Source: Bolinopsis microptera (taxonomy: Eukaryota > Ctenophora > Tentaculata > Lobata > Bolinopsidae). From it: 64,000 bases of DNA. The notes under the pieces are model-generated. The model was not told the origin of the DNA and made no database searches. It saw only the letters and a list, made by a program, of their open reading frames with translations. Below are positions 1 to 64,000 of this stretch, one piece after another (within the stretch, counting starts at the first letter, position 1; every line of letters begins with the position of its first letter). The DNA lies in NCBI RefSeq assembly GCF_026151205.1, contig NC_087080.1, forward strand, positions 4,753,096 to 4,817,095, written 5' to 3'. The position numbers and the translations under genes were made by a program.

Positions 1-998
1 GATTTTAGTTAATTAAAACTATCATCCTCGCTTTTAGTTTTAAATCATTTAAAGTTTACTAAACAGTATTATTGTCTCAAATAACCCCTCTTTGAAATGC
101 CCGCTAAATTTCCGCCAGGGACGGATGTAAAGGATGAGTTAAATTGGTAGAATATAGTGGACCTGTTTGAAGTTGGTTTCTGGGTAGCCAACAGGAGCAC
201 GTAGTTTGAACACGTGATATTGATACTCAGTCAGCGTGTAGCCTACTTGATGTACGAGCCGTAGAGCCGTTGTGAACCATGGTGTTAAAAGCGCTTCTTC
301 TCTGAAGAATTGAGGCTGGCTGGAAGCTAACTTCAGATTGTGTAATCTATCTTATTCTATCTTTCTCTCTCGATTGTATGATTTATTTGTAAATTATAAC
401 GACTCACTGAAGATCGAATTTGATTATTCATGATGATTAATAATGGTAACCATGGTAACATTTGATTCAAGTATTTAAAAAGTGTAGATCAGTAAAAAAT
501 ATCAAATTTCCATGAACCTGTTCTAGTTTTGCTTAGGGATTCTCTGTAAAAACTACCGCTTTGATTTTCAAACGATCATGATTGTAATTTTAGCTATTTA
601 AAAAACTTTAAAAACGCGTATATAGATCTTGTCCAATAATAAAATAACACTAGCTTGAGATAATCGCACTATTTAGTGTAGTTGTTGTGTTCGATCGACT
701 GTCTGGCTCTGTAAGTCGCGCAGTACTTAACATGGTGGTGACGCTTTCTCAATCGCTTTTAACACCATCAGCTAATTTTAACATCATCAGCAAATTTTAA
801 CACCATCAGCATAATTAAACACTCTTCAGTCAATACTATTACTCTAGTTCAGCTGATGTCTACATACAGTGCAATCTTTCAGCAATCTCTATATCTGATA
901 ATTTCCATCTGACATGACAGGAATACTATCTATTTGTGACATGACCTTATATGGTAGTGTTACCATAGTTACACTACCATATAATGTTACATGTGGAG
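1..998. other. 3' flank of the cyclic-nucleotide-binding gene; no gene seen
   Basis: AT-rich sequence with no convincing reading frame. At about 755-815 a unit of roughly 20 bp (ttttaacaccatcagc plus a short spacer) occurs three times. The minus-strand gene that follows terminates at 999, so this stretch probably holds its 3' UTR and downstream flank. Confidence 0.5.
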
Positions 999-3900
999 CT
1001 ATCTATTTGACATCTTCTTCAGCACGTCCGATACTATCTTCTTCTTGTACATCTCCCAGTGTCTCCGCCTCAAGAACCTCTCAAAAGCCTCCTCCACCGT
1101 CAGGGTACTTCCCAGCTCTATTGCTGCCATGTCCTGAAAGTGAAAGTGAAAGTGAAACTAGACAAATTGTTAAAGTGAACAAGGTAAATTCATAAAGTGA
1201 GACTAGTCATTTTGTTGGTGATTGTGTTTGTTTTCAGAGTCAAGCTAAATAAACTGTATCAGAAAGATACCAGGCATCATGTTCTGGATTTGAGGAAGTT
1301 ACACTTAAATCAGACATATTCTCAAATTAGAAAAAAAGTAAACCTAACTCAAACTAACTTTAACAGTAACTCTAACAGTAACTCTAACTCTAACTCTAAC
1401 TCTAACTCTAACTCTAACTAACCTCCAGAACGGAGAGCATGTTGAACCTCTGGAAGAGAATTTTAGGTAACAATAAACATTCCACTTTCTTCTCCGCTCC
1501 AACGTTACACTTGTTTTGAGCGATAAAGTCTGACACACTGAAGTACTCCTTAGGTCCGATCCTACGCAGAATTAGGTGATATCTGAAACACATTGTTTCA
1601 GAAGGTAAAATTCTGAGTAACAGTAACGTAAGCTTAACAGAAACCTAAATAATAGTAACCAAGGTAACAGTAAGCAAGGTAACAGTAACCAAGGTAACAG
1701 TAACCAAGGTAACAGTAACCAAGGTAACAGCAACCGAAGTAACAGTAACCTAGGTAACAGTAACCTAAGTAACAGTAACCTAAGTAACAGTAACCTATGT
1801 GACAGTAACCGAAGTAACAGTAACCTAGGTAACAGTAACCTAGGTAACAGTAACCTAAGTAACAGTAACCTAAGTAACAGTAACCTAAGTAACAGTAACA
1901 GTAACATAAGTAACAGTACTCCAAGTCCTAACAATAAAGCACTAACTGTCTGGATGTGACTGATTTGACGTCATTACGGAAGTAGTCTCTGTATCTTGAC
2001 ACGGCCTCCTCCTCTAACTGTGCTGTAGCGTAGGGCCTGTCTCCATCTGAGTTTCCTGAGTGGTTACTGTGGTAACTAGTTGGTTACTGTGGTAACCAGA
2101 TGGGTAGTTCGAGCGGATACCGCTGCCGGTAGAGTACTGGTCGGGCGCCACAGGGAAGTTGATTGATCTCCAAAGAAAGATAATATGATCTCCATTACAT
2201 TTAACGGGTGATACTCGTAAAATATTTGTTTCAAGTATAAAAATAACAGGACCGTCGACGAGTCCAACTCGGCGCGCGTCCTGGTAGGTTATAAACCTAC
2301 AACAACACATGACCACTTCATAGTCAGGATAGTGCAGCTATAACCTTGTAACACGTTCGTTTCAAGTGATAGTGATACTGATATGACCACTTAATCTTAT
2401 TCAATACCGAAATAAAAATGATGCTTGGGAGTGGATCTCATTCATGTTTCCTATGTAAATCATTTCAAGACGGCATAAAATCATAGTATGCCTGATCCTC
2501 TGAATACACCTACAACGAGAAGATCCCTAAACCCTACACGACCATGCCTTAGAACAACGTAAAGATTACCCACTCAAGGACTGCTGCAAAGGGGTCGTTC
2601 ACAATTCACATATTATATAATCAGGCGAGGGGGGTTTCCAAATGATTACGCTAGTCATGTTATTTTGACACAATAGCTATGTGTAAAAACGTTTACGGAG
2701 GGGGGGGGTACAAATTGTCCAAAAAATGATTACGTAATATCACTCAATATGTGAACGACCCCGAACAAAACACGATTCAAGTCCACCTTCGGCTGCATGC
2801 CGGCGCCTTTGCCCTTTCCGGCAGCGGTATCCAGCACCCTACCGGCGCTCTACCGGCAGCGGTATCCAGCACCATACCGGCACTCTACCGGCGATCTACC
2901 AGCAGCGGTATCCGCTCGAACTACCCTACTCCTAGTGGTAGGTCTAATACTCATAATATCATTTTTCAGCTGTGGTTTCGTTTTTTTTTGTATTATTTCA
3001 GAATGCAGAGAATCTCTGTTGAAGTAATGTTGAAGTAATGTTGAAATAATGTTGAAGTAATGTTGAAGTAATGTTGAAGTAATGTTGAAGTAATGTTGAA
3101 GTAATGTTGAAGTAATGTTGAAGTAATGTTGAAGTAATGTTGAAGTAATGTTGTCAGGATAATATATGCTTTTCTCCACCCTCTAAAGGAAGTACCCACT
3201 TGAACAGCTGGAGGAGGAGGATTTAGTTGGGGTACTCATTATTCTGGAGCTGCAGGAGTGCCCTTGTGTCTGGGCGAAGATCCTTTTATCAGAGGAGACT
3301 GGGGGTAGTTTGTCTGGGATTAAGTCTGATGGTTAGTTTTACTAGTTTTACTAACAAGTCTAATGGTTAGAGCACTCTTACTAGTTTTACTTAAACAGTT
3401 AAACATGGCTGTTCATTTAGAGGTATCAAAATTCATATATATATCATAGTCACACTTGATATTATGAAGTTATTGAAGCTATTTCAGCTGTTCGGAATTT
3501 TAAAATCATTATTCAAACCCAACAAGACTTATAATCATTTTTTGTTAATTTAGATTCCAATACCCATAAACTGTTAAAATGTAATTCAGATTCGGTGGTA
3601 CGGCTCCAGAATCCAAATTTGTTAACAAACTGGAGCCACGCAACCGGGCCTATACCTTCACCGAACTTGCATCAGATAAGCTGCTACAAATATAACACGT
3701 GACCAGCTAAATATAACGCGTGACCAGCTTAACATAACCCGTGACCAGGTTAATATAACACGTGACTAGCTTAACATAACACGTGACCAGCTAAATATTA
3801 CACGTGACTAGCTTAACTCACTGTATCGCTGAATATCTGGTCTGGTAGAGGAGGGCAGGTCTAAAAAGAATCTTTTATCTTTCAACTTGTAGTAGTCAAG

Positions 3901-6900
3901 AGATACAGGGGTCTCGACCACACATTCGCCGGAGATTACTATCACTATATGGTCAACTGTCTCCTCTCCCACTTTTATTATCATCTAGGGTAGGTTAATG
4001 GTTATAGTTAGTTGTTAGCATCTGGCCGGGTGGCTGTGGGTTTTTATTTATAACAGGGATTAAGTTTTGAACTCAGTCCATTCTGACCCAAATGAGAACC
4101 ACTCGACGAAAGAATTAAAGTTACAAAACTGATTAATACGAGGTTAGATAAGGTTAAAACGAGGTTAGATAAGGTTAAAACCGGTCCCCTTACCTCGGCA
4201 GGTTTGTAGTCCTTGATAACAGCATTGTCTACGAACTTCTTCAGTATATCCTCCGGCAGAGCATGAAAAGAGGGGTGGGTTCTCAAGAAACTCTGCTTTC
4301 TCGCTATTTCTTGTAGTTTAGATGCTCTCAGAACCTGGGCAGACTCAGGTGAGTTTTTTGTCTTCTCGCTGGGCTCAGACGGCTCCCGTTTTTCTGCCCA
4401 CTTTTGCACGTGCACTTTCCCTGTTAAAGACTGGTTTTCCACGTGCAAAATACCAGCAGAGGGCTGATGAGCCTTGTGACCAAGTCGTATCATGGTTTAA
4501 TCCCAGGAGACGAAGTGAGACGAAAAGAAAAAGAAGTGGTGGAGTTGTGGCATAGCATCGTACATTAACACTACTTACAATAAAACAATACAGCTCATAA
4601 CAATGAGATGGTGAACATGACTATTACAGACGAGCGAGGAAATCAACCGAGCACAAATCATACATTTAACTTTATGAAGGAGCACAAAATTAAACTTTTG
4701 TTCGTTATATACTTGGAGCTTCCTAAGCGTGGGCCAGATTTTCTGTTTCTTCTTTTCTCCGTCGTTCAGCTTGGTCTTGAACTCGTTGTACTGAACTGAC
4801 ATCTTAGCTGACATCTGATAGCTGTTGTCTGTACCATCAGGGGACTCTGTTGTCAAGGCGTGTGCCACTACATTGAACATAGCGTACAACTAAACTTCTT
4901 CAGTTTGTAAGGCTGCAATGCATGTTAAAACGCTTTATATCTCACGGGTTTTAAAATAGTCATCTTATAAGTGAGTACTGTTTAAACGGATCGGTTTCAG
5001 AAAGGGAAGGAGTGGTGAAGATGTTGATGAAGGAGCGGTGAAGCCCGCGGAGAATTACAAAGTCGCGTTCCTCCGTGCAGAACTCTTCAACTGGCACGAG
5101 TTCTTAAACAAGCAGTGATTTGTTAATGTGAGATTGGAAAGAGCAGTCAAGCATGACCTTGCTGTCAGCGATTAGGGAATAATAGCTGCTGCATGTCCAG
5201 CACGGACCCATCATAACGGAGTCTTTAGCACGCCATTATCCTTACTATATCCGCATAATATGAGCATAATGTGATCTTCATGAGCTGGTTCGGAGAGGAG
5301 GGAGGGGAGGAGGGAGAGGGCTGTGGTTCTCCTCTCTCAATGGAGATTCAGTTAGTCTGGTCAGCGTGAGACTAGATATGGTCTCATCTCAAATTAGCTG
5401 TGACAATGACACGGTGAATATAGCGTTAACAGCAAGTATACTGATAGACCAGCTATCAATTATCATATCACTCCGTGGTCTGGTTGCACTTAACCTGCGT
5501 GTTAATACGTGAAGTATGGTTTATACGGTGCTCTTTTAACATTTTAAAAGTAATCTCAGGATGGTTGTGATTGATTGGCAACATCTAGTGGACTCTAACG
5601 TGTACCCAAACTTGATGATATCGGTTTTGTGCCGGTGAAGTCATAGATTTATTGAGATATCACCGTGGTGATAGGATTCAATTATACCTCTAGAATGCTG
5701 TTTTGCGTGGGTAGAATTTCTAAGCTCCAAACGATGGTGATTTTCAGGAGACTGAATGCTTGATAATAAGTACTGATTATTATAGTCGTTCATTAACCAC
5801 ATTAGAATTAAAATATCTTCGGTTTAAGCACAGGTGTTATGCACGATGGGAATTCATTTTTAAATATAATAATAATACATTTTTTGTGATCAAGCTAACA
5901 AATTTTCTAATTGAAAACCAAGTAGATTCGAGTAACAATTCACAAATGTAACAAATGGGTGATTGGGTGTACTGCTGAGGTTGTCACGTGCCGAGACTAA
6001 TCGTTGATAATATTATCAGGAAGTAAGCGCCCCACTCACTTACTTATTTAACCTCTGCGATATTTCGTGTGACTTAAATGCTAAGCTAAAACGTTGACTC
6101 AGTGCCTTCCAAAACCTGTATTATACTGAACTGTTCCTCTAAAACATGACCCAACAAATACTCACTCTGATTTGTTATTAGTCATTTTAATGTTTAGAGC
6201 CGTGCTGTTAACCTGATCTTTGGGAAGTATCAATTTCAAGTATATTTTAAGAAGCTGTGAAGTAGCTGTGAACATGTAGGTACCATTTGTAGATCACGTG
6301 ATTTTAGGATTATCATTTGCAATTCAGAACACTACAATTACAAGATTTACAACACATGGAGTTTAAAGAATAACCCCTCATCTGGCAATTCTTTTGATCA
6401 ATAATAATTAATTAATCCGCAAAATGTTTCAATTTTATAAGTCAGCTGAACTAGCACGTGTCGTTTGACGGCTCTCTATTGAATTACATGCCAGTAAAAT
6501 CTGAGTTAATTTCATCAACCCCGTCATTAATCAATAACAGATTCAATACAGTTATTTACTAATAAACCGGACCAAGCTGCACATAAACAGTTAATTAATT
6601 AAGTTTAACTCATTGTTATGCTAAACACATTAACTAATTAATTCTAATTAAGATCTCACCTCGTGAAACTGGTCCCTGTCTATCCTCAATAGCTCGGTAG
6701 GCTCCTTTGTAATAATACTAGCAGTTCGGGGCCCCTGCAAAGAAGCCAAACAATCAAAACAATCTGCTACTTGATCAGCCATCAGAACAAATCATACGAT
6801 AAGAGGGGACAAACTTAGCGGGGTCAAATTTAGAAAGCAACGAGGATAAAATATTCCCGACAATTTCTTCTGTATATCGCTTTAGATTAGCCTGTTAAAT

Positions 6901-9900
6901 CTTCAAATTTGTTTCCCCGGCAACCAGAATATAAAACATATATACTCTAGACTTTTCCTGTATAATATCTAAATATGAGCTGGTGACGGCGGGTGTATGA
7001 TATCAATACTCTGTCGCATTCCTTGTTTACTGCAAGTAACCCTCTCCGGTATACTAGCTTCCTAGTACTAGTGGGGGACATGTCACCTGCCCCCGGGATA
7101 CACGTCATGTAAGTACCTTGTTGACGAGAGCAACTTCTCCAAATCCCTGCCCACTTTTAAGAATGTTGAGGTATTTAGGAGCGCCTCCCTCCTCTATCAT
7201 CACATCCACTGTACCACTCACGATCAGATAGTAGGACTCTCCCGCGTCACCTGAAATATTACAACTCGTATTTAACAGGGCTGCTGTGAGGGGAGCTGTA
7301 AGGGGGAGCTGTGAGGGGGAGCTGCGAGGGGGAGCTGTGAGGGGGAGCTGTGAGGGGGAGCTGTGAGGGGGAGCTGTGAGGGGGAGCTGTGAGGGGGAGC
7401 TGTGAGGGGGAGCTGTGAGGGGGAGCTGTAAGGGGGAGCTGTGAGAGGGAGCTGTGAGGGGGAGCTGTGAGGGGGAGCTGTGAGGGGGAGCTGTGAGGGG
7501 GTGCTGTGAGGGGGTGCTGTGAGGGGGAGCTGTGAGGGGGAGCTGTGAGGGGAAGCTGTGAGGGGGAGCTGTGAGGGGGAGCTGTGAGGGGGAGCTGAGA
7601 GGGGGAGCTGTGAGGGGGAGCTGTGAGGGGGAGCTGTGAGGGGGAGCTGTGAGGGGGAGCTAGGAGGGGGAGCTGTGAGGGGGAGCTGTGAGGGGGAGCT
7701 GTGAGGGGGAGCTGTGAGGGGGAGCTGTGAGGGGGAGCTGTGAGGGGGAGCTGTGAGGGGGAGCTAGGAGGGGGAGCTGTGAGGGGGAGCTGTGAGGGGG
7801 AGCTGTGAGGGGGAGCTGTGAGGGGGAGCTGTGAGGGGGAGCTGTGAGGTGGAGCTGTGAGGGGGAGCTGTGAGGGGGAGCTGCGAGGGAGCTAGGTGAG
7901 GGGGTGTTGCGGTGCACTTTGTGATGACGAAATACTCTAATTGAACCATATCATGATTTGTCCAGACTACATTAGATCCATTATACGTTAATTATCGGTG
8001 GTCTGACTTTGTTCAGTCGGCCAGAGCAAGATAAGGTTTTTCTCATTAATACTTTATGTTGCGTCACAAGACGTTATCTTTATTCGATTATATTTAAAAC
8101 ATTTGTAACTGTATGAATACATAATTATTAATTTATCACATAATATTGTGGTAGACATATTGAACTCATTCCAAATTTCATTTCCACGGATTGAGAAACG
8201 GCTTCTTTGAAATTGAAACATGTAAATTTTCCAGAAAGTTAAGCATTTCAATTTTATAGTTTTATAGATTCACCGAAATTTATAATTCTCTGATGACATT
8301 CTTTTCTCTCTGACAGACAAATCTAAGTATAATAGCGATCGAAACGTCTCAAATAGTTTACAGAATTAGAAGGGGGAGGGGCAGAATAGTGAAACCTCAC
8401 GCAGCACAGCCAGTATACTGTTGTACGGCTTCGCATGCCCCCCCCCCCCCACCCCTTCCAGCGTCCCCCCTAAGAGGGACATCGATGAAATGAGGATTCG
8501 AGCAGGGTTCGAGCAGGGTTTGACAAGAAAACTGCCCGTTTAACTACATACAATACTGATCGTCACGTGCCAGTTTTGTACCATCAGACGGAATCACCTG
8601 GTTTCATTTGTATATAACAATATGTGAAAAACAGGGTACTTTTTAAAGCGATTTCTTCGTTGAACATTATACAGGATGAAATCGTTCTCAGGTTTAGGAG
8701 AAACGAAAAGAATTTGCTGCTTATATGTCTATCAAACCAGATTGTAACATGAAAAGATTTAATTTTACAGCAAAGAGTCGAAACCAACTGACTCACTTAT
8801 CAAAGTGAACTAATATCTACCAAAGATAAATCACGAATAGATAGAATTGGAAATCTTATGTTGATAATTTTTATGACTACATATTTTTCTTGAATCGCAG
8901 AATTTTACTGAAGACATTAAACGGTCATTGAATGTTCAAAATGGGTTTAAATATCATTAATAGTTTTTTGTATCCTCGTTGACAGTGGTTAGGTGTGAAA
9001 TTAATGAATCATAATTTTTGTTTCCGATTACTGTTTACAGATTTCCCTAATTTAAACTTATTATATTATCCATTTTGAATCCTACGTAGTCCTTGTAATA
9101 ACTTATTGTAAAGAAACTTGTTATAAATAAGCTTGTAAAGTACCTTGTTTGACAATGAACCGTCCCTTGTCCAGACATTCGTACTCTACAATGTTCGGTA
9201 ACTGACTCCTAACTTTACCATTCAGGGTTTCACAACACTTCAACCTGGAGATGTGTAAATAGTGAAAGTTCTAAAACATTTGTAAAAAGGTCCGGTATTT
9301 AATAATTCCGAAGCATAAAATCTGGGACTTAGTTCGAGTTATTTAAACCAGTAATACCAAAAGATAAGCTCCGGACGAGGAAAAAAACTTGTTAGTGTGT
9401 GTGTGTGAAAGGATGACTACAGAACTGTATTTCCGGGCAGACAAACCTATTAATATATGGTCGGATGAGGTCGAGCATCTCGGTAGTCCTCTTGCCTGGT
9501 TGCACAGTGAGGGCTAGTCTTATCATCCTAGTTGGTCTTCTGTCAGATAGTCCTCTCTCTGTCAGGGCACGTTCTCTGTCTGGTCGAGGTGACCATTATT
9601 AGGTTAGTGCAATTATAATTTAGAACGTGTTAGAGATCTCTGTTATAAGATTAAGCTATTTAGACTGAGTTATACAAATGAGAAACCAACCCATACTTCA
9701 ATTACTCACTACATAGACCCGAATCTTTAAAATACTATTAATCAATTTGCTTACCAGGATCGTCTAGAATACTAATTCTCCTCCCCCCTCGTTTCTTAGT
9801 CAGATTTCTCCGGAACTCCTCCGACTTTAGCTCCCACCTAACCAACAATAACACTTTCCTCATGATGCTTCTGAAGCGGAACCGGCCTGTCTGTTTTGTA

Positions 9901-12900
9901 AGACTGCCTCGCCTTCCCTCGTTCCCTTCTGCAATATTTAGCGATTTAGCAGTTGAAAAAGATTGTTTCAGTATTTTATCCCTTTATGTTTGAATCTCTC
10001 TAAATATGTTCCAGCTGTTTGAATCTCTTCGTGTTTGAATCTCCCTGTGTTTGATCCTTCTAGGTATTAATATTATCCCCCCCCCCCGGCCCCTCTGCTT
10101 ACCATCAGTGTCACTCTCGTGTTGATCTCCTCGCACACTGAGAGCTTGGGCAGCCATGAAGAAGTCTCCAAACGTGTTCAAACCCATATTGTCAGCTTTA
10201 AACTTGACAACAATCAAATTATCGATAATCGGAAAATGACAGGAGAACTTTGGGCACAAACCTTTCAAGCCGCCTTATATTTCGGCTTTTCTGCTATGAA
10301 TTTAGTATTAAATTCCAAAGGAATTTGAATTTATTCTAAAGATGGTTGGTACGAATTTCAAAATAAGCGAAAAGTTTGAAGCTTTTAAAAAGAGAAAGAC
10401 TAGAACACGTTTGGTGAAGTGGATACCAAGCACAAAATGAGTATAAGTAGAGATTACTGGGCGGCGCTCAGCCTGTCAGTGTCATTCCGCCGAATCTATA
10501 TTCGTTTAACTTTATGAACATAATAGCCTGGGGTCCCAAGGTTAAAGTAGAGAATATGCTTTTAAAATCTAAATAAATGAAAAGATCCAGAGCTGCTAAA
10601 TAATACAAACAAAAACTGTTATCTGTATCAAGTGGGAGATTCATAAAATAAATAATCTGACAAATTTATCCTGGCAAACTTAAATTTACAATGTACAAAA
10701 TTACCAAAGTATAATATTAAATCAGGGGTACCGAAACAATTCAGGGAATACTAGAGGTGGCGAGCTAAAATATTTCCGGACACTTGCTGACTTGCCCTGA
10801 ACAACGTTGCTGAACAACATTGCTGAATAACATTACATCACCATATACAGAACAACATGACAGAACAATATTAGTGAAAAACATTACAGCTCCTACTTTT
10901 CGTCTCGAAATTGGATAAAAAGGCCGTGAAGCATAATAAAAAGTTGAAGTGAAAACACGTGTATAACGATCAGAACAGTTAACAATGTAAAGTTGATAAC
11001 CATTAGGAAACAGTTAAACAATTAAAAGCCACTTGTTAGCTACTTAAAGGTATCCGCGGCAAACAGCAAATCTATTATAAAATTAGATGACTAGCGAGTA
11101 TAGATATCCATGTATATCTAGCTAGTATATAACGAGTATATCTACCTTATCGGACGTTATTTGACCGGATATTGCATGAAAGGACATAATATTGAAGTTT
11201 TAACGGGCGTTGAAATGAACTCTAGGGCCTCTAGCGTCCAATTAATGTCCGTTCATAATTTGAATAAAATAAAGTCCGATAAGGTATATCTACCGGGTAT
11301 AGACGCCGTTTATCGTCTTCTAAGAAATGAACTGCTTCGCATGTTTTATAACGATTTCTGATCATGAGTCCAATGTAGACTAGACGACCCAGTTTCCAGG
11401 GAGATTTAAACAGATATACAACCCAGTTCCTTAGGATATACACGAATACACTTTCCAGAGAAATATGTACTGATACGGTTTCCTAAGAGATACAAACAAA
11501 AAGTTGTCAAGATTGGGGACTGGGTGAGGAGTTTGTTTCAGATTTTAGGCACAATTTTCCGTGCGATTCAATCTGTTACGGAAATCAGATCATGATATTT
11601 TACCGAGTCAACTAGTAGCCTACTCTTACTCTTAGTAACCTAGTAACCTACCCCAAGTAACCTAGTAACCTTACTGCTTCTAATTGCTTTAACTCTGAGC
11701 CAAACTTGTCAGAAAATGTCAAAAAATCATGGAGCTTATTTGGAAAGGTTATGTTATGAAAGACACACATTTTAAAACTAGACGAATGGTGATAAGGATA
11801 TCGATAACGGAGGTATTGAATATTTAATTAACATAAGAATGTCAATCGGTCACGCAATACGGCCCATTGATCACAGTAATTAATTAAAAACTTATTTAAG
11901 CGATTCCAACGTTTAAAGTCTGATCAGAAATATCAACAAAATAATTTCGTGGAACAAGCCTATTTTAGATTAAAACTGAGCATGATTCAATATTGGCTTA
12001 TTTCTATTAATTTCCGCGTTGCTAAGATTATAATCGAAGCAAAAGTGAAAAACGAGAAACAATGAAATGAAATGAATGTAGCAAAGCTAGAACAGACTCT
12101 GTGACGGTGGGTTCAGTCTGATGAGGGTTACTAATACGATTGTTTAATGCCTCTCTCTCGTCCCTCTGCAGTGAGGTACTAGATAAGTTTACAAAGGAGT
12201 AACTCACTGGAAAAGTAACACGAGCTCTTCCCGGAACCATATCTGAACTTCCTGCGGTACGGAGACAAGTTTCCCTGGTAATCATGACAGGGAGGCAAAC
12301 TCACTGCCTCACTTTTCTGAAAATAAGAGCAGGTTTTGTTTGACGAATCCTTGTAAGTATGAATAAAGATTAAAATCGATGCTAACCAACAGTTCAATGG
12401 AAAATTATATTAAAGCTACAATTAGAGATGGAGGTTCATTAGCGGCTACATTGTTCAGACCAGATTAACCTAAGATAACCCATCCCCAACTCACATCAAT
12501 CCTCCCACCTTTAGTTCTGAAGTTGTTTCGTACGGACAGCAGCTCACTGAACACTAATAGGTTAGTAGTATTATCTGCACCTTCATTTTCATTGTTTCAG
12601 AGTTACTAATGTTTGGACTCAAAGACCGTCCAATGATTGAGGGAATAATTACCGAGGTCGGGTCTGTCCCAAACGTTAATCAAACGCTAAAGTTTGGCTT
12701 AGGTTCAAGGTTGCATATTGAGGTCACGACGGTAAAAAGTCAACCGACTTTATTATACAAATGCAGGAATATGTTTAGAAGAAAGCTTACCTAAAGGAAG
12801 AGCTCTTTTCCGAACGCTGAGTTTTCACCGCCAAGTATTTGACCTGTAAAGAGAAACGAGACATTAAAATCAGAAGCAGCTCATTAAGGATTTATTTTGT

Positions 12901-13799
12901 ATCATTCTCCCCTAGGGACACTCTCCCTCAGGACACTTTCCCTTTACATTTAAGATGTCCACCCCTAGAAAACGAATCCCGAATAACGGTCCACTGCACA
13001 GTTGAAACAATCCCTGAACTCCGAATTAGCTCTGCTCCTTTTCGCAATTCACACCACTACGGGGGATTGTCTCCGTGTTATCTCTTAAAGCCACCCTAAC
13101 TTGAGTTATCGATTGTTTGGAGGTTGCAGTTTTAGTCCTCCTCCAAGGTGTGAATTTGTAACCTGGTTACCGTCGGGATTGTTGATGGTACTCCCACGGA
13201 AGTTTTGATTTTGGAAGATTGAATATATTTCTTATACCGACAGTGACGCAAATGGGATATTCAGATTTTATATTAAAGTTATCTAAGCATAAGAGATTAC
13301 GTAAGCATGATTTTCGCCATTTCAGAACCCCCTCCCCTGGCCCTTCCGTAAGCCACTTTACACAATACACATAGCTTAATGGAGATAATGAGATGCCCAC
13401 ATCCCCATCTAGAATTTCTAGATGCCCCATCTCCCCATCTAGAATCTAGATGCCCCATCTCCCTATCTAGAATATAAATGCCACATCTCCCCATCTCCCT
13501 ATCTACATGCCCCATCTCCCTATCTAGGATCTAGATGCCCCAATATCTTTCAATTTAGAATCTAGATGCCCCACATCCCTACCTAGATACCCCATTTTCT
13601 AGTTCACCTCTGAGTGATTGCGGATGTCCGGAGAGGAGTAACTCGTATTATTTGGAGGAGAGAAGCAGGAAGCAGTGAGCAGTGAGAAGTTTGGAGCATC
13701 GAAGACATCCGGAATTTCCAGACTTTCTGGAGTTTCCGGAGTGTCGGCCGGAGGATAATCCGGCATCTTGCGGTCTGTACTCCGTTTGTTGCGTGGCAT
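999..13799 (-). CDS. Protein with two cyclic-nucleotide-binding domains (CNBD2-like), 17 exons
   Basis: Exons joined by splice sites and codon phase: 13608-13799, 12791-12843, 12208-12274, 10103-10202, 9755-9886, 9447-9579, 9144-9244, 7117-7250, 6660-6734, 4713-4889, 4194-4430, 3822-3984, 3196-3298, 2138-2280, 1947-2055, 1423-1582, 999-1133. Together they give an uninterrupted frame of about 737 residues. The basic exon at 9755-9886 (FRFRSIMRKVLLLV) resembles the segment before the cNMP domains of CNBD2-type proteins. Domain 1 spans 9144-6660 (EYECLDKGRFIVKQGD, then YYLIVSGTVDV, FGEVALVNK). Domain 2 starts at 4194 (HPSFHALPEDILKKFV) and continues with IIKVGEE and VISGECVVE. The expected role is binding cAMP or cGMP, or a degenerate version; the phosphate-binding cassette reads GFGEVALVNK without the canonical arginine of PKA. 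The 12208, 4430 and 2138 boundaries are the least certain. No kinase or channel domain is present. Introns are full of minisatellites. Confidence 0.78.
1365..1421. repeat. Hexamer array (CTAACT)n next to the donor of exon 16
   Basis: On the plus strand the unit is ctaact. On the transcribed minus strand the array starts at the intron's first bases (GTTAGTTAGAGTTAGAG), so the repeat seems to have grown from the donor GTTAG. Confidence 0.9.
1632..1915. repeat. 12-bp minisatellite (aacagtaaccNaggt-like)
   Basis: About 23 imperfect copies of a 12-bp unit built on aacagtaacc and aggt or aagt lie in the intron between the exons at 1947-2055 and 1423-1582. The array begins about 30 bp inside the donor. 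In both strands it gives long spurious reading frames rich in Leu or in Gly-Tyr-Cys, which I reject as proteins. Confidence 0.9.
2591..2762. mobile_element. MITE-like element, 13-bp terminal inverted repeats
   Basis: Perfect 13-bp termini: GGGGTCGTTCACA at 2591-2603 and its reverse complement at 2750-2762. The interior is 146 bp with a run of nine or more G and no coding capacity. It lies in an intron of the cyclic-nucleotide-binding gene. A second element with the same termini is at 35046-35282. No clear target duplication was seen. Confidence 0.75.
2800..2935. repeat. GC-rich repeat (ctaccggcagcggtatcc), inverted copy at 2093-2140
   Basis: The motif taccggcagcggtatcc and variants occurs about four times here. 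A reverse-complement copy, including the following gctcgaactaccc, lies at 2093-2140. Both are in introns of the same gene, so the pre-mRNA could fold back on itself across the exon at 2138-2280. Confidence 0.75.
3012..3152. repeat. 11-bp minisatellite (tgttgaagtaa)
   Basis: About 13 nearly identical copies of an 11-bp unit lie in the intron between exons 3196-3298 and 2138-2280, starting about 40 bp after the donor at 3195. Confidence 0.93.
3685..3821. repeat. ~24-bp minisatellite (taacacgtgaccagctt)
   Basis: Five to six variants of a roughly 24-bp unit containing CACGTGAC. The array runs straight up to the donor at 3821: the minus-strand intron begins GTGAGTTAAGCTAGTCACGTG and then repeats TTAAGCTAGTCACG. 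Confidence 0.88.
4130..4185. repeat. Short donor-proximal duplication (aggttagataaggttaaaac)
   Basis: Two to three copies of a 20-bp unit containing gaggttagataaggtt, about 10 bp inside the donor at 4193. Confidence 0.8.
7273..7897. repeat. 14-bp minisatellite (gagctgtgaggggg), ~44 copies
   Basis: A very homogeneous 14-bp array in the 1.9-kb intron between exons 9144-9244 and 7117-7250, ending about 20 bp upstream of the 3' splice site at 7251. On the transcribed strand the unit reads CCCCCTCACAGCTC, a pyrimidine tract followed by CAG, which looks like a 3' splice site. The proline- and serine-rich reading frames through it are artefacts of the repeat. Confidence 0.95.
7898..9143. other. Remainder of the large intron; no gene seen
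   Basis: AT-rich, with a C homopolymer at about 8440. No exon with consistent splice sites or recognisable protein similarity was found. Confidence 0.5.
10340..12207. other. Intron sequence with a foldback segment
   Basis: No exon was recognised. At about 11115-11300 a segment with ttatcggac near its left end has the complement gtccgataa near its right end, followed by matching tatatctacc blocks. It looks like an old foldback element. Short ORFs inside it have no recognisable similarity. Confidence 0.45.
13385..13607. repeat. Minisatellite (gatgccccatctccctatctagaatcta)
   Basis: Irregular units of about 20-30 bp built on gatgccccatctcc and tatctagaatctaga. They fill the start of the first intron and reach the donor at 13607; the minus-strand intron begins GTGAACTAGAAAATGGGG and passes directly into units of the form TCTAGATGGGGCATCTAG. 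Confidence 0.88.
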
Positions 13800-14238
13800 T
13801 TTATCTTCGTACTATAGTGCGGTATACCCGCGTCATTTTAATTGCACCAAATTGAATAATAGTGGGGTGGTAGAATGTTTAATATTAATAGTGTCGTGTC
13901 TATAATAGTGTAATTGTTATTGTTTACATGTCCACTGGCCAGTAACGAGGTGCAGTGTGCAGAGTCTTAACTAGGTGCTGGACAAAACATGTATCCGTTT
14001 ACCAAAACATCACCGGTTCAGTTACCCTGGTAACAGTGTCCTAGTAACACACCTACTGTCACATGCTACCATGGCAAAACTTTTAACTAGATGCTGAACA
14101 AAACTTGCGTATGTTTACCAAAACATTGTTCAGTCATTCAGTGTAACGATCCAGAACTGTTTTGTTTCTGAAATCCGTATTCGTCCTGATTATCCAGGAG
14201 TCGTAGTTTTGCTTTTGAGACGAGTAGAGATTAAAGAA
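13800..14238. promoter_or_regulatory. Divergent intergenic region, likely shared promoter
   Basis: 439 bp between the start of the minus-strand cyclic-nucleotide-binding gene and the start of the plus-strand membrane-protein gene. It includes a partly duplicated block (about 13970-14030 and 14080-14130) sharing taactaggtgctg or taactagatgctg, acaaaac and gtttaccaaaacat. No core element was identified with certainty. Confidence 0.4.
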
Positions 14239-15531
14239 ATGATGTCATTGATTGTTCTTCTGGTCTGTGTAAATTATTGCACAGCCTGTGACTCTGGCCA
14301 AATAGAAGACAAGGGATTTTTAGGACTAAGCTGGTTCTCCAGCTGTGAGGACTGCATAGCAGGGAACTTTCAGAGTGAGGGTGAGTGTAAAGAGTGTGAG
14401 TCTGGGTTCTACACAAACTTAACAAGACAAACAAAGTGCTCGTCCTGTCCAAGAGGAACATTCTCAGCACTCCCCGGCTCCGTGGAGTGTACTGAATGTC
14501 CTGCTGGAGAGTACAGCTCAGGGACAGCTGCATCTTCTTGTATACCGTGTTCCCCAGGGTTCTACTCTCAGACCCCTGGTAACACAGAGTGTGCGCAGTG
14601 TCCTGGAGGACGCTACTCAAGCGAAGAAGGGAGCAGGAAGTGTGAGGTGTGTGAGGACAGGATGACGTCACCAGCAGGATCCACTAGTTCCACTAATTGT
14701 ACTGGTTCCTGCTCAGCAGGCTACATCCACACCTCCCAGAACAGCACAGTGCTCTGTGAGGAGTGTGCTGCTGGAACCTTCAGTCTGCAGGGGGCTGTGG
14801 AGTGTTCTGAGTGTTCTACTGGACAGTTTAGTGTCCCGGGCTCCGGGGCCTGCTCTGTCTGCTCCCCTGGAACTTACACTAACACTTCCAGATCAGAAGC
14901 TTGTCTCCCTTGTTCCCCTGGAACTTTCACTAACGTCTCCAGTTCAGGAGCTTGTCTCCACTGTCCCCCAGGAACGGTTACTAGCTCCACAGGTAGTTAT
15001 AACTGCACATCCTGTCCTGAGAACACTTACAGTAACTCTAACAACACTCTCTGTCTACACTGCTCACCGGGATCTCACAGCAACACAGGATCCAGCGACT
15101 GTGTCACCTGCGAGACTGGCTTCTACCACAACGTGTCCTCTAACTCCTGTCTAAAGTGTCCGGAGACACCTGGATCAGCTCTAGAGGGTTGTCTCCAGAT
15201 GGTGGAGCATGAAGCCCCCGTACTGAGCCCCACTACAGAACCAGTCTCAGAATCTATGTACCAGAGCCTCAGTGAGAGACAGATCACCGGCATCGTCCTC
15301 GCCTTCATAGGGATAGCAGCTATCTTATCTGTATCAGTGTACGCAGTTTGTTGGACTCACTTTAAACTGCACGATATGAGTTACTCTCCCAGAAGTTCCG
15401 GGCCCGGGGAGAGTATTGCTAACACGGGGGCGGCTAACTACAGTTCTTGTTCGGAGGTCACGCCTGGTGTTCACCAGACTGGAGAGGAGAATATTTACGA
15501 TGTCCCTGGAAAACAAGAAACTTTTCAGTGA
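14239..15531 (+). CDS. Cysteine-rich type I membrane protein with GCC2/GCC3 (ephrin-receptor-like) repeats and YDVP tail
   Basis: A single-exon gene of 430 residues if started at the tandem ATGs at 14239/14242, which directly precede a signal peptide (MMSLIVLLVCVNYCTA). The ORF opens further upstream only through a TTG codon. The ectodomain is a string of short cysteine modules of the type C..C..G.(F/Y)(Y/S)....(C)..C..G(T/F), as in GCC2_GCC3/ephrin-receptor-like and TNFR-like repeats, with many N-glycosylation sequons. A transmembrane helix lies near residues 349-371 (GIVLAFIGIAAILSVSVYAV). The roughly 60-residue tail has several SY/NY motifs and ends IYDVPGKQ, matching the YDxP consensus for Crk/Nck-type SH2 domains. 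Function inferred: a cell-surface receptor or adhesion protein signalling through tyrosine phosphorylation. There is no kinase or death domain. Confidence 0.82.
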   Translation: MMSLIVLLVCVNYCTACDSGQIEDKGFLGLSWFSSCEDCIAGNFQSEGECKECESGFYTNLTRQTKCSSCPRGTFSALPGSVECTECPAGEYSSGTAASSCIPCSPGFYSQTPGNTECAQCPGGRYSSEEGSRKCEVCEDRMTSPAGSTSSTNCTGSCSAGYIHTSQNSTVLCEECAAGTFSLQGAVECSECSTGQFSVPGSGACSVCSPGTYTNTSRSEACLPCSPGTFTNVSSSGACLHCPPGTVTSSTGSYNCTSCPENTYSNSNNTLCLHCSPGSHSNTGSSDCVTCETGFYHNVSSNSCLKCPETPGSALEGCLQMVEHEAPVLSPTTEPVSESMYQSLSERQITGIVLAFIGIAAILSVSVYAVCWTHFKLHDMSYSPRSSGPGESIANTGAANYSSCSEVTPGVHQTGEENIYDVPGKQETFQ

Positions 15532-16324
15532 CGTTACCATGGTTACTCAGCAGTTATAGACTCGATATGTTTTTTGATAGTACCCCCGGAGACTTTCGAT
15601 AAAAATCAGCTGTTCTCTAAATGTCTGTAGTTATATGTTATTGTTGTAGTTATTCATATTGTTGTAGTTTGATTGACATGATAGACTATTTTCCTGCATT
15701 TCATTCTAAAGTAAACCATTATTGATTTTGGCGGCTGTTCGAATATATTTAAAATTAGATTTATTTCAGTGCTTGTTTCATTGCACCATAAATGATGTCG
15801 TCAACATTTTAACATAATTTCAACATATCAAAAGCTAAAGATCATTTTCAAAAGCGGCAAAAATATTATCCAGCAAACAAAAACGAATTTCCTTGAAATC
15901 AAAACATGCGTTTAAAACGGTAATTACATCTTCAAACCAATATGAGGTTTCATTGTCAGCAAATTGAAATAACACAGTGCAGTAATGAATTGTGAATGGA
16001 AATTTAGAAAAATAATTATATTTTCTCACGAGAAGAGCCTTGCACATTGTTTTCTAAACTGTGTCATATGCAATTCATTTCGAAAAGAAAATGGATATAA
16101 TATTTTCTTGCTTCAATATAAGTTGGATAGATTCAGAATAAGAAACAGCATTTGACTTACTTCGTGGCTTTATAATAGCACAGCAAGGCCAAAACTATAC
16201 GTCAATCTTAATGAATTATACGGGTGAGTCACAAAATTCTCAATCTGAATTGAGGACCTTAAACGGTGGTAATTTCAAAATTCTTCGTTTTTAAAGAATT
16301 ATTTGTGGGCTTTCTAAATTAGTA
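15532..16324. other. Intergenic, nothing recognised
   Basis: AT-rich 3' flank of the membrane-protein gene. A minus-strand ORF at 15835-16047 has no recognisable feature and looks spurious. Confidence 0.4.
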
Positions 16325-16740
16325 AGTTACCATGGTAACACTACTGTCACAACTCTAATTTTAAAGTTACCATGGTAATACTGCTACTGTCACAGTGTCA
16401 CAATTCACAAGTTACCATGATAATAATGCTACTGTCACAATTCACAAGTTACCATGATAATACTGCTACTGTCACAATTCACAAGTTACCATGATAATAC
16501 TGCTACTGTCACAATTCACAAGTTACCATGATAATACTGCTACTGTCAAAATTCACAAGTTACCATGGTAACACTGCTACTGTCACAATTCACAAGTAAC
16601 CATGATAATACTGCTACTGTCACAATTCACAAGTTACCATGATAATACTGCTACCTTCACAATTCACATGTTACCATGGTAACACTGCTACTGTCACAAT
16701 TTACATGTTACCATGGTAACACTAATTTGGTAACCATAGT
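16325..16740. repeat. ~37-bp minisatellite (gttaccatgataatactgctactgtcacaattcaca unit)
   Basis: About ten copies of a unit containing ttaccatggtaac or ttaccatgataat, ctgctactg and tcacaattcacaa. The core taccatgg is itself palindromic. The array lies just downstream of the stop codon of the minus-strand gene ending at 16773, so it is probably in the 3' UTR or immediate 3' flank. Confidence 0.92.
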
Positions 16741-16772
16741 AACCCTAATTTCCCTCCCCACCGTCCTCATCC

Positions 16773-18686
16773 TCAGGTATTGACTTTATTGAGATCCTCG
16801 TCCTCAGGTATGGACTTTATTGAGTTCCTGTTAGCTTTCTTAGTCTCCGCGTCTGCCTCAACACTGTTGGCAGCATTGGCAGCGGCTTCAGCTGCCAGAC
16901 GAGTTATTCGACGTTGTTTGAGAGACTTGAACTTGTTAATTGCCAGCATTTGTGTCAGCGGCTTATTTAATTTAACAGCTGAGCCATCTTTCCCTTCCGC
17001 TCTGAAAATTGGAATCTTTGTTAGTTTGGGGCGTGTTCTGTATACAATATATAATATAACTCCACTTTTGACCTATTTGGCGGCCATTTATTAATTCCAT
17101 AATTGCACCGGTTTTTGTTCCAGGGGGTGCGATTACAAAACTAATTGCACTGTTTTGAGAGTGACCGAAATCTTATTAGGTACGATTACTAAACTAATTG
17201 CACTGATTCCCTGAAAGATGCTGTAAATCATGGCTCAGGCAGATAATTAGAGTTAGAGAGAGCACCTCGTAAAATGAGGACCTAATTAAAACCGAGTATT
17301 TTGCTACTGTGAGGTGCTGATTCAAGTATTGACCTAAATCAACTACCTGAGGTAGTTTGGCGACCGTTAGTGCAATGGTCGCACGAAATAAATTTATGGG
17401 CATAAATTTAAATTTATAGTTTAGGACAACATCTTTCCTTGTGTTTGGAATAAGTCAATCCTTACATTGCATTAACACAACACAGTATGAGGCTGAGATC
17501 TCACTAATTATTTGTAAAACAAAAAGTGGCATAACTTATGTTCTGATAAATATTTTTGCTTCTAAATTTCACAGAATGTTAATAACAAGTATCTAAACCT
17601 TTGTGGCAAGTTTTGTGTGATTGCGAGCTTCACTGAGCTTGTCTGACAAATTTAGCTCCTGAGCGAGCTAGCTTGAATTTCTCACCCAGAACTGTTTACA
17701 TTGGTTAATAGAAACCACCAAAAAACATCCTGGGTAACAAAATTAAAAAACCAGCGATTTATTCACGTTTTACCAATTCTATTCACATGGATCCATCGCA
17801 CATTCCATTCTCTCTATATTTTAACTGATAAGGACTATCACAGATGATCCTTTCTGCTTGTTTATATCGTTCTTCTTACATGGAATGTGCGATGTATCAC
17901 GGTGAATAGAATTGGTAAAACATAAATAAATCGGTGGTTTTTTAATTTTTTTACCCAGGATTTTTTTTTGGTGGTTTCTATTAACCAATGTAAACAGTTC
18001 TGGGTGAGAAATTAAAGCTAGCACACTCAGGAGCTAACTTTGTCAGACAAGCTCAGACTCACACAAAACTTAGCACGAAGTTGTGTCTAATTATGATTAA
18101 CATTCTCTAAAAATTTGAATCAAAAATATTAATCAGAACGTAAGTTATGGCGCTTTTCCATTCTGAAATAAAATAATTAGTGAGATCTCAGCGAGCTGTT
18201 ACAATTTTAAGAGATAAAGATGGGTAGACTTTTGAGGCCCACCCTGTATAACAACAAAGTCGGTGCGATTATAAACTAATTACACTGGTTATAACATCAG
18301 AGGCGTGGAGTTATACGCGAATCTAACTGCATGTATAATACGATTACACCAGTTATTGCACTCGGCTGCGCCTCGTGAAATAACTGCAATAATCGAACTC
18401 GGCTTCGCCTCGTGCGATTATTGTATCAATTTCCACTCGGCTGCGCCTCGTGCAATTAATAGTGTAATCGCATTATACGCAGTTAGATTAGCGTATATAA
18501 CCCCTTATAAACCAGAATAATACTAAGCCCCCCCCCCCCCCCCCCCCCCCCCGCCCACCCCAACATTGTCATTGATACTTACTTGCTGTATGAACGGTTC
18601 ACCGATTTGATCTCAAAATTCCTCTGCGTATTTTGTTTTGCTAGCTTTATCTTTTGTCTGTTGACGTACTGCTGACTTGCCCCTTT
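16773..18686 (-). CDS. Unrecognised protein, C-terminal two exons (5' part not resolved)
   Basis: Exons 18583-18686 and 16773-17001 join in phase (donor GTAAGT at 18582, acceptor ttttcag at 17002) into about 110 residues ending in a stop. They read KGASQQYVNRQKIKLAKQ, then FEIKSVNRSY, a lysine-rich basic segment (INKFKSLKQRRITRL), an Ala/Asn-rich stretch (AAEAAANAANS) and an acidic end (IPEDEDLNKVNT). I do not recognise the family. A candidate upstream exon at about 18980-19060 (MGKGMIYSLFPCCMDTRSAS, donor GTAAGT) would splice in phase, but this is unproven. The intron between the two exons holds a large foldback element and a small hairpin MITE. Confidence 0.5.
17490..18195. mobile_element. 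Large foldback (inverted-repeat) element
   Basis: Two arms of about 310-330 bp in inverted orientation. The left arm begins near gagatctcactaattatttg (17499) and includes gttctgggtgagaaatt in reverse complement; the right arm ends near aataattagtgagatctcag (18192). A spacer of about 65 bp around 17816-17880 separates them. Arm similarity is high but not perfect. No transposase ORF is present. Related flanking motifs (gcgattacNaaactaattgcac) occur on both sides at 17120, 17180 and 18262. Probably a non-autonomous foldback DNA transposon in an intron. Confidence 0.75.
18302..18505. mobile_element. Hairpin MITE with internal ctcggctgcgcctcgtg repeats
   Basis: Termini ggagttatacgcgaatctaac and its near reverse complement gttagattagcgtatataaccc form about 45-bp inverted ends that include the inner cgattacac/gtgtaatcg pair. 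The middle contains three copies of ctcggct(g/t)cgcctcgtg. There is no coding sequence. Confidence 0.7.
18521..18553. repeat. C homopolymer tract
   Basis: About 28 consecutive C after agc, interrupted once near its end by G. On the transcribed minus strand it forms a G-run just downstream of the donor at 18582. Confidence 0.85.
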
Positions 18687-19324
18687 CTGAAACAGCCGGT
18701 CATGATATCAGATATGGTAACTATACTTATAGTAACTATAGCAACTATTGGTTTCGTGACTATAGTTATAATGATCAGCTGCAGTTTGCATGATGTGAAT
18801 TGTCGATTAACTCTGCGTCAGATTCAACATTTCAAGTGCTAACTTTCAGTTTCACTCAAGTCGCATGTGATTTGCAAAGATACAACTAATAAAACTACAA
18901 AATTAAAAACCACAATGCTAATTCACGGTGTATCAACTCATACCTCATAAAGCTTTAACAGTTAACACTTTTAACTTACAACAACGTATCTATGTGATGC
19001 AGATCTGGTGTCCATGCAACAAGGAAACAACGAGTAAATCATTCCCTTCCCCATAACCACCTCTCTGTGATATCTGTCTCAGCTGCGACGTCCTGTAATG
19101 CTTTCTACAGCTCTCTCTTTGCCATATCAAGTTGCCTGCTGTTACGGTGCGGTTTAAGTTGAGGGTATCCGAAATCCGTATACTAATACAGTAAAACATT
19201 GCTAAAGCGTACAGAAAAAACCTAGCTATTGATAAAGCATAAAACGTACAGAGCAAAACAACATCTGATTCTGACTAAAAGGCTAGCAACAGGAGATTTT
19301 AACACGATTATAATAGGGACATTT

Positions 19325-19570
19325 TTGGTTAGTGTAGGTGACGGGCGACGGCCATGACATGAGGAATGGGTTATTTATCAAGTCCTCGTCAGAATCCAGA
19401 TCAGAGTATTCTTGCTACACGTTGTATAGTGTATACCTCTCTCGTGCCCTCCGGCCGGATAGAGCCTTTTGTGGCCGGGAAGAGCCTTTTTCATTTTTGG
19501 CCTTTTCGATCGAAAAGGGGTTCCACAATGCATCAAGAGTATTCTCTCCTCTACTAAAGGATATTTTCGA
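19325..19570. mobile_element. Fragment of a repeat shared with 36110-36310
   Basis: Shares cttgctacacgttgtat, cctctc, ccggccg and the cctttt...cgat/gcgc...aaaaggggtt hairpin with 36110-36310. It appears to be a short non-autonomous element; overlapping ORFs in several frames arise from its palindromic content. Confidence 0.5.
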
Positions 19571-19757
19571 CTACTCAAATCCTTTTTTAATGTCTCTGTC
19601 ATAAAGCATCACTTATCCCGTATTGTTAAGCTAAGTGGTCGCCATTTCTCTGAGTTCTGACCAAATTATATGGTTGTACATTTGTTTCGCTTTTCCCATT
19701 CATTTATGGCCTGCAAACTGTAAAGCAAAAATCGGGCGAGACATTGAAGTTGAAACT

Positions 19758-21540
19758 TGCGGTGGTGTCACTGTTGGTGCACGAACAAACACTGCATGCA
19801 AATTGAAACCCATTCAACTCGTAATGAAATAATTTACTTCACTACTACATACTACAGGTGCGGCTGAAATATAAATAGTGTACAATGCAAGTTGAATAGA
19901 TACATTTAAACTCAAGAAGCACATTGGACAGATTTTATTATTCCGTTATGACCGTCTTATTTGTGCTGCCATTAGCACAAACCAAGAAAATAAGTTGGTT
20001 GAAACCACTTTAATATAAAACCACTTTAATATAAAATGATTACAATGATCAGCACAATTTACCATGCAGACCAAAAGGCTCCATAATGGCCAGCATGGTT
20101 GAATGGTGCCATGGCAGCATGGTGAAATATCTACAATCTAGGAAATATCAGTCACAGATGTCGGAGTTGAAAAATACACGCTCGCTCATCAGCAAGGTTC
20201 CAGGAAAACTTTTAAAATCTTAAAATTTTCGGCCAGAGTGATTCTGCATTATCGCTCAAAATAGTCAATGTAATTTTATTGGAGACGCCATGACCAATGA
20301 AGAGCACCAGGATTCAACATGGAGTGACATTTCGGCTTTCCTAAATCCTAACTCACTGTCAGTATAAACTACATACACGATCTGCCTCAAATTTCAGAAA
20401 TACTGCTAATATGAATAATGTTTGCATCATCAATCATGTACGCAGATGATGCAAACATTTTACTAACAGGAGAAAATATTAACGAGGTTTATGATAAGCT
20501 AAACATTTTTAGCGATGTCTTAGTAATAGTTAAATGGGTAAATAACAACGGTTTAGCTCTAAACCTTAAAAACGAATTATATGATCTTTTCGCGGCAAAA
20601 GAACCTCATTTTTCGCGATGTAGTAATTTCTGGTGTCACAATCGAAAGAAAAACAAAAGCCGGTTTCTTAAGAGTTATAATTATAAATAACAAACTGAAC
20701 TGGTCGCAACATATTTCTGTCATGAATGATGAACATGAAAATGGCCAGATACATTGGAGTCATGTACAAACTTGAAAAATATTTGCCTCTGGAAGTACGT
20801 TTACAAAAATATCACAGCTTTGTGCACTGTGCAGTCTCACTTTAATTACTGCTCCCTCGTCTGGGGTTTTGCTGCCTGTCTAGTTCTAATGTACCGACTA
20901 CCGTCACAATAGTGACTTTAATATATAGAAACACTGTTTGTAAAATAAAAATGGGTCTTAGAGCAATACTACCAGGTACTACCAGGTTTCGTTAATTACT
21001 GGTACAAAGATGTACACAAAATATTAACAGTAGCTGTAGCTATGCGCCTGTTTCCAGTTTAACAACTCCAAAATAGTGCATTAATATGATAATTTCATCT
21101 TTACAATCCTAAAGGCAACTTTATCTGTGCTCAGCTATGTTTTGTTCGATTAAGCTCCATTTTAATCGTTTCAATAATATCTAATCTTATGTGTGAGTTT
21201 TTGACTAGCAGGATTCAGGAACCCGTATAACCTTACAATGGTGTCAAGACCCAAGATCGTATATCAGGGTGAGGTGGGCTGGTGGATACTTGTGTCGCTG
21301 TTGGTGCACGAACAAATACTGCATGCAAATTGAAACCCATTCAACACTTAATGAAATTATTCATTCATTACTACATACTATAACAGGTGCGGCTGAAATA
21401 TAAATAGTGTACAATGCAAGTTGAAATTGGATGGATAAATTTATAGCCAGCATGGCAGCAAGTTGAGACATCCAGGAAATATCAGTCACAGATGTCGGAA
21501 TTCAAAAAATACACGCTCGCTCATCAGCAAGGTAAATGAA
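19758..21540. mobile_element. Repeat copies flanking a decayed LINE fragment
   Basis: A sequence of about 130 bp (ttggtgcacgaacaaa, tgcatgcaaattgaaaccca, ggtgcggctgaaatataaat) occurs at 19770-19905 and again, same orientation, at 21299-21425. A second block (gaaatatcagtcacagatgt, then aaatacacgctcgctcatca) occurs at 20137-20195 and 21476-21530. In the right-hand copy the blocks are almost contiguous. They look like two copies of one transposon, the left one interrupted. Confidence 0.7.
20360..20960 (+). pseudogene. Decayed LINE reverse transcriptase fragment
   Basis: A frame at 20418-20690 contains the RT active-site box YADDANILLTG, followed by NGLALNL. It shifts frame near 20600 and continues with a FLRVIIINNKLNWSQHIS block like the FLGVxIDxxLxWxxHI block of LINEs, then HSFVHCAVSL-type remnants. 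Several frameshifts and missing 5' domains make it non-functional. Confidence 0.75.
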
Positions 21541-22351
21541 CAAAAACCAAAAAGAGTTAGAACAAAAGAACAGCCAGGTTTAGTGGCTGCAGTAGTATTA
21601 AGCATGGATAGTCCGTCCTCAGCCACAATGCGAGGGATAATCATATAATGATAGCCGTGTCCCAGTCGTATCATGAGTGGAAGTACACTGCAAGTACACT
21701 GACCTGCAGATAGTTTCATTTATGTAACCAATGACGGAGCCTTTGTTTTGACAAACTAGCCTTTGTTCCTGTCATTACACCATTACACTCCTTCGAGGCC
21801 TTTGTAAGTTTGGACAAATGAAAAAGCAATGTATCAATGCTCAAGTTCAGTCAAAAATCATTATCATTTCAAATTCTTTAAATGAATCCTGTTCTTCCTC
21901 CGACGCAGAACCTAAACCTAAACTATTTTAACTTTAACCATAGCAACATGTTACCATAGTAACACATTACTGAAACCACCCCATACTGTGTACTGATACA
22001 ACTGCATCAAAAAATATATCATAAGAAAATTAAAAAAGATGGCCCGCAACTGTAACCCCACAATGAGACACAGTTCGTGGTAACAATGTAAAAACATTAA
22101 CAGTCTGATCAAGACAAAGAGCTCACCTGCTGACATTGTGTTAAAATTATAAAGGAGCACGCTCTCCATAATAAACTCAAAATGCATTTATAAAGGAGCA
22201 GGCTCTCCAGCACAAACTTATAATACATTTATAAGGGAGCATGTTTTTCAATTGGCAGTCCTCCAATCGACAGTTATTGTTTCTTTTCTTAAAAACCTAT
22301 CATAAAAGAATCAATATAGACAGTAATAACGTCACAGCAATAACGTCACTT

Positions 22352-25300
22352 CTAGTAACGCTTGCGGAGTAGATCAGGTTTCCAGTTGATGGGCTCCTCT
22401 ATTGCAGTTTCGTCTTCTTTGTAGATTTTAATCGTCTTATCAGCTTCGCACGTGATCAGTCGGCTACCACTGCAGATGGTAAAAAGGTTTGAAACTAATT
22501 ACAAGTTACCAATTACTTAATGCCAGTTACCAATTACTAATTACCAGTTTTGAATAACTAATTGTTAGGTAAAGTTCTAGTTACTTTAAGCTGATATATT
22601 ATATAATGAAATATTTGCTATTATCTGTATCTGCCCGTATATGAGAGAACATGAACCTGTGATCGAAGCGCATAGCGAAGAGTCCGTTCTCTGAGTCTAG
22701 AGAACCGGGCTGAACTTGAGATTGGAACCTCTGGAAGTTGTACCCCGTTTTCCAGTCCCAGAAGTGAATAGTGCCATTGTCAGCTCCGGACACCAAAACA
22801 CCATCTTGATTCAGAGCCAGAGCGTTTAGAATAGCATTGTGACCGGAAAGGTTCTGAAATTTATTATCTGTTAGTTAAACCTCGAAAAAGCTTTCATTTC
22901 TAGTTGCTCAAATCTAACACAAGAACAGCTACAGGGAGAGGAAATACAGAAACAACTTTAAATTATTCAATAACATTATTAAATAATATCATTTGCTGCG
23001 TAATTAATTGATTATAATTTGATTCTAATCTAAAGGATCTAATTCTAATTGCAAATAACTTTCTAACCTGTATAAACTCCCCATCTGGACATTTCCACTG
23101 TTTAATATTGTCAGCACTAGCACTGCCGAATGAGTACTGTGTGGGGTGCATCACAAGGGACCTTATACTCTTCTTGTGATTTGTTAGGGTTGCTCGTGTT
23201 TTTCCTGCTACTATATCCCATAACCTGATATTGGTATGACGTCACGATCATTTTAATAAATCAGGATAATGTCTTAGAACATTCTAAGAGATACAACATC
23301 GTCTTTTGGACAACAATACAGTTGCCATTAGGTTAACGACTTTAGGAGACAAAATAAGACAGTTATAACTCGTATTGTGAGCAGATATTACCTGACAGTA
23401 CAGTCATGACTAGCTGTTATAATCTGCGGTTCTGTAGCTTGTGTTTTGACATCAGCCACCGTGTTAGTATGTCCTGTCAGTGTGTGTACACAGGCTTTAG
23501 TTCTCATATCCCAGACTCTGCAGGAGGCGTCACGTCCCACAGAACACAGTATGTCCAGTGTAGGGTGCACTGAGAGAGCGTACACTGCACTTAAGTGACC
23601 GTGGTAGTGTCTGATTACCTGAAATATTGACAGTTTAGTCTCTTTCAATGTGCTCAGACTTACAAAGTAAAGTTAAGTAAAGTTAAGTAAAGTAAAATTT
23701 ATGACATCACATCGTCACACATGTCTAAAAAAATCATCGCGCTATGTGAAAAAAATATATAATGAATATTTCCCCGCCAACAAATACAATATTTTTTTAA
23801 ATTTATCAAAACATTATCCTATTTTAAAAACCTAATCAAACTTCCCAGTGGAATAAAGATTTATAAATCGCTTCTTTGCCACATAAGGATGAAACCAAAG
23901 ATAATCGTTATGTTTCTCTTTATTCCTGACATAACTGGCTCCCTCAATTCTTACTAAAACTTCATTAGAAACATTCCAGAAAAAGCAATCATTTGTAATA
24001 CTTTTAGAAATCATATCTTTCTTAAATCCTTCTAATTTAATTTTAAAGCCTAAAACTGTCACAGAGTTCTTGACGTCCGGAGGGAGTTTGTTCCAATATA
24101 GAATAACTCGCTCCGGGAGAAATGACTTCTGGATGTACGTGATTTTAGTTAAACTTCTACAGCATCTGTTGCTTGAAACAAGATTAAGACCAGATATGCT
24201 AATTCCCCGATCCATAATACAAAAGAGACATTTTTACCAAACTCTCTTTTTAATTTAAGCAGATTAACACATATTTCGTTAATTGAAGCTAATCAAGTAA
24301 TATAGGACTTCGAGCTGCACTGGAATGTCTACTGACTAAAGTGAGAAACGCCGGTTTGCAGGTCAGTCAACATGCGCGGTAAAATTTTGTTTAAGCGAGC
24401 GCGACGACGCGCATCAGGTTTTCGACTGAATTAAATGATTCTTTTCTGTGTTTTGTCATTGCGCGCTACGCAAACGAAATATTTTAAGCGTGACCGACTT
24501 AAATTTGACTCTAGTCGTTCATGAAGCTAAAAGCAGAACACTAACAGACTATCGATCAATTATTAAATAAGATAAGTAAATGTTAAAATTACCTTGTTCT
24601 GCTCAAGATCCCAACACTTGACTTGTTTATCTTCCCCACAACTAAACAGATAAGGATGCCTATCACTTACAGCAACTCCTCTCACTGTAGAAATGTGCCC
24701 AGTCAATGATAACTTTAACGTTCCAGTAGCAAGGTCCCATATCTTTATAGTTCTATCTGCTGACCCAGTAACAAACCAGTCATTAGTGTGATCAACATCT
24801 ACACATCTGACCCACCCCAAATGTCCGGATATAACCCTCATTAGTTTCCATGGTGGGTGCCACTGAGGCTTAGGTAGTGGAGCTCGTCTTGAGGCCAACG
24901 TTAACGTCTTAGTGTTCTGGTTAATTGCCAGCGCGTTGTTTATCTGTTTATCTGATGGCATGTTGTTGTTTTGTGCTGCTACTAGTTCTTGTCCTGCAGG
25001 TTAACCAGTGTTAGAACATTTGTAAGGTAGAAATCCCGGATTTCAGCGAAATAAAACGATTTTAAACATATATTTAGAACATGATTGTACAGAACATGGA
25101 AGCATTAAAAGTTTATAAGATATTAATTAAAAGTCAATAATAAACAAACCTGAAGTTGGTGGTCCCAGTGGGACACTCTTTTCTTTCCTAACAATCACAG
25201 GAGCGTCCATATCTTTAACATGAGAATACTCAGACTGTTTCTTGTAATTTTTGCGGGATTCTTTAATTTCTTCTGGTGTAGGTAGAGCAGCCCACTGGTC

Positions 25301-26031
25301 GTATAGGAACATATCGTGCGTTCTTTTTAGAGAACGGAATACTAACGTATGCACTGAAATAGAACGGTTTAGTGCACTGTTCTAATTATTGACAACAAAT
25401 TCTCTTAAAAGTTCACATTTACTCGATAGGTTTTCTATTAAAACTGCCAGAAGAAGGAAAATAATATTAACCAGTATGTCTCTGTACTTCTTCCTTAAAA
25501 ACCAGGGACTCAGCAGGACGTTTAGGAGTACGTTTAGGAGTACCCCTCCCAGGGGTATCATGACCGGGAGTACCGGGCGTGCGCAGTACTGAGCGCTGCT
25601 TGATGTTGCTGCGCAGCGGACCACGACCCGGCGTAGTTGAACCTGCCATGCGCCCAGGCGTAGTTGAGCCAGACATTCGACCGGGTGTAGTTGAGCCTGG
25701 AGTACGACCGGGGGTAGTGGAACCTGGAAGAGTTTGGATAAACAAATAGATTAAACCTTATTTTTAAAGCGATCATTTCAAAATATTCACTTCGAAATTG
25801 AAGTATTGGCAAAATACGGCAAATACTCCCGTTCTCCTAGAAGTAGAATATAAGAGAAACTAACTAACCTGTTTGTCTGTCTGGAGTTGGCATGCCCCTG
25901 ATCTGATAAGCAGGCGTAGTCCGTCCGGGCGTAGTTGTGTGTCCGGGAGTGTTAGGCTGTCCGGGCGTACCTGGACCAGCAGGTACGCTGCCGGGCGTAC
26001 CCGCAAATCTATTTCTCTTTAACTCTGACAT
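22352..26031 (-). CDS. PLRG1: Pleiotropic regulator 1 (PRP19-complex WD40 splicing factor) with TPGR-rich N-terminal extension
   Basis: Eight exons in consistent phase: 25869-26031, 25472-25723, 25150-25353, 24593-24993, 23392-23618, 23068-23224, 22657-22853, 22352-22469, giving 572 residues. From residue ~133 it matches PLRG1: [20 protein letters not shown], then [18 protein letters not shown] and seven WD repeats ([49 protein letters not shown]) and a C-terminus [11 protein letters not shown]...RKRY. PLRG1 is a core PRP19/NTC component with CDC5L in the spliceosome. The first ~130 residues are unusual: at least ten TPG(R/H/S/T) motifs with near-identical GSTTPGR units, ahead of the residues that start other PLRG1 proteins. 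A LINE tail lies in the intron after exon 4. Human PLRG1 has 514 residues. Confidence 0.93.
23832..24215 (-). pseudogene. 3' tail of a LINE ORF2 in a PLRG1 intron
   Basis: A 127-residue frame with [20 protein letters not shown], matching the C-terminal LINE motif (SFF..RV...WN.LP..V). It ends in a stop and has no RT upstream, so it is a 5'-truncated copy. It lies in the same orientation as the host gene, between exons 24593-24993 and 23392-23618. A related tail is at 42120-42300. Confidence 0.8.
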
Positions 26032-26557
26032 GACGCTATGTTCCCATTGTATACTGTCAGTGAATGTACGTTGAAATAGACGCATATATTTTACACACAA
26101 GTTAAATTGCAATGAATTGAGCAATGTAGAATATGAAATATCTTATATAAAAAGAATTTTGGCAGTCGAAAGAAACAAGAGTATAAATTTGATATAATTT
26201 TAAACAAAGAAGAAACAACAAAGCTATATCAAAACAGTATCTTATTCATATTGAATTGGTTAATATTATTATCAGTGATGAATTAAAACTTAAATCCTGA
26301 ACAACCAGGATTCAGGCAGCATACTCTTAACAGTTATTCAGTTCTTGCCAATTTCAATAAAAAATGTTATGTACATATTTTAATGTTAAAAATCTAAACG
26401 ATTACACGGATTAAAAATAAAACGCAAGTTTCTCAAATTCACACATGACGAAAAACAATCGAATAATACTAAGCATAATCAATTTGAATCTGATAAAATA
26501 TCCGGTCTTAACAATTGATTAAAAAAGACAGTAAATATTATTTAAGTAGCCCCCTAT

Positions 26558-28030
26558 TTACTCGACTCCCTTACTCTTAAGCTCTGCTGTGACCCTGGCA
26601 AGATATCCAGGGTCCGGATATCCGTACGTATCTCCCCGTCGTGTACTGGTCTTGTGGTGGATATCATTCCATACAACACAGTTCTTAGCACCCGAGGTCA
26701 CTGAATCCCCGATAGTAAATATCAGTCTCCTTTTAAAGGCTACTTTGATCAGATCCACAATATCATTACCCTCATCATTGTCCGGGAAGTATGCGATGCG
26801 CGGGAATCCTTGTGTGTTGTAAGAAACTCCGTCTTGAACACCCGAGGTAAAACTGTACGTGACAATTATGGTCCCGAACTGCTCGTAGCCAGCTAAACTC
26901 ATGCTGTTGTCTACTTTAACCGCCATTTTACCACTAGCCGGCTGATTCCCCGTCCTAATCCCAAAACTTTGTGTACACTCGGGGCACCTAAATGAGGAAG
27001 TTTCACTACTTGCGGAGACGAGCGCGTGAAGACACTGCGCGTGAAGGTGGTGGTTACACTTTAGTGTTATCTTGTCGTATCGTAACCCCAGTAATAGCGG
27101 TGACGTGGTGTAGTCTGATGCATCTGTAACATTGTTCTGACAAACCGAACATACGTCAGGTGTAGTCCCTGACTGTCTGTATTGCATACACGAACTACTT
27201 ATTAATGTCTGGAGAGCGTTGTGGAGGGGGGCACCTTGAGACGAGGAGCTAGCACCAGCACCAGGACCAGGACCGGCAACAGCGCCAGTACCAGCAGCAC
27301 CAGCGCCAGCACCGGCACCAGCACCAGCACCAGGACCGGCAGCAGCACCGCGTGGTAGAGCATGTCCTCTATGTTTGTTAGCCGGTTGTACAGGACCTCC
27401 TCGTTGTGGTACTGCAGGTTGAGCTCCTCGTGGTGCTGCAGGTTGAGCTCCTCGTGGTGCTGCAGGCTGAGCTCCTCGTTGTACTGCAGGTTGTGGTACT
27501 ACAGGTCGTGGTAAAGGTTGTGGTACAATGCGTCGTGTCGGTTGAGCGGGTTGCGGTGTCGGTTGAGGTAGAGCAGGTCGAGAAGTATGAGACCGGTAGG
27601 GAGTACAACTAACACTTCGGATCTGAAACAATGTGAATGAAGCGGATTTTCTGAAGAAAATATTTAAATAATTGGGCATCAAGAAGTATGTAAAGGCAAG
27701 TGTCTTCATGCAGCTACAATCTATACATCACGTGGTTCCATGATGGTGATATTGGTTAAAGATAGTAACCTTGCGTCCCCCCCCCGCTACTAACCTTGCG
27801 TCCCCCCCCCCCCGCTACTAACCTTGCGTCCCCCCTACTAACCTTACGTCCCCCCCCCGCTACTAACCTTGCGTCCCCCCCTACTAACCTTGCGTCCCCC
27901 CCCCCGCTACTAACCTTGCGTCCCCCTACTAACCTTACGTCCCCCCCCCCGCTACTAACCTTGCGTCCCCCCCCCCCCCCCCGCTACTAACCTTGCGTCC
28001 CCCCCCCCCGCCCCCCCCTACTAACCTTGC

Positions 28031-28077
<47 letters not shown>

Positions 28078-28971
28078 CTACTAACCTTGCGTCCCCCCCC
28101 CGCTACTAACCTTGCGTCCCCCCCTCTACTAACCTTGCGTTCCCCCCTCTACTAACCTTGCGCCCCCCTCTACTAACCTTGCGTTGAAACCCCGTGGTAG
28201 AGTTAGTCTGCAGCATGGCTCCCACATCTATAACATAGCCTGGAAGTAAAGTTGGTAGTTGAATACTTTTATTAGTACCCGCAGTCCCATCAAATGCTTC
28301 TTGGATATTCTTAGCTACTTCAGTTCCGTACGGAAACCAGTGTTCGTGGTGGAAGTTCCACTCCCATTTAGTCCTGCAAATAGAATTACTATTCAGATGT
28401 TTAGTCCTACAGATAGAAGTACTGGTCATATGTTTAGTCCTGCAAATAGAATTATAATTAAATTTACACAGCAATACAATAAGAATAAAAATAATTTAAA
28501 GAAGCTTCAAACTGCTGCGCAGGACATTCAAGTCAGTCAGAACTTATGTAACACTGTAATTTTACATTAAGTATAAACTGACCCTCTTGAGAAGGGATGT
28601 GAGGGATTAATCACCACTCTCCTTACAACTCTACTACGTGCGTTATAAGTTGTTATCTGTGTCATGTTAGGAATGTTTACTTTAAAAGTTTCCAGATAAG
28701 GATCTATTCCTCCCAACAAAACCTGCAACACATTTACAAGTTACTTAAACAAACAAATGTATTGAAACTTTCAGATATATCTGGAGTGATAAATAAAAAT
28801 ATTAGCTTTACCGGGTCAAACTTGTCTTTATATTTTTAAAAGATTAATTTACGGCGGAGTCACCTCTTTAATATTAGCAATACGAGCTCCCTCTAACTGA
28901 AAGGATACTTCACTAGAATAAGGAAGGTAGATGTTAGCATCATTCTCCCACTCCCATACCACTATTGTCAT
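26558..28971 (-). CDS. DTX: Deltex-type E3 ubiquitin ligase (WWE-WWE-RING-DTC)
   Basis: Four exons, 28864-28971, 28583-28722, 28178-28373 and 26558-27622, join in phase to 502 residues. WWE1 is VVWEWENDANIYLPYSSEV...; WWE2 is KWEWNFHHEHWFPYGTEV, ending in TNSTTGFQRK. A Pro/Ala/Gly-rich linker follows (repeats of PAAPRGAQ and a GAGAGAG run). The RING finger runs from CSVC through CNHHLHAQC to CPEC. The deltex C-terminal domain follows (GFPRIAYFPDNDEGNDIV, RRLIFTIGDSVTSG, VVWNDIHHKTS, GYPDPGYL). In animals deltex binds Notch ankyrin repeats through its WWE domains and ubiquitinates via RING; DTC domains bind ADP-ribose/NAD. The intron between exons 3 and 4 is a G-rich minisatellite made of copies of the exon 3 donor. 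The start is the ATG just before WWE1; an upstream coding exon is possible. Confidence 0.92.
27758..28190. repeat. Minisatellite of splice-donor copies, C-rich on plus strand
   Basis: About 16 copies of (g)ctactaacctt(g/a)cg separated by 5-45 C. On the transcribed strand each copy reads CGCAAG|GTTAGTAG followed by a G-run, the same as the real exon 3 donor at 28178/28177, which is the last copy. One tract at about 28031-28076 is a near-pure run of 45 C. Confidence 0.95.
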
Positions 28972-29929
28972 ACTGATACACTTTTCAGTCTATAAAACTG
29001 TAACACTGTAACACTGTAACACTCCTTCTTCAATTCCAGATATTCCTCCAATATCAGAGACTAGCTTGTATCTTGTTCTACATACTAAAATGCTGCCGTT
29101 ATTTAGAAATTAGAATCAGAGTATGTCAAATTCTATAAAGTATTCTGATCATGTTAATAACCATGACCACTTACATAAAATATCACAGTATTTTCATGGA
29201 TTAAAGCAAGTAAATCAACAACAATCTCCATAAAATACGAAATTTTCAAATAGCATTGAATTCACGTATCTTTACATACTATCCTACTCTTATAATCTAC
29301 ATGCTATTATTACTTTAAAATAACAACTATGTAAAATAAGAGCGTAAGTAATTCAAGTAATAGAGTACAAAGTTGAGTACCCGAGTTTATTAACAAGTTA
29401 ACAATAACGGGAACAGTCAGTGGTCATTTGTCGAAATACATAATATATTTAATATTAGTATAAGAACCAGAGTAAACATAGCTTTAAAGCTAAATTCTAA
29501 TTAAATAGTGCATGATTCACCGTCAAATTGTCATAATTTTATAAATAAAGTTTATTCAAAGTGAACACTGAAAACAGTAGCTGGAGCCTGAATATCATAT
29601 CGTTTCCTTCACATTTCAGTTTAAATAATACATGTAACTATGTAAAACACGTTGAAGACATTGTAGATTTTGTGCACATCTTACATACCTACTCAAGTAA
29701 TAGGCTAGGTATACGTAATTTGATTGCAATTTCTGTAACAAATGATGAATGGCAGTGATAACCCGTAGTATTCATTGCAGTATTCATCAATCAATAGTTT
29801 TATTTTTCAACCAGATTCATACAAAACATTCGCACAGCAGGCACTACGTGGATTATAAGTACAACTGAAAGAGATCCTATTTGATTATTTACAGTGGGCT
29901 GAACTGTTCATCTGTGCTATAATGCACCC
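28972..29929. other. Intergenic, upstream of deltex
   Basis: AT-rich sequence containing aacactgtaacactgtaacac (short tandem copies near 29005) but no gene. It probably contains the deltex promoter, which reads leftward. Confidence 0.45.
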
Positions 29930-30983
29930 TCAGAATCGTGCGCTTCGTCTCGTGCGCTTGACAGAGTCTGTTTGGTGTGAGTACAGAGCGCGCCTGCTTG
30001 TTTTTACTTCAGTAGCAGGAGCAACAATCATGCTCTTTGGTACTTCTGTAGTGTACTCAATGTCCATTGCCATGGAAACTACATCACTGGACACGTGACA
30101 GTTCGACATGATCTGCTCAGTAGAGTCTGCGATTTGAGGTTTAACCTCGCAATTCTCCTTACAATTCTCTCTGTTTGGCGTAATCTCACCACGCTTCATC
30201 TCTTCCTCAGGCGTAACCTCGCTGCGCTTCATCTCACCTTCAGGCGTAACCTCGCCGCGTAGAATGGCCCTGTCAAAAGGTTCCAGCGAGGCACGCCACT
30301 GCTCTAACTGTATCTCAACGTCCTGGTTAACGTCCTGGTCTGATACCTGCCGAGGAGAGTGAGTCTCACAGTACTCGAGGTGTCGTGTAGGAGGAGAAAG
30401 GTCGTATAGGGACAGGTCTGTTAGCACGGGGGGAGCTGGAGTTAGCATCTTCTTCAGCTCTTCATATGTGGGCACAGCAGTCTGCAACACTTAGTATTAG
30501 CGCTATTATTTATATTGTTTATATCTATAAACTTGTAAATTGGGATTAGATGAACAATGCGGAGTACTAAATTTGTTGTTTTACTGATGATGATTCTTGT
30601 TTCCGGATTTTTAAATCATCGATCAGTAATTTGGATTGAGAAAAGTTTAAACTAAACAATAAAGTTAATTTCCAACCGTAGAAGATCCGTGGCTCTCCCT
30701 CTCTCTTAGCCGGTGTACAACCTTGTCGTGGTATTCTCTCAGATCGGACAGCTTCTTCTCTCCATCTGACAGCTTCTTCTCTGCGGAGATGAGATATAAG
30801 GCGGGGAGGGAGGGGTACGGTGCCGGGTGGTATGGAACTGAATAAAAAACAAAAGAATTTCAATTATTTAAAGAAATAATTGACACTGTTATTTGAATTT
30901 GATTATCACATGATTACATTACCCAACTTACCAGTTTTCTCAAGGTATATGATACTTTCCAAATCCTCTACGTCAGTGTCCAT
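29930..30983 (-). CDS. Unrecognised coiled-coil protein, 3 exons
   Basis: Exons 30932-30983, 30677-30837 and 29930-30481 join in phase into about 254 residues from ATG to stop. The N-terminus MDTDVEDLESIIYLEKT is followed by YHPAPYPSLPALYLIS, a charged helix (AEKKLSDGEKKLSDLREYHD) and YEELKKMLTPAPP. Near the middle is a short internal tandem repeat, RGEVTPEGEMKRSEVTPEEE then RGEITPNREN, about 13 residues per unit, with two ENCK/ENCE steps. The C-terminus is basic (SVKRTRRSARF). I do not recognise the family. The splice at 30676 uses donor GTTGGA, which is weak; an alternative is that exon 2 ends in the in-frame stop just beyond and the two parts are different genes. Confidence 0.6.
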
Positions 30984-31781
30984 CGCTAAAAAAGTAAAAA
31001 TGTCATGTAATGTTATGTGATATCTTCACTATCTTAACCAAACTTATAATTACGGTATCATGATATTTAAGACCTATAACAGCGGGGAGTGGGGGGGGGG
31101 GTCAGGTACTAATTAGTTAAAAACTAATTTTGAAAACAATAAAACAACCGTTCTTCGACTTGTTAAATATTTAAAGTTCGGTACGGTCACACAATAAACT
31201 TATCAATAACAAATCCTGTTTGGAAACTAGTTTAAATTATAGTTGTACTGGAGTGAGCTAATAAACTAGTTATTCGTGCAATACTGTAATAAGCATAAAA
31301 TTTAGAACATTAATATTTAAGATTTAAAGGTTACAATTGAATTTGATAGCTAAAAATGCGGAGCAAAACCTCTTTTTTTAATTTAGTTGAATGTTGAGAT
31401 ACAGGGATGATATTACCGATATTTAATAAGTTGCAGCAGGTTAAATACAATATCATACTAAAATAATGATTAATGAATTGAATAAAATTGTTCAATTTAA
31501 CAAAAACAATGCAAACTGTAGGATATCTGTAGGATAACAGTGTAGGATATTAATCTAAGAAAATGTAACCCAAATTAACGGCCTCGACTTCGGCTGTTCT
31601 GAAGTTTTTACAATAAAATTATATAAAGCACTTCTGACATTACTTAACCTTAATATTTCAGTAATAATGAGCGATACCAGCCCCAGTTCATCAGTGCAAA
31701 TACTTATCTTGAAATTATGCAATTAATTAATTATATCGTTAATTAATTTACTAATCGTGTATTTAACAGCGGATTGGATCT
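30984..31781. other. Intergenic, nothing recognised
   Basis: AT-rich, with one G-run near 31091. It separates the start of the coiled-coil gene from the stop of the zinc-finger gene. Confidence 0.45.
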
Positions 31782-34396
31782 TCAGTCGGAGTCTTCGTTT
31801 TCTCCGTGTACTTTCTTCATGTGTGTTACAAGTGAGGGCTTGTTGCTATAGGAACGGGAACAGTGGTCACATTGGTGTCTGACGTTCAGGTGCTTCGAGT
31901 TTGTGTGACTAGTTAACTGACGGTGAAATAATTAGTTAATTTAGTTAGGTAGTTAAGTAAGTTTTTAAATTAGTTAAGTAAGTTTTTAAATTAGTGAAGT
32001 AAGTTTTTAAATTAGTTAAGTAAGTTTATCCTGGTATAGACTAACCTGTGACATGAGGTAGAAGGCCTCCCCACAAAACATGCAGCTGAAGGGTTTTACA
32101 CCGGAATGTATCACCTCGTGATCCCTCAGTGATTTAGAAGTGTTGAATGTCTGCGGATAGGAGGAAGATGTGTCAGTTTAAATAAATAAGAAATAAGAAA
32201 TAAAGAACTCTTTGACAAGGAGTGTTGGTCAGGAAAGTTGCTTAGTGTTACAAATCGTATTTATATCGGTAAACTAAGTGTTAAAGTTTTCGGTTAAGTC
32301 AATTGGTTAATTAGTAAGTTAAGTTAATAAACAAATAGATCAGGTTTTTATATAACAAACCAAGTTCCACTAACCTTGCCACATTCGTCACACTCATACT
32401 TAACATCAGTCTGATTCTCATGTTTCCTACTGTGCCTCACTAGAGCCCTCTTGTTGGGGAACGAGTCGCCACATTCCTCACATATCACAAACGCTACCTT
32501 ATCTTCATCACTACTACTGTCGTCTGAGTAACTTCTCTTCACCGGGATAGACCTGTTTAGTATTTTATTTCGTTTTGTTTCCTTGTGCTCAGATTGGGCT
32601 ATTCTCTTTGGTTTGGGAGCTTTTGTTTTCGGGGTTTTCGGGGTTTTCGGAGTGGCTGCTTTGATTGGGGTGGCTAATTTTGCTTTAGGTCTCTTTGGTA
32701 TCGCTTTCGTTTCTGCTTTTATGTTTGATTTTTTCCTCTTTGGCTTAGTCAGCTTCTCTTCGTCTCTTATCTAGGAATGGAAATAATAATATAATACATA
32801 TAATAATGATAATATAATGAACAACAGATAAAAACAATAAGTTTTCGTAAGCAATTCAGACTAATGCAGAATTAGTTCTTATTTATGAAATTGTCAATTA
32901 AGTTATCTAGTAAGCTAGTTATTTACAATTCAGATCACTTTCAAATTAGGTTATCAATTAATAATAACATAGATAATCAAAAGTAATTACTAAACTACTA
33001 CTCAATTAATTAGCTACTTAATTAACAATCACCTGATCAATAATCTGTTGGCGCAGTTTCACAGGATCCTCCTTGTACTTGGTAACGAGGTCACTGTTAG
33101 AGCTACAACAAGGAGCACAGTAGTAAGTCTCAATATTGTAAGTCTCCTCCTCAGTCAGACCTATACACTCGTCGTGGTACCACTCGTTACATTCTTCACA
33201 TTCCACCATCACCCCTGACTCCCCCCACCTGCAGTGACAGTACTTGGGACCCTGCCAAGATACGTTCATTAATTAAATCAACTTTTACACAGAATAATTT
33301 ATGTATAATTACTAATTATGTTCATATAATCTAATTTTGCTTCTATAATCTGTGGAGGTTTTTAGGAATACACCTTGAATTAGAATCATCCAGTTAACTG
33401 TTAAAGGTATTTAAATTTGAATAATTTAACTAACCAACATTGGTAACAGTAAATATATCCAAATTTGAATAATTTAACTTTCAAACTTAAATAATTTTAA
33501 TTTAACTTACATTAGGGTCTGGATTGTCTGGATCGAAAGGACTCTCCTCTCGTTCAGGCTGACTAAGATCTCGTCCTGTCACCGTCTCCCCATCTGTATC
33601 GTTCTCAGACTCTGTGTTGTTTCCTGACTTCTTCACTGGTTTCGATCTTGTTGACTTGAAAGTTTTGATGGGTGATTGTTTCTCAACTTCTTTTGGCTTC
33701 ACATCTGAACAATGATTGATTACAAGACTACAATAAGGCATTACATATCAAACATGTAATAGAGGCAAGTAATTAAATCAGTGTTTGTAGTATTGGTCCT
33801 ACTTTAGCAGTTGACCATTCCCTGTTTAGACATCTCTGGAGCCGGGGGCCAAAAGAGGCTAAAAAGATAAGCAGACATAAACTCATTCTACTTTTAATTT
33901 TAATTAACCTCTCCTGATCAAAATTTGCTTACTTTGAATAACTATTGGTTCAGTGTAGTAAGAACTGATATTATTTGAATCATTATTTTCTTCTTCCTCG
34001 TCCGTGAGAAGAAATATGTCAGTTTTCTTTTCATCGCTCTTTTCATCAGCACTGCTGTTGGCTGTTTCTTCTATATTTTCTGATTCAACAACACATTCGG
34101 TATTTTCCTCAACATCCTGAGAGTTGTAACTTAAAAACTGTGCAAAATGTGAACCTGGTTATATTAGATAAATAGGTAATGCAATGACTTGTGTAATGAC
34201 TCTTAAGAAATGGCTAAATGTACTTCAGTCACAAACTTATTCAATTCATTCTCAGGTGCTTTTAATTGATAGTTAATCCCACTATTTGACATCTTGAACA
34301 TTACCGTAATTTTCAGTCCTTTATGTAAAAATACTATTTAGAATTAGAACAAACCTCAAAAGGAACATCCACAAGCATGTCCATTATTGACGTCAT
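31782..34396 (-). CDS. PHD finger plus four C2H2 zinc-finger nuclear protein, 7 exons
   Basis: Exons 34355-34396, 33933-34137, 33511-33704, 33033-33251, 32375-32770, 32046-32150 and 31782-31916 total 1296 nt, a 431-residue frame with every junction in phase. The N-terminus is acidic (MTSIMDMLVDVPFE, then DEEEEN). A PHD finger follows (YCHCRWGESGVMVECEECNE, WYHDECIGL, YYCAPCC), with spacing like the CXXC1/ING PHD class that reads histone H3K4. Then come a basic, proline-lysine segment (ATPKTPKTPKTK) and four C2H2 fingers (CEECGDSF, CDECGKTF, CMFCGEAF, CDHCSRSY) ending HMKKVHGENEDSD. Likely a chromatin-associated DNA-binding regulator. I cannot assign orthology. Confidence 0.85.
31925..32032. 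repeat. 21-bp direct repeats in the last intron of the zinc-finger gene
   Basis: Three to four copies of a unit ttagttaagtaagtttttaaa fill most of a 129-bp intron, starting about 15 bp after its donor. Confidence 0.85.
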
Positions 34397-37300
34397 TTTG
34401 ACTGTGATTCTGTAACCAGGCTGTTGGAATGTTTTAAAGAGTTGCTATCAGAGTTAGAGGATAGAAGATATCTTCGTGTAATGGATAAGGAAAGGTTGAA
34501 TATCACACCACTCAGTTATTGTTGAAAAGCTTCTGTCCTGAACATACCTATGCAAAATGGAGTATATTGTCAATAACCCAGTACCATTATGGAAAATGAT
34601 ACTGAAATAAACACATAAAAGAATTGTAAGCTGGGATAAAATCATAATTATAGGAAAGACAATTTCATTAAGTATCACTGATTAATCAATACAATCAATT
34701 TAAATAATAATTGTGGAAGCTACATTTTACTCAACTGTTTACTCACTGTTTACACACTGTGGATCAATTCAAAGCAATATTATAAACATTTCCTAAATTT
34801 TCAACAAACATTGAACTAATGTGATAGTCTGTAAGGTCATTGTTTAACGTACCAAATAAGTTAATACATGTCCTACCCCCGCCCTTTACTGTTGTTAAGT
34901 TCACCCAATGTAAAGAGCAATTTTAAGAATTAAAGCTGGTCGAAAGTTTTGATTTGATTTGATTTGAACAGGGTTTGCAGAACATCGAAGCTTTATTTCT
35001 TCATACTACATATTTAGTAAAAAGTATCCTAAAGTGCAAGAATAAGGGGTCGTTCACATATTACGTTCTAACTTTTTTCGCAATTTTCGCATCTGACAAA
35101 GGGGTCTCATAATTTTTGTCCATATTCTTGCCTCTGTGACCTCGTAGAGCAATGAGCATTGTTCTTAACATTGCGAATATTATTCTTGTCGTCGCATACC
35201 TTACCACGTCGCAATATCTTTCTTTTGTTATGTCAAAATTACACTAGCATTACACTAGTTTACGTAATATGTAAACGACCCCTATTCTCTAATACTTAAA
35301 ACTCCCGGAGAATACTTGAGAAAATATTACAGTATTCGTTTTAGCGCTCGATTTTCATACTACGGTGTTAATTTGGCGTGGTGTACACGCGGCGCTTTTT
35401 TCGAGCTAATTCTCAGAGTTCTCTTATGTGAGATCAGTAGCGAGCAATTAACTAGCAAGCTAGGAAAAAATATTTTGTACCGGAATGATTGATTATAGCT
35501 CAATTTGTATACTATTTTATGCGGCTAGTTAATTTAATGCTGATTTCTGCAAATTTTGTTGATATGACAACAATTACTTAACTTCAAGCTTGTTAATTTA
35601 TTGCTTGCTCCTCTCACGTTCCGTAATTCGTTCAGGAAGCTTGAAAAGAGTACCGCGCGCATAGGGATTGGCAAGTGCAGCCAGGTATAATATAATAACA
35701 ATAAAAGTGAAAAGAAGTTTGCATTTAAAAATTAAATACCGTAGTTTTTGGCTTATTTTTAAATAAAATAGCAAAAATCGGGTTCGTTTTATACACTATA
35801 CTTTTCATCTATTTTTTAAAGCGGCCTTAAGCAACGAAAGGTTCGTACCTGGGGAGTACATCAAGCTATTACTTGACATACGTTGCATGCCACTTTTCGC
35901 GCGCGAAGCGCGCGCCGCCGAAGGCTATTACAGTTATGTTCATAATGAATTTGGAGGAATTCGCCGCTTCGACGCGCCGCGAAAACTATAAGCATTCTTG
36001 CTTCGTAGCTAGCATTCTTACTGGGCCGCGCTCAGCACTCAGCTTGTTGACGGATGTTACTCGTCTAAATTTCTTCGAAGTAGCGCGCGCCGGGCCAGAT
36101 CATTAACAATGGTCAATCAGCTTGCTACACGTTGTATACCTCTCCGGCCGCAATGTAATTGATGCAATTACATCCAAATATGGTCAAATCACATAATATG
36201 GAGCCATATTCTGGGTCCCGCCAAATAGTACAATTCCCTTTAAATGGTGTGACCCTTTTGCGGCCGGCCGGCTGCGCGCAATCAAAAGGGGTTGCAGCGT
36301 GTGTAAAGTCTTGATATATCCGAAAAAAATATTTTACTGCTTAAGAGTATCACTCGTTAAAATATAAAGCAGTTTGTCCGTCTTGTTCTTCATCAGTTGA
36401 TATTTAATTATTTCAGATCGGCCCTTATTGCCACTCTTATTATACTGTCACCAAAGGCCCGAAAACACAAAATTACATCTCTGTGAGAAATAAGAAAAAA
36501 GAGTGACGGTACGTGCTTACTATTATATTAATAGCGGAGTTATTAGAGTAAGAAACGTACGTGCGCGCGAAATTTAAAATTGTTTGTATACAATTTACTT
36601 TTCGCGGCCCACGCAAACGTACATATTTGAAAGTGACCAAAGCTGGCAATCTTTACCAAAATTTCTTTAAGTTCATCTATCGTTTAAACCGTCGCTACAA
36701 ATTAACACAGTAAATGTAGACTTTGAAATGATTAACAACATATCACATGTTGGTTCCAGAGTTCTCGACCCAGAGGCAGGCAATGTTTTAGATGCTATCA
36801 TTATGTGGGTTTCCAAGTACTAACTCCTCAAAGGTTAGTCATGGCTGATGGCAGTCATGTTTTAAAACAAGTCACGTTTACAAAGTTCGATGAAGAACGA
36901 ATAGCTATGCCACTTATTATTTACTGCATTGGTTCACTTAATTTCAAGCTCGTTTGTGCATAGTTTCTAATATTAGAATAACCAGTTTCAGACAATCTCC
37001 TACTGCGATCTACCTTTCAATGTCATCATATTAAAGTGGGCCTTTACCAATGGTTTCAAGGTTATACATTCCGGTAGAAACATCATTATAGATGCAAATA
37101 TGAAGAGGTATATCAAGGGGTAACATTTAACTAATAACTAAGGAGCTTGATCGGTATTTAATTGTCTAGCGTGTCTTGCATTGTATTAGCAGGGAAAGAA
37201 AAGACGAACAAACAATTAAACTTAAGATTCCATAGATTGGCTCAAAATAGTGAGGTATTGTGATTTTGGTTGGAATCAAACATTAAACATAGAAATTCAT

Positions 37301-37674
37301 AGATTGGTACGATATAGCTTATAGCGAGGGACTGGTTGTATAGTTACCTCAGCATAATAATTAATTAGAGTAAAGAGGTAATGGTTATTACTGATTACAA
37401 ATCGATATTATAGATGTGTCAGTGTTTAATTTTGTAATCGAGATGGCATGTCTGGATGTGTCCATGCCCGATCTGTATTTGGACGAGCAACTATGTGGAG
37501 TTAGCACCGCCGTTACAAATTACGTGAAGTTTTTAATAAGGAGAACGAAAGTTAAGACAAAACGTTAAATTCTTGGCATCATGATGTATAATAGCTGGCT
37601 CGAAGACAGTAAAACATTTAGTACATAAACTAAGAAGAAAAAAAACCTAAATTATATTTAAACTGATCGATTAT
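34397..37674. other. Intergenic, transposon-derived fragments
   Basis: No host gene was recognised. A (gattt)n end at 34950-34970 looks like a LINE 3' tail. A MITE with GGGGTCGTTCACA ends is at 35046-35282. CG-rich palindromes (gcgcgcgaagcgcgcgc) are at about 35895, and a repeat shared with 19325-19570 is at 36110-36310. ORFs here show no recognisable motif. Confidence 0.5.
35046..35282. mobile_element. MITE, 20-bp terminal inverted repeats
   Basis: ggggtcgttcacatattacg at the left end and cgtaatatgtaaacgacccc at the right end pair with one mismatch. The element is 237 bp and non-coding. It shares its outer 10-13 bp with the element at 2591-2762, so both belong to one family. Confidence 0.82.
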
Positions 37675-38730
37675 TCAGTAATCACGCCAATCGATTATTT
37701 CATACGAATTAATCAACTTCATCACCTCAACTTCTGAGATCTGTTTAGGACAGTACTTCCCTTTCTTATGATAATGGTGAAGCATCCTTGCCTGTAACTC
37801 AGGTTGGGTGTGATGAAGTAATATGGATTTATCATCTGTACAAAAAGGGTGAAACTTACTTATGTAGTAATGATATATTCTAATAGGGGTAATGTCTACA
37901 AGATAAGCTAACATGCCAATATAAACATCTTCCCATGCAAGCATTTCTATTGCTCCAGATTTGTGAGCTGTCATTATGTTAGTCATGGCCTCCTGTGATA
38001 GCACATACCCACCACCCAAGTTGTATTGGACATACTCAGCTATTTCATCGTGTTCCCAGTAATCTACTTTGAATTTCCCATGTTTGGGCACTTTGAGATC
38101 TCCTTGTCGCGGCTTTCCCGCATAGTATTTAGGTAAACTATGAGGTTCAACTTGGTTCAGTTGTGCCATAAGAAACGTTATATTAATGAAGGAATCTTCG
38201 TCCACTTTGACACAAAATGTGAAGTCGAAGTACTTTAAAGCATACTTAAAACCCCATATTACTTTCTCTGACAAGTTGCTGTAGGAATCCTTGAAATCCC
38301 CTATTGCAATGTCACCGTATACCTCCGCTTCTTTTACCGCAAAATCGTTTATCGCTTTATCTTGCGTTTTACCCAGAATAAAAACATATCTAAAATCAAT
38401 GTCTGTCCGATTATAAACCCAAGGATATCCCAAATAGCTGTTCCACCTTAGAATTTCTCTATTTCTCGTGTTTTTTGGAGTGGATAAAACCATGATGAGG
38501 ATATGACACTTGGTTTTATTAACTGTACTTAGTTCAGTTGGAGAAGCAGCGACATCCGTCGTGTTTGTAGTTTCAGTGTAGGTGTTGTGAAGATATAAAC
38601 ACAATCCTCCTAGCACGAGAACAGCGCCGAGTATAATATATCTGTAGAGGCGTCTCCTATCAACCAGTCTTCTTGTACTCAACATCTTGCTGCGAGTTTT
38701 AATTCTAACAACACTATCCCCAGAGTACAT
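37675..38730 (-). CDS. Beta-1,3-galactosyltransferase-like type II membrane protein (GT31)
   Basis: A single-exon gene of 351 residues from ATG at 38730. It has a short basic cytoplasmic N-terminus and a signal anchor at residues 31-48 (YIILGAVLVLGGLCLYLH), then a lumenal GT31 domain: RNREILRWNSYLG, FRYVFILG, GDFKDSYSNLSEKV, the metal-binding DxD-type motif VKVDEDSF (178-180), YNLGGGYVLS and the ED motif WEDVYIGM (268-269). The pattern is close to beta-1,3-galactosyltransferase 6 and related enzymes that transfer galactose from UDP-Gal in the Golgi. The exact acceptor cannot be read from sequence. Length and all key motifs are intact, so it is probably active. Confidence 0.85.
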   Translation of the reverse strand: MYSGDSVVRIKTRSKMLSTRRLVDRRRLYRYIILGAVLVLGGLCLYLHNTYTETTNTTDVAASPTELSTVNKTKCHILIMVLSTPKNTRNREILRWNSYLGYPWVYNRTDIDFRYVFILGKTQDKAINDFAVKEAEVYGDIAIGDFKDSYSNLSEKVIWGFKYALKYFDFTFCVKVDEDSFINITFLMAQLNQVEPHSLPKYYAGKPRQGDLKVPKHGKFKVDYWEHDEIAEYVQYNLGGGYVLSQEAMTNIMTAHKSGAIEMLAWEDVYIGMLAYLVDITPIRIYHYYISKFHPFCTDDKSILLHHTQPELQARMLHHYHKKGKYCPKQISEVEVMKLINSYEIIDWRDY

Positions 38731-39417
38731 TCATCTAGTAAAGAGTCCCATCAGCAAACAAACCAGCAAAACATTAGAAGTGGTAGAGTAAACGCACTGA
38801 CAATAACACGAACACCCACCAAGGTTTATATTATCTAATTAAACACAATTGGCAGGTTCGAATAAGATTAGCACATTACGGGACACATGTTTAGACCAAA
38901 GGTACATTGTCCAAGGGAAAACAAAAGAGGAGTAACCTGGAAACAACGTAATATAACACCAATTTAGGACCAGGGAGGCGGTGAAAGGGGGCCCTTTTTA
39001 CACCCTTGTTTTGTCTTTTTGTGAGAGCAAGTGAGAAAGAACGTTTTAAACAACTGTATTATAAATATACAACTACAAATAGACGTTTCACAGCCAGTGT
39101 GCAATTTATTTAAATCTATATAGTCTTGCTCGGATACGAGTTTTATATTTCTATGGAAAGTATTTAGGCTCGGGCAGAACATGCTTAACAGTCAAAAAAC
39201 GACGACAGTAGCTTATAAACTTGCAAAATAACGCAAGATGAAAATAGTTACACGTCAGCAATGGCAATTATTAGAAACCACTTAACCGGAAGTAGCCAAA
39301 CTACTGAAAACTAACAGCCCTGTTGCAATTTATAAGCCTTCCAAAAGTTACACTATAACAAGTCTGAGATAACAAAATGTCCTGCCCTGACCGGCCCCGT
39401 ACTCGGAAGTAGTTTCT
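38731..39417. other. Intergenic between GT31 gene and PSMB6
   Basis: Contains the 5' flank of the GT31 gene and the 3' flank of PSMB6. No further gene was seen; the ORF at 38964-39182 has no recognisable features. Confidence 0.45.
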
Positions 39418-41599
39418 TTACTTGGACCAGAAAGTAGGAAGTTGATTGCCGGGAATGTTAAGTCTCTTACATCCGTCCTTGGTGAGGACCGCCAGACGGA
39501 TCATACCACCACTGCTGCCGTCACGGTGCATTGCCAGGGCAACTGCGTCAGCTACAAACTTCAGACATTGTTCCTCCGTCATACCGACCTGGGATATGAG
39601 ATTCTTTATAAGATATGATTATAATGTGTTAATTTATCTGGCCTCTGGGTATGTAATATTTACCAAGCTATACGATCAATACAAAGCGATCGCGTTGGTT
39701 ATTTCTCTTAGCAGTCTTATTCTATCGTCAGTTTTCTTTTTGCATTATGTTATAAGGGATATTAATAATGGTCAAACCAAAAATCTGTGAAAAATGATAT
39801 TTTAACTGCAATTTTTAACATATTAGTAATTTATAAACGCGTTCTGTCTGTAACTAACCTTATAAGTATTGTCACAATGACCGTAAATGTAAGTACTACC
39901 AGAACCTCCAATAGCAAATGGCATTCTGACACACATACCTGAAAATTAAATGTGAAAACAACAGAATGGCTACAATTAACGGAAACAAAATAGAATCCAA
40001 ATAATTATTCTACGTTTTACAAACAGGAAAACCCATCTTTCTCACGCCTAGAATCAAAATGTCTCAGCGTATCAGGGGTGGAAACATTAACCCTTGACTT
40101 CTAATTTACCTCCAAGAGGAAGACAGTAGACCTGTCCACCGTTAGTCTTATCCCAGCCCGCACATATAATACTCGCTGAGAGCTGGTCTCTGTTGTTGTA
40201 ACACAACATCTGGAATATTCTCGAAGCTACCTGAACAGAGAAATATCGTCAAATTCCATTGCCTCATTCTGATTATTTAACAGCTGATTTATTTGCAGCT
40301 GTCACGTGTATTTATAGTGTTATTATACTTGTTTATTAATGAATGTCTAAAAGTTAAGGCCCTAAATTTAAAATCTAGATCAAGAATATACGTGGAAGCA
40401 GGGGCCCTTAAACTTAACAGGGGCCCTTAAACTTGACCATGACCAGACATTACATTATAAGTAAAAGCGCAAAGAAAAAGTCCTATGAGCATTCTATCAA
40501 GTCAGATCCAGGGTTATTCCTAGGTGTAATCGGGACACATTCTCCAAATTGAAATAAATTGCTCTAAACTTTGCTTAATTTGGAGTTCAATTCACAATTA
40601 AAAGAAAAAGATCAATCAAAATTAGAAAGTTAACCTAACTGACGTGCATCCATTCAACTGCAAAAATGAAAAGCCTAGCTTACCTCGACAGTCGGTTCCT
40701 CGTTAGTTTCGTTCTCCTGAAGGTCCAGATAAAACTTTACGTAATCAGCGATAGCTTGTGTGTCTGCTGCTGAGCCAGATCGACAACAGTATATCTTGTC
40801 TGCTACCTGTATAACATCATGTTACAGTAACTTTAAACACGGGATATCACAGTACAGAAGAACAGATCATGAATCAATAAGGATATCAAAATTCAGGACT
40901 AAGAGAAATTATTTTCTATTGTCTATTTGAAATAAAAACAATTTCTGTTACAAACAATAACTGCACGTCATGATGATTAGATTTCTCAATTATACTGACG
41001 TGTGACATAGTGGTAAGTGGTAACTAGTGGTAATTAATTATAGTGGTAACTAGTGGTAATTAGTGGTGACTAGTGCAGTGGTAACTAGTGGTAACTAGTG
41101 GTTATTATTATTACTAGTGGTAACTACTGGTAACTAGTGGTAGCTATTGGTAGCTAGTGGTAACTAGTGCCGTCAAAAGGCCCTCGATATATAAATATAA
41201 TAAATTCCGACCACCAAGTAGCAGCAGTACTGGAAATATAAGAAAAGCTAAAAGCAACAGTAAACCTGGGTAAGCTTGTCAGTTACTCTGTTAGCTACAT
41301 AAGTTCCCGTACTAGTTCTAGAATCAGCTCCAAAAACAACTCCGTCAGCAAATTCTACTGCCATGATGGTAGTACCTGTAAAGTAACATATTGTTTGAAT
41401 TGGTAAATGACAATTACAGGGGAAGGTCCTGGCAACAGGTAAACAAGTTACGAGAGATTCTCTGTTTTAGAAGCTTTCAAATTAAAGTCTTCATTTTCAT
41501 GAGATAGACACTGTATTTAATATCAAACTAACCAGTCATGTGTTCTCCAGTGAGCCATTCTGGAGCATCAGTAGCTATGTCATTCTGGCACAAACTCAT
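39418..41599 (-). CDS. PSMB6: 20S proteasome subunit beta-1 (caspase-like catalytic subunit)
   Basis: Six exons, 41533-41599, 41266-41375, 40684-40806, 40110-40230, 39859-39938 and 39418-39588, give 223 residues in consistent phase. A short propeptide ends in HMTG, followed by the catalytic threonine and [19 protein letters not shown]. Further family blocks are [64 protein letters not shown] and [17 protein letters not shown]. Autocatalytic cleavage at Gly-Thr exposes the N-terminal nucleophile. Beta-1 cleaves after acidic residues in the 20S core. Length is slightly shorter than vertebrate PSMB6, mostly in the propeptide and C-terminal tail. Confidence 0.95.
41005..41170. repeat. Short-unit array (gtggtaactagtggtaatta) in PSMB6 intron 2
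   Basis: Degenerate 9-10-bp units of taactagtgg lie in the intron between exons 41266-41375 and 40684-40806, starting about 95 bp after the donor. Confidence 0.85.
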
Positions 41600-42119
41600 A
41601 TCTAGTCCTGTGAAGTATTGTTAGAATGGTTGATTATGAATCAATCTAATATTAGGCCAACGCTTTTCTTTTCTCAAAAAATATAGATATACATCTGCTT
41701 GTGGACTACAGTCACTTTTTTTGATGTAAGAGTGTCTCATCCGTATGCCACATCAAATTTTACTGTCAGTATTCCTGCACTATATGCAAGAAACGAGAAG
41801 AAAAAACTATCTTACACAATGGTCATGTATCTTAGGTTGAAATGTGACTGACAGAGGTTCATTTTTCGCTTTGTAGCAAGACATGAATCCTGTTCTGAAA
41901 TATAATATCCCTCCAGTTCATCTGTAGAGATTTTCAAGCAATTCACCCACACAAATCAAAACATAATGATACATAAGATCATCACACATTTTCATAATTT
42001 GATTTACTGCGGATGTTTCCTTCCCCCAAACTCCACAGTAAATCGGGGTTTTACTGTATCTCCTTCCATTCACCTCGTCAGACACTTTCTAATGATGATA
42101 ATCATTACAAATTCCTTTT
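41600..42119. other. PSMB6 upstream flank
   Basis: AT-rich with no coding signal. It presumably holds the PSMB6 promoter; a 3' splice-site-like cttcacag lies just before the start codon, so a 5' UTR intron or trans-splice acceptor is possible. Confidence 0.4.
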
Positions 42120-42300
42120 AGGATACAATTCTCCTTAAATCATTCTAGATTGATCTTTTAATTATCTAAACTATAGGAGTTCTTAACATCCACTGGTAGG
42201 GCATTCCAATAAGGTATTCCTCTCTCATAATAAAAAAGCTTTACACTTTGCACTTTATCTAAACAATATTTATGCAGTTAACTGTTTGATCTTAACCACC
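42120..42300 (-). pseudogene. LINE ORF2 C-terminal tail fragment
   Basis: A minus-strand frame reads KLFYYERGIPYWNALPVDVK followed by stops. This is the same LINE tail motif (WN.LP.DVK) as at 23832-24215, here broken and truncated. Confidence 0.65.
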
Positions 42301-42305
42301 ATATA

Positions 42306-43216
42306 ATGGGCCAGTATTGGGTTGATGAGCCTCAAAGTGATGCCCAGTCTACCCTCATCACAGTAGTTCATTTTTGGGCCATCAGTATTGGTGACGTGAG
42401 AAAAGTCAGCTTCAGGCCTATTCATAGTGTAGTAGACACTTCCGACCATCCTAGTTGTCTTAATCCAGCCTCAAACTCCGTATACATCATGACACGGTCC
42501 TCCCAGGCATGGTATCAGCATAGTATAGGATCAGGAGACTCAGTTCCACCATCCAGTCAGCTCCCTGTGCAAACAGGCCGGTATTCCATCACACTCAGAA
42601 CCATAAGCAAGCAGTTCAAACGTAGCACTGTGATACTTGGAGACTCAAACACAAAGAACATCAAGTTTGGGTCTGGAACAGGTACTATGGGTCAATCCTT
42701 CCCTGGTATGCGAGCCAAAGCTAGCAAGATCAGCAACATTGACCCGTCACTGTGCATAGGATACAGCAATGCTGTTATTGTGTGTGGGACGAATGATCTC
42801 CGGACTGAGAACTTGAAATCTCCCAACGATGTTCATCAACTCGTGGATATTCTCCACTTGAAGCTACAACAGATCCAGACTATATGCCCTCGTATTAAGA
42901 TATTTGTTACCGCTGTGTTGCCTTCGCGATTTCCCCGCATGAACATGAACATCATCATGTTCAACAGACTTGTCTAGATGATATGCTTGAGTCAAGCTTC
43001 GAGCAAAGCGTGTGGCAGATCGGTGTCTATCACTTCGTTGATAACAAAGGTCTGCTTGCCATGAACTTGACCAGAGATGGGGATGAGATACATCTTGGCA
43101 ACCGCGGTCTATCTAAGTTTGTGAGATGTGTTAAACATTGGGTGTATGTGCGTGAGAAACTTGAGAGAACTAGACAGAGGAAACCTGGTCAGACAGTGGG
43201 ATATGATCCCACTTGA
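42306..43216 (+). pseudogene. LINE ORF1, 5'-truncated: AlkB-like C-terminal half plus SGNH hydrolase-like domain
   Basis: The frame opens inside an AlkB-like domain; the HxD part appears lost. It keeps VYIMTRSSQAWYQH (H72) and GRYSITLR (R92 and R98, the R-x5-R signature). An SGNH-like domain follows, with the Ser-containing block ILGDSNT (~112-115) and VIVCGTND. A frameshift near 42975 (two extra bases) breaks the frame; the second part, 42983-43216, carries the final block with DGDEIHLGNRG. ORF1's stop overlaps the start region of ORF2 at 43213-43222. Family knowledge: SGNH esterase domains occur in ORF1 of CR1-type LINEs. The AlkB part is the novelty here. Confidence 0.78.
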
Positions 43217-46200
43217 TCAAAATGAACTTGAAAATCAATAAGGAGGTGTGCTATCCGTGCAGTAAGTCGATTAATATTGGGCAACCTATGCTTGAATGTG
43301 AAGACTGCACCAAAGTTATCCATACTAGATGTTTTAAATCTGCTAGTTTTAAGTGCAAGAATGGCCTATGGATGTGCCCAGAATGTGCACTTATCACAGA
43401 GGATAGATACTGCCCCTTTGACAATCAAAACGATCTCGAAAAGTCGGACAGGCCCTACAATGAGGGTGCAGAAGACACCCTCATCCAAAAATTTTGTCAT
43501 ACCCTCGAGAGCTGTAAACGTTATTCCAAACGTGAATTCACAGAAGTAGCTACAAAAATCAGCAGTGGTGATGGGTCCTTCCTCTCAGCACTGTTCCTCA
43601 ACATTGATGGCAATGCCAGTAATTTCGATACATTCCAAGTTGAACTCAAACGGTTATCTCATCCATTTGATGTTCTTGGACTTGCTGAAACCAACGTTGG
43701 TAGTAGCTTACAAGAATTATACCAGATCCCATCTTACACCAGTTTTTATCAAAATACCCTCCCAGATAAGAAAAAGGGCACTGGGGTTGCGCTTTATGTC
43801 TCAGACAACCTTAACACGGTTGTCCTAGAAAAGTTATCCTACTGTACTGTAAACATTGAATGCTTATTCGCCGAAATCACTGATAGCACTGGTGTTGGGG
43901 TTGTCTACGGAGTTGTATACCGTCCCCCTAGTGGCTGCCTTGAGGCTTTTTGTGAAATTTTACAAACCATTGCTAAGCAGATATCCGGCAAGCCCTTTCG
44001 TTTGCTTGGCGACTTTAACTCAGACCTCTTCAAAGTTTCGTCACACAACCAGTTATTTGAAGACACTATAATTAGTAATGGTTTGTATCCATCCATCTCA
44101 ATTGCTACCCACTTCCGGCCTAACTGTAAAAACTCGTGTATAGATAACATCCTAGTTAGTGATATTGATAATGTTTTGCTCTCTGGTGTACTTCAGGATA
44201 GATTAAGTGAACACACGTTCATATTCTCCTTCACCTCAACCCCGGCCCCAAGAAATAAGAACAATGAAAAACATGTCCGCTACTACGACTACTCAAGTGC
44301 CAAGCTTAAAAATTTTGTTTCTGACCTTGAGGTGAAGGTGAATCAGCTGTCCCAATCTTCAGATTTTTGCGAATTTGTCGATTGCTTCACATCCACCCTT
44401 GACAAGCACTGTAAATTAGAAGTACCGAAAACGACCAAAAGAACACCAAAGCTTAATCCTTGGATTACAGATGGAATCATCCTCTCAATCGACAGAAAAC
44501 ATGAGCTTTGTAAAGAATGGTCAGATACAGTAACAAATAAAGATCCATCTGGCAATGTCCTTCTTTATAAGATATTTAGTGACTATCGTAGGATGCTTAA
44601 GGGTATCATAAAGGCAGCCAAACGCTCCTATTACTGTAACGAAATCTATAAAAACATTGAAAGCAGTAAGAAAACTTGGCAGATAATAAATGAGCTTAGG
44701 GGCAAAAGAAAGAAAACAACCAAACCACCTTTTATCATCAATAATGAAAGAATCTTGAACCGGAGAGCAATTGCCAATGGTTTTAATTCCTGGTTCGTAT
44801 CAATCGCTCCCAAGCTCAATGAAACTATCACAACTGACTTGTCTTCTGGTATTCCAATTCTCCCCATGAAAACATTCCATGACTTTCTTAGCCCTAGTAA
44901 CTCTCGATCTATTATGTTAGAGGACAGCACTCCTGAGGAGGTTCTAAGAATAATCAAAGAATTCGAGAATGGAAAGGCCAGTGATATTCCCATAACCGTT
45001 ATTAAAACTTCGTCCCACGTTATTGCACCAATTATCAGCAGATACTTAAACAAACTTATGTCAAATGGTATATTCCCTGATATACTTAAGACTGGCAGAA
45101 TCACACCCGTCTTCAAAAAAGGTAATCCAGAAGAAATAGAAAACTACCGTCCTATATCCACCTTGTCCATATTTGGCAAAATATTTGAGAAAATCATATA
45201 TTCTAGGATTTATTCGTTTGTCAGCTCTCAGGGAATAATATCTAAGACTCAGTTTGGTTTCAGGCAATCGCACTTAACCTCCCATGCAGTAAACTACTCT
45301 GTTGACCTCATATCTAAGCACATCAAATTGAAGCACCATGTGTTAGGCATATTCATCGACCTCAGCAAAGCTTTCGATACTATAGATCACTCAACATTAC
45401 TTACCAAACTAGAAAGGTATGGCATCCGTGGCGTGGCAAACGATCTGATCAAGAGCTACCTAACTAATCGATTCCAGTACACTGATGTTGTAGGAGAAAA
45501 GTCCGACCTACTTCCAATAAAATTTGGGGTTCCCCAGGGGTCAATTCTCGGACCCCTTTTATTCCTACTTTACATAAATGATATCTCTAATAGCTCTAGC
45601 TTGGGATCGTTTGTCACCTTTGCGGATGACACCAACATATTTGTTGTTGGTAAAACTGCACAAGAAGCATATGAACGCAGCAACGCCCTACTTTCAAACC
45701 TTCAAACATACATGCGGGCTAACAAGCTTCACATAAACATGTCAAAATGCTGCTACATTCACTTTAGACCTAAGTCACGTACTGAAGCAAACGTTGAAGA
45801 AGAATTCATAATGAATATAGACAACTACCCCATCAAAAGAGTAACGTCAGCTAGATTTTTAGGAGTCGTCATTGACGAAAATCTAACATGGGAAGAACAT
45901 ATAATAGCCCTAAAACGAAAGCTTAACCATGCCACCTCAACTCTGTGTCGTCTACGCTGCTCCCTCCCAGAATTTCTCCACAGACAGTTATACTGCACTC
46001 TTTTTGAATCCCATCTGTCGTTCTGCATATCAGCATGGGGTGGGGCAGCTAAAAATCGTATAAGCTCAATATTCACTGCACAGAAGTACTGTCTGAGGGT
46101 CTTGTTTGGTGATAGAGCAGCCTACCTGGATAAATTCAAAACGTGTGTTCGAACCAGACCATTTACTGACCAGAAACTTGATAGTAAATTTTATAAAAAG

Positions 46201-46668
46201 GAGCACACTAAACCTCTGTTTAAAAACAACGAGATACTCACTGTACAAAATCTTTATACTTACCATAGCTACATAGAATTATTCAAGATCATGAAGTTTT
46301 CTACTCCTATGTCTATGTACGAAGAGTATTCTCGTTCTTCCAGGAAACCAATGCTTATTATCAATAAACCGGATCCCCCAGACAACCATAACACGAGGTC
46401 AACGAAAATATGGAATATAATAACCCCTAACCTTAAAATCTTTGATTGTTCTGTTAGTATTTCTTGCCTGAAATCCAAACTGAAATCTTCACTACTTTCC
46501 AACCAGCATTGTCATGCCGTGTATGACTGGACAAATAAAGACTTTGATATTTGTAACCTTAAATTTTCGAAGGCTCCTGCAGGGATTCCACCTGACCTCC
46601 AAAATTTCATGACCAAATCGACTTACTCTGCCAGTGTATTCCTCTGTCAAGTTAAATGTGATGTGTGA
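43213..46668 (+). CDS. LINE ORF2: PHD finger, apurinic-type endonuclease, reverse transcriptase
   Basis: About 1148 intact residues from the ATG at 43222. The N-terminal PHD-type zinc finger runs CYPCSKSINIG, CEDCTKVIHTRC, CPEC. The endonuclease has LNIDGNASNFD, LAETNVG (catalytic Glu), VVYRPPSG, LGDFNSD and SCIDNIL, then SEHTFIF. The reverse transcriptase has NYRPISTLSIFGKI, GFRQSHLTSHA, FIDLSKAFDTIDH, GVPQGSILGPLLF and the catalytic box FADDTNIF, then FLGVVIDENLTWEEHI. No stop or frameshift, so it may still be active or recently was. It copies element RNA by target-primed reverse transcription. An N-terminal PHD in ORF2 is unusual relative to L1. Confidence 0.93.
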   Translation: MIKMNLKINKEVCYPCSKSINIGQPMLECEDCTKVIHTRCFKSASFKCKNGLWMCPECALITEDRYCPFDNQNDLEKSDRPYNEGAEDTLIQKFCHTLESCKRYSKREFTEVATKISSGDGSFLSALFLNIDGNASNFDTFQVELKRLSHPFDVLGLAETNVGSSLQELYQIPSYTSFYQNTLPDKKKGTGVALYVSDNLNTVVLEKLSYCTVNIECLFAEITDSTGVGVVYGVVYRPPSGCLEAFCEILQTIAKQISGKPFRLLGDFNSDLFKVSSHNQLFEDTIISNGLYPSISIATHFRPNCKNSCIDNILVSDIDNVLLSGVLQDRLSEHTFIFSFTSTPAPRNKNNEKHVRYYDYSSAKLKNFVSDLEVKVNQLSQSSDFCEFVDCFTSTLDKHCKLEVPKTTKRTPKLNPWITDGIILSIDRKHELCKEWSDTVTNKDPSGNVLLYKIFSDYRRMLKGIIKAAKRSYYCNEIYKNIESSKKTWQIINELRGKRKKTTKPPFIINNERILNRRAIANGFNSWFVSIAPKLNETITTDLSSGIPILPMKTFHDFLSPSNSRSIMLEDSTPEEVLRIIKEFENGKASDIPITVIKTSSHVIAPIISRYLNKLMSNGIFPDILKTGRITPVFKKGNPEEIENYRPISTLSIFGKIFEKIIYSRIYSFVSSQGIISKTQFGFRQSHLTSHAVNYSVDLISKHIKLKHHVLGIFIDLSKAFDTIDHSTLLTKLERYGIRGVANDLIKSYLTNRFQYTDVVGEKSDLLPIKFGVPQGSILGPLLFLLYINDISNSSSLGSFVTFADDTNIFVVGKTAQEAYERSNALLSNLQTYMRANKLHINMSKCCYIHFRPKSRTEANVEEEFIMNIDNYPIKRVTSARFLGVVIDENLTWEEHIIALKRKLNHATSTLCRLRCSLPEFLHRQLYCTLFESHLSFCISAWGGAAKNRISSIFTAQKYCLRVLFGDRAAYLDKFKTCVRTRPFTDQKLDSKFYKKEHTKPLFKNNEILTVQNLYTYHSYIELFKIMKFSTPMSMYEEYSRSSRKPMLIINKPDPPDNHNTRSTKIWNIITPNLKIFDCSVSISCLKSKLKSSLLSNQHCHAVYDWTNKDFDICNLKFSKAPAGIPPDLQNFMTKSTYSASVFLCQVKCDV

Positions 46669-46760
46669 GTGAGTAATTGTAGTGTAAAGAGATCCTATTT
46701 TTGTATCCAATTTGAATTCTAATAAAGACCCTAAGTATTATGATCAAATTTTTAGTACAA

Positions 46761-47870
46761 TAGTTATATCATGGTTGACATCTATGATTAATATTATAAC
46801 CCAATATTCATTTCTTTTTCTCCCTTAAATTTAAACCCCTCTTAGACATTTAGCCATGATTTAGTATTGAACACCCAAAATACTTACCGTCCTTAATAAT
46901 CGTAAAGACCATTTGTTACAAAATAGCTGCTAGAATAATGCATGCCAAATATTCCCTCTTACACCCACAAATTATAATGCCTTCCTATCAACGCCTCTAA
47001 TTTGGTCACTAATCAACCAGACTAGCGTTCTGGTGTGTACAAAAGCTACCAGCCAGTACATTCCTTGCCCCGCTAGTTGATTGTCAAAAAATCATACAGC
47101 TCAGAACAAACGGCCATTTACCACTAAGAGCATTATATGTTTTCATTTGTTTAAATTTTATGCTGTAAAATGTGCTAAAACTTTGATTATTTGTTTAATT
47201 GATTATTTGTTTAATTGATTACTGGTACATCGATCCATTTCTATGACACAGTAATTTATTGACATTCACAGCTATAATTTTAATAATTTTAATCATTGAA
47301 TCAGTATTTTTATCTGTGCTCTGCGTAATGCATCACATGAATCAGTTTTTAATCTATTAACTTATTACACATTTGTGCTCTGCTTTAGCATCACTTGACT
47401 ATTTAAAAAAATTGTTTGTTCAGGCCATGACCTTATAGTCAGCCAATTGGCCATTGCTAAAATTGAATGTAATTTATATTTATTTTATATCTAGTGTTTA
47501 GCTCCCATATCTTCCAGTTTCTACGTTTAGCTTAAGTCCACTTATTTTAAGCGTTCATCTATGACACACCCCACAACACTTACCATCATCCTTGATTACA
47601 CATCTTGATTCCACCGGCATCCTCCCACAGGACTGGCATACCTTAGAGGTAGGCAAAGCATCCCTATGCTATCCTCTCGTGGGCCAACCAGGCCCAGCCT
47701 ATCTTTATTTTTTTTTAAATGTCCACTTATTTGGATCCTAACTACTAACATACTAAGTTGCTTCCAGTTCTCTACGGTAGAGTGAAATACGGCTCCGCTT
47801 TAAAAGCCCCTTTAACTTTATTGTAGAAAGTAAGCTTTTTATTGCTTTCTCTTTCAGTTTCCCATAGCTT
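46761..47870. other. Spacer between retrotransposons
   Basis: AT-rich with no gene. The block at about 47630-47720 ends in a T-run, and a retroposed origin is possible. The 3' UTR of element A may extend into it. Confidence 0.4.
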
Positions 47871-47985
47871 GATAAATTTTTTAAATGTTAATAAAATTAT
47901 TCAAACAATATACACATAATATAGCAATGACCCTATATAAAATCAACCCTTTAAGAATTCAAAAAATTCCCTTAACAATTAAAAA

Positions 47986-48312
47986 TTACCCTTGGCCTTG
48001 TGGCTCCAAGTTAAGATCTAGACTGTTTATATCAACAATATTTTTTCTCGCACCTCTGTCTCCACGGAGAGAAATCACTGTTGTTCTGAGGATTTCAAAG
48101 CGAAGGCGCTTTCTTATGTATCCTACGGCGTCTGAGTATCTCTGGCCAGTGTGGTACTCCATCTTACTGGCCAGCTTCTTGACCAGTCTCTCCGCTTCAC
48201 CACCCATTCCACCAGAAGTCGAGAACACTAAAGGTGTGAAGCTTCCTTTCTCCACTTCAAGAACCCTTGCATTGTAACATCGCTTTTTCTCATTTTCATG
48301 GGACAGGTACAT
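47986..48312 (-). pseudogene. REL retrotransposon, C-terminal segment separated by insertion
   Basis: 108 residues: MYLSHENEKKRCYNARVLEV, FTPLVFSTSGGMGGEAERL, YSDAVGYIRKRLRFEILRT and SLRGDRG. This is the last part of the REL-type retroelement protein whose reverse transcriptase is at 51795-53588. It is separated from the rest by the LINE at 48323-51409. Confidence 0.85.
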
Positions 48313-48322
48313 TGCTGGTATC

Positions 48323-51300
48323 AGGAAAACAACAATTTCAGGAAAACAACAATTTTATTTAGTATCAGTTACAGCAAACAAAAAATATATTTTATATAAT
48401 ATAATATAACTAGGACGAACTTTAGTTTAGAAATCTTGGGGGACTTGGAGTAGCAAGAGATTGACTAGAAGGTATATACCTTTTACCAAAAACGTCGAAA
48501 AGAATCCTGGGTGATACAGGATCGGAGAGTACAGACCATAAAGTTTACGCACCCACCTTTGCCTCCAGAATTCTTGGTTGGTTGAAAATGTATGCTAACT
48601 TGGTCGTTTATACTCCAAGTCCCTTTGTTAAAAGAAGTAATATTATGTACGTCTGGAGTTAACTTCATTCAATAATAACAATATCAATATAGTCAATATC
48701 AATATCAGACTAAACTATCACATAAATTATCAAATATTATTTGTTAATTCGATCTGAATAAAAATTTAGTTAAGTTAAGATATTAAATAATTAAAAACAT
48801 TACAACAAGTGGTTAAAAACGCCCAAAATTGATCTGAGAGCTTTTCAGTCTATAATACAATCATGATAGTAATATTAAGTGTGTTAAGTGTGTGCTGCTG
48901 CGATAAAAATAGATTACTGCAATTTAAAATTGTTTGGATTCCAATTATCTTTTAAATCAGCAGCCTGTACTTGTAATAATAGTGCCTTGGTTCTCAATTT
49001 TATCAAGTTAATGGAAGTTTCTAGGCAATTGCTTGAGGTTAGAATTTTTTTATGAACAGTGTTCCAAAGCTTGGCTGCAGTGAACAAAAAAGTATTTGAT
49101 TTATTAAGAAGAATAACCGTTAAACTCGTTGTACGGCTTGAAATGTTGATGGCCTCATAAAGGGAGTATGGGCAGTGGTACTTGATAATCTTAGAGAATT
49201 CTGAAATGCAATGGTACTTGAACAAGTTTTGAACTGTAAGAATTTTTAGTCTATTAAAAATGGGTTTTGTATGCTCCTTTTCAAAATGTTTATGGCCTAA
49301 TCTTTGCATACCATATGGTCTAGTTCTTGCACATGTTGATTGTTTATCTAGATATGAGTCGAGGTCACCAAAAAGGATCCTTATACAGTGCTTCTGAGTG
49401 ATAAAAAGACTGTCATTGGACCGTTCCTTGATGACAACACCCCAAACACTTATACCATAACTGAGATGTGATTCAAAAAGAGCATTATATATTTTCAAGT
49501 ATAGTTCAGCAGGTATAGAGTGCCGGATTCTACAGATTGCACCAGTCATGGTCCGCAGCTTTTTACGGATGTAGTGCATGTGGGCAATCCAGTTTAGCTT
49601 ACTATCTATAACAACACCTAGTAAGAATTTGGTATCCTTGACTTTAGTGATAACCTTACCATCGATGAATATTGATCTAGATTCATCTAGCAGGTTAGCA
49701 AATGGTCTAGTCCGCGCACAGGTGTCATCATATTCAGAGGCAGGTTTAAAATGTATGTAGCAGCATTTGGACATGTTGATATGAAGTAGATTACATTTCA
49801 TGTAAATCGAGACATATTTAAGTACTAAGTTGGCTTTTTTATATGTTGCTTCTCTAGATGGTCCTGATATGAAGATATTAGTGTCATCAGCATAAAGTAC
49901 AAATTTCACCTCACTGTCTGAAAAACAGTTTACTATATCGTTCATATACAGTAGGAAGAGTAGTGGCCCAAGAATTGACCCTTGTGGTACTCCAAATTTC
50001 ACGTCCATTGTTACTGATGGTACATCGTTATACATAACATACTGCTTTCTGTTAGTCAAATAGCTTTTAAGTAAGGTAAGTGCTGAACCCCTAATACCGT
50101 AGGAATTTAACTTGCTTAGAAGAATATTGTGATCAAGGGTGTCAAAGGCTTTGCTCAAGTCAATGAATATGCCCAATACATGTTTATTGCTAGCCAGAGA
50201 CTTTATAACGGAGTCTATAGATTTGTGTAGAGCATGAGTGGTAGAATGGCCTTTTCTAAATCCAAACTGTGAGTCTGTTAGTACACCTTTAGATGTGAAG
50301 AAATTATAAAGGCGTTTGTAAATGATCTTCTCAAAGATTTTTCCAAATAAAGGTAATATTGATACAGGCCGATAATTTTCAATGCATTCCTTGTTGTCTT
50401 TCTTGTAAATAGGAATAACTTTACCAGTTTTAAATATACTTGGGAATGTACCACTTTGTATACATGTGTTGTAAAGCCTGGCCAAGGTACCAGCAATGAG
50501 CTTTGCCGATTTTTTTACAACGATTATAGGTATGTCACTCGCCTTGCCATTTTGAAAATCTCTGATGACCTCGACAATCTCGTCTTCATTAGTTTCTTCT
50601 AGGTATATGGAGTCAGATACTGAATTAGACATGAACTGAGCAAATGATTCTACTGGTTCCAGAGAAATACTATTGTTTGACAATACATTTTTATTGAGAT
50701 TACTTGCAAGAGATGTAAAATATTCACAAAATTTGTTAGCAATTATTCGTCTGCAAGTAACTCTCTGGCCATCTATGACAAAATCGTCCTTACATCTAGA
50801 CAAATTTTTACCACGGAGTTCATTTATAACTTCCCAAGTCTTTTTCGAATTCATGCTGTACTTCTCGAATTTTTGAGTATAGCACATAGCCTTTGCCATA
50901 TTTATTGACCTTTTGAGAAACTTGTCGAATTCCTTGTAGTAGATGTGCTTGTTTGGGTCCCCGTCAGGTAGTTTTAATGTACAAGTCTTCTTCCATTCAA
51001 AATACAACCTAGCTTTCTTATCGATGGAATTAATTAGGCCCTGGGTAATCCAAGGGTTGGTTATGCTGTTACGTTTAGTGGTTCTAGGAGTTAGAAGTTT
51101 GCAAGACAAATCTATCTTTTCTTGAAATAACTGCATGAAAGAATCAAATGTGTTACAGCTGTGGTGGAACCTATCTACATCGTTTTCTATTTCAAGACAG
51201 AGCTTTTCTAAGTTAGCATTACTATAGTCGTAGTGAATAGTAATTTTGTCTGATGAATCAGGTGTTGGCACAGAGTCAGGGGAAAGTTCAATAAGAGTGA

Positions 51301-51409
51301 ATATAGGGTGATGGTGGGAGATCTTGTCAGATATCACACCAGAAATAAGGGTTTGATCTACTACATTGGTATGGATATTGTCAATACAGGTCCTGGAACA
51401 GCCAGGCAT
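48323..51409 (-). mobile_element. 5'-truncated LINE B inserted into the REL element
   Basis: Flanked by tatc at 48319-48322 and 51410-51413. Removing the LINE and one tatc rejoins the REL coding region at GCAAACC-GATA-CCAGCAATG on the minus strand. The LINE 3' end carries two copies of attgttgttttcctga. The 5' end is truncated inside the endonuclease, as expected for aborted reverse transcription. Confidence 0.85.
48914..51409 (-). CDS. LINE B ORF2 (5'-truncated): endonuclease C-terminus, reverse transcriptase
   Basis: About 830 residues without a stop: the end of the endonuclease (CSRTCIDNIHTN, SHHHPIFTL), then a full reverse transcriptase (NYRPVSILPLFGKIFEKI, GFRKGHSTTHA, FIDLSKAFDTLDHN, GVPQGSILGPLLF, YADDTNIFI) and the C-terminal region (SYGISVWG, FGDLDSYLDK). 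Closely related to ORF2 of element A and to the 61912 ORF. It lacks the PHD finger and the endonuclease catalytic residues, so it is probably not autonomous. Confidence 0.9.
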   Translation of the reverse strand: MPGCSRTCIDNIHTNVVDQTLISGVISDKISHHHPIFTLIELSPDSVPTPDSSDKITIHYDYSNANLEKLCLEIENDVDRFHHSCNTFDSFMQLFQEKIDLSCKLLTPRTTKRNSITNPWITQGLINSIDKKARLYFEWKKTCTLKLPDGDPNKHIYYKEFDKFLKRSINMAKAMCYTQKFEKYSMNSKKTWEVINELRGKNLSRCKDDFVIDGQRVTCRRIIANKFCEYFTSLASNLNKNVLSNNSISLEPVESFAQFMSNSVSDSIYLEETNEDEIVEVIRDFQNGKASDIPIIVVKKSAKLIAGTLARLYNTCIQSGTFPSIFKTGKVIPIYKKDNKECIENYRPVSILPLFGKIFEKIIYKRLYNFFTSKGVLTDSQFGFRKGHSTTHALHKSIDSVIKSLASNKHVLGIFIDLSKAFDTLDHNILLSKLNSYGIRGSALTLLKSYLTNRKQYVMYNDVPSVTMDVKFGVPQGSILGPLLFLLYMNDIVNCFSDSEVKFVLYADDTNIFISGPSREATYKKANLVLKYVSIYMKCNLLHINMSKCCYIHFKPASEYDDTCARTRPFANLLDESRSIFIDGKVITKVKDTKFLLGVVIDSKLNWIAHMHYIRKKLRTMTGAICRIRHSIPAELYLKIYNALFESHLSYGISVWGVVIKERSNDSLFITQKHCIRILFGDLDSYLDKQSTCARTRPYGMQRLGHKHFEKEHTKPIFNRLKILTVQNLFKYHCISEFSKIIKYHCPYSLYEAINISSRTTSLTVILLNKSNTFLFTAAKLWNTVHKKILTSSNCLETSINLIKLRTKALLLQVQAADLKDNWNPNNFKLQ

Positions 51410-51717
51410 TATCGGTTTGCTTGCATTGGGGGGGCTGGGGCATGAAATACCCTTACATCAAAAAATGCCCTCTCTGAAGCATTCCAAATCGATCTTGCAG
51501 AAATGTCCAGCCTGGCTTGGTCTCCTAGGACTGTTCCCTTTGGTAACTCTAGACCATCAACTGGAAGAAGAACTGGCTCAGTCTGCACATCCTTGCATTT
51601 CACAGTTCTCATTAGTTCTGCAAAGGTGTCTCTCAGCGAGTTGTGGCGCAGTGACACATATCCACCAAGTTTGCAGATGAGCGCATGGTTTGCTGAGTAT
51701 TTCTGGCCACATGACAT
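51409..51717 (-). pseudogene. REL retrotransposon, segment after the RT
   Basis: CGQKYSANHALICKLGGYVS (C/H cluster) followed by ARLDIS and FFDVRVF, which I take as the core of the restriction-like endonuclease. Truncated at 51409 by the LINE insertion. The frame differs from the upstream part by small indels. Confidence 0.82.
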
Positions 51718-51794
51718 GTTTTAGGGCAGTCCTTTAAGTTCAGGTTGTATCTGAGAGCTATTGCATCTGAGAACTGTTGTTTATTCATCAGATA

Positions 51795-53588
51795 TCAATA
51801 CTCTTTTAAAGGTAGTGCTGTTAACCAAGCACTTGCCCCTTTCTCAGCCGCTAGTTGGAACATCAACTTTGCTAGTGGTGTTGACTCGAGCTCCTGGCGT
51901 ATTTCTGCTTGTTTTTGTCGATAAAAGAGATTTCGTTCAGTCGTTATCTCAGTTTTCACTCCTTTACTGTGTCTCCAGTCCTCTGTGTAGTTGTCTATCT
52001 GCTTGAGAATAGCTTCTTTAAGGGGTTTTGTGGCTCTACATGAGAAATTGTACTCTCGGTCTGCCATTTCCATCATAACTGGTATACCCAATCCTCCATA
52101 TCTTGGTGGTAGAGCCATTATGTTCCTTAGTTCATCAGTGCAGCTAAACAGCCTGTTAATGATAGCTGGGATAAACTCATCACGTGTTACTTGTTCTAGA
52201 GGAGTGAGCCTATCTGCAACTCCTGGGGTAGTTCTGCACACATAGTTCCATCTTTTACTAAGCCCATACATGTATGCACTGTATGCTATTTGAGGTTCTC
52301 TTGATGCTATATCACTTAACTGTTTAAGATCACGACACCATTCTTGAACTTTTTCCTCAATGAAAGCCTCTTTTCCTTGGTCTGTTCCGATGAAGCTGCC
52401 CAGATATCGTCGACCAATGCTTGTCACATTGACATCTGGGAATAGGGATCTTGCCTTCTCTTCGTGCTCAGGCTTGACTATCACCCATGTTTTAGAAGAT
52501 TTAGGGTTGTATCCAAAGAGTGGTCCTTTAATACAGAGGTTATCCCACCACTTCCTTATTTCTTCCAGTTTTCCCCCAGCAGCAGAGTCATCAGCATACC
52601 AGATCTGAGTCACCTTTCTCTCAATGTTTCCTGCATCAATCAATGGTATTGTACCACAGGCATAAAATCCCATGGCAGGTGGATCACCTTGTGTGGTCCC
52701 TTCTTCACTAAAAAGATGCTCATCTCCTCCTGCAATGAACAGTCTAGCAGGCATTCTGTAGGTGTTCATAATGTAAGTAGCAACTTCTGGACAAACGATA
52801 TTCATGTTGTTGAGAGCAGCCTCTCGGTTCAGCAAGTTGAATGCATTCTCTGCATCCACTAAGATGATAGCTTCAGTTTCAGGGTCTTCAAAGCAGTCCC
52901 TTGCAGCATGGACTGCTGCTTCCACTCCTCCCTGAAGACCAGCACAAACTTGAATAGGAGCAGTGGCTCCAACCAGATCTTTCTGTAGGAGGGTCATTAC
53001 TGTTTTCCCTATTATCCTTCTTAAGACTTCACCTATACCTACTGGCCTGACTCCAGGCTTTTTATCCAGGGGGACAAGTCGACATGCTGTCAATGAGGTC
53101 AACAGCGTTGGATCCAAATTCCAGACACATAGTTTCCTTGCTATCCCTGCTATGGCATTACATAGATCCTCACACTTCTTACCAAACTGTTTAGAACACA
53201 GTAGTCTCTTCCATGCATCCGCATCCATCCCTGAAGGCCCTGCAGCACCCTGTACTCTCTTTGCTGCTTGTCTTATCGATTCCCCGTCAATACTGTCGAA
53301 TATAACCGGCTCTACCCTCCTCGCTGGTCCACTCAGACAGCTTCCCTTTGATGCAGGTGATGCCTTGGGATGCTTCTCTTTCAGCACTTTAATCACATCT
53401 GGAGTAGGTTCAAGAATCCCGGTGGCATTTTCACCAATCCACCGCATTGCTGCACTGACTTTTCCTTTCATCATGAGTCGAGTGAAGACTCTCTCAACAT
53501 GGCCATGTTTATGCTTCCCCTTTCCCAATCTCCTCTGAATCTCCTGTTCTTCTCGCAGCAGCTCTTCTAGCTTACCTGCCTGCCACAA
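51795..53588 (-). CDS. REL retrotransposon reverse transcriptase
   Basis: 597 residues. The reverse transcriptase contains GPSGMDADAW, LVPLDKKPGVRPVGIGEVLR, QVCAGLQGGVEAAVHAAR, LVDAENAFNLLNR (catalytic Asp), EGTTQGDPPAMGFYACG and the catalytic box WYADDSAAGG, followed by a thumb region with GLSKRWNYVCRTTP. The blocks match an R2-related family I know from cnidarian and sponge genomes. The first residue is a TTG codon continuing from upstream sequence (LKRRLV-LWQAGKLEELL) across the 53603-53725 insertion. Confidence 0.88.
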   Translation of the reverse strand: MWQAGKLEELLREEQEIQRRLGKGKHKHGHVERVFTRLMMKGKVSAAMRWIGENATGILEPTPDVIKVLKEKHPKASPASKGSCLSGPARRVEPVIFDSIDGESIRQAAKRVQGAAGPSGMDADAWKRLLCSKQFGKKCEDLCNAIAGIARKLCVWNLDPTLLTSLTACRLVPLDKKPGVRPVGIGEVLRRIIGKTVMTLLQKDLVGATAPIQVCAGLQGGVEAAVHAARDCFEDPETEAIILVDAENAFNLLNREAALNNMNIVCPEVATYIMNTYRMPARLFIAGGDEHLFSEEGTTQGDPPAMGFYACGTIPLIDAGNIERKVTQIWYADDSAAGGKLEEIRKWWDNLCIKGPLFGYNPKSSKTWVIVKPEHEEKARSLFPDVNVTSIGRRYLGSFIGTDQGKEAFIEEKVQEWCRDLKQLSDIASREPQIAYSAYMYGLSKRWNYVCRTTPGVADRLTPLEQVTRDEFIPAIINRLFSCTDELRNIMALPPRYGGLGIPVMMEMADREYNFSCRATKPLKEAILKQIDNYTEDWRHSKGVKTEITTERNLFYRQKQAEIRQELESTPLAKLMFQLAAEKGASAWLTALPLKEY

Positions 53589-53602
53589 AACAAGTCTTCT
53601 CT

Positions 53603-53725
53603 GATTGACATGTTAGAACAGACTATTACACATAATATAGCAATGACCCTATATAAAAATTCTTTAAAAATAGTACAAATTTTAAAAACTGAGGTAAAAA
53701 TAAAAACCCTTTGCAATAATATATA
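53603..53725 (-). mobile_element. 123-bp insertion with 13-bp target duplication inside REL element
   Basis: The 13-mer acaagtcttctct flanks the insert (53590-53602 and 53726-53738). Part of the insert (acacataatatagcaatgac and following cctatataaaa) also occurs at 47909-47940 in the 3' UTR of the REL element, in the same orientation. It is best read as a severely 5'-truncated copy of a related element's 3' end. Confidence 0.8.
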
Positions 53726-53949
53726 ACAAGTCTTCTCTTCAACACTTCAGTGTGTTCCTTTGCTTTGGACCTCTTTGAGGGTTTCTGCAACAGCAGTGAT
53801 GGCATTATCATCAAAAGGGTGATGGTCACTGATTCCATAGCACTGCCTGATGTGAAATTGTTGGCCACTTTAGTCATTTCTTCGATGAATGCTTTTCCTG
53901 CCGCCCCTGAGGGAAGCAAAAATATGTTTCTTCTCCATTTTGAAAACAA
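53626..53949 (-). pseudogene. REL retrotransposon N-terminal segment
   Basis: The real part is residues FSKWRRNIFLLPSGAAGKAF through ALLLQKPSKRSKAKEH-type sequence to EVLKRRLV. Beyond that the frame runs into the insertion. It continues logically into 53588. Confidence 0.75.
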
Positions 53950-54000
53950 TCCCCTTCAACAAATGTAATCCAGTGTTCTCACTTCTCGGCCCACAGGTTC

Positions 54001-54322
54001 CTCCTATTAAAAAATTTTTGATTTTGGTAAATGTGTGCTGACTCCACCACCTATGTATTTAACCTAATATTTAGTGTATTACAGGTAGACATTGACTTAG
54101 GTAGGTATTTTTCTCTTAAGGTAGATATTAAGAATTTGGTAAATTTCTTAATTGTATGACTATTTTTTTAATACTTTCGGCGCTGCTATATAACAAATAA
54201 TTTGAGTTCAGGGATAGAATGATTTAACGCCCCCAAAGGGGAGTTCGTAAGTTTTCTTGTTGATTTATTGCTGCGATTCTTGTGTCTTTGCTGTCCGACT
54301 CACTTGAAGATCTTATCTCATC
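54001..54322. other. Spacer; probable 5' UTR of the next element
   Basis: No gene seen. It lies between the start of the minus-strand REL element and the plus-strand ORF1 that begins at 54323, so it may contain one or both promoters. Confidence 0.4.
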
Positions 54323-56180
54323 ATGTCAGGTCAAAAGACTGCTGGCATCAAACCCCCTGGTAACAGGCGGAATTCAGGCGCAAACACCCCTACAGACACA
54401 AAAGACAGGAAAACAGCCAAGAAGTCATCTCTGAAAAAGGACGTAGATGTGCTGCAGACTGCCTTAAATGTGATTCCAGCTGGAGATACTCCTGCCCTGC
54501 TCACCAACCACAGAGACCTAGAACAATGCCCTTGTGGCAATTCTTCGGATTCATGGAAGATTGACTGTTCAAAATGTCACCAGTTCTGGCATGTGGATTG
54601 TCTAAGCATGAAGGGCATGGGACAGTCCCAAATCAACAAACTGGTAATATCTATGCCCATTCTGCTATGTAGCACCAATCCCAACCATAAATCATGACCT
54701 CGACCTCTGCCATGTCTGTAGAAACACACTCACGATCCAGCAAGCCAACAGTGTTCATGAAATAGGAATAGCAAGTGAGAAGCTGGAACAAATGGCATCA
54801 TTTGGTGACCTGCTCAACAAAGTGAACTTTGACAACCTCAAAGATGGACTATTGGCCATACAGAACCTCGAGCTACATGTTCAACATATATTAATCAGTG
54901 AGGAAGGTCTGAAGCATCACCAAAACAAAGTGAGTAAGATAGAGGAACATATGAGTGAAATTGCTAAGAAAAAAGCATCAGAGGATGGTTCAATCACTGA
55001 CATGGTAAAACAGACACATCAGTTGGTTGAACAACTCCAGAAGATCAGTGATAAGCCGGAGGTTACATCTCACAAGAACGAGGAGCTAATGAAAAGGATC
55101 GAAGACAAGCTCCAGGCACTAACCGAAAGTGAGACAACTTTCCAGACCCAACTTAACAGTTTAGGTAGTCAAATACAGGATCTTAAAGCATCTCCTCAAT
55201 CCAGAGCACCACCTGTGGCTGAGAAACACTCTCCTCCACCACATACTTTCTTACAACCTGACCAGCCTACCCCTCATATAGCACATGACCAGGTGCCTGT
55301 AACGGAAATCAAGCCAGATTTCATTCTGACAACTGAATCTGATAAAATTACTGCCTTTCTTCAGTCATGTTCCTTCGAATCAGAGAACGGTCACTCTGTC
55401 ATTTCATTTGGCAATCCCTACCACTACACTGGTTCTAAATCTTCAAAAAATGTTCCACCGATTCCTGAGGAACTTAAACCATTATTTGATGAAATGAACA
55501 AAGTACAAACTGAGCTGTACAATAAGTGCTACCCGGAGCAGCCCCACCTGACGGCCCCAGTTATTAACTCATGTCTCATCAACAGATATGATGGCCCTGA
55601 TAGTCACCTACCTAATCATTCAGACCGTGAAGTGACCATCCATCCGGAATCCTCAATTTTTACTTTGTCTCTCGGCCAGAGTTGTAACATCAAGTTCACT
55701 GAATGTGACTCTGGAACTGAATCTTCTTATGAATGTTTAGACCGCTCCTTGTACATAATGAGCCGTAGATCACAAGAAGTTTACAGCCATATGATTGAGC
55801 GTGGCTCAATATCAGATGGCATTAGATACTCGCTGACCTTTCGTGCTGTTAGCTGGACTAATAAAAATTGCACAAGTTTACATGGTGATTCAAACACAGG
55901 CCTCTTGCGTTTTGGGTCTGACAAGAGGGGTACCTTTGGCGAGCTCATGCCAGGTCAAAAATTCTGGGCTCCCAGAATAGATGATATCAACCCTGTGTCC
56001 TGCATGGGTTACGCCAATGTAGTGCTCCACTGTGGGATCAATGACGTGAGACAGCCTGATGTTAAATCTGAGAATGATATTGCTGATTGCTACAATAAAC
56101 TGAAGCTGAAAATAAAACAAATTAGGAGAGTTAGAATTAACCCAAATATCAGGGACACGAATGACTACTCCAGGATTTAA
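54323..56180 (+). pseudogene. LINE ORF1 copy: PHD finger, coiled coil, AlkB-like dioxygenase, SGNH start (one frameshift, 3'-truncated)
   Basis: The first frame (54323-54697) gives a basic leader and a PHD start (CPCGNSSDSW, CSKCHQFWHVDC). A one-base shift near 54645 moves into the second frame, which gives CPFCYV and CHVC, then the ATG at 54792. In the 462-residue second part: coiled coil ~35-135; Pro/His linker ~135-170; AlkB-like domain ~185-355 with NRY (264-266), HSD (H276, D278), H333 and RYSLTFR (R345, R351); SGNH block HGDSNTG at ~364 and CGINDVR. It ends abruptly in unrelated residues at 56180. Same family as the ORF1 at 42306. The Fe(II) triad and the two arginines are intact. Confidence 0.85.
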
Positions 56181-56345
56181 GAAACTAAACTTTCAACACT
56201 GAAAACATTCAGATTCTTGCCAAATATATTTCGATTGTAGTCATCTCCAGTGACATTGAACCTAAAAAATGTTAAAAGGTTAGTGAAACTCACACAGTTA
56301 CAAAATCAAGAATCCGAAAAAGGTAAAAAGATCATATTAAGGTGA

Positions 56346-57599
56346 ATGAATATATCTGTAACTTGTTCCCCATCACCAGTGAAACCAGTTACCCTACTAG
56401 ATGATGGTCCATTCTCTAAATTTTCACTTGATCTATTAATGGAAGAACTTGAGTTCAGTCACGGTTTTAAAAACAGGAAATCGGTTTATTTTTGTGACTT
56501 TCCCTATGAGTATTCAGGTGCAACACATGACCCAAAAAGTGTACACAATGATTCCTACCTTGCTAAACTCAGCTCCTACATTAATGTGATATTACCCAAT
56601 TTCAGACACAATAGTATTCTCGTCAATCTATATGAAACTGGAGCAGAGTTCATGCCAGCTCATAGCGATTCTGAATCATGTATTGTAGAACACTCTGATA
56701 TTGTAACCATTTCACTTGGTGCGACGAGAACACTGCAAATTAGATCAAACGGCAGCAATGAAGTTGTGGGCTCTGTGCAGCTTCAGCATGGAGATGTCTT
56801 CATCATGTCCAAATTGTCTCAGGCTGACTTTCAACATGAGATACTGCCAGACGAAATGTGTGATGAACCCCGGATCAGCATCACCCTAAGACTGATGAAG
56901 CCCCCTAGGATCACTCAGTCAACTGAGTTTGGTCTGCGTTCACCGCCCCCACCCATCCCTCATTCAGGACACAAACTGACAGACTCTTCTTCACCTGCAC
57001 TCTCAGTTTGCAAACAGCCAGCCAAAGCTTCACAAAAGTCTGTCCTATTCATAAGCAGCTCTATGTTCAGGTTTCTTGATGCAGACAAGTTATCATCGTC
57101 CACTGTTAGTGCTAGTAAACTGTTTTATCCTGGGGCTGATGCCAAAGTAATGTTAAATAAACTAAAAACTGACCTACACTCCGTTCCATCCCCATCTATT
57201 ATTTATATTATGACAGGAACTAATAATGTGAACACAGTCTATTTTGGCTCAAAGTCACTGAAGGATGCAGCGGGTGACATTAGTAATCTCTTAAATTATC
57301 TCAAGTCAGTGTATCCGAATGCAACAATTAATGTTCTCAATATTCTTCCCAGGAGTACAAAAGGCCGCAATGATGTTGTGGCAGAGCTGAATAAGGTTAT
57401 TAAGGATATGTGTAGCAAAGATTCTTGTTTTAATTACATTAGCACCCATAATTTATTTAACTATAATAGAAGTGGATTCAGGAAAGAATTTTATTTTGCC
57501 AGACCATCTGCAAAAATATCTGATAACTGTCACCTCAATACAAGCGGTGTTATTCGACTTGCTAAATTTCTGAAGTATTGGGCCCATAAGCAAGTTTGA
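56346..57599 (+). CDS. LINE C ORF1: AlkB-like Fe(II)/2OG dioxygenase plus SGNH hydrolase-like domain
   Basis: 417 residues, intact. The AlkB-like domain (~20-185) has NLY (94-96), HSD (H106, D108; Fe ligands), TISLGATRTLQIRS, LQHGDVFIMSKLSQADFQH (H164, third Fe ligand) and PRISITLR (R176, R182; 2-oxoglutarate-binding R-x5-R). Order and spacing match the ALKBH2/3 and bacterial AlkB family, which oxidatively demethylate 1-methyladenine and 3-methylcytosine in DNA or RNA. After a Pro-rich linker comes an SGNH-like domain (~232-410): VLFISSSMFRFLD in the Ser block, IMTGTNNVN in the Asn block and SDNCHLNTSG for Asp/His. Next downstream is ORF2. The protein probably packages the element's RNA; the demethylase role is inference. 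Confidence 0.88.
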   Translation: MNISVTCSPSPVKPVTLLDDGPFSKFSLDLLMEELEFSHGFKNRKSVYFCDFPYEYSGATHDPKSVHNDSYLAKLSSYINVILPNFRHNSILVNLYETGAEFMPAHSDSESCIVEHSDIVTISLGATRTLQIRSNGSNEVVGSVQLQHGDVFIMSKLSQADFQHEILPDEMCDEPRISITLRLMKPPRITQSTEFGLRSPPPPIPHSGHKLTDSSSPALSVCKQPAKASQKSVLFISSSMFRFLDADKLSSSTVSASKLFYPGADAKVMLNKLKTDLHSVPSPSIIYIMTGTNNVNTVYFGSKSLKDAAGDISNLLNYLKSVYPNATINVLNILPRSTKGRNDVVAELNKVIKDMCSKDSCFNYISTHNLFNYNRSGFRKEFYFARPSAKISDNCHLNTSGVIRLAKFLKYWAHKQV

Positions 57600-57842
57600 A
57601 TTTTCAGAAAGATTGTTAACATTTATTTCATCTAGATTCTAGATAAGGGATAATTACACATTGTTCCTCATGTTTATTGAAGTTTTAGAAAGTTTTGTTA
57701 TTATCTCATACAAATTTGCCAGTTCTGCAATTTATCTTATTCTGACAAGTTTATAGCAGCATAAATTGGAAAAATTTTCATGCTCTCACAGCAGTTCTTG
57801 CATTAACCCGTGCATTAGTAAAATCACAGTTTCATACCATGC

Positions 57843-60782
57843 CAAAAAGCTTGCAGTGGGACATTGCAACATGCAGGGAGGACTAACAGGTATGCCAAAA
57901 TGTCTTGAAATCCAAGATCTAATCTGGAAAGAGAAATTAGATGTTTTATGCCTGAATGAAACAAATCTTAAGTCGGATATTGACTCAGCCAGTCTAAACC
58001 CAAGAATTTTACTTTTATCCGCAAAGACCGTCCTAACGACAATGGTCATGGGGGATGTGGCATTCTCATCAGTGAGCACATAAAGTTTAAAATGATTCAA
58101 CTAAACTTAGTTTTGCAATATGACCAAATCGAGGCTATTTGGATCCATCTTACAGATTGCAATATTTTCATCTGCTGTTTCTACAGATCTGAGTTGTTTA
58201 GTCCTCTTGACAAATTTTTAGATTATATGACAGACTGCATGATGAGTATAGGAAGTAAGAATGTTATTTGGCTGGGTGATGTAAATGTAGACCAAAACAA
58301 CATCAGCAGTATGAACTATAAGAAATTAGACATTACAATGAAAATGTTTGGAATGGTACAGGTAGTTCAGGATATTACCCGCATTGCTAAACTAGGAAAC
58401 AGAATCACAAAGACCACAATCGATGTTGTCATAACAAACACTTACTCCAAGTTTCTTGACTGCAAAGTCCTTGATGATTGTATAGGAGATCATCAGGTCG
58501 TAAAGTTCATTGTCGATTTCAATGTGCATAAGGCCTCAAAATTCAAGAAGTTACTAATAAGAGATCACAGCACAATGAATGTTACTGCTCTTAAAGAATT
58601 TTTGGAAACCTGTGATTATAGACCAATAATAGATTCAACTAGTCTGAATGATGCAGTTGATGGTTTAAACGAACATATTGATCACTACTATGATCACTTC
58701 TGTCCAATTAAACAAATTAAGTGCCATAGTGATTACATCCATAAGCCATCTCCAGAATTTTTAGAAAGTAAGAAATTGAAAGGGAAACTTTACCGTAAAT
58801 TTTTAACACACAACAAGAACAGACGCATACATCCAAATGGTCTTATACACTGTAATAAATGTGACTCATTATGGATGGCATATAAACGGCAGAGAAACTA
58901 TTCAACCTATTTGTCTAGAATTAATAGGAAGACTAACTTAGCAACAGAACTGAAAGCCAAGTGTGCCATGAATGATCTAAAGGGTGTATGGAAAACGATA
59001 AAGACAGCATCAAATCTGCCTGTTAAAGCTAACAATATCAATAACAATCTTGATGCTGAAACCACCAATAAATATTTTGCTGAAATAGGTCCAAAGATCC
59101 AAGCAGAAGTGCAGCTGGAAAATGAAAATGAATTTCTATCTTATCTACAAAATGAGCAGATTGACAACGAGACCAGCTTGAATAGCTTTACTGAAATAAC
59201 TGAGTCCAATATCTTAGACTATGTGGCAAGTATCCCTTGTAGCAAATCCACTAATGATCATATACCATTGAGAGTGTTTAGACAAATTTTACCTGCATTT
59301 ATTGCTCCATTAACACATCTTGTAAATTTGAGTTTATCCAGTGGCATCATGCCAAACAGCTGCAAGGTTGCAAAAATCACCCCAATCCATAAGGATGGTG
59401 ATACTGAGAATCCTAGTAATTATCGACCAATCTCAATTTTACCGATTCTTGGAAAGTGCATCGAATTTTGTGTGAACTCCCAACTGACTCAATATCTTGA
59501 TGAAAAGGGAATACTTTCAGAGCATCAATATGGTTTCCGTAAAGATCACTCTACAACTTATCTCATGTTAGATCTGTTTGATCGTATATTTACTGCTAAG
59601 AACAGTGCCAAGCATCCTGCAATTATCTTCCTGGACATCAGAAAGGCATTTGATACTGTTAACCATGATATTCTCATTCAAAAGCTGAAGCATTATGGAA
59701 TAAAAGATACTGCATTGAGCTGGTTTAGGAGCTTCCTCACAGATAGATTACAGCAAACTAGAGTTGGGAGTAGGATAAGCAGTTTACATTCATTGAACTC
59801 TGGAGTGCCTCAAGGAAGTATATTAGGACCAATTCTATTCAGCATTTTTATCAATGACCTGCCTAATGCATGCCTATTTTCTAAACCTTATCTATTTGCT
59901 GATGACGGTGCATTATATTTTGACAATATATCTAGAGGAAACTATGGTAACATCAAACAAGAGTTGAAATTAGTTATCAGATGGCTTCAGGCTAATAAAC
60001 TATCCCTGAATAATGAAAAAACAAAACTAATGATCCTTGACTCTAAGCCTAACCTTGATGCCATCCTTGTTGAAATTTGTGATGACCTTACTTTGGTAAT
60101 CTGTGAAACTAAATCCCATAAGTACCTTGGACTTATAGTTGACAGCAGATTGACATTTAATGAACATATTGATAACATTAAGAAAAAGATATCCAAAAGA
60201 ATTGGTGCTATGTATAGATCAAAAAAACTTCTCCCTCTTAAGTTCAGGAAGATGTTTGCTAATGCACTTATGTTGCCACATTTTGACTACTTAGACACCA
60301 TCTGGTTAAGAACATATAAAAAACGACTAGGAGAGTTAGATATCATGTACAAAAAGGTTGCTAAAATAGCCCTAGATGTAAACATCAGAGAGAGGTCGGT
60401 TAATGTATACAAAAATATGGGATGGCTTCCTCTCCATTTGAGACGACAGGTTCATCTTAGCTCATATATGTACCGTATAATCAATGAAACATGTCCAAAG
60501 CATTTTATCGGGAAATTCTCGTATATTTCTGGTGGATCACGTGAGGCAGAAAACTGCAATCTTTATACTCCTAAATCAAGATCTCACAAGGAGTTTAACT
60601 ATCTAGGAACTAAGGCCTGGAACATATTACCAAAGTCCCTTAGAGAGTGTGACGACGTTAAGAAATTTTCTAAGTTATACAAAGAAACTCTTATGAATAT
60701 GTTGCTAACTGATGAGAATTACCAAGGGGATAACTCTTACGATAAATTCATGATCCCACCCAACACTAGCCAATGTATCTAG
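57843..60782 (+). CDS. LINE C ORF2: endonuclease and reverse transcriptase (one frameshift)
   Basis: The first part (57766-58083) has VGHCNMQGGLTG and CLNETNLKSD (catalytic Glu). A one-base shift near 58000-58010 moves into the frame with GGCGILISEH, continuing as the 896-residue ORF from 58092. The endonuclease continues LGDVNVDQNN, TIDVVITN and GDHQVVKF. Reverse transcriptase: NYRPISILPILGKC, YGFRKDHSTTYL, FLDIRKAFDTVNH, SGVPQGSILGPILF, catalytic FADDGALYF, then KYLGLIVDSRLTFNEHI. A C-terminal region KAWNILPKSLRE follows. There is no PHD finger, unlike element A. The single frameshift means this copy needs a ribosomal shift or is dead. Confidence 0.88.
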
Positions 60783-61374
60783 GCAGTTATGTTATTTCGG
60801 TTAAGTTATCTCAGTACATAAGTGAATCCAATCTATCCCCTGCAATCAAAGTATTTCCATGCCTATTAAGCTATTACAGGAAATTAGGAACATCAGTGGA
60901 AAGGTGCACTGTCAATCATTATTGCTCCATACCTCCAGTCCTCCTGTTATGTGCAATTCTCACTGTATGCTCCTCATTTGTATCAATTATATTGATGCTA
61001 CATTGTTATTGAATATGAAATAATTTTCAACCGTATTAATTTATTAACTTATTGTAAATAGCAAGTTTGACAAAGGGATTACGTTTATTTTACCCGGAGT
61101 TCGTTTAAGTTTAGTATTGTAAATAGTTAATTTGACGAAGGGAATACGTCTATTTTACCCTGAGTTATGTTTTAGTTCAATCTTGACACAATTTTAAAAT
61201 TATAATTTAATTATTTTATATATATGTATTGTCCATAACTAGGGTGGCCTGCTAACAGAACCATGATCTGCCTTGATTCATCCTTCAGCACAGAGAAAAG
61301 CTCCTTTTTTTATACATTATGATTACAGAGGATCTGATATTTAGATATATATTGCTGTGCTGTAAAAATTGACT
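60783..61374 (+). other. 3' UTR of LINE C
   Basis: AT-rich, with two imperfect copies of a roughly 65-bp segment (61055-61165) and no coding signal. Confidence 0.5.
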
Positions 61375-61404
61375 TTATTTATTTATTTATTTATTTATTT
61401 ATTT
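61375..61404. repeat. (atttattt)n tract
   Basis: A pure attt tetramer run of about seven units at the junction between the LINE C 3' UTR and the Penelope fragment; probably the LINE 3' tail. Confidence 0.88.
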
Positions 61405-61825
61405 TATGGAATATAGGTAATCCAAAGGGATTGACAGTATTAAGGCCAAAAGGTCTAAGAGAATTAAGCAAATGTATGTAGTTATTTTCTTTTACTTCAA
61501 GTGTACTGGGACTGCAATTCTCTAAAATAAAAGTTCTAAAAGTTTCATTAAAATCTGTATGTACTCCTAAACCGTGGTCAATCAAGTGAACCCCTAGGCT
61601 ATACTCATCACTAGTAATATCAAATGCTCTACCATCAACGATTTCATAAAATTTGGACCTGTGTCCGTCCATCCTTTTATGCAAGCTATTAATAGTCCTA
61701 CCCACATAGTTTTTCTTACAAATCGAACACTGTACAAGATAGATGATGTTATAGGTCTTGCAACAACCAGGGGCTGATTTGATCTTTTTGCGGGGCAGAC
61801 AGAAGGGGCAGACAGAAGACATCAC
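61391..61825 (-). pseudogene. Penelope-like element, GIY-YIG endonuclease fragment
   Basis: 144 residues: a CPFC cluster, IIYLVQCSICKKNYVGRTIN (the GIY-YIG core), HKRMDGHRS (catalytic Arg region), HLIDHGL, FRTFILEN and LEVKENNYIHLLNSLRPFGL (Glu plus the typical end GLN). This is the C-terminal endonuclease domain of Penelope-like retroelements. The reverse transcriptase that should precede it is absent, so it is a remnant, opposite in orientation to the neighbouring LINEs. Confidence 0.88.
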
Positions 61826-61911
61826 ATCGGCAAAGTTAATGGACGGCTATACAGCAACGTGGCTAGTGACCCGCCTGCACCCCAGCGGATGGGGAGGAAC
61901 GGTTAACAGGT

Positions 61912-63594
61912 ATGGTTAATCGTGTTCAAAAGGAAATTTGTTATCACTGTCTGAAGAATATTGGTCTGGGGCTTCCCCACTTTGAATGCTTTAACTGCAA
62001 CAGTATTTTCCATGCCAAATGTTTTAATCCCTCCAAAGCACAAGTTATTAATGACAACTTTTACTGCATCAAATGTAAACATTCTATATCTAAAAAATAT
62101 AATCCTTTTAAAGTAATGACCGATCCTGAAGTTAATGACTGTGACCCATATCTCCAAAAGATGTCTGATGTTTTGGAAAACTGTAGATCCTATACAATTA
62201 AGGACTTTAACACACATATCAAACCGTGTTTTGCAAGCAACTGCTCCATGATTTTCCAGAACATAGATGGCAATAAAACAAATTTTGATGCCTTTAGCAT
62301 GGAACTAGACCTAATAGCCGAAAAATTTAAAATTATTGGACTTGCTGAAACCAATATTGGAATAGAGGAAAGCACTGTTTACCATCTAGAGGGATACAAT
62401 TGTTTCTACCAAGATAAACATATCAATAAAGCGAAGGGAAGTGGAGTAGCATTGTACTTAAAGGACGAACTTAATGGAGTTGTAAACGAAGAATTATCAT
62501 GGGTAACCAAAAATCTTGAAACTCTATTTATTACCATTCAACATGATGAACCTCTACATGTAGGAGTTCTGTACCGTCCTCCTAGTGGGAACGCCTCAGA
62601 GGCACTAAATGAACTTAGAAAAATGATTGAATCATGCTCAAAAAAGAATGTTTACATACTAGGAGACTTCAACATTAATCTCCATGATGAAAACAGTAAA
62701 CTCGTTCAAGACTTTGAAAACCTTATTCTAGGCCTAGGTTTATCACCACTTATTTCTACGTCTACGCATCATAAACCAGGATGTAACCAATCATGCATTG
62801 ACAACATACTCACCACCAACATCGAAAACTCTATCTGCTCTGGAACGATTAGTACCTGCATCAGTCACCATCATGCTGTATTTAACATATTCAACTCACC
62901 CCTAGTCAGTGCTGAGGATCATGAACAAAAGCACTTCCAGTACTATGACTACTGTGCAACTAATGTGAACAAATTTGTCGAAGTACTAGACAATGAATTA
63001 ACAAGTGATCCACAAGAAGATTTCAGTACTTTTTTCACTCTATTCAATCATCAACTAGTGTGGAATCTACCAGCAGAGCACGGAAACTGGAGGACTATTA
63101 AGAAGATAGAAGATGTTCAGAGAGAATTTACACGAATAATCGACGGGATTGGTATCCTACCATACGACGAGAGACTGAGAATCCTCCAGTTAACAACACT
63201 ACTGGAGCGCCGTATGAGGGGTGATCTTATTGAAACCTTTAAAATAACGACGGGTAAAGTGGACTATGGACAAGATCTTTTCAGGATATCACGTAGTGGT
63301 ACCAAGATCCTAAAAGATAAAAGAGGAAATCAGGTCCTCAGTAACCGTGTTGCCAATTACTGGAACAAAGTACCAAGTTCGGTTAAAGAAGCCAGTTCAG
63401 TAGACGCATTCAAAGCTCGACTTCAATGTTATAAAAATGAACTGATAGCGAGTGGAGCATCGTCAAAGGGTCACTTCTGGGATCTCAGCGAAACCTTGAT
63501 GTCAAAAATAAATACATGTGAGCATGATTCATATGCATATTTCATGTCTAATAACCCATTGATTGCTAAATACCGAGGAATCAATGTATCTTGA
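61912..63594 (+). CDS. Chimeric LINE ORF: PHD finger, endonuclease and RT C-terminal tail, reverse transcriptase missing
   Basis: 560 residues, uninterrupted. PHD-type finger CYHCLKNIGLG, CFNCNSIFHAKC, CIKC. Complete endonuclease: FQNIDGNKTNFD, LAETNIG, VLYRPPSGN, LGDFNINL, SCIDNIL and SHHHAVF. Near residue 375 it jumps, in frame, from the post-endonuclease linker (FSTFFTLFNHQL) directly into a LINE tail: VWNLPAEHGNWRTIKKIEDV, QREFTRIIDGIG, ERRMRGDLIETFKI and YWNKVPSSVKEA. The whole RT catalytic core is gone. The tail resembles other LINE families more than elements A or B. It may be a deletion or template-switch product. Whether it is expressed is unknown. Confidence 0.85.
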   Translation: MVNRVQKEICYHCLKNIGLGLPHFECFNCNSIFHAKCFNPSKAQVINDNFYCIKCKHSISKKYNPFKVMTDPEVNDCDPYLQKMSDVLENCRSYTIKDFNTHIKPCFASNCSMIFQNIDGNKTNFDAFSMELDLIAEKFKIIGLAETNIGIEESTVYHLEGYNCFYQDKHINKAKGSGVALYLKDELNGVVNEELSWVTKNLETLFITIQHDEPLHVGVLYRPPSGNASEALNELRKMIESCSKKNVYILGDFNINLHDENSKLVQDFENLILGLGLSPLISTSTHHKPGCNQSCIDNILTTNIENSICSGTISTCISHHHAVFNIFNSPLVSAEDHEQKHFQYYDYCATNVNKFVEVLDNELTSDPQEDFSTFFTLFNHQLVWNLPAEHGNWRTIKKIEDVQREFTRIIDGIGILPYDERLRILQLTTLLERRMRGDLIETFKITTGKVDYGQDLFRISRSGTKILKDKRGNQVLSNRVANYWNKVPSSVKEASSVDAFKARLQCYKNELIASGASSKGHFWDLSETLMSKINTCEHDSYAYFMSNNPLIAKYRGINVS

Positions 63595-64000
63595 TTGTTA
63601 AATTCAGAACTACATGTTAACGTCCTAAAAATAATTAATCATTAAATGTTCCGGATAGGAACATTTTTCTTTTTGAAAATATTCGTGTCCTTCCACAACC
63701 CCCTGTTACCTGTGTTTCTGTCGGGGTAGCCTAATTCATCCGTTAGAATCGCAGAGTTAGCGGAGCTCATGATATCTCACGACGTATGCTGCATGAACGG
63801 TGCAAGACTTGCGCCGTTTGTTTCAGCATCCAGTTGCGAGTGCTTGCCCATCGAAAACATGATTAGTGATTGTGGATTTTATTGATATTACTGATTATCC
63901 ATCATATTCAGTATTAATGTTATCCATTATTTATTTATTGACATCCTTCAGTCTCCAAAACGAGGTGTGAAGGTAAATTAACTTTGAGCCTTGTTTTGGC
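63595..64000. other. 3' flank, nothing recognised
   Basis: AT-rich with atgttccggataggaacat, a short perfect hairpin, at 63646-63664. No gene. Confidence 0.45.

Follow-up and report, generated by a model that had tools for sequence, protein, structure and literature searches.

What would a LINE do with a dioxygenase? The question was raised by one open reading frame in a 64,000-base stretch of DNA (hereafter the window; G000:C9:4753096-4817095), which the original prediction had read as a LINE ORF1 in which a complete AlkB-like domain is fused to an SGNH hydrolase, just ahead of an endonuclease-reverse transcriptase (EN-RT) ORF of the same orientation. The genome we searched comprises 264.65 Mb in 232 contigs, of which thirteen (C1-C13) are each 15-26 Mb long, thirteen being a chromosome number known in ctenophores. 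Among the matches listed, 18 distinct relatives carried an organism name, and all 18 were from the ctenophore Mnemiopsis leidyi (6 in the best 120 of 258 matches, 9 in the best 120 of 177, and 3 more in all 66); scans of the viral_contigs and genome_contigs collections found no relatives.

The element in the window and its copies

The predicted arrangement held up: AlkB is followed by SGNH in one ORF, with the AlkB ligands in order and the SGNH residues all present, and an EN-RT ORF of the same orientation follows in the window, in other copies and in other families. The window copy, which we assign to LINE family A, has these features:

56346..57599, + strand: ORF1 of family A, 5'-truncated, with AlkB domain, linker and SGNH domain
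56376..56903, + strand: AlkB domain of ORF1, about residues 11-186 (H106, D108, E110 at H+4, H164, R176, R182)
57030..57596, + strand: SGNH domain of ORF1, about residues 229-417 (S239, G263, N293, D393, H396)
57757..60782, + strand: family A ORF2, encoding an endonuclease, broken across two frames in this copy, and a reverse transcriptase with FADD (RVT_1 E 5.5e-37)
61374..61401, + strand: (TTTA)n tail, 3' end of the copy (copies end at about 61393-61407)

With the ORF1 DNA as query we found 41 matches in the genome. Counting that of the window itself, 28 of them cover the full 1254 bases with 99-100% identity, and we fetched 20 of the remaining 27 full-length matches for comparison. Fifteen of the 20 aligned to the window element in a single piece of 5,056-5,071 bases at 99.15-99.76% identity; four (L009, L024, L025, and L027) aligned in two pieces, and L021 aligned over 2,451 bases only. 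Upstream of the window's ORF1 start, the likeness to L018, used as reference, extends 810-864 bases in 18 of 19 copies and 122 bases in L019. This rules out 56346 as the start of ORF1 in family A, and because the copies stay alike for this further distance we place the full element at about 5.9 kb. Intact frames are common in the fetched copies: ORF1 (624 residues) in 17, the ORF2 frame (1,003-1,010 codons) in 16, and both in 14 of the 20. Family A is young. The database protein P0261 has 11 other ORF1s of 552 residues at 99.1-100% identity.

That the ORF might be a host gene lying beside a LINE is ruled out by the 28 full-length matches together with the EN-RT found downstream in other copies. 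Of the hallmarks of an APE-type non-LTR element, we found an ORF1 followed by an EN-RT ORF2 on the same strand, many copies, 5' truncation, and a repeat tail. Taken by themselves, the SGNH and PHD domains suggest that these LINEs belong to the CR1/L2 group. We found no convincing target site duplication for family A, the window copy included; an 8-base repeat at 56335/61438 was rejected, as it does not adjoin the tail. In copies of family A, the ORF2 frame (region 57757-57871) runs for 38 codons before its first ATG, which lies within the endonuclease motif (NMQG), so that initiation of ORF2 may use a codon other than ATG or depend on coupled translation.

Identity and conservation of the two ORF1 domains

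The residues on which the AlkB assignment had been based (N-x-Y, H-x-D at 106/108, H164, and R-x5-R at 176/182, in the order of the family) are all present in the ORF. The profile search and the structural comparison that had been proposed as checks both recovered AlkB, the latter with its double-stranded beta-helix fold, and a chance match is thereby ruled out. The best fold match was DNA-bound ALKBH2, with ALKBH3 almost equally close. The clade A profile matched ALKBH3 (2.4e-26) and ALKBH2 (2.9e-25) far better than E. coli AlkB (2.3e-6) or ALKBH5 (0.0077), and the clade B profile ranked ALKBH2 first (1.6e-7); FTO was absent among the clade A profile matches at E up to 0.01, which by itself says nothing. 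The H+4 position is Glu in 119/119 clade A and 120/120 clade B rows, as in ALKBH3 and ALKBH2. This position is the counterpart of D135 in E. coli AlkB, which contacts the methylated base, and ALKBH5 and FTO are not known to carry an acid there. By closest profile, closest fold, and the acid at H+4, the domain is of the ALKBH2/ALKBH3 type. AlkB-type enzymes of this sort strip harmful methyl groups off single-stranded DNA or RNA. In one published study AlkB is used for m1A and m3C, and AlkB(D135S) for m1G (PMC8053708).

In clade A each of the six AlkB positions (ligands and acid) is invariant over 119/119 aligned rows, and clade B departs from this by a single Gln, in place of the first Arg. Conservation of the N-x-Y preceding H-x-D is uneven (N in 36/119 and Y in 114/119 clade A rows; N in 120/120 and Y in 106/120 clade B rows). 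The full motif (HxDxE, H, Rx5R) is kept in 286 of 290 distinct relatives among the matches listed, the four without it being P0031, P0032, P0190, and P0247, at a median AlkB identity among relatives of 0.41 (A) and 0.50 (B). Pooled over six of the pairs compared, one per family, dN/dS for AlkB was 0.183 (37.5 synonymous and 24.5 non-synonymous changes; P 5.7e-11), in a sample that favours intact copies, since these were taken from the best-scoring AlkB matches. In the same six pairs dN/dS was 0.171 for the part after AlkB and 0.581 for the part before it (P 0.061). For single pairs, the values that were defined and above zero lay between 0.05 and 1.26, with ten changes behind the largest; two pairs within one family run against constraint on AlkB (0.79 for L040/L043 and 1.26 for L042/L043, on 7 and 10 changes). 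Among 19 family A copies (the frame-shifted L025 left out) the distinct codon changes were evenly divided, with 17 synonymous and 17 non-synonymous, which is what dead copies should show. Two outcomes had been named beforehand as speaking against the original prediction, namely no AlkB by profile or structure and neutrally evolving catalytic residues; we looked for both and found neither.

Across clade A the SGNH positions are equally invariant (S239 in 120/120 rows; G263, N293, D393, and H396 in 119/119), and those of clade B are similarly conserved. Block I reads SSS in clade A, with the Ser kept, and GDS in clade B. The Pfam GDSL match of the domain fell below the score cut-off; the family A profile did find 4c1b, the zebrafish ZfL2-1 esterase (E 5.1e-5). 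For the zebrafish L2 ORF1 esterase, hydrolysis and phospholipid binding have been shown (PMC3905857).

Related LINE families and Helitrons

The window holds parts of two further LINE families with AlkB and SGNH domains, and a frame between the family A tail and one of these parts:

54311..54694, + strand: PHD-like finger at the start of family B ORF1, in its own frame
54648..56096, + strand: family B ORF1, with coiled coil, AlkB (about 55311-55847; PF13532 E 3.7e-16) and the first part of an SGNH domain, including GDS
61391-61846, - strand: cysteine-rich frame between the tail of family A and the remnant of family B
61805..61903, + strand: C-terminal end of an ORF1 of family B, matching the final 33 residues of P0121 at 85% identity
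61870..63594, + strand: family B ORF2 remnant, PHD-like finger and endonuclease
42270..43216, + strand: family C ORF1, 5'-truncated, spread over two frames that hold the C-terminal part of AlkB and an SGNH domain with GDS
43222..46668, + strand: family C ORF2, with PHD-like finger, endonuclease and reverse transcriptase in one open frame

The PHD-like finger of family B is nearest to those of CFP1, DIDO1, and BPTF (E 0.0025-0.0092), which read H3K4 methylation. The likeness of family B ORF1 to relatives such as P0121 ends near 56096, and the central RT of the ORF2 remnant was not found within 61870..63594. The family A copy and the piece with the reverse-strand frame, which has a GIY-YIG-like look, are likely nested in one split family B copy; a single copy is likely rather than proven, as about 110 codons between its two ends were not found. 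In family C the ORF2 ATG (43222) lies 6 bases beyond the end of the ORF1 stop (43216).

The AlkB and SGNH domains of families A and B are homologous and identically ordered (hhalign probability 99.9, E 8.9e-33). A genome search with PF13532, in which 150 of 587 candidates were scored, gave at least 150 AlkB places, a figure that is not a count of LINEs because it includes host-like genes and Helitrons. We read 20 more AlkB-SGNH stretches and, for five of those families, the downstream DNA. In four of the five (L050, L051, L053, and L054) a same-strand EN-RT matching the window ORF2s lies downstream, at E 0 in the last three; in L050 the RT match was 8.7e-142 and the endonuclease is in a separate frame stretch. 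The fifth, L052, rules out an EN-RT directly downstream in all five: the 4 kb read there gave no RT, and instead held PHD and endonuclease and then a second AlkB-SGNH stretch in frame. This PHD-EN ORF2 running into the second AlkB-SGNH (L052:759-3767) looks as if one element had inserted in another with the frame kept.

One AlkB place, read as two overlapping stretches (L005 and L049; G000:C12:2468080-2477500), belongs to a Helitron, whose single 2,459-codon frame carries SGNH (E 4.2e-7; 31.1 bits, under the cut-off of 32.9), AlkB (2.1e-22), Helitron_like_N (2.6e-22), and PIF1 (9.1e-21). The domain order in this one Helitron read is SGNH-AlkB, whereas in the LINEs it is AlkB-SGNH. Helitron_like_N had 41 matches in the genome. 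At six or more AlkB places, one of the six having been read, the frame agrees in length and strand with that of a Rep domain lying 3.6-4.5 kb downstream, and so would be shared with it; at two others a same-strand Rep domain lies no more than 5 kb away. In an unrooted AlkB tree of 25 rows, the 21 LINE rows fell on one side of a branch marked 88/78 (not starred), and a 98/93 branch parted LINE and Helitron AlkBs from three host-like genes (L001-L003); the position of the Helitron is unsure because its row is long. The Helitron case suggests that the need common to LINEs and Helitrons is a single-stranded intermediate. It is possible, though less likely than not, that AlkB-SGNH is an eraser module common to these two unrelated classes in this genome, a lesion-reversal system that protects such an intermediate and has moved between them.

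Possible roles and known counterparts

What we observed is the set of domains, how well they are conserved, the selection acting on them, the EN-RT link, and the many near-identical copies. To explain this, we propose from sequence that the ORF1 AlkB would clear methyl groups from the Watson-Crick face of bases in element RNA or cDNA and so enable copying of the template; it is our best explanation, and we give it about an even chance. On this view a LINE family has acquired an Fe(II)/2-oxoglutarate dioxygenase of the ALKBH2/ALKBH3 type and joined it to an SGNH esterase of the sort found in ORF1s of other LINEs. The ORF1 protein would bind the element's own RNA, perhaps also the first cDNA strand, and its AlkB domain would oxidatively strip methyl groups of the m1A and m3C type, which stall reverse transcriptase, so that target-primed reverse transcription could proceed along a template of about 6 kb. 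For the SGNH domain, the part would be that proposed for the zebrafish L2 ORF1 esterase, in lipid or membrane association. Since a LINE copies about 6 kb in one go, such lesions would matter more to it than to a host mRNA. In sequencing, Watson-Crick-face methyl groups stall reverse transcriptases and AlkB treatment relieves the stalling (PMC8053708). Against this explanation are the action of ALKBH2/3-like folds on DNA as well, the two within-family pairs with high AlkB dN/dS, and the profile scan of ORF1, which found no Pfam RNA-binding domain.

The enzyme could instead repair DNA, acting on the nicked target, single-stranded cDNA, or chromosomal DNA at integration, much as ALKBH2 does at replication forks. 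We consider this unlikely. The DNA-bound ALKBH2 fold match and the AlkB of Helitrons, whose cycle is DNA only, favour such a role, and the family B finger would be compatible with chromatin targeting; however, the fold cannot separate DNA from RNA, ALKBH3 being almost equally close, and with a cDNA substrate this role might overlap with our best explanation. About as unlikely is epitranscriptomic evasion, whereby host-written m6A or m1A would be removed from element RNA, which would then escape silencing or destruction by host readers. The AlkB of orchid Ty3/gypsy elements is an RNA binder with m6A demethylase activity in vitro (PMC9289625), and m6A writers and erasers affect L1 RNA (PMC7873242). 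However, the H+4 acid is kept as in ALKBH2/ALKBH3, and m6A evasion is the weaker half of the role first suggested for this ORF because profile and fold favour those enzymes and ALKBH5 only weakly (E 0.008). It is very unlikely that AlkB, without catalysis, serves as a mere nucleic-acid-binding fold in place of the RRM that other ORF1s have. The scanned ORF1s gave no RRM match, which would fit, but nearly all relatives retain the ligands of iron and 2-oxoglutarate at the median identities given above. More improbable still, SGNH and AlkB might together strip acyl and methyl marks from one substrate, be it nucleic acid or host protein. Their joint presence in LINEs and in the one Helitron read would fit, as would the low dN/dS of the part after AlkB (0.17), which includes SGNH; yet no common substrate is known, and the zebrafish L2 esterase binds lipids, not oligo-A RNA, and showed no histone deacetylation (PMC3905857).

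Among known systems, the nearest is the type IV (esterase) ORF1 of CR1/L2 LINEs, such as ZfL2-1, which likewise has a C-terminal SGNH, an N-terminal zinc-finger/coiled-coil part, and an EN-RT ORF2; here, in contrast, AlkB sits between the N-terminal part and SGNH. An ORF1 survey describes five types, esterase and PHD included, with no AlkB or oxygenase, and esterase-type ORF1s in vertebrate groups only, in the parts consulted (PMC4120745). We found no AlkB-carrying LINE in the open-access literature searched, and as esterase-type ORF1s are known, what appears to be new is the added AlkB domain. The Phalaenopsis Ty3/gypsy AlkB is also a retrotransposon-carried dioxygenase, with activity shown in vitro, but it is a separate ORF of a plant LTR element and kin of m6A demethylases (PMC9289625), unlike the SGNH-fused, ALKBH2/3-like domain of a LINE ORF1. 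Plant RNA viruses (vitiviruses, closteroviruses, and others; our viral library AlkB matches include Grapevine virus T) also carry the fold in a protein of an RNA-copied element, but in replicases, without reverse transcription and without SGNH. Host ALKBH2/ALKBH3 have the same fold, ligands, and H+4 acid, whereas the three host-like genes of this genome lie across the 98/93 branch. An enzymatic domain is added to the known ORF1 types. If its substrate is the nucleic acid of the element itself, methylated bases, whether damage or marks, would be a real barrier to retrotransposition, strong enough to make an eraser worth carrying, and these elements would be a concrete test case for what limits LINE copying; the Helitron raises the question of how generally single-stranded intermediates depend on protection of this kind.

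Two other frames in the window are also of reverse transcriptase type:

48914-51457, - strand: RT frame matching family A ORF2
51795-53612, - strand: RT frame with a weak RVT_1 match (E 0.014)
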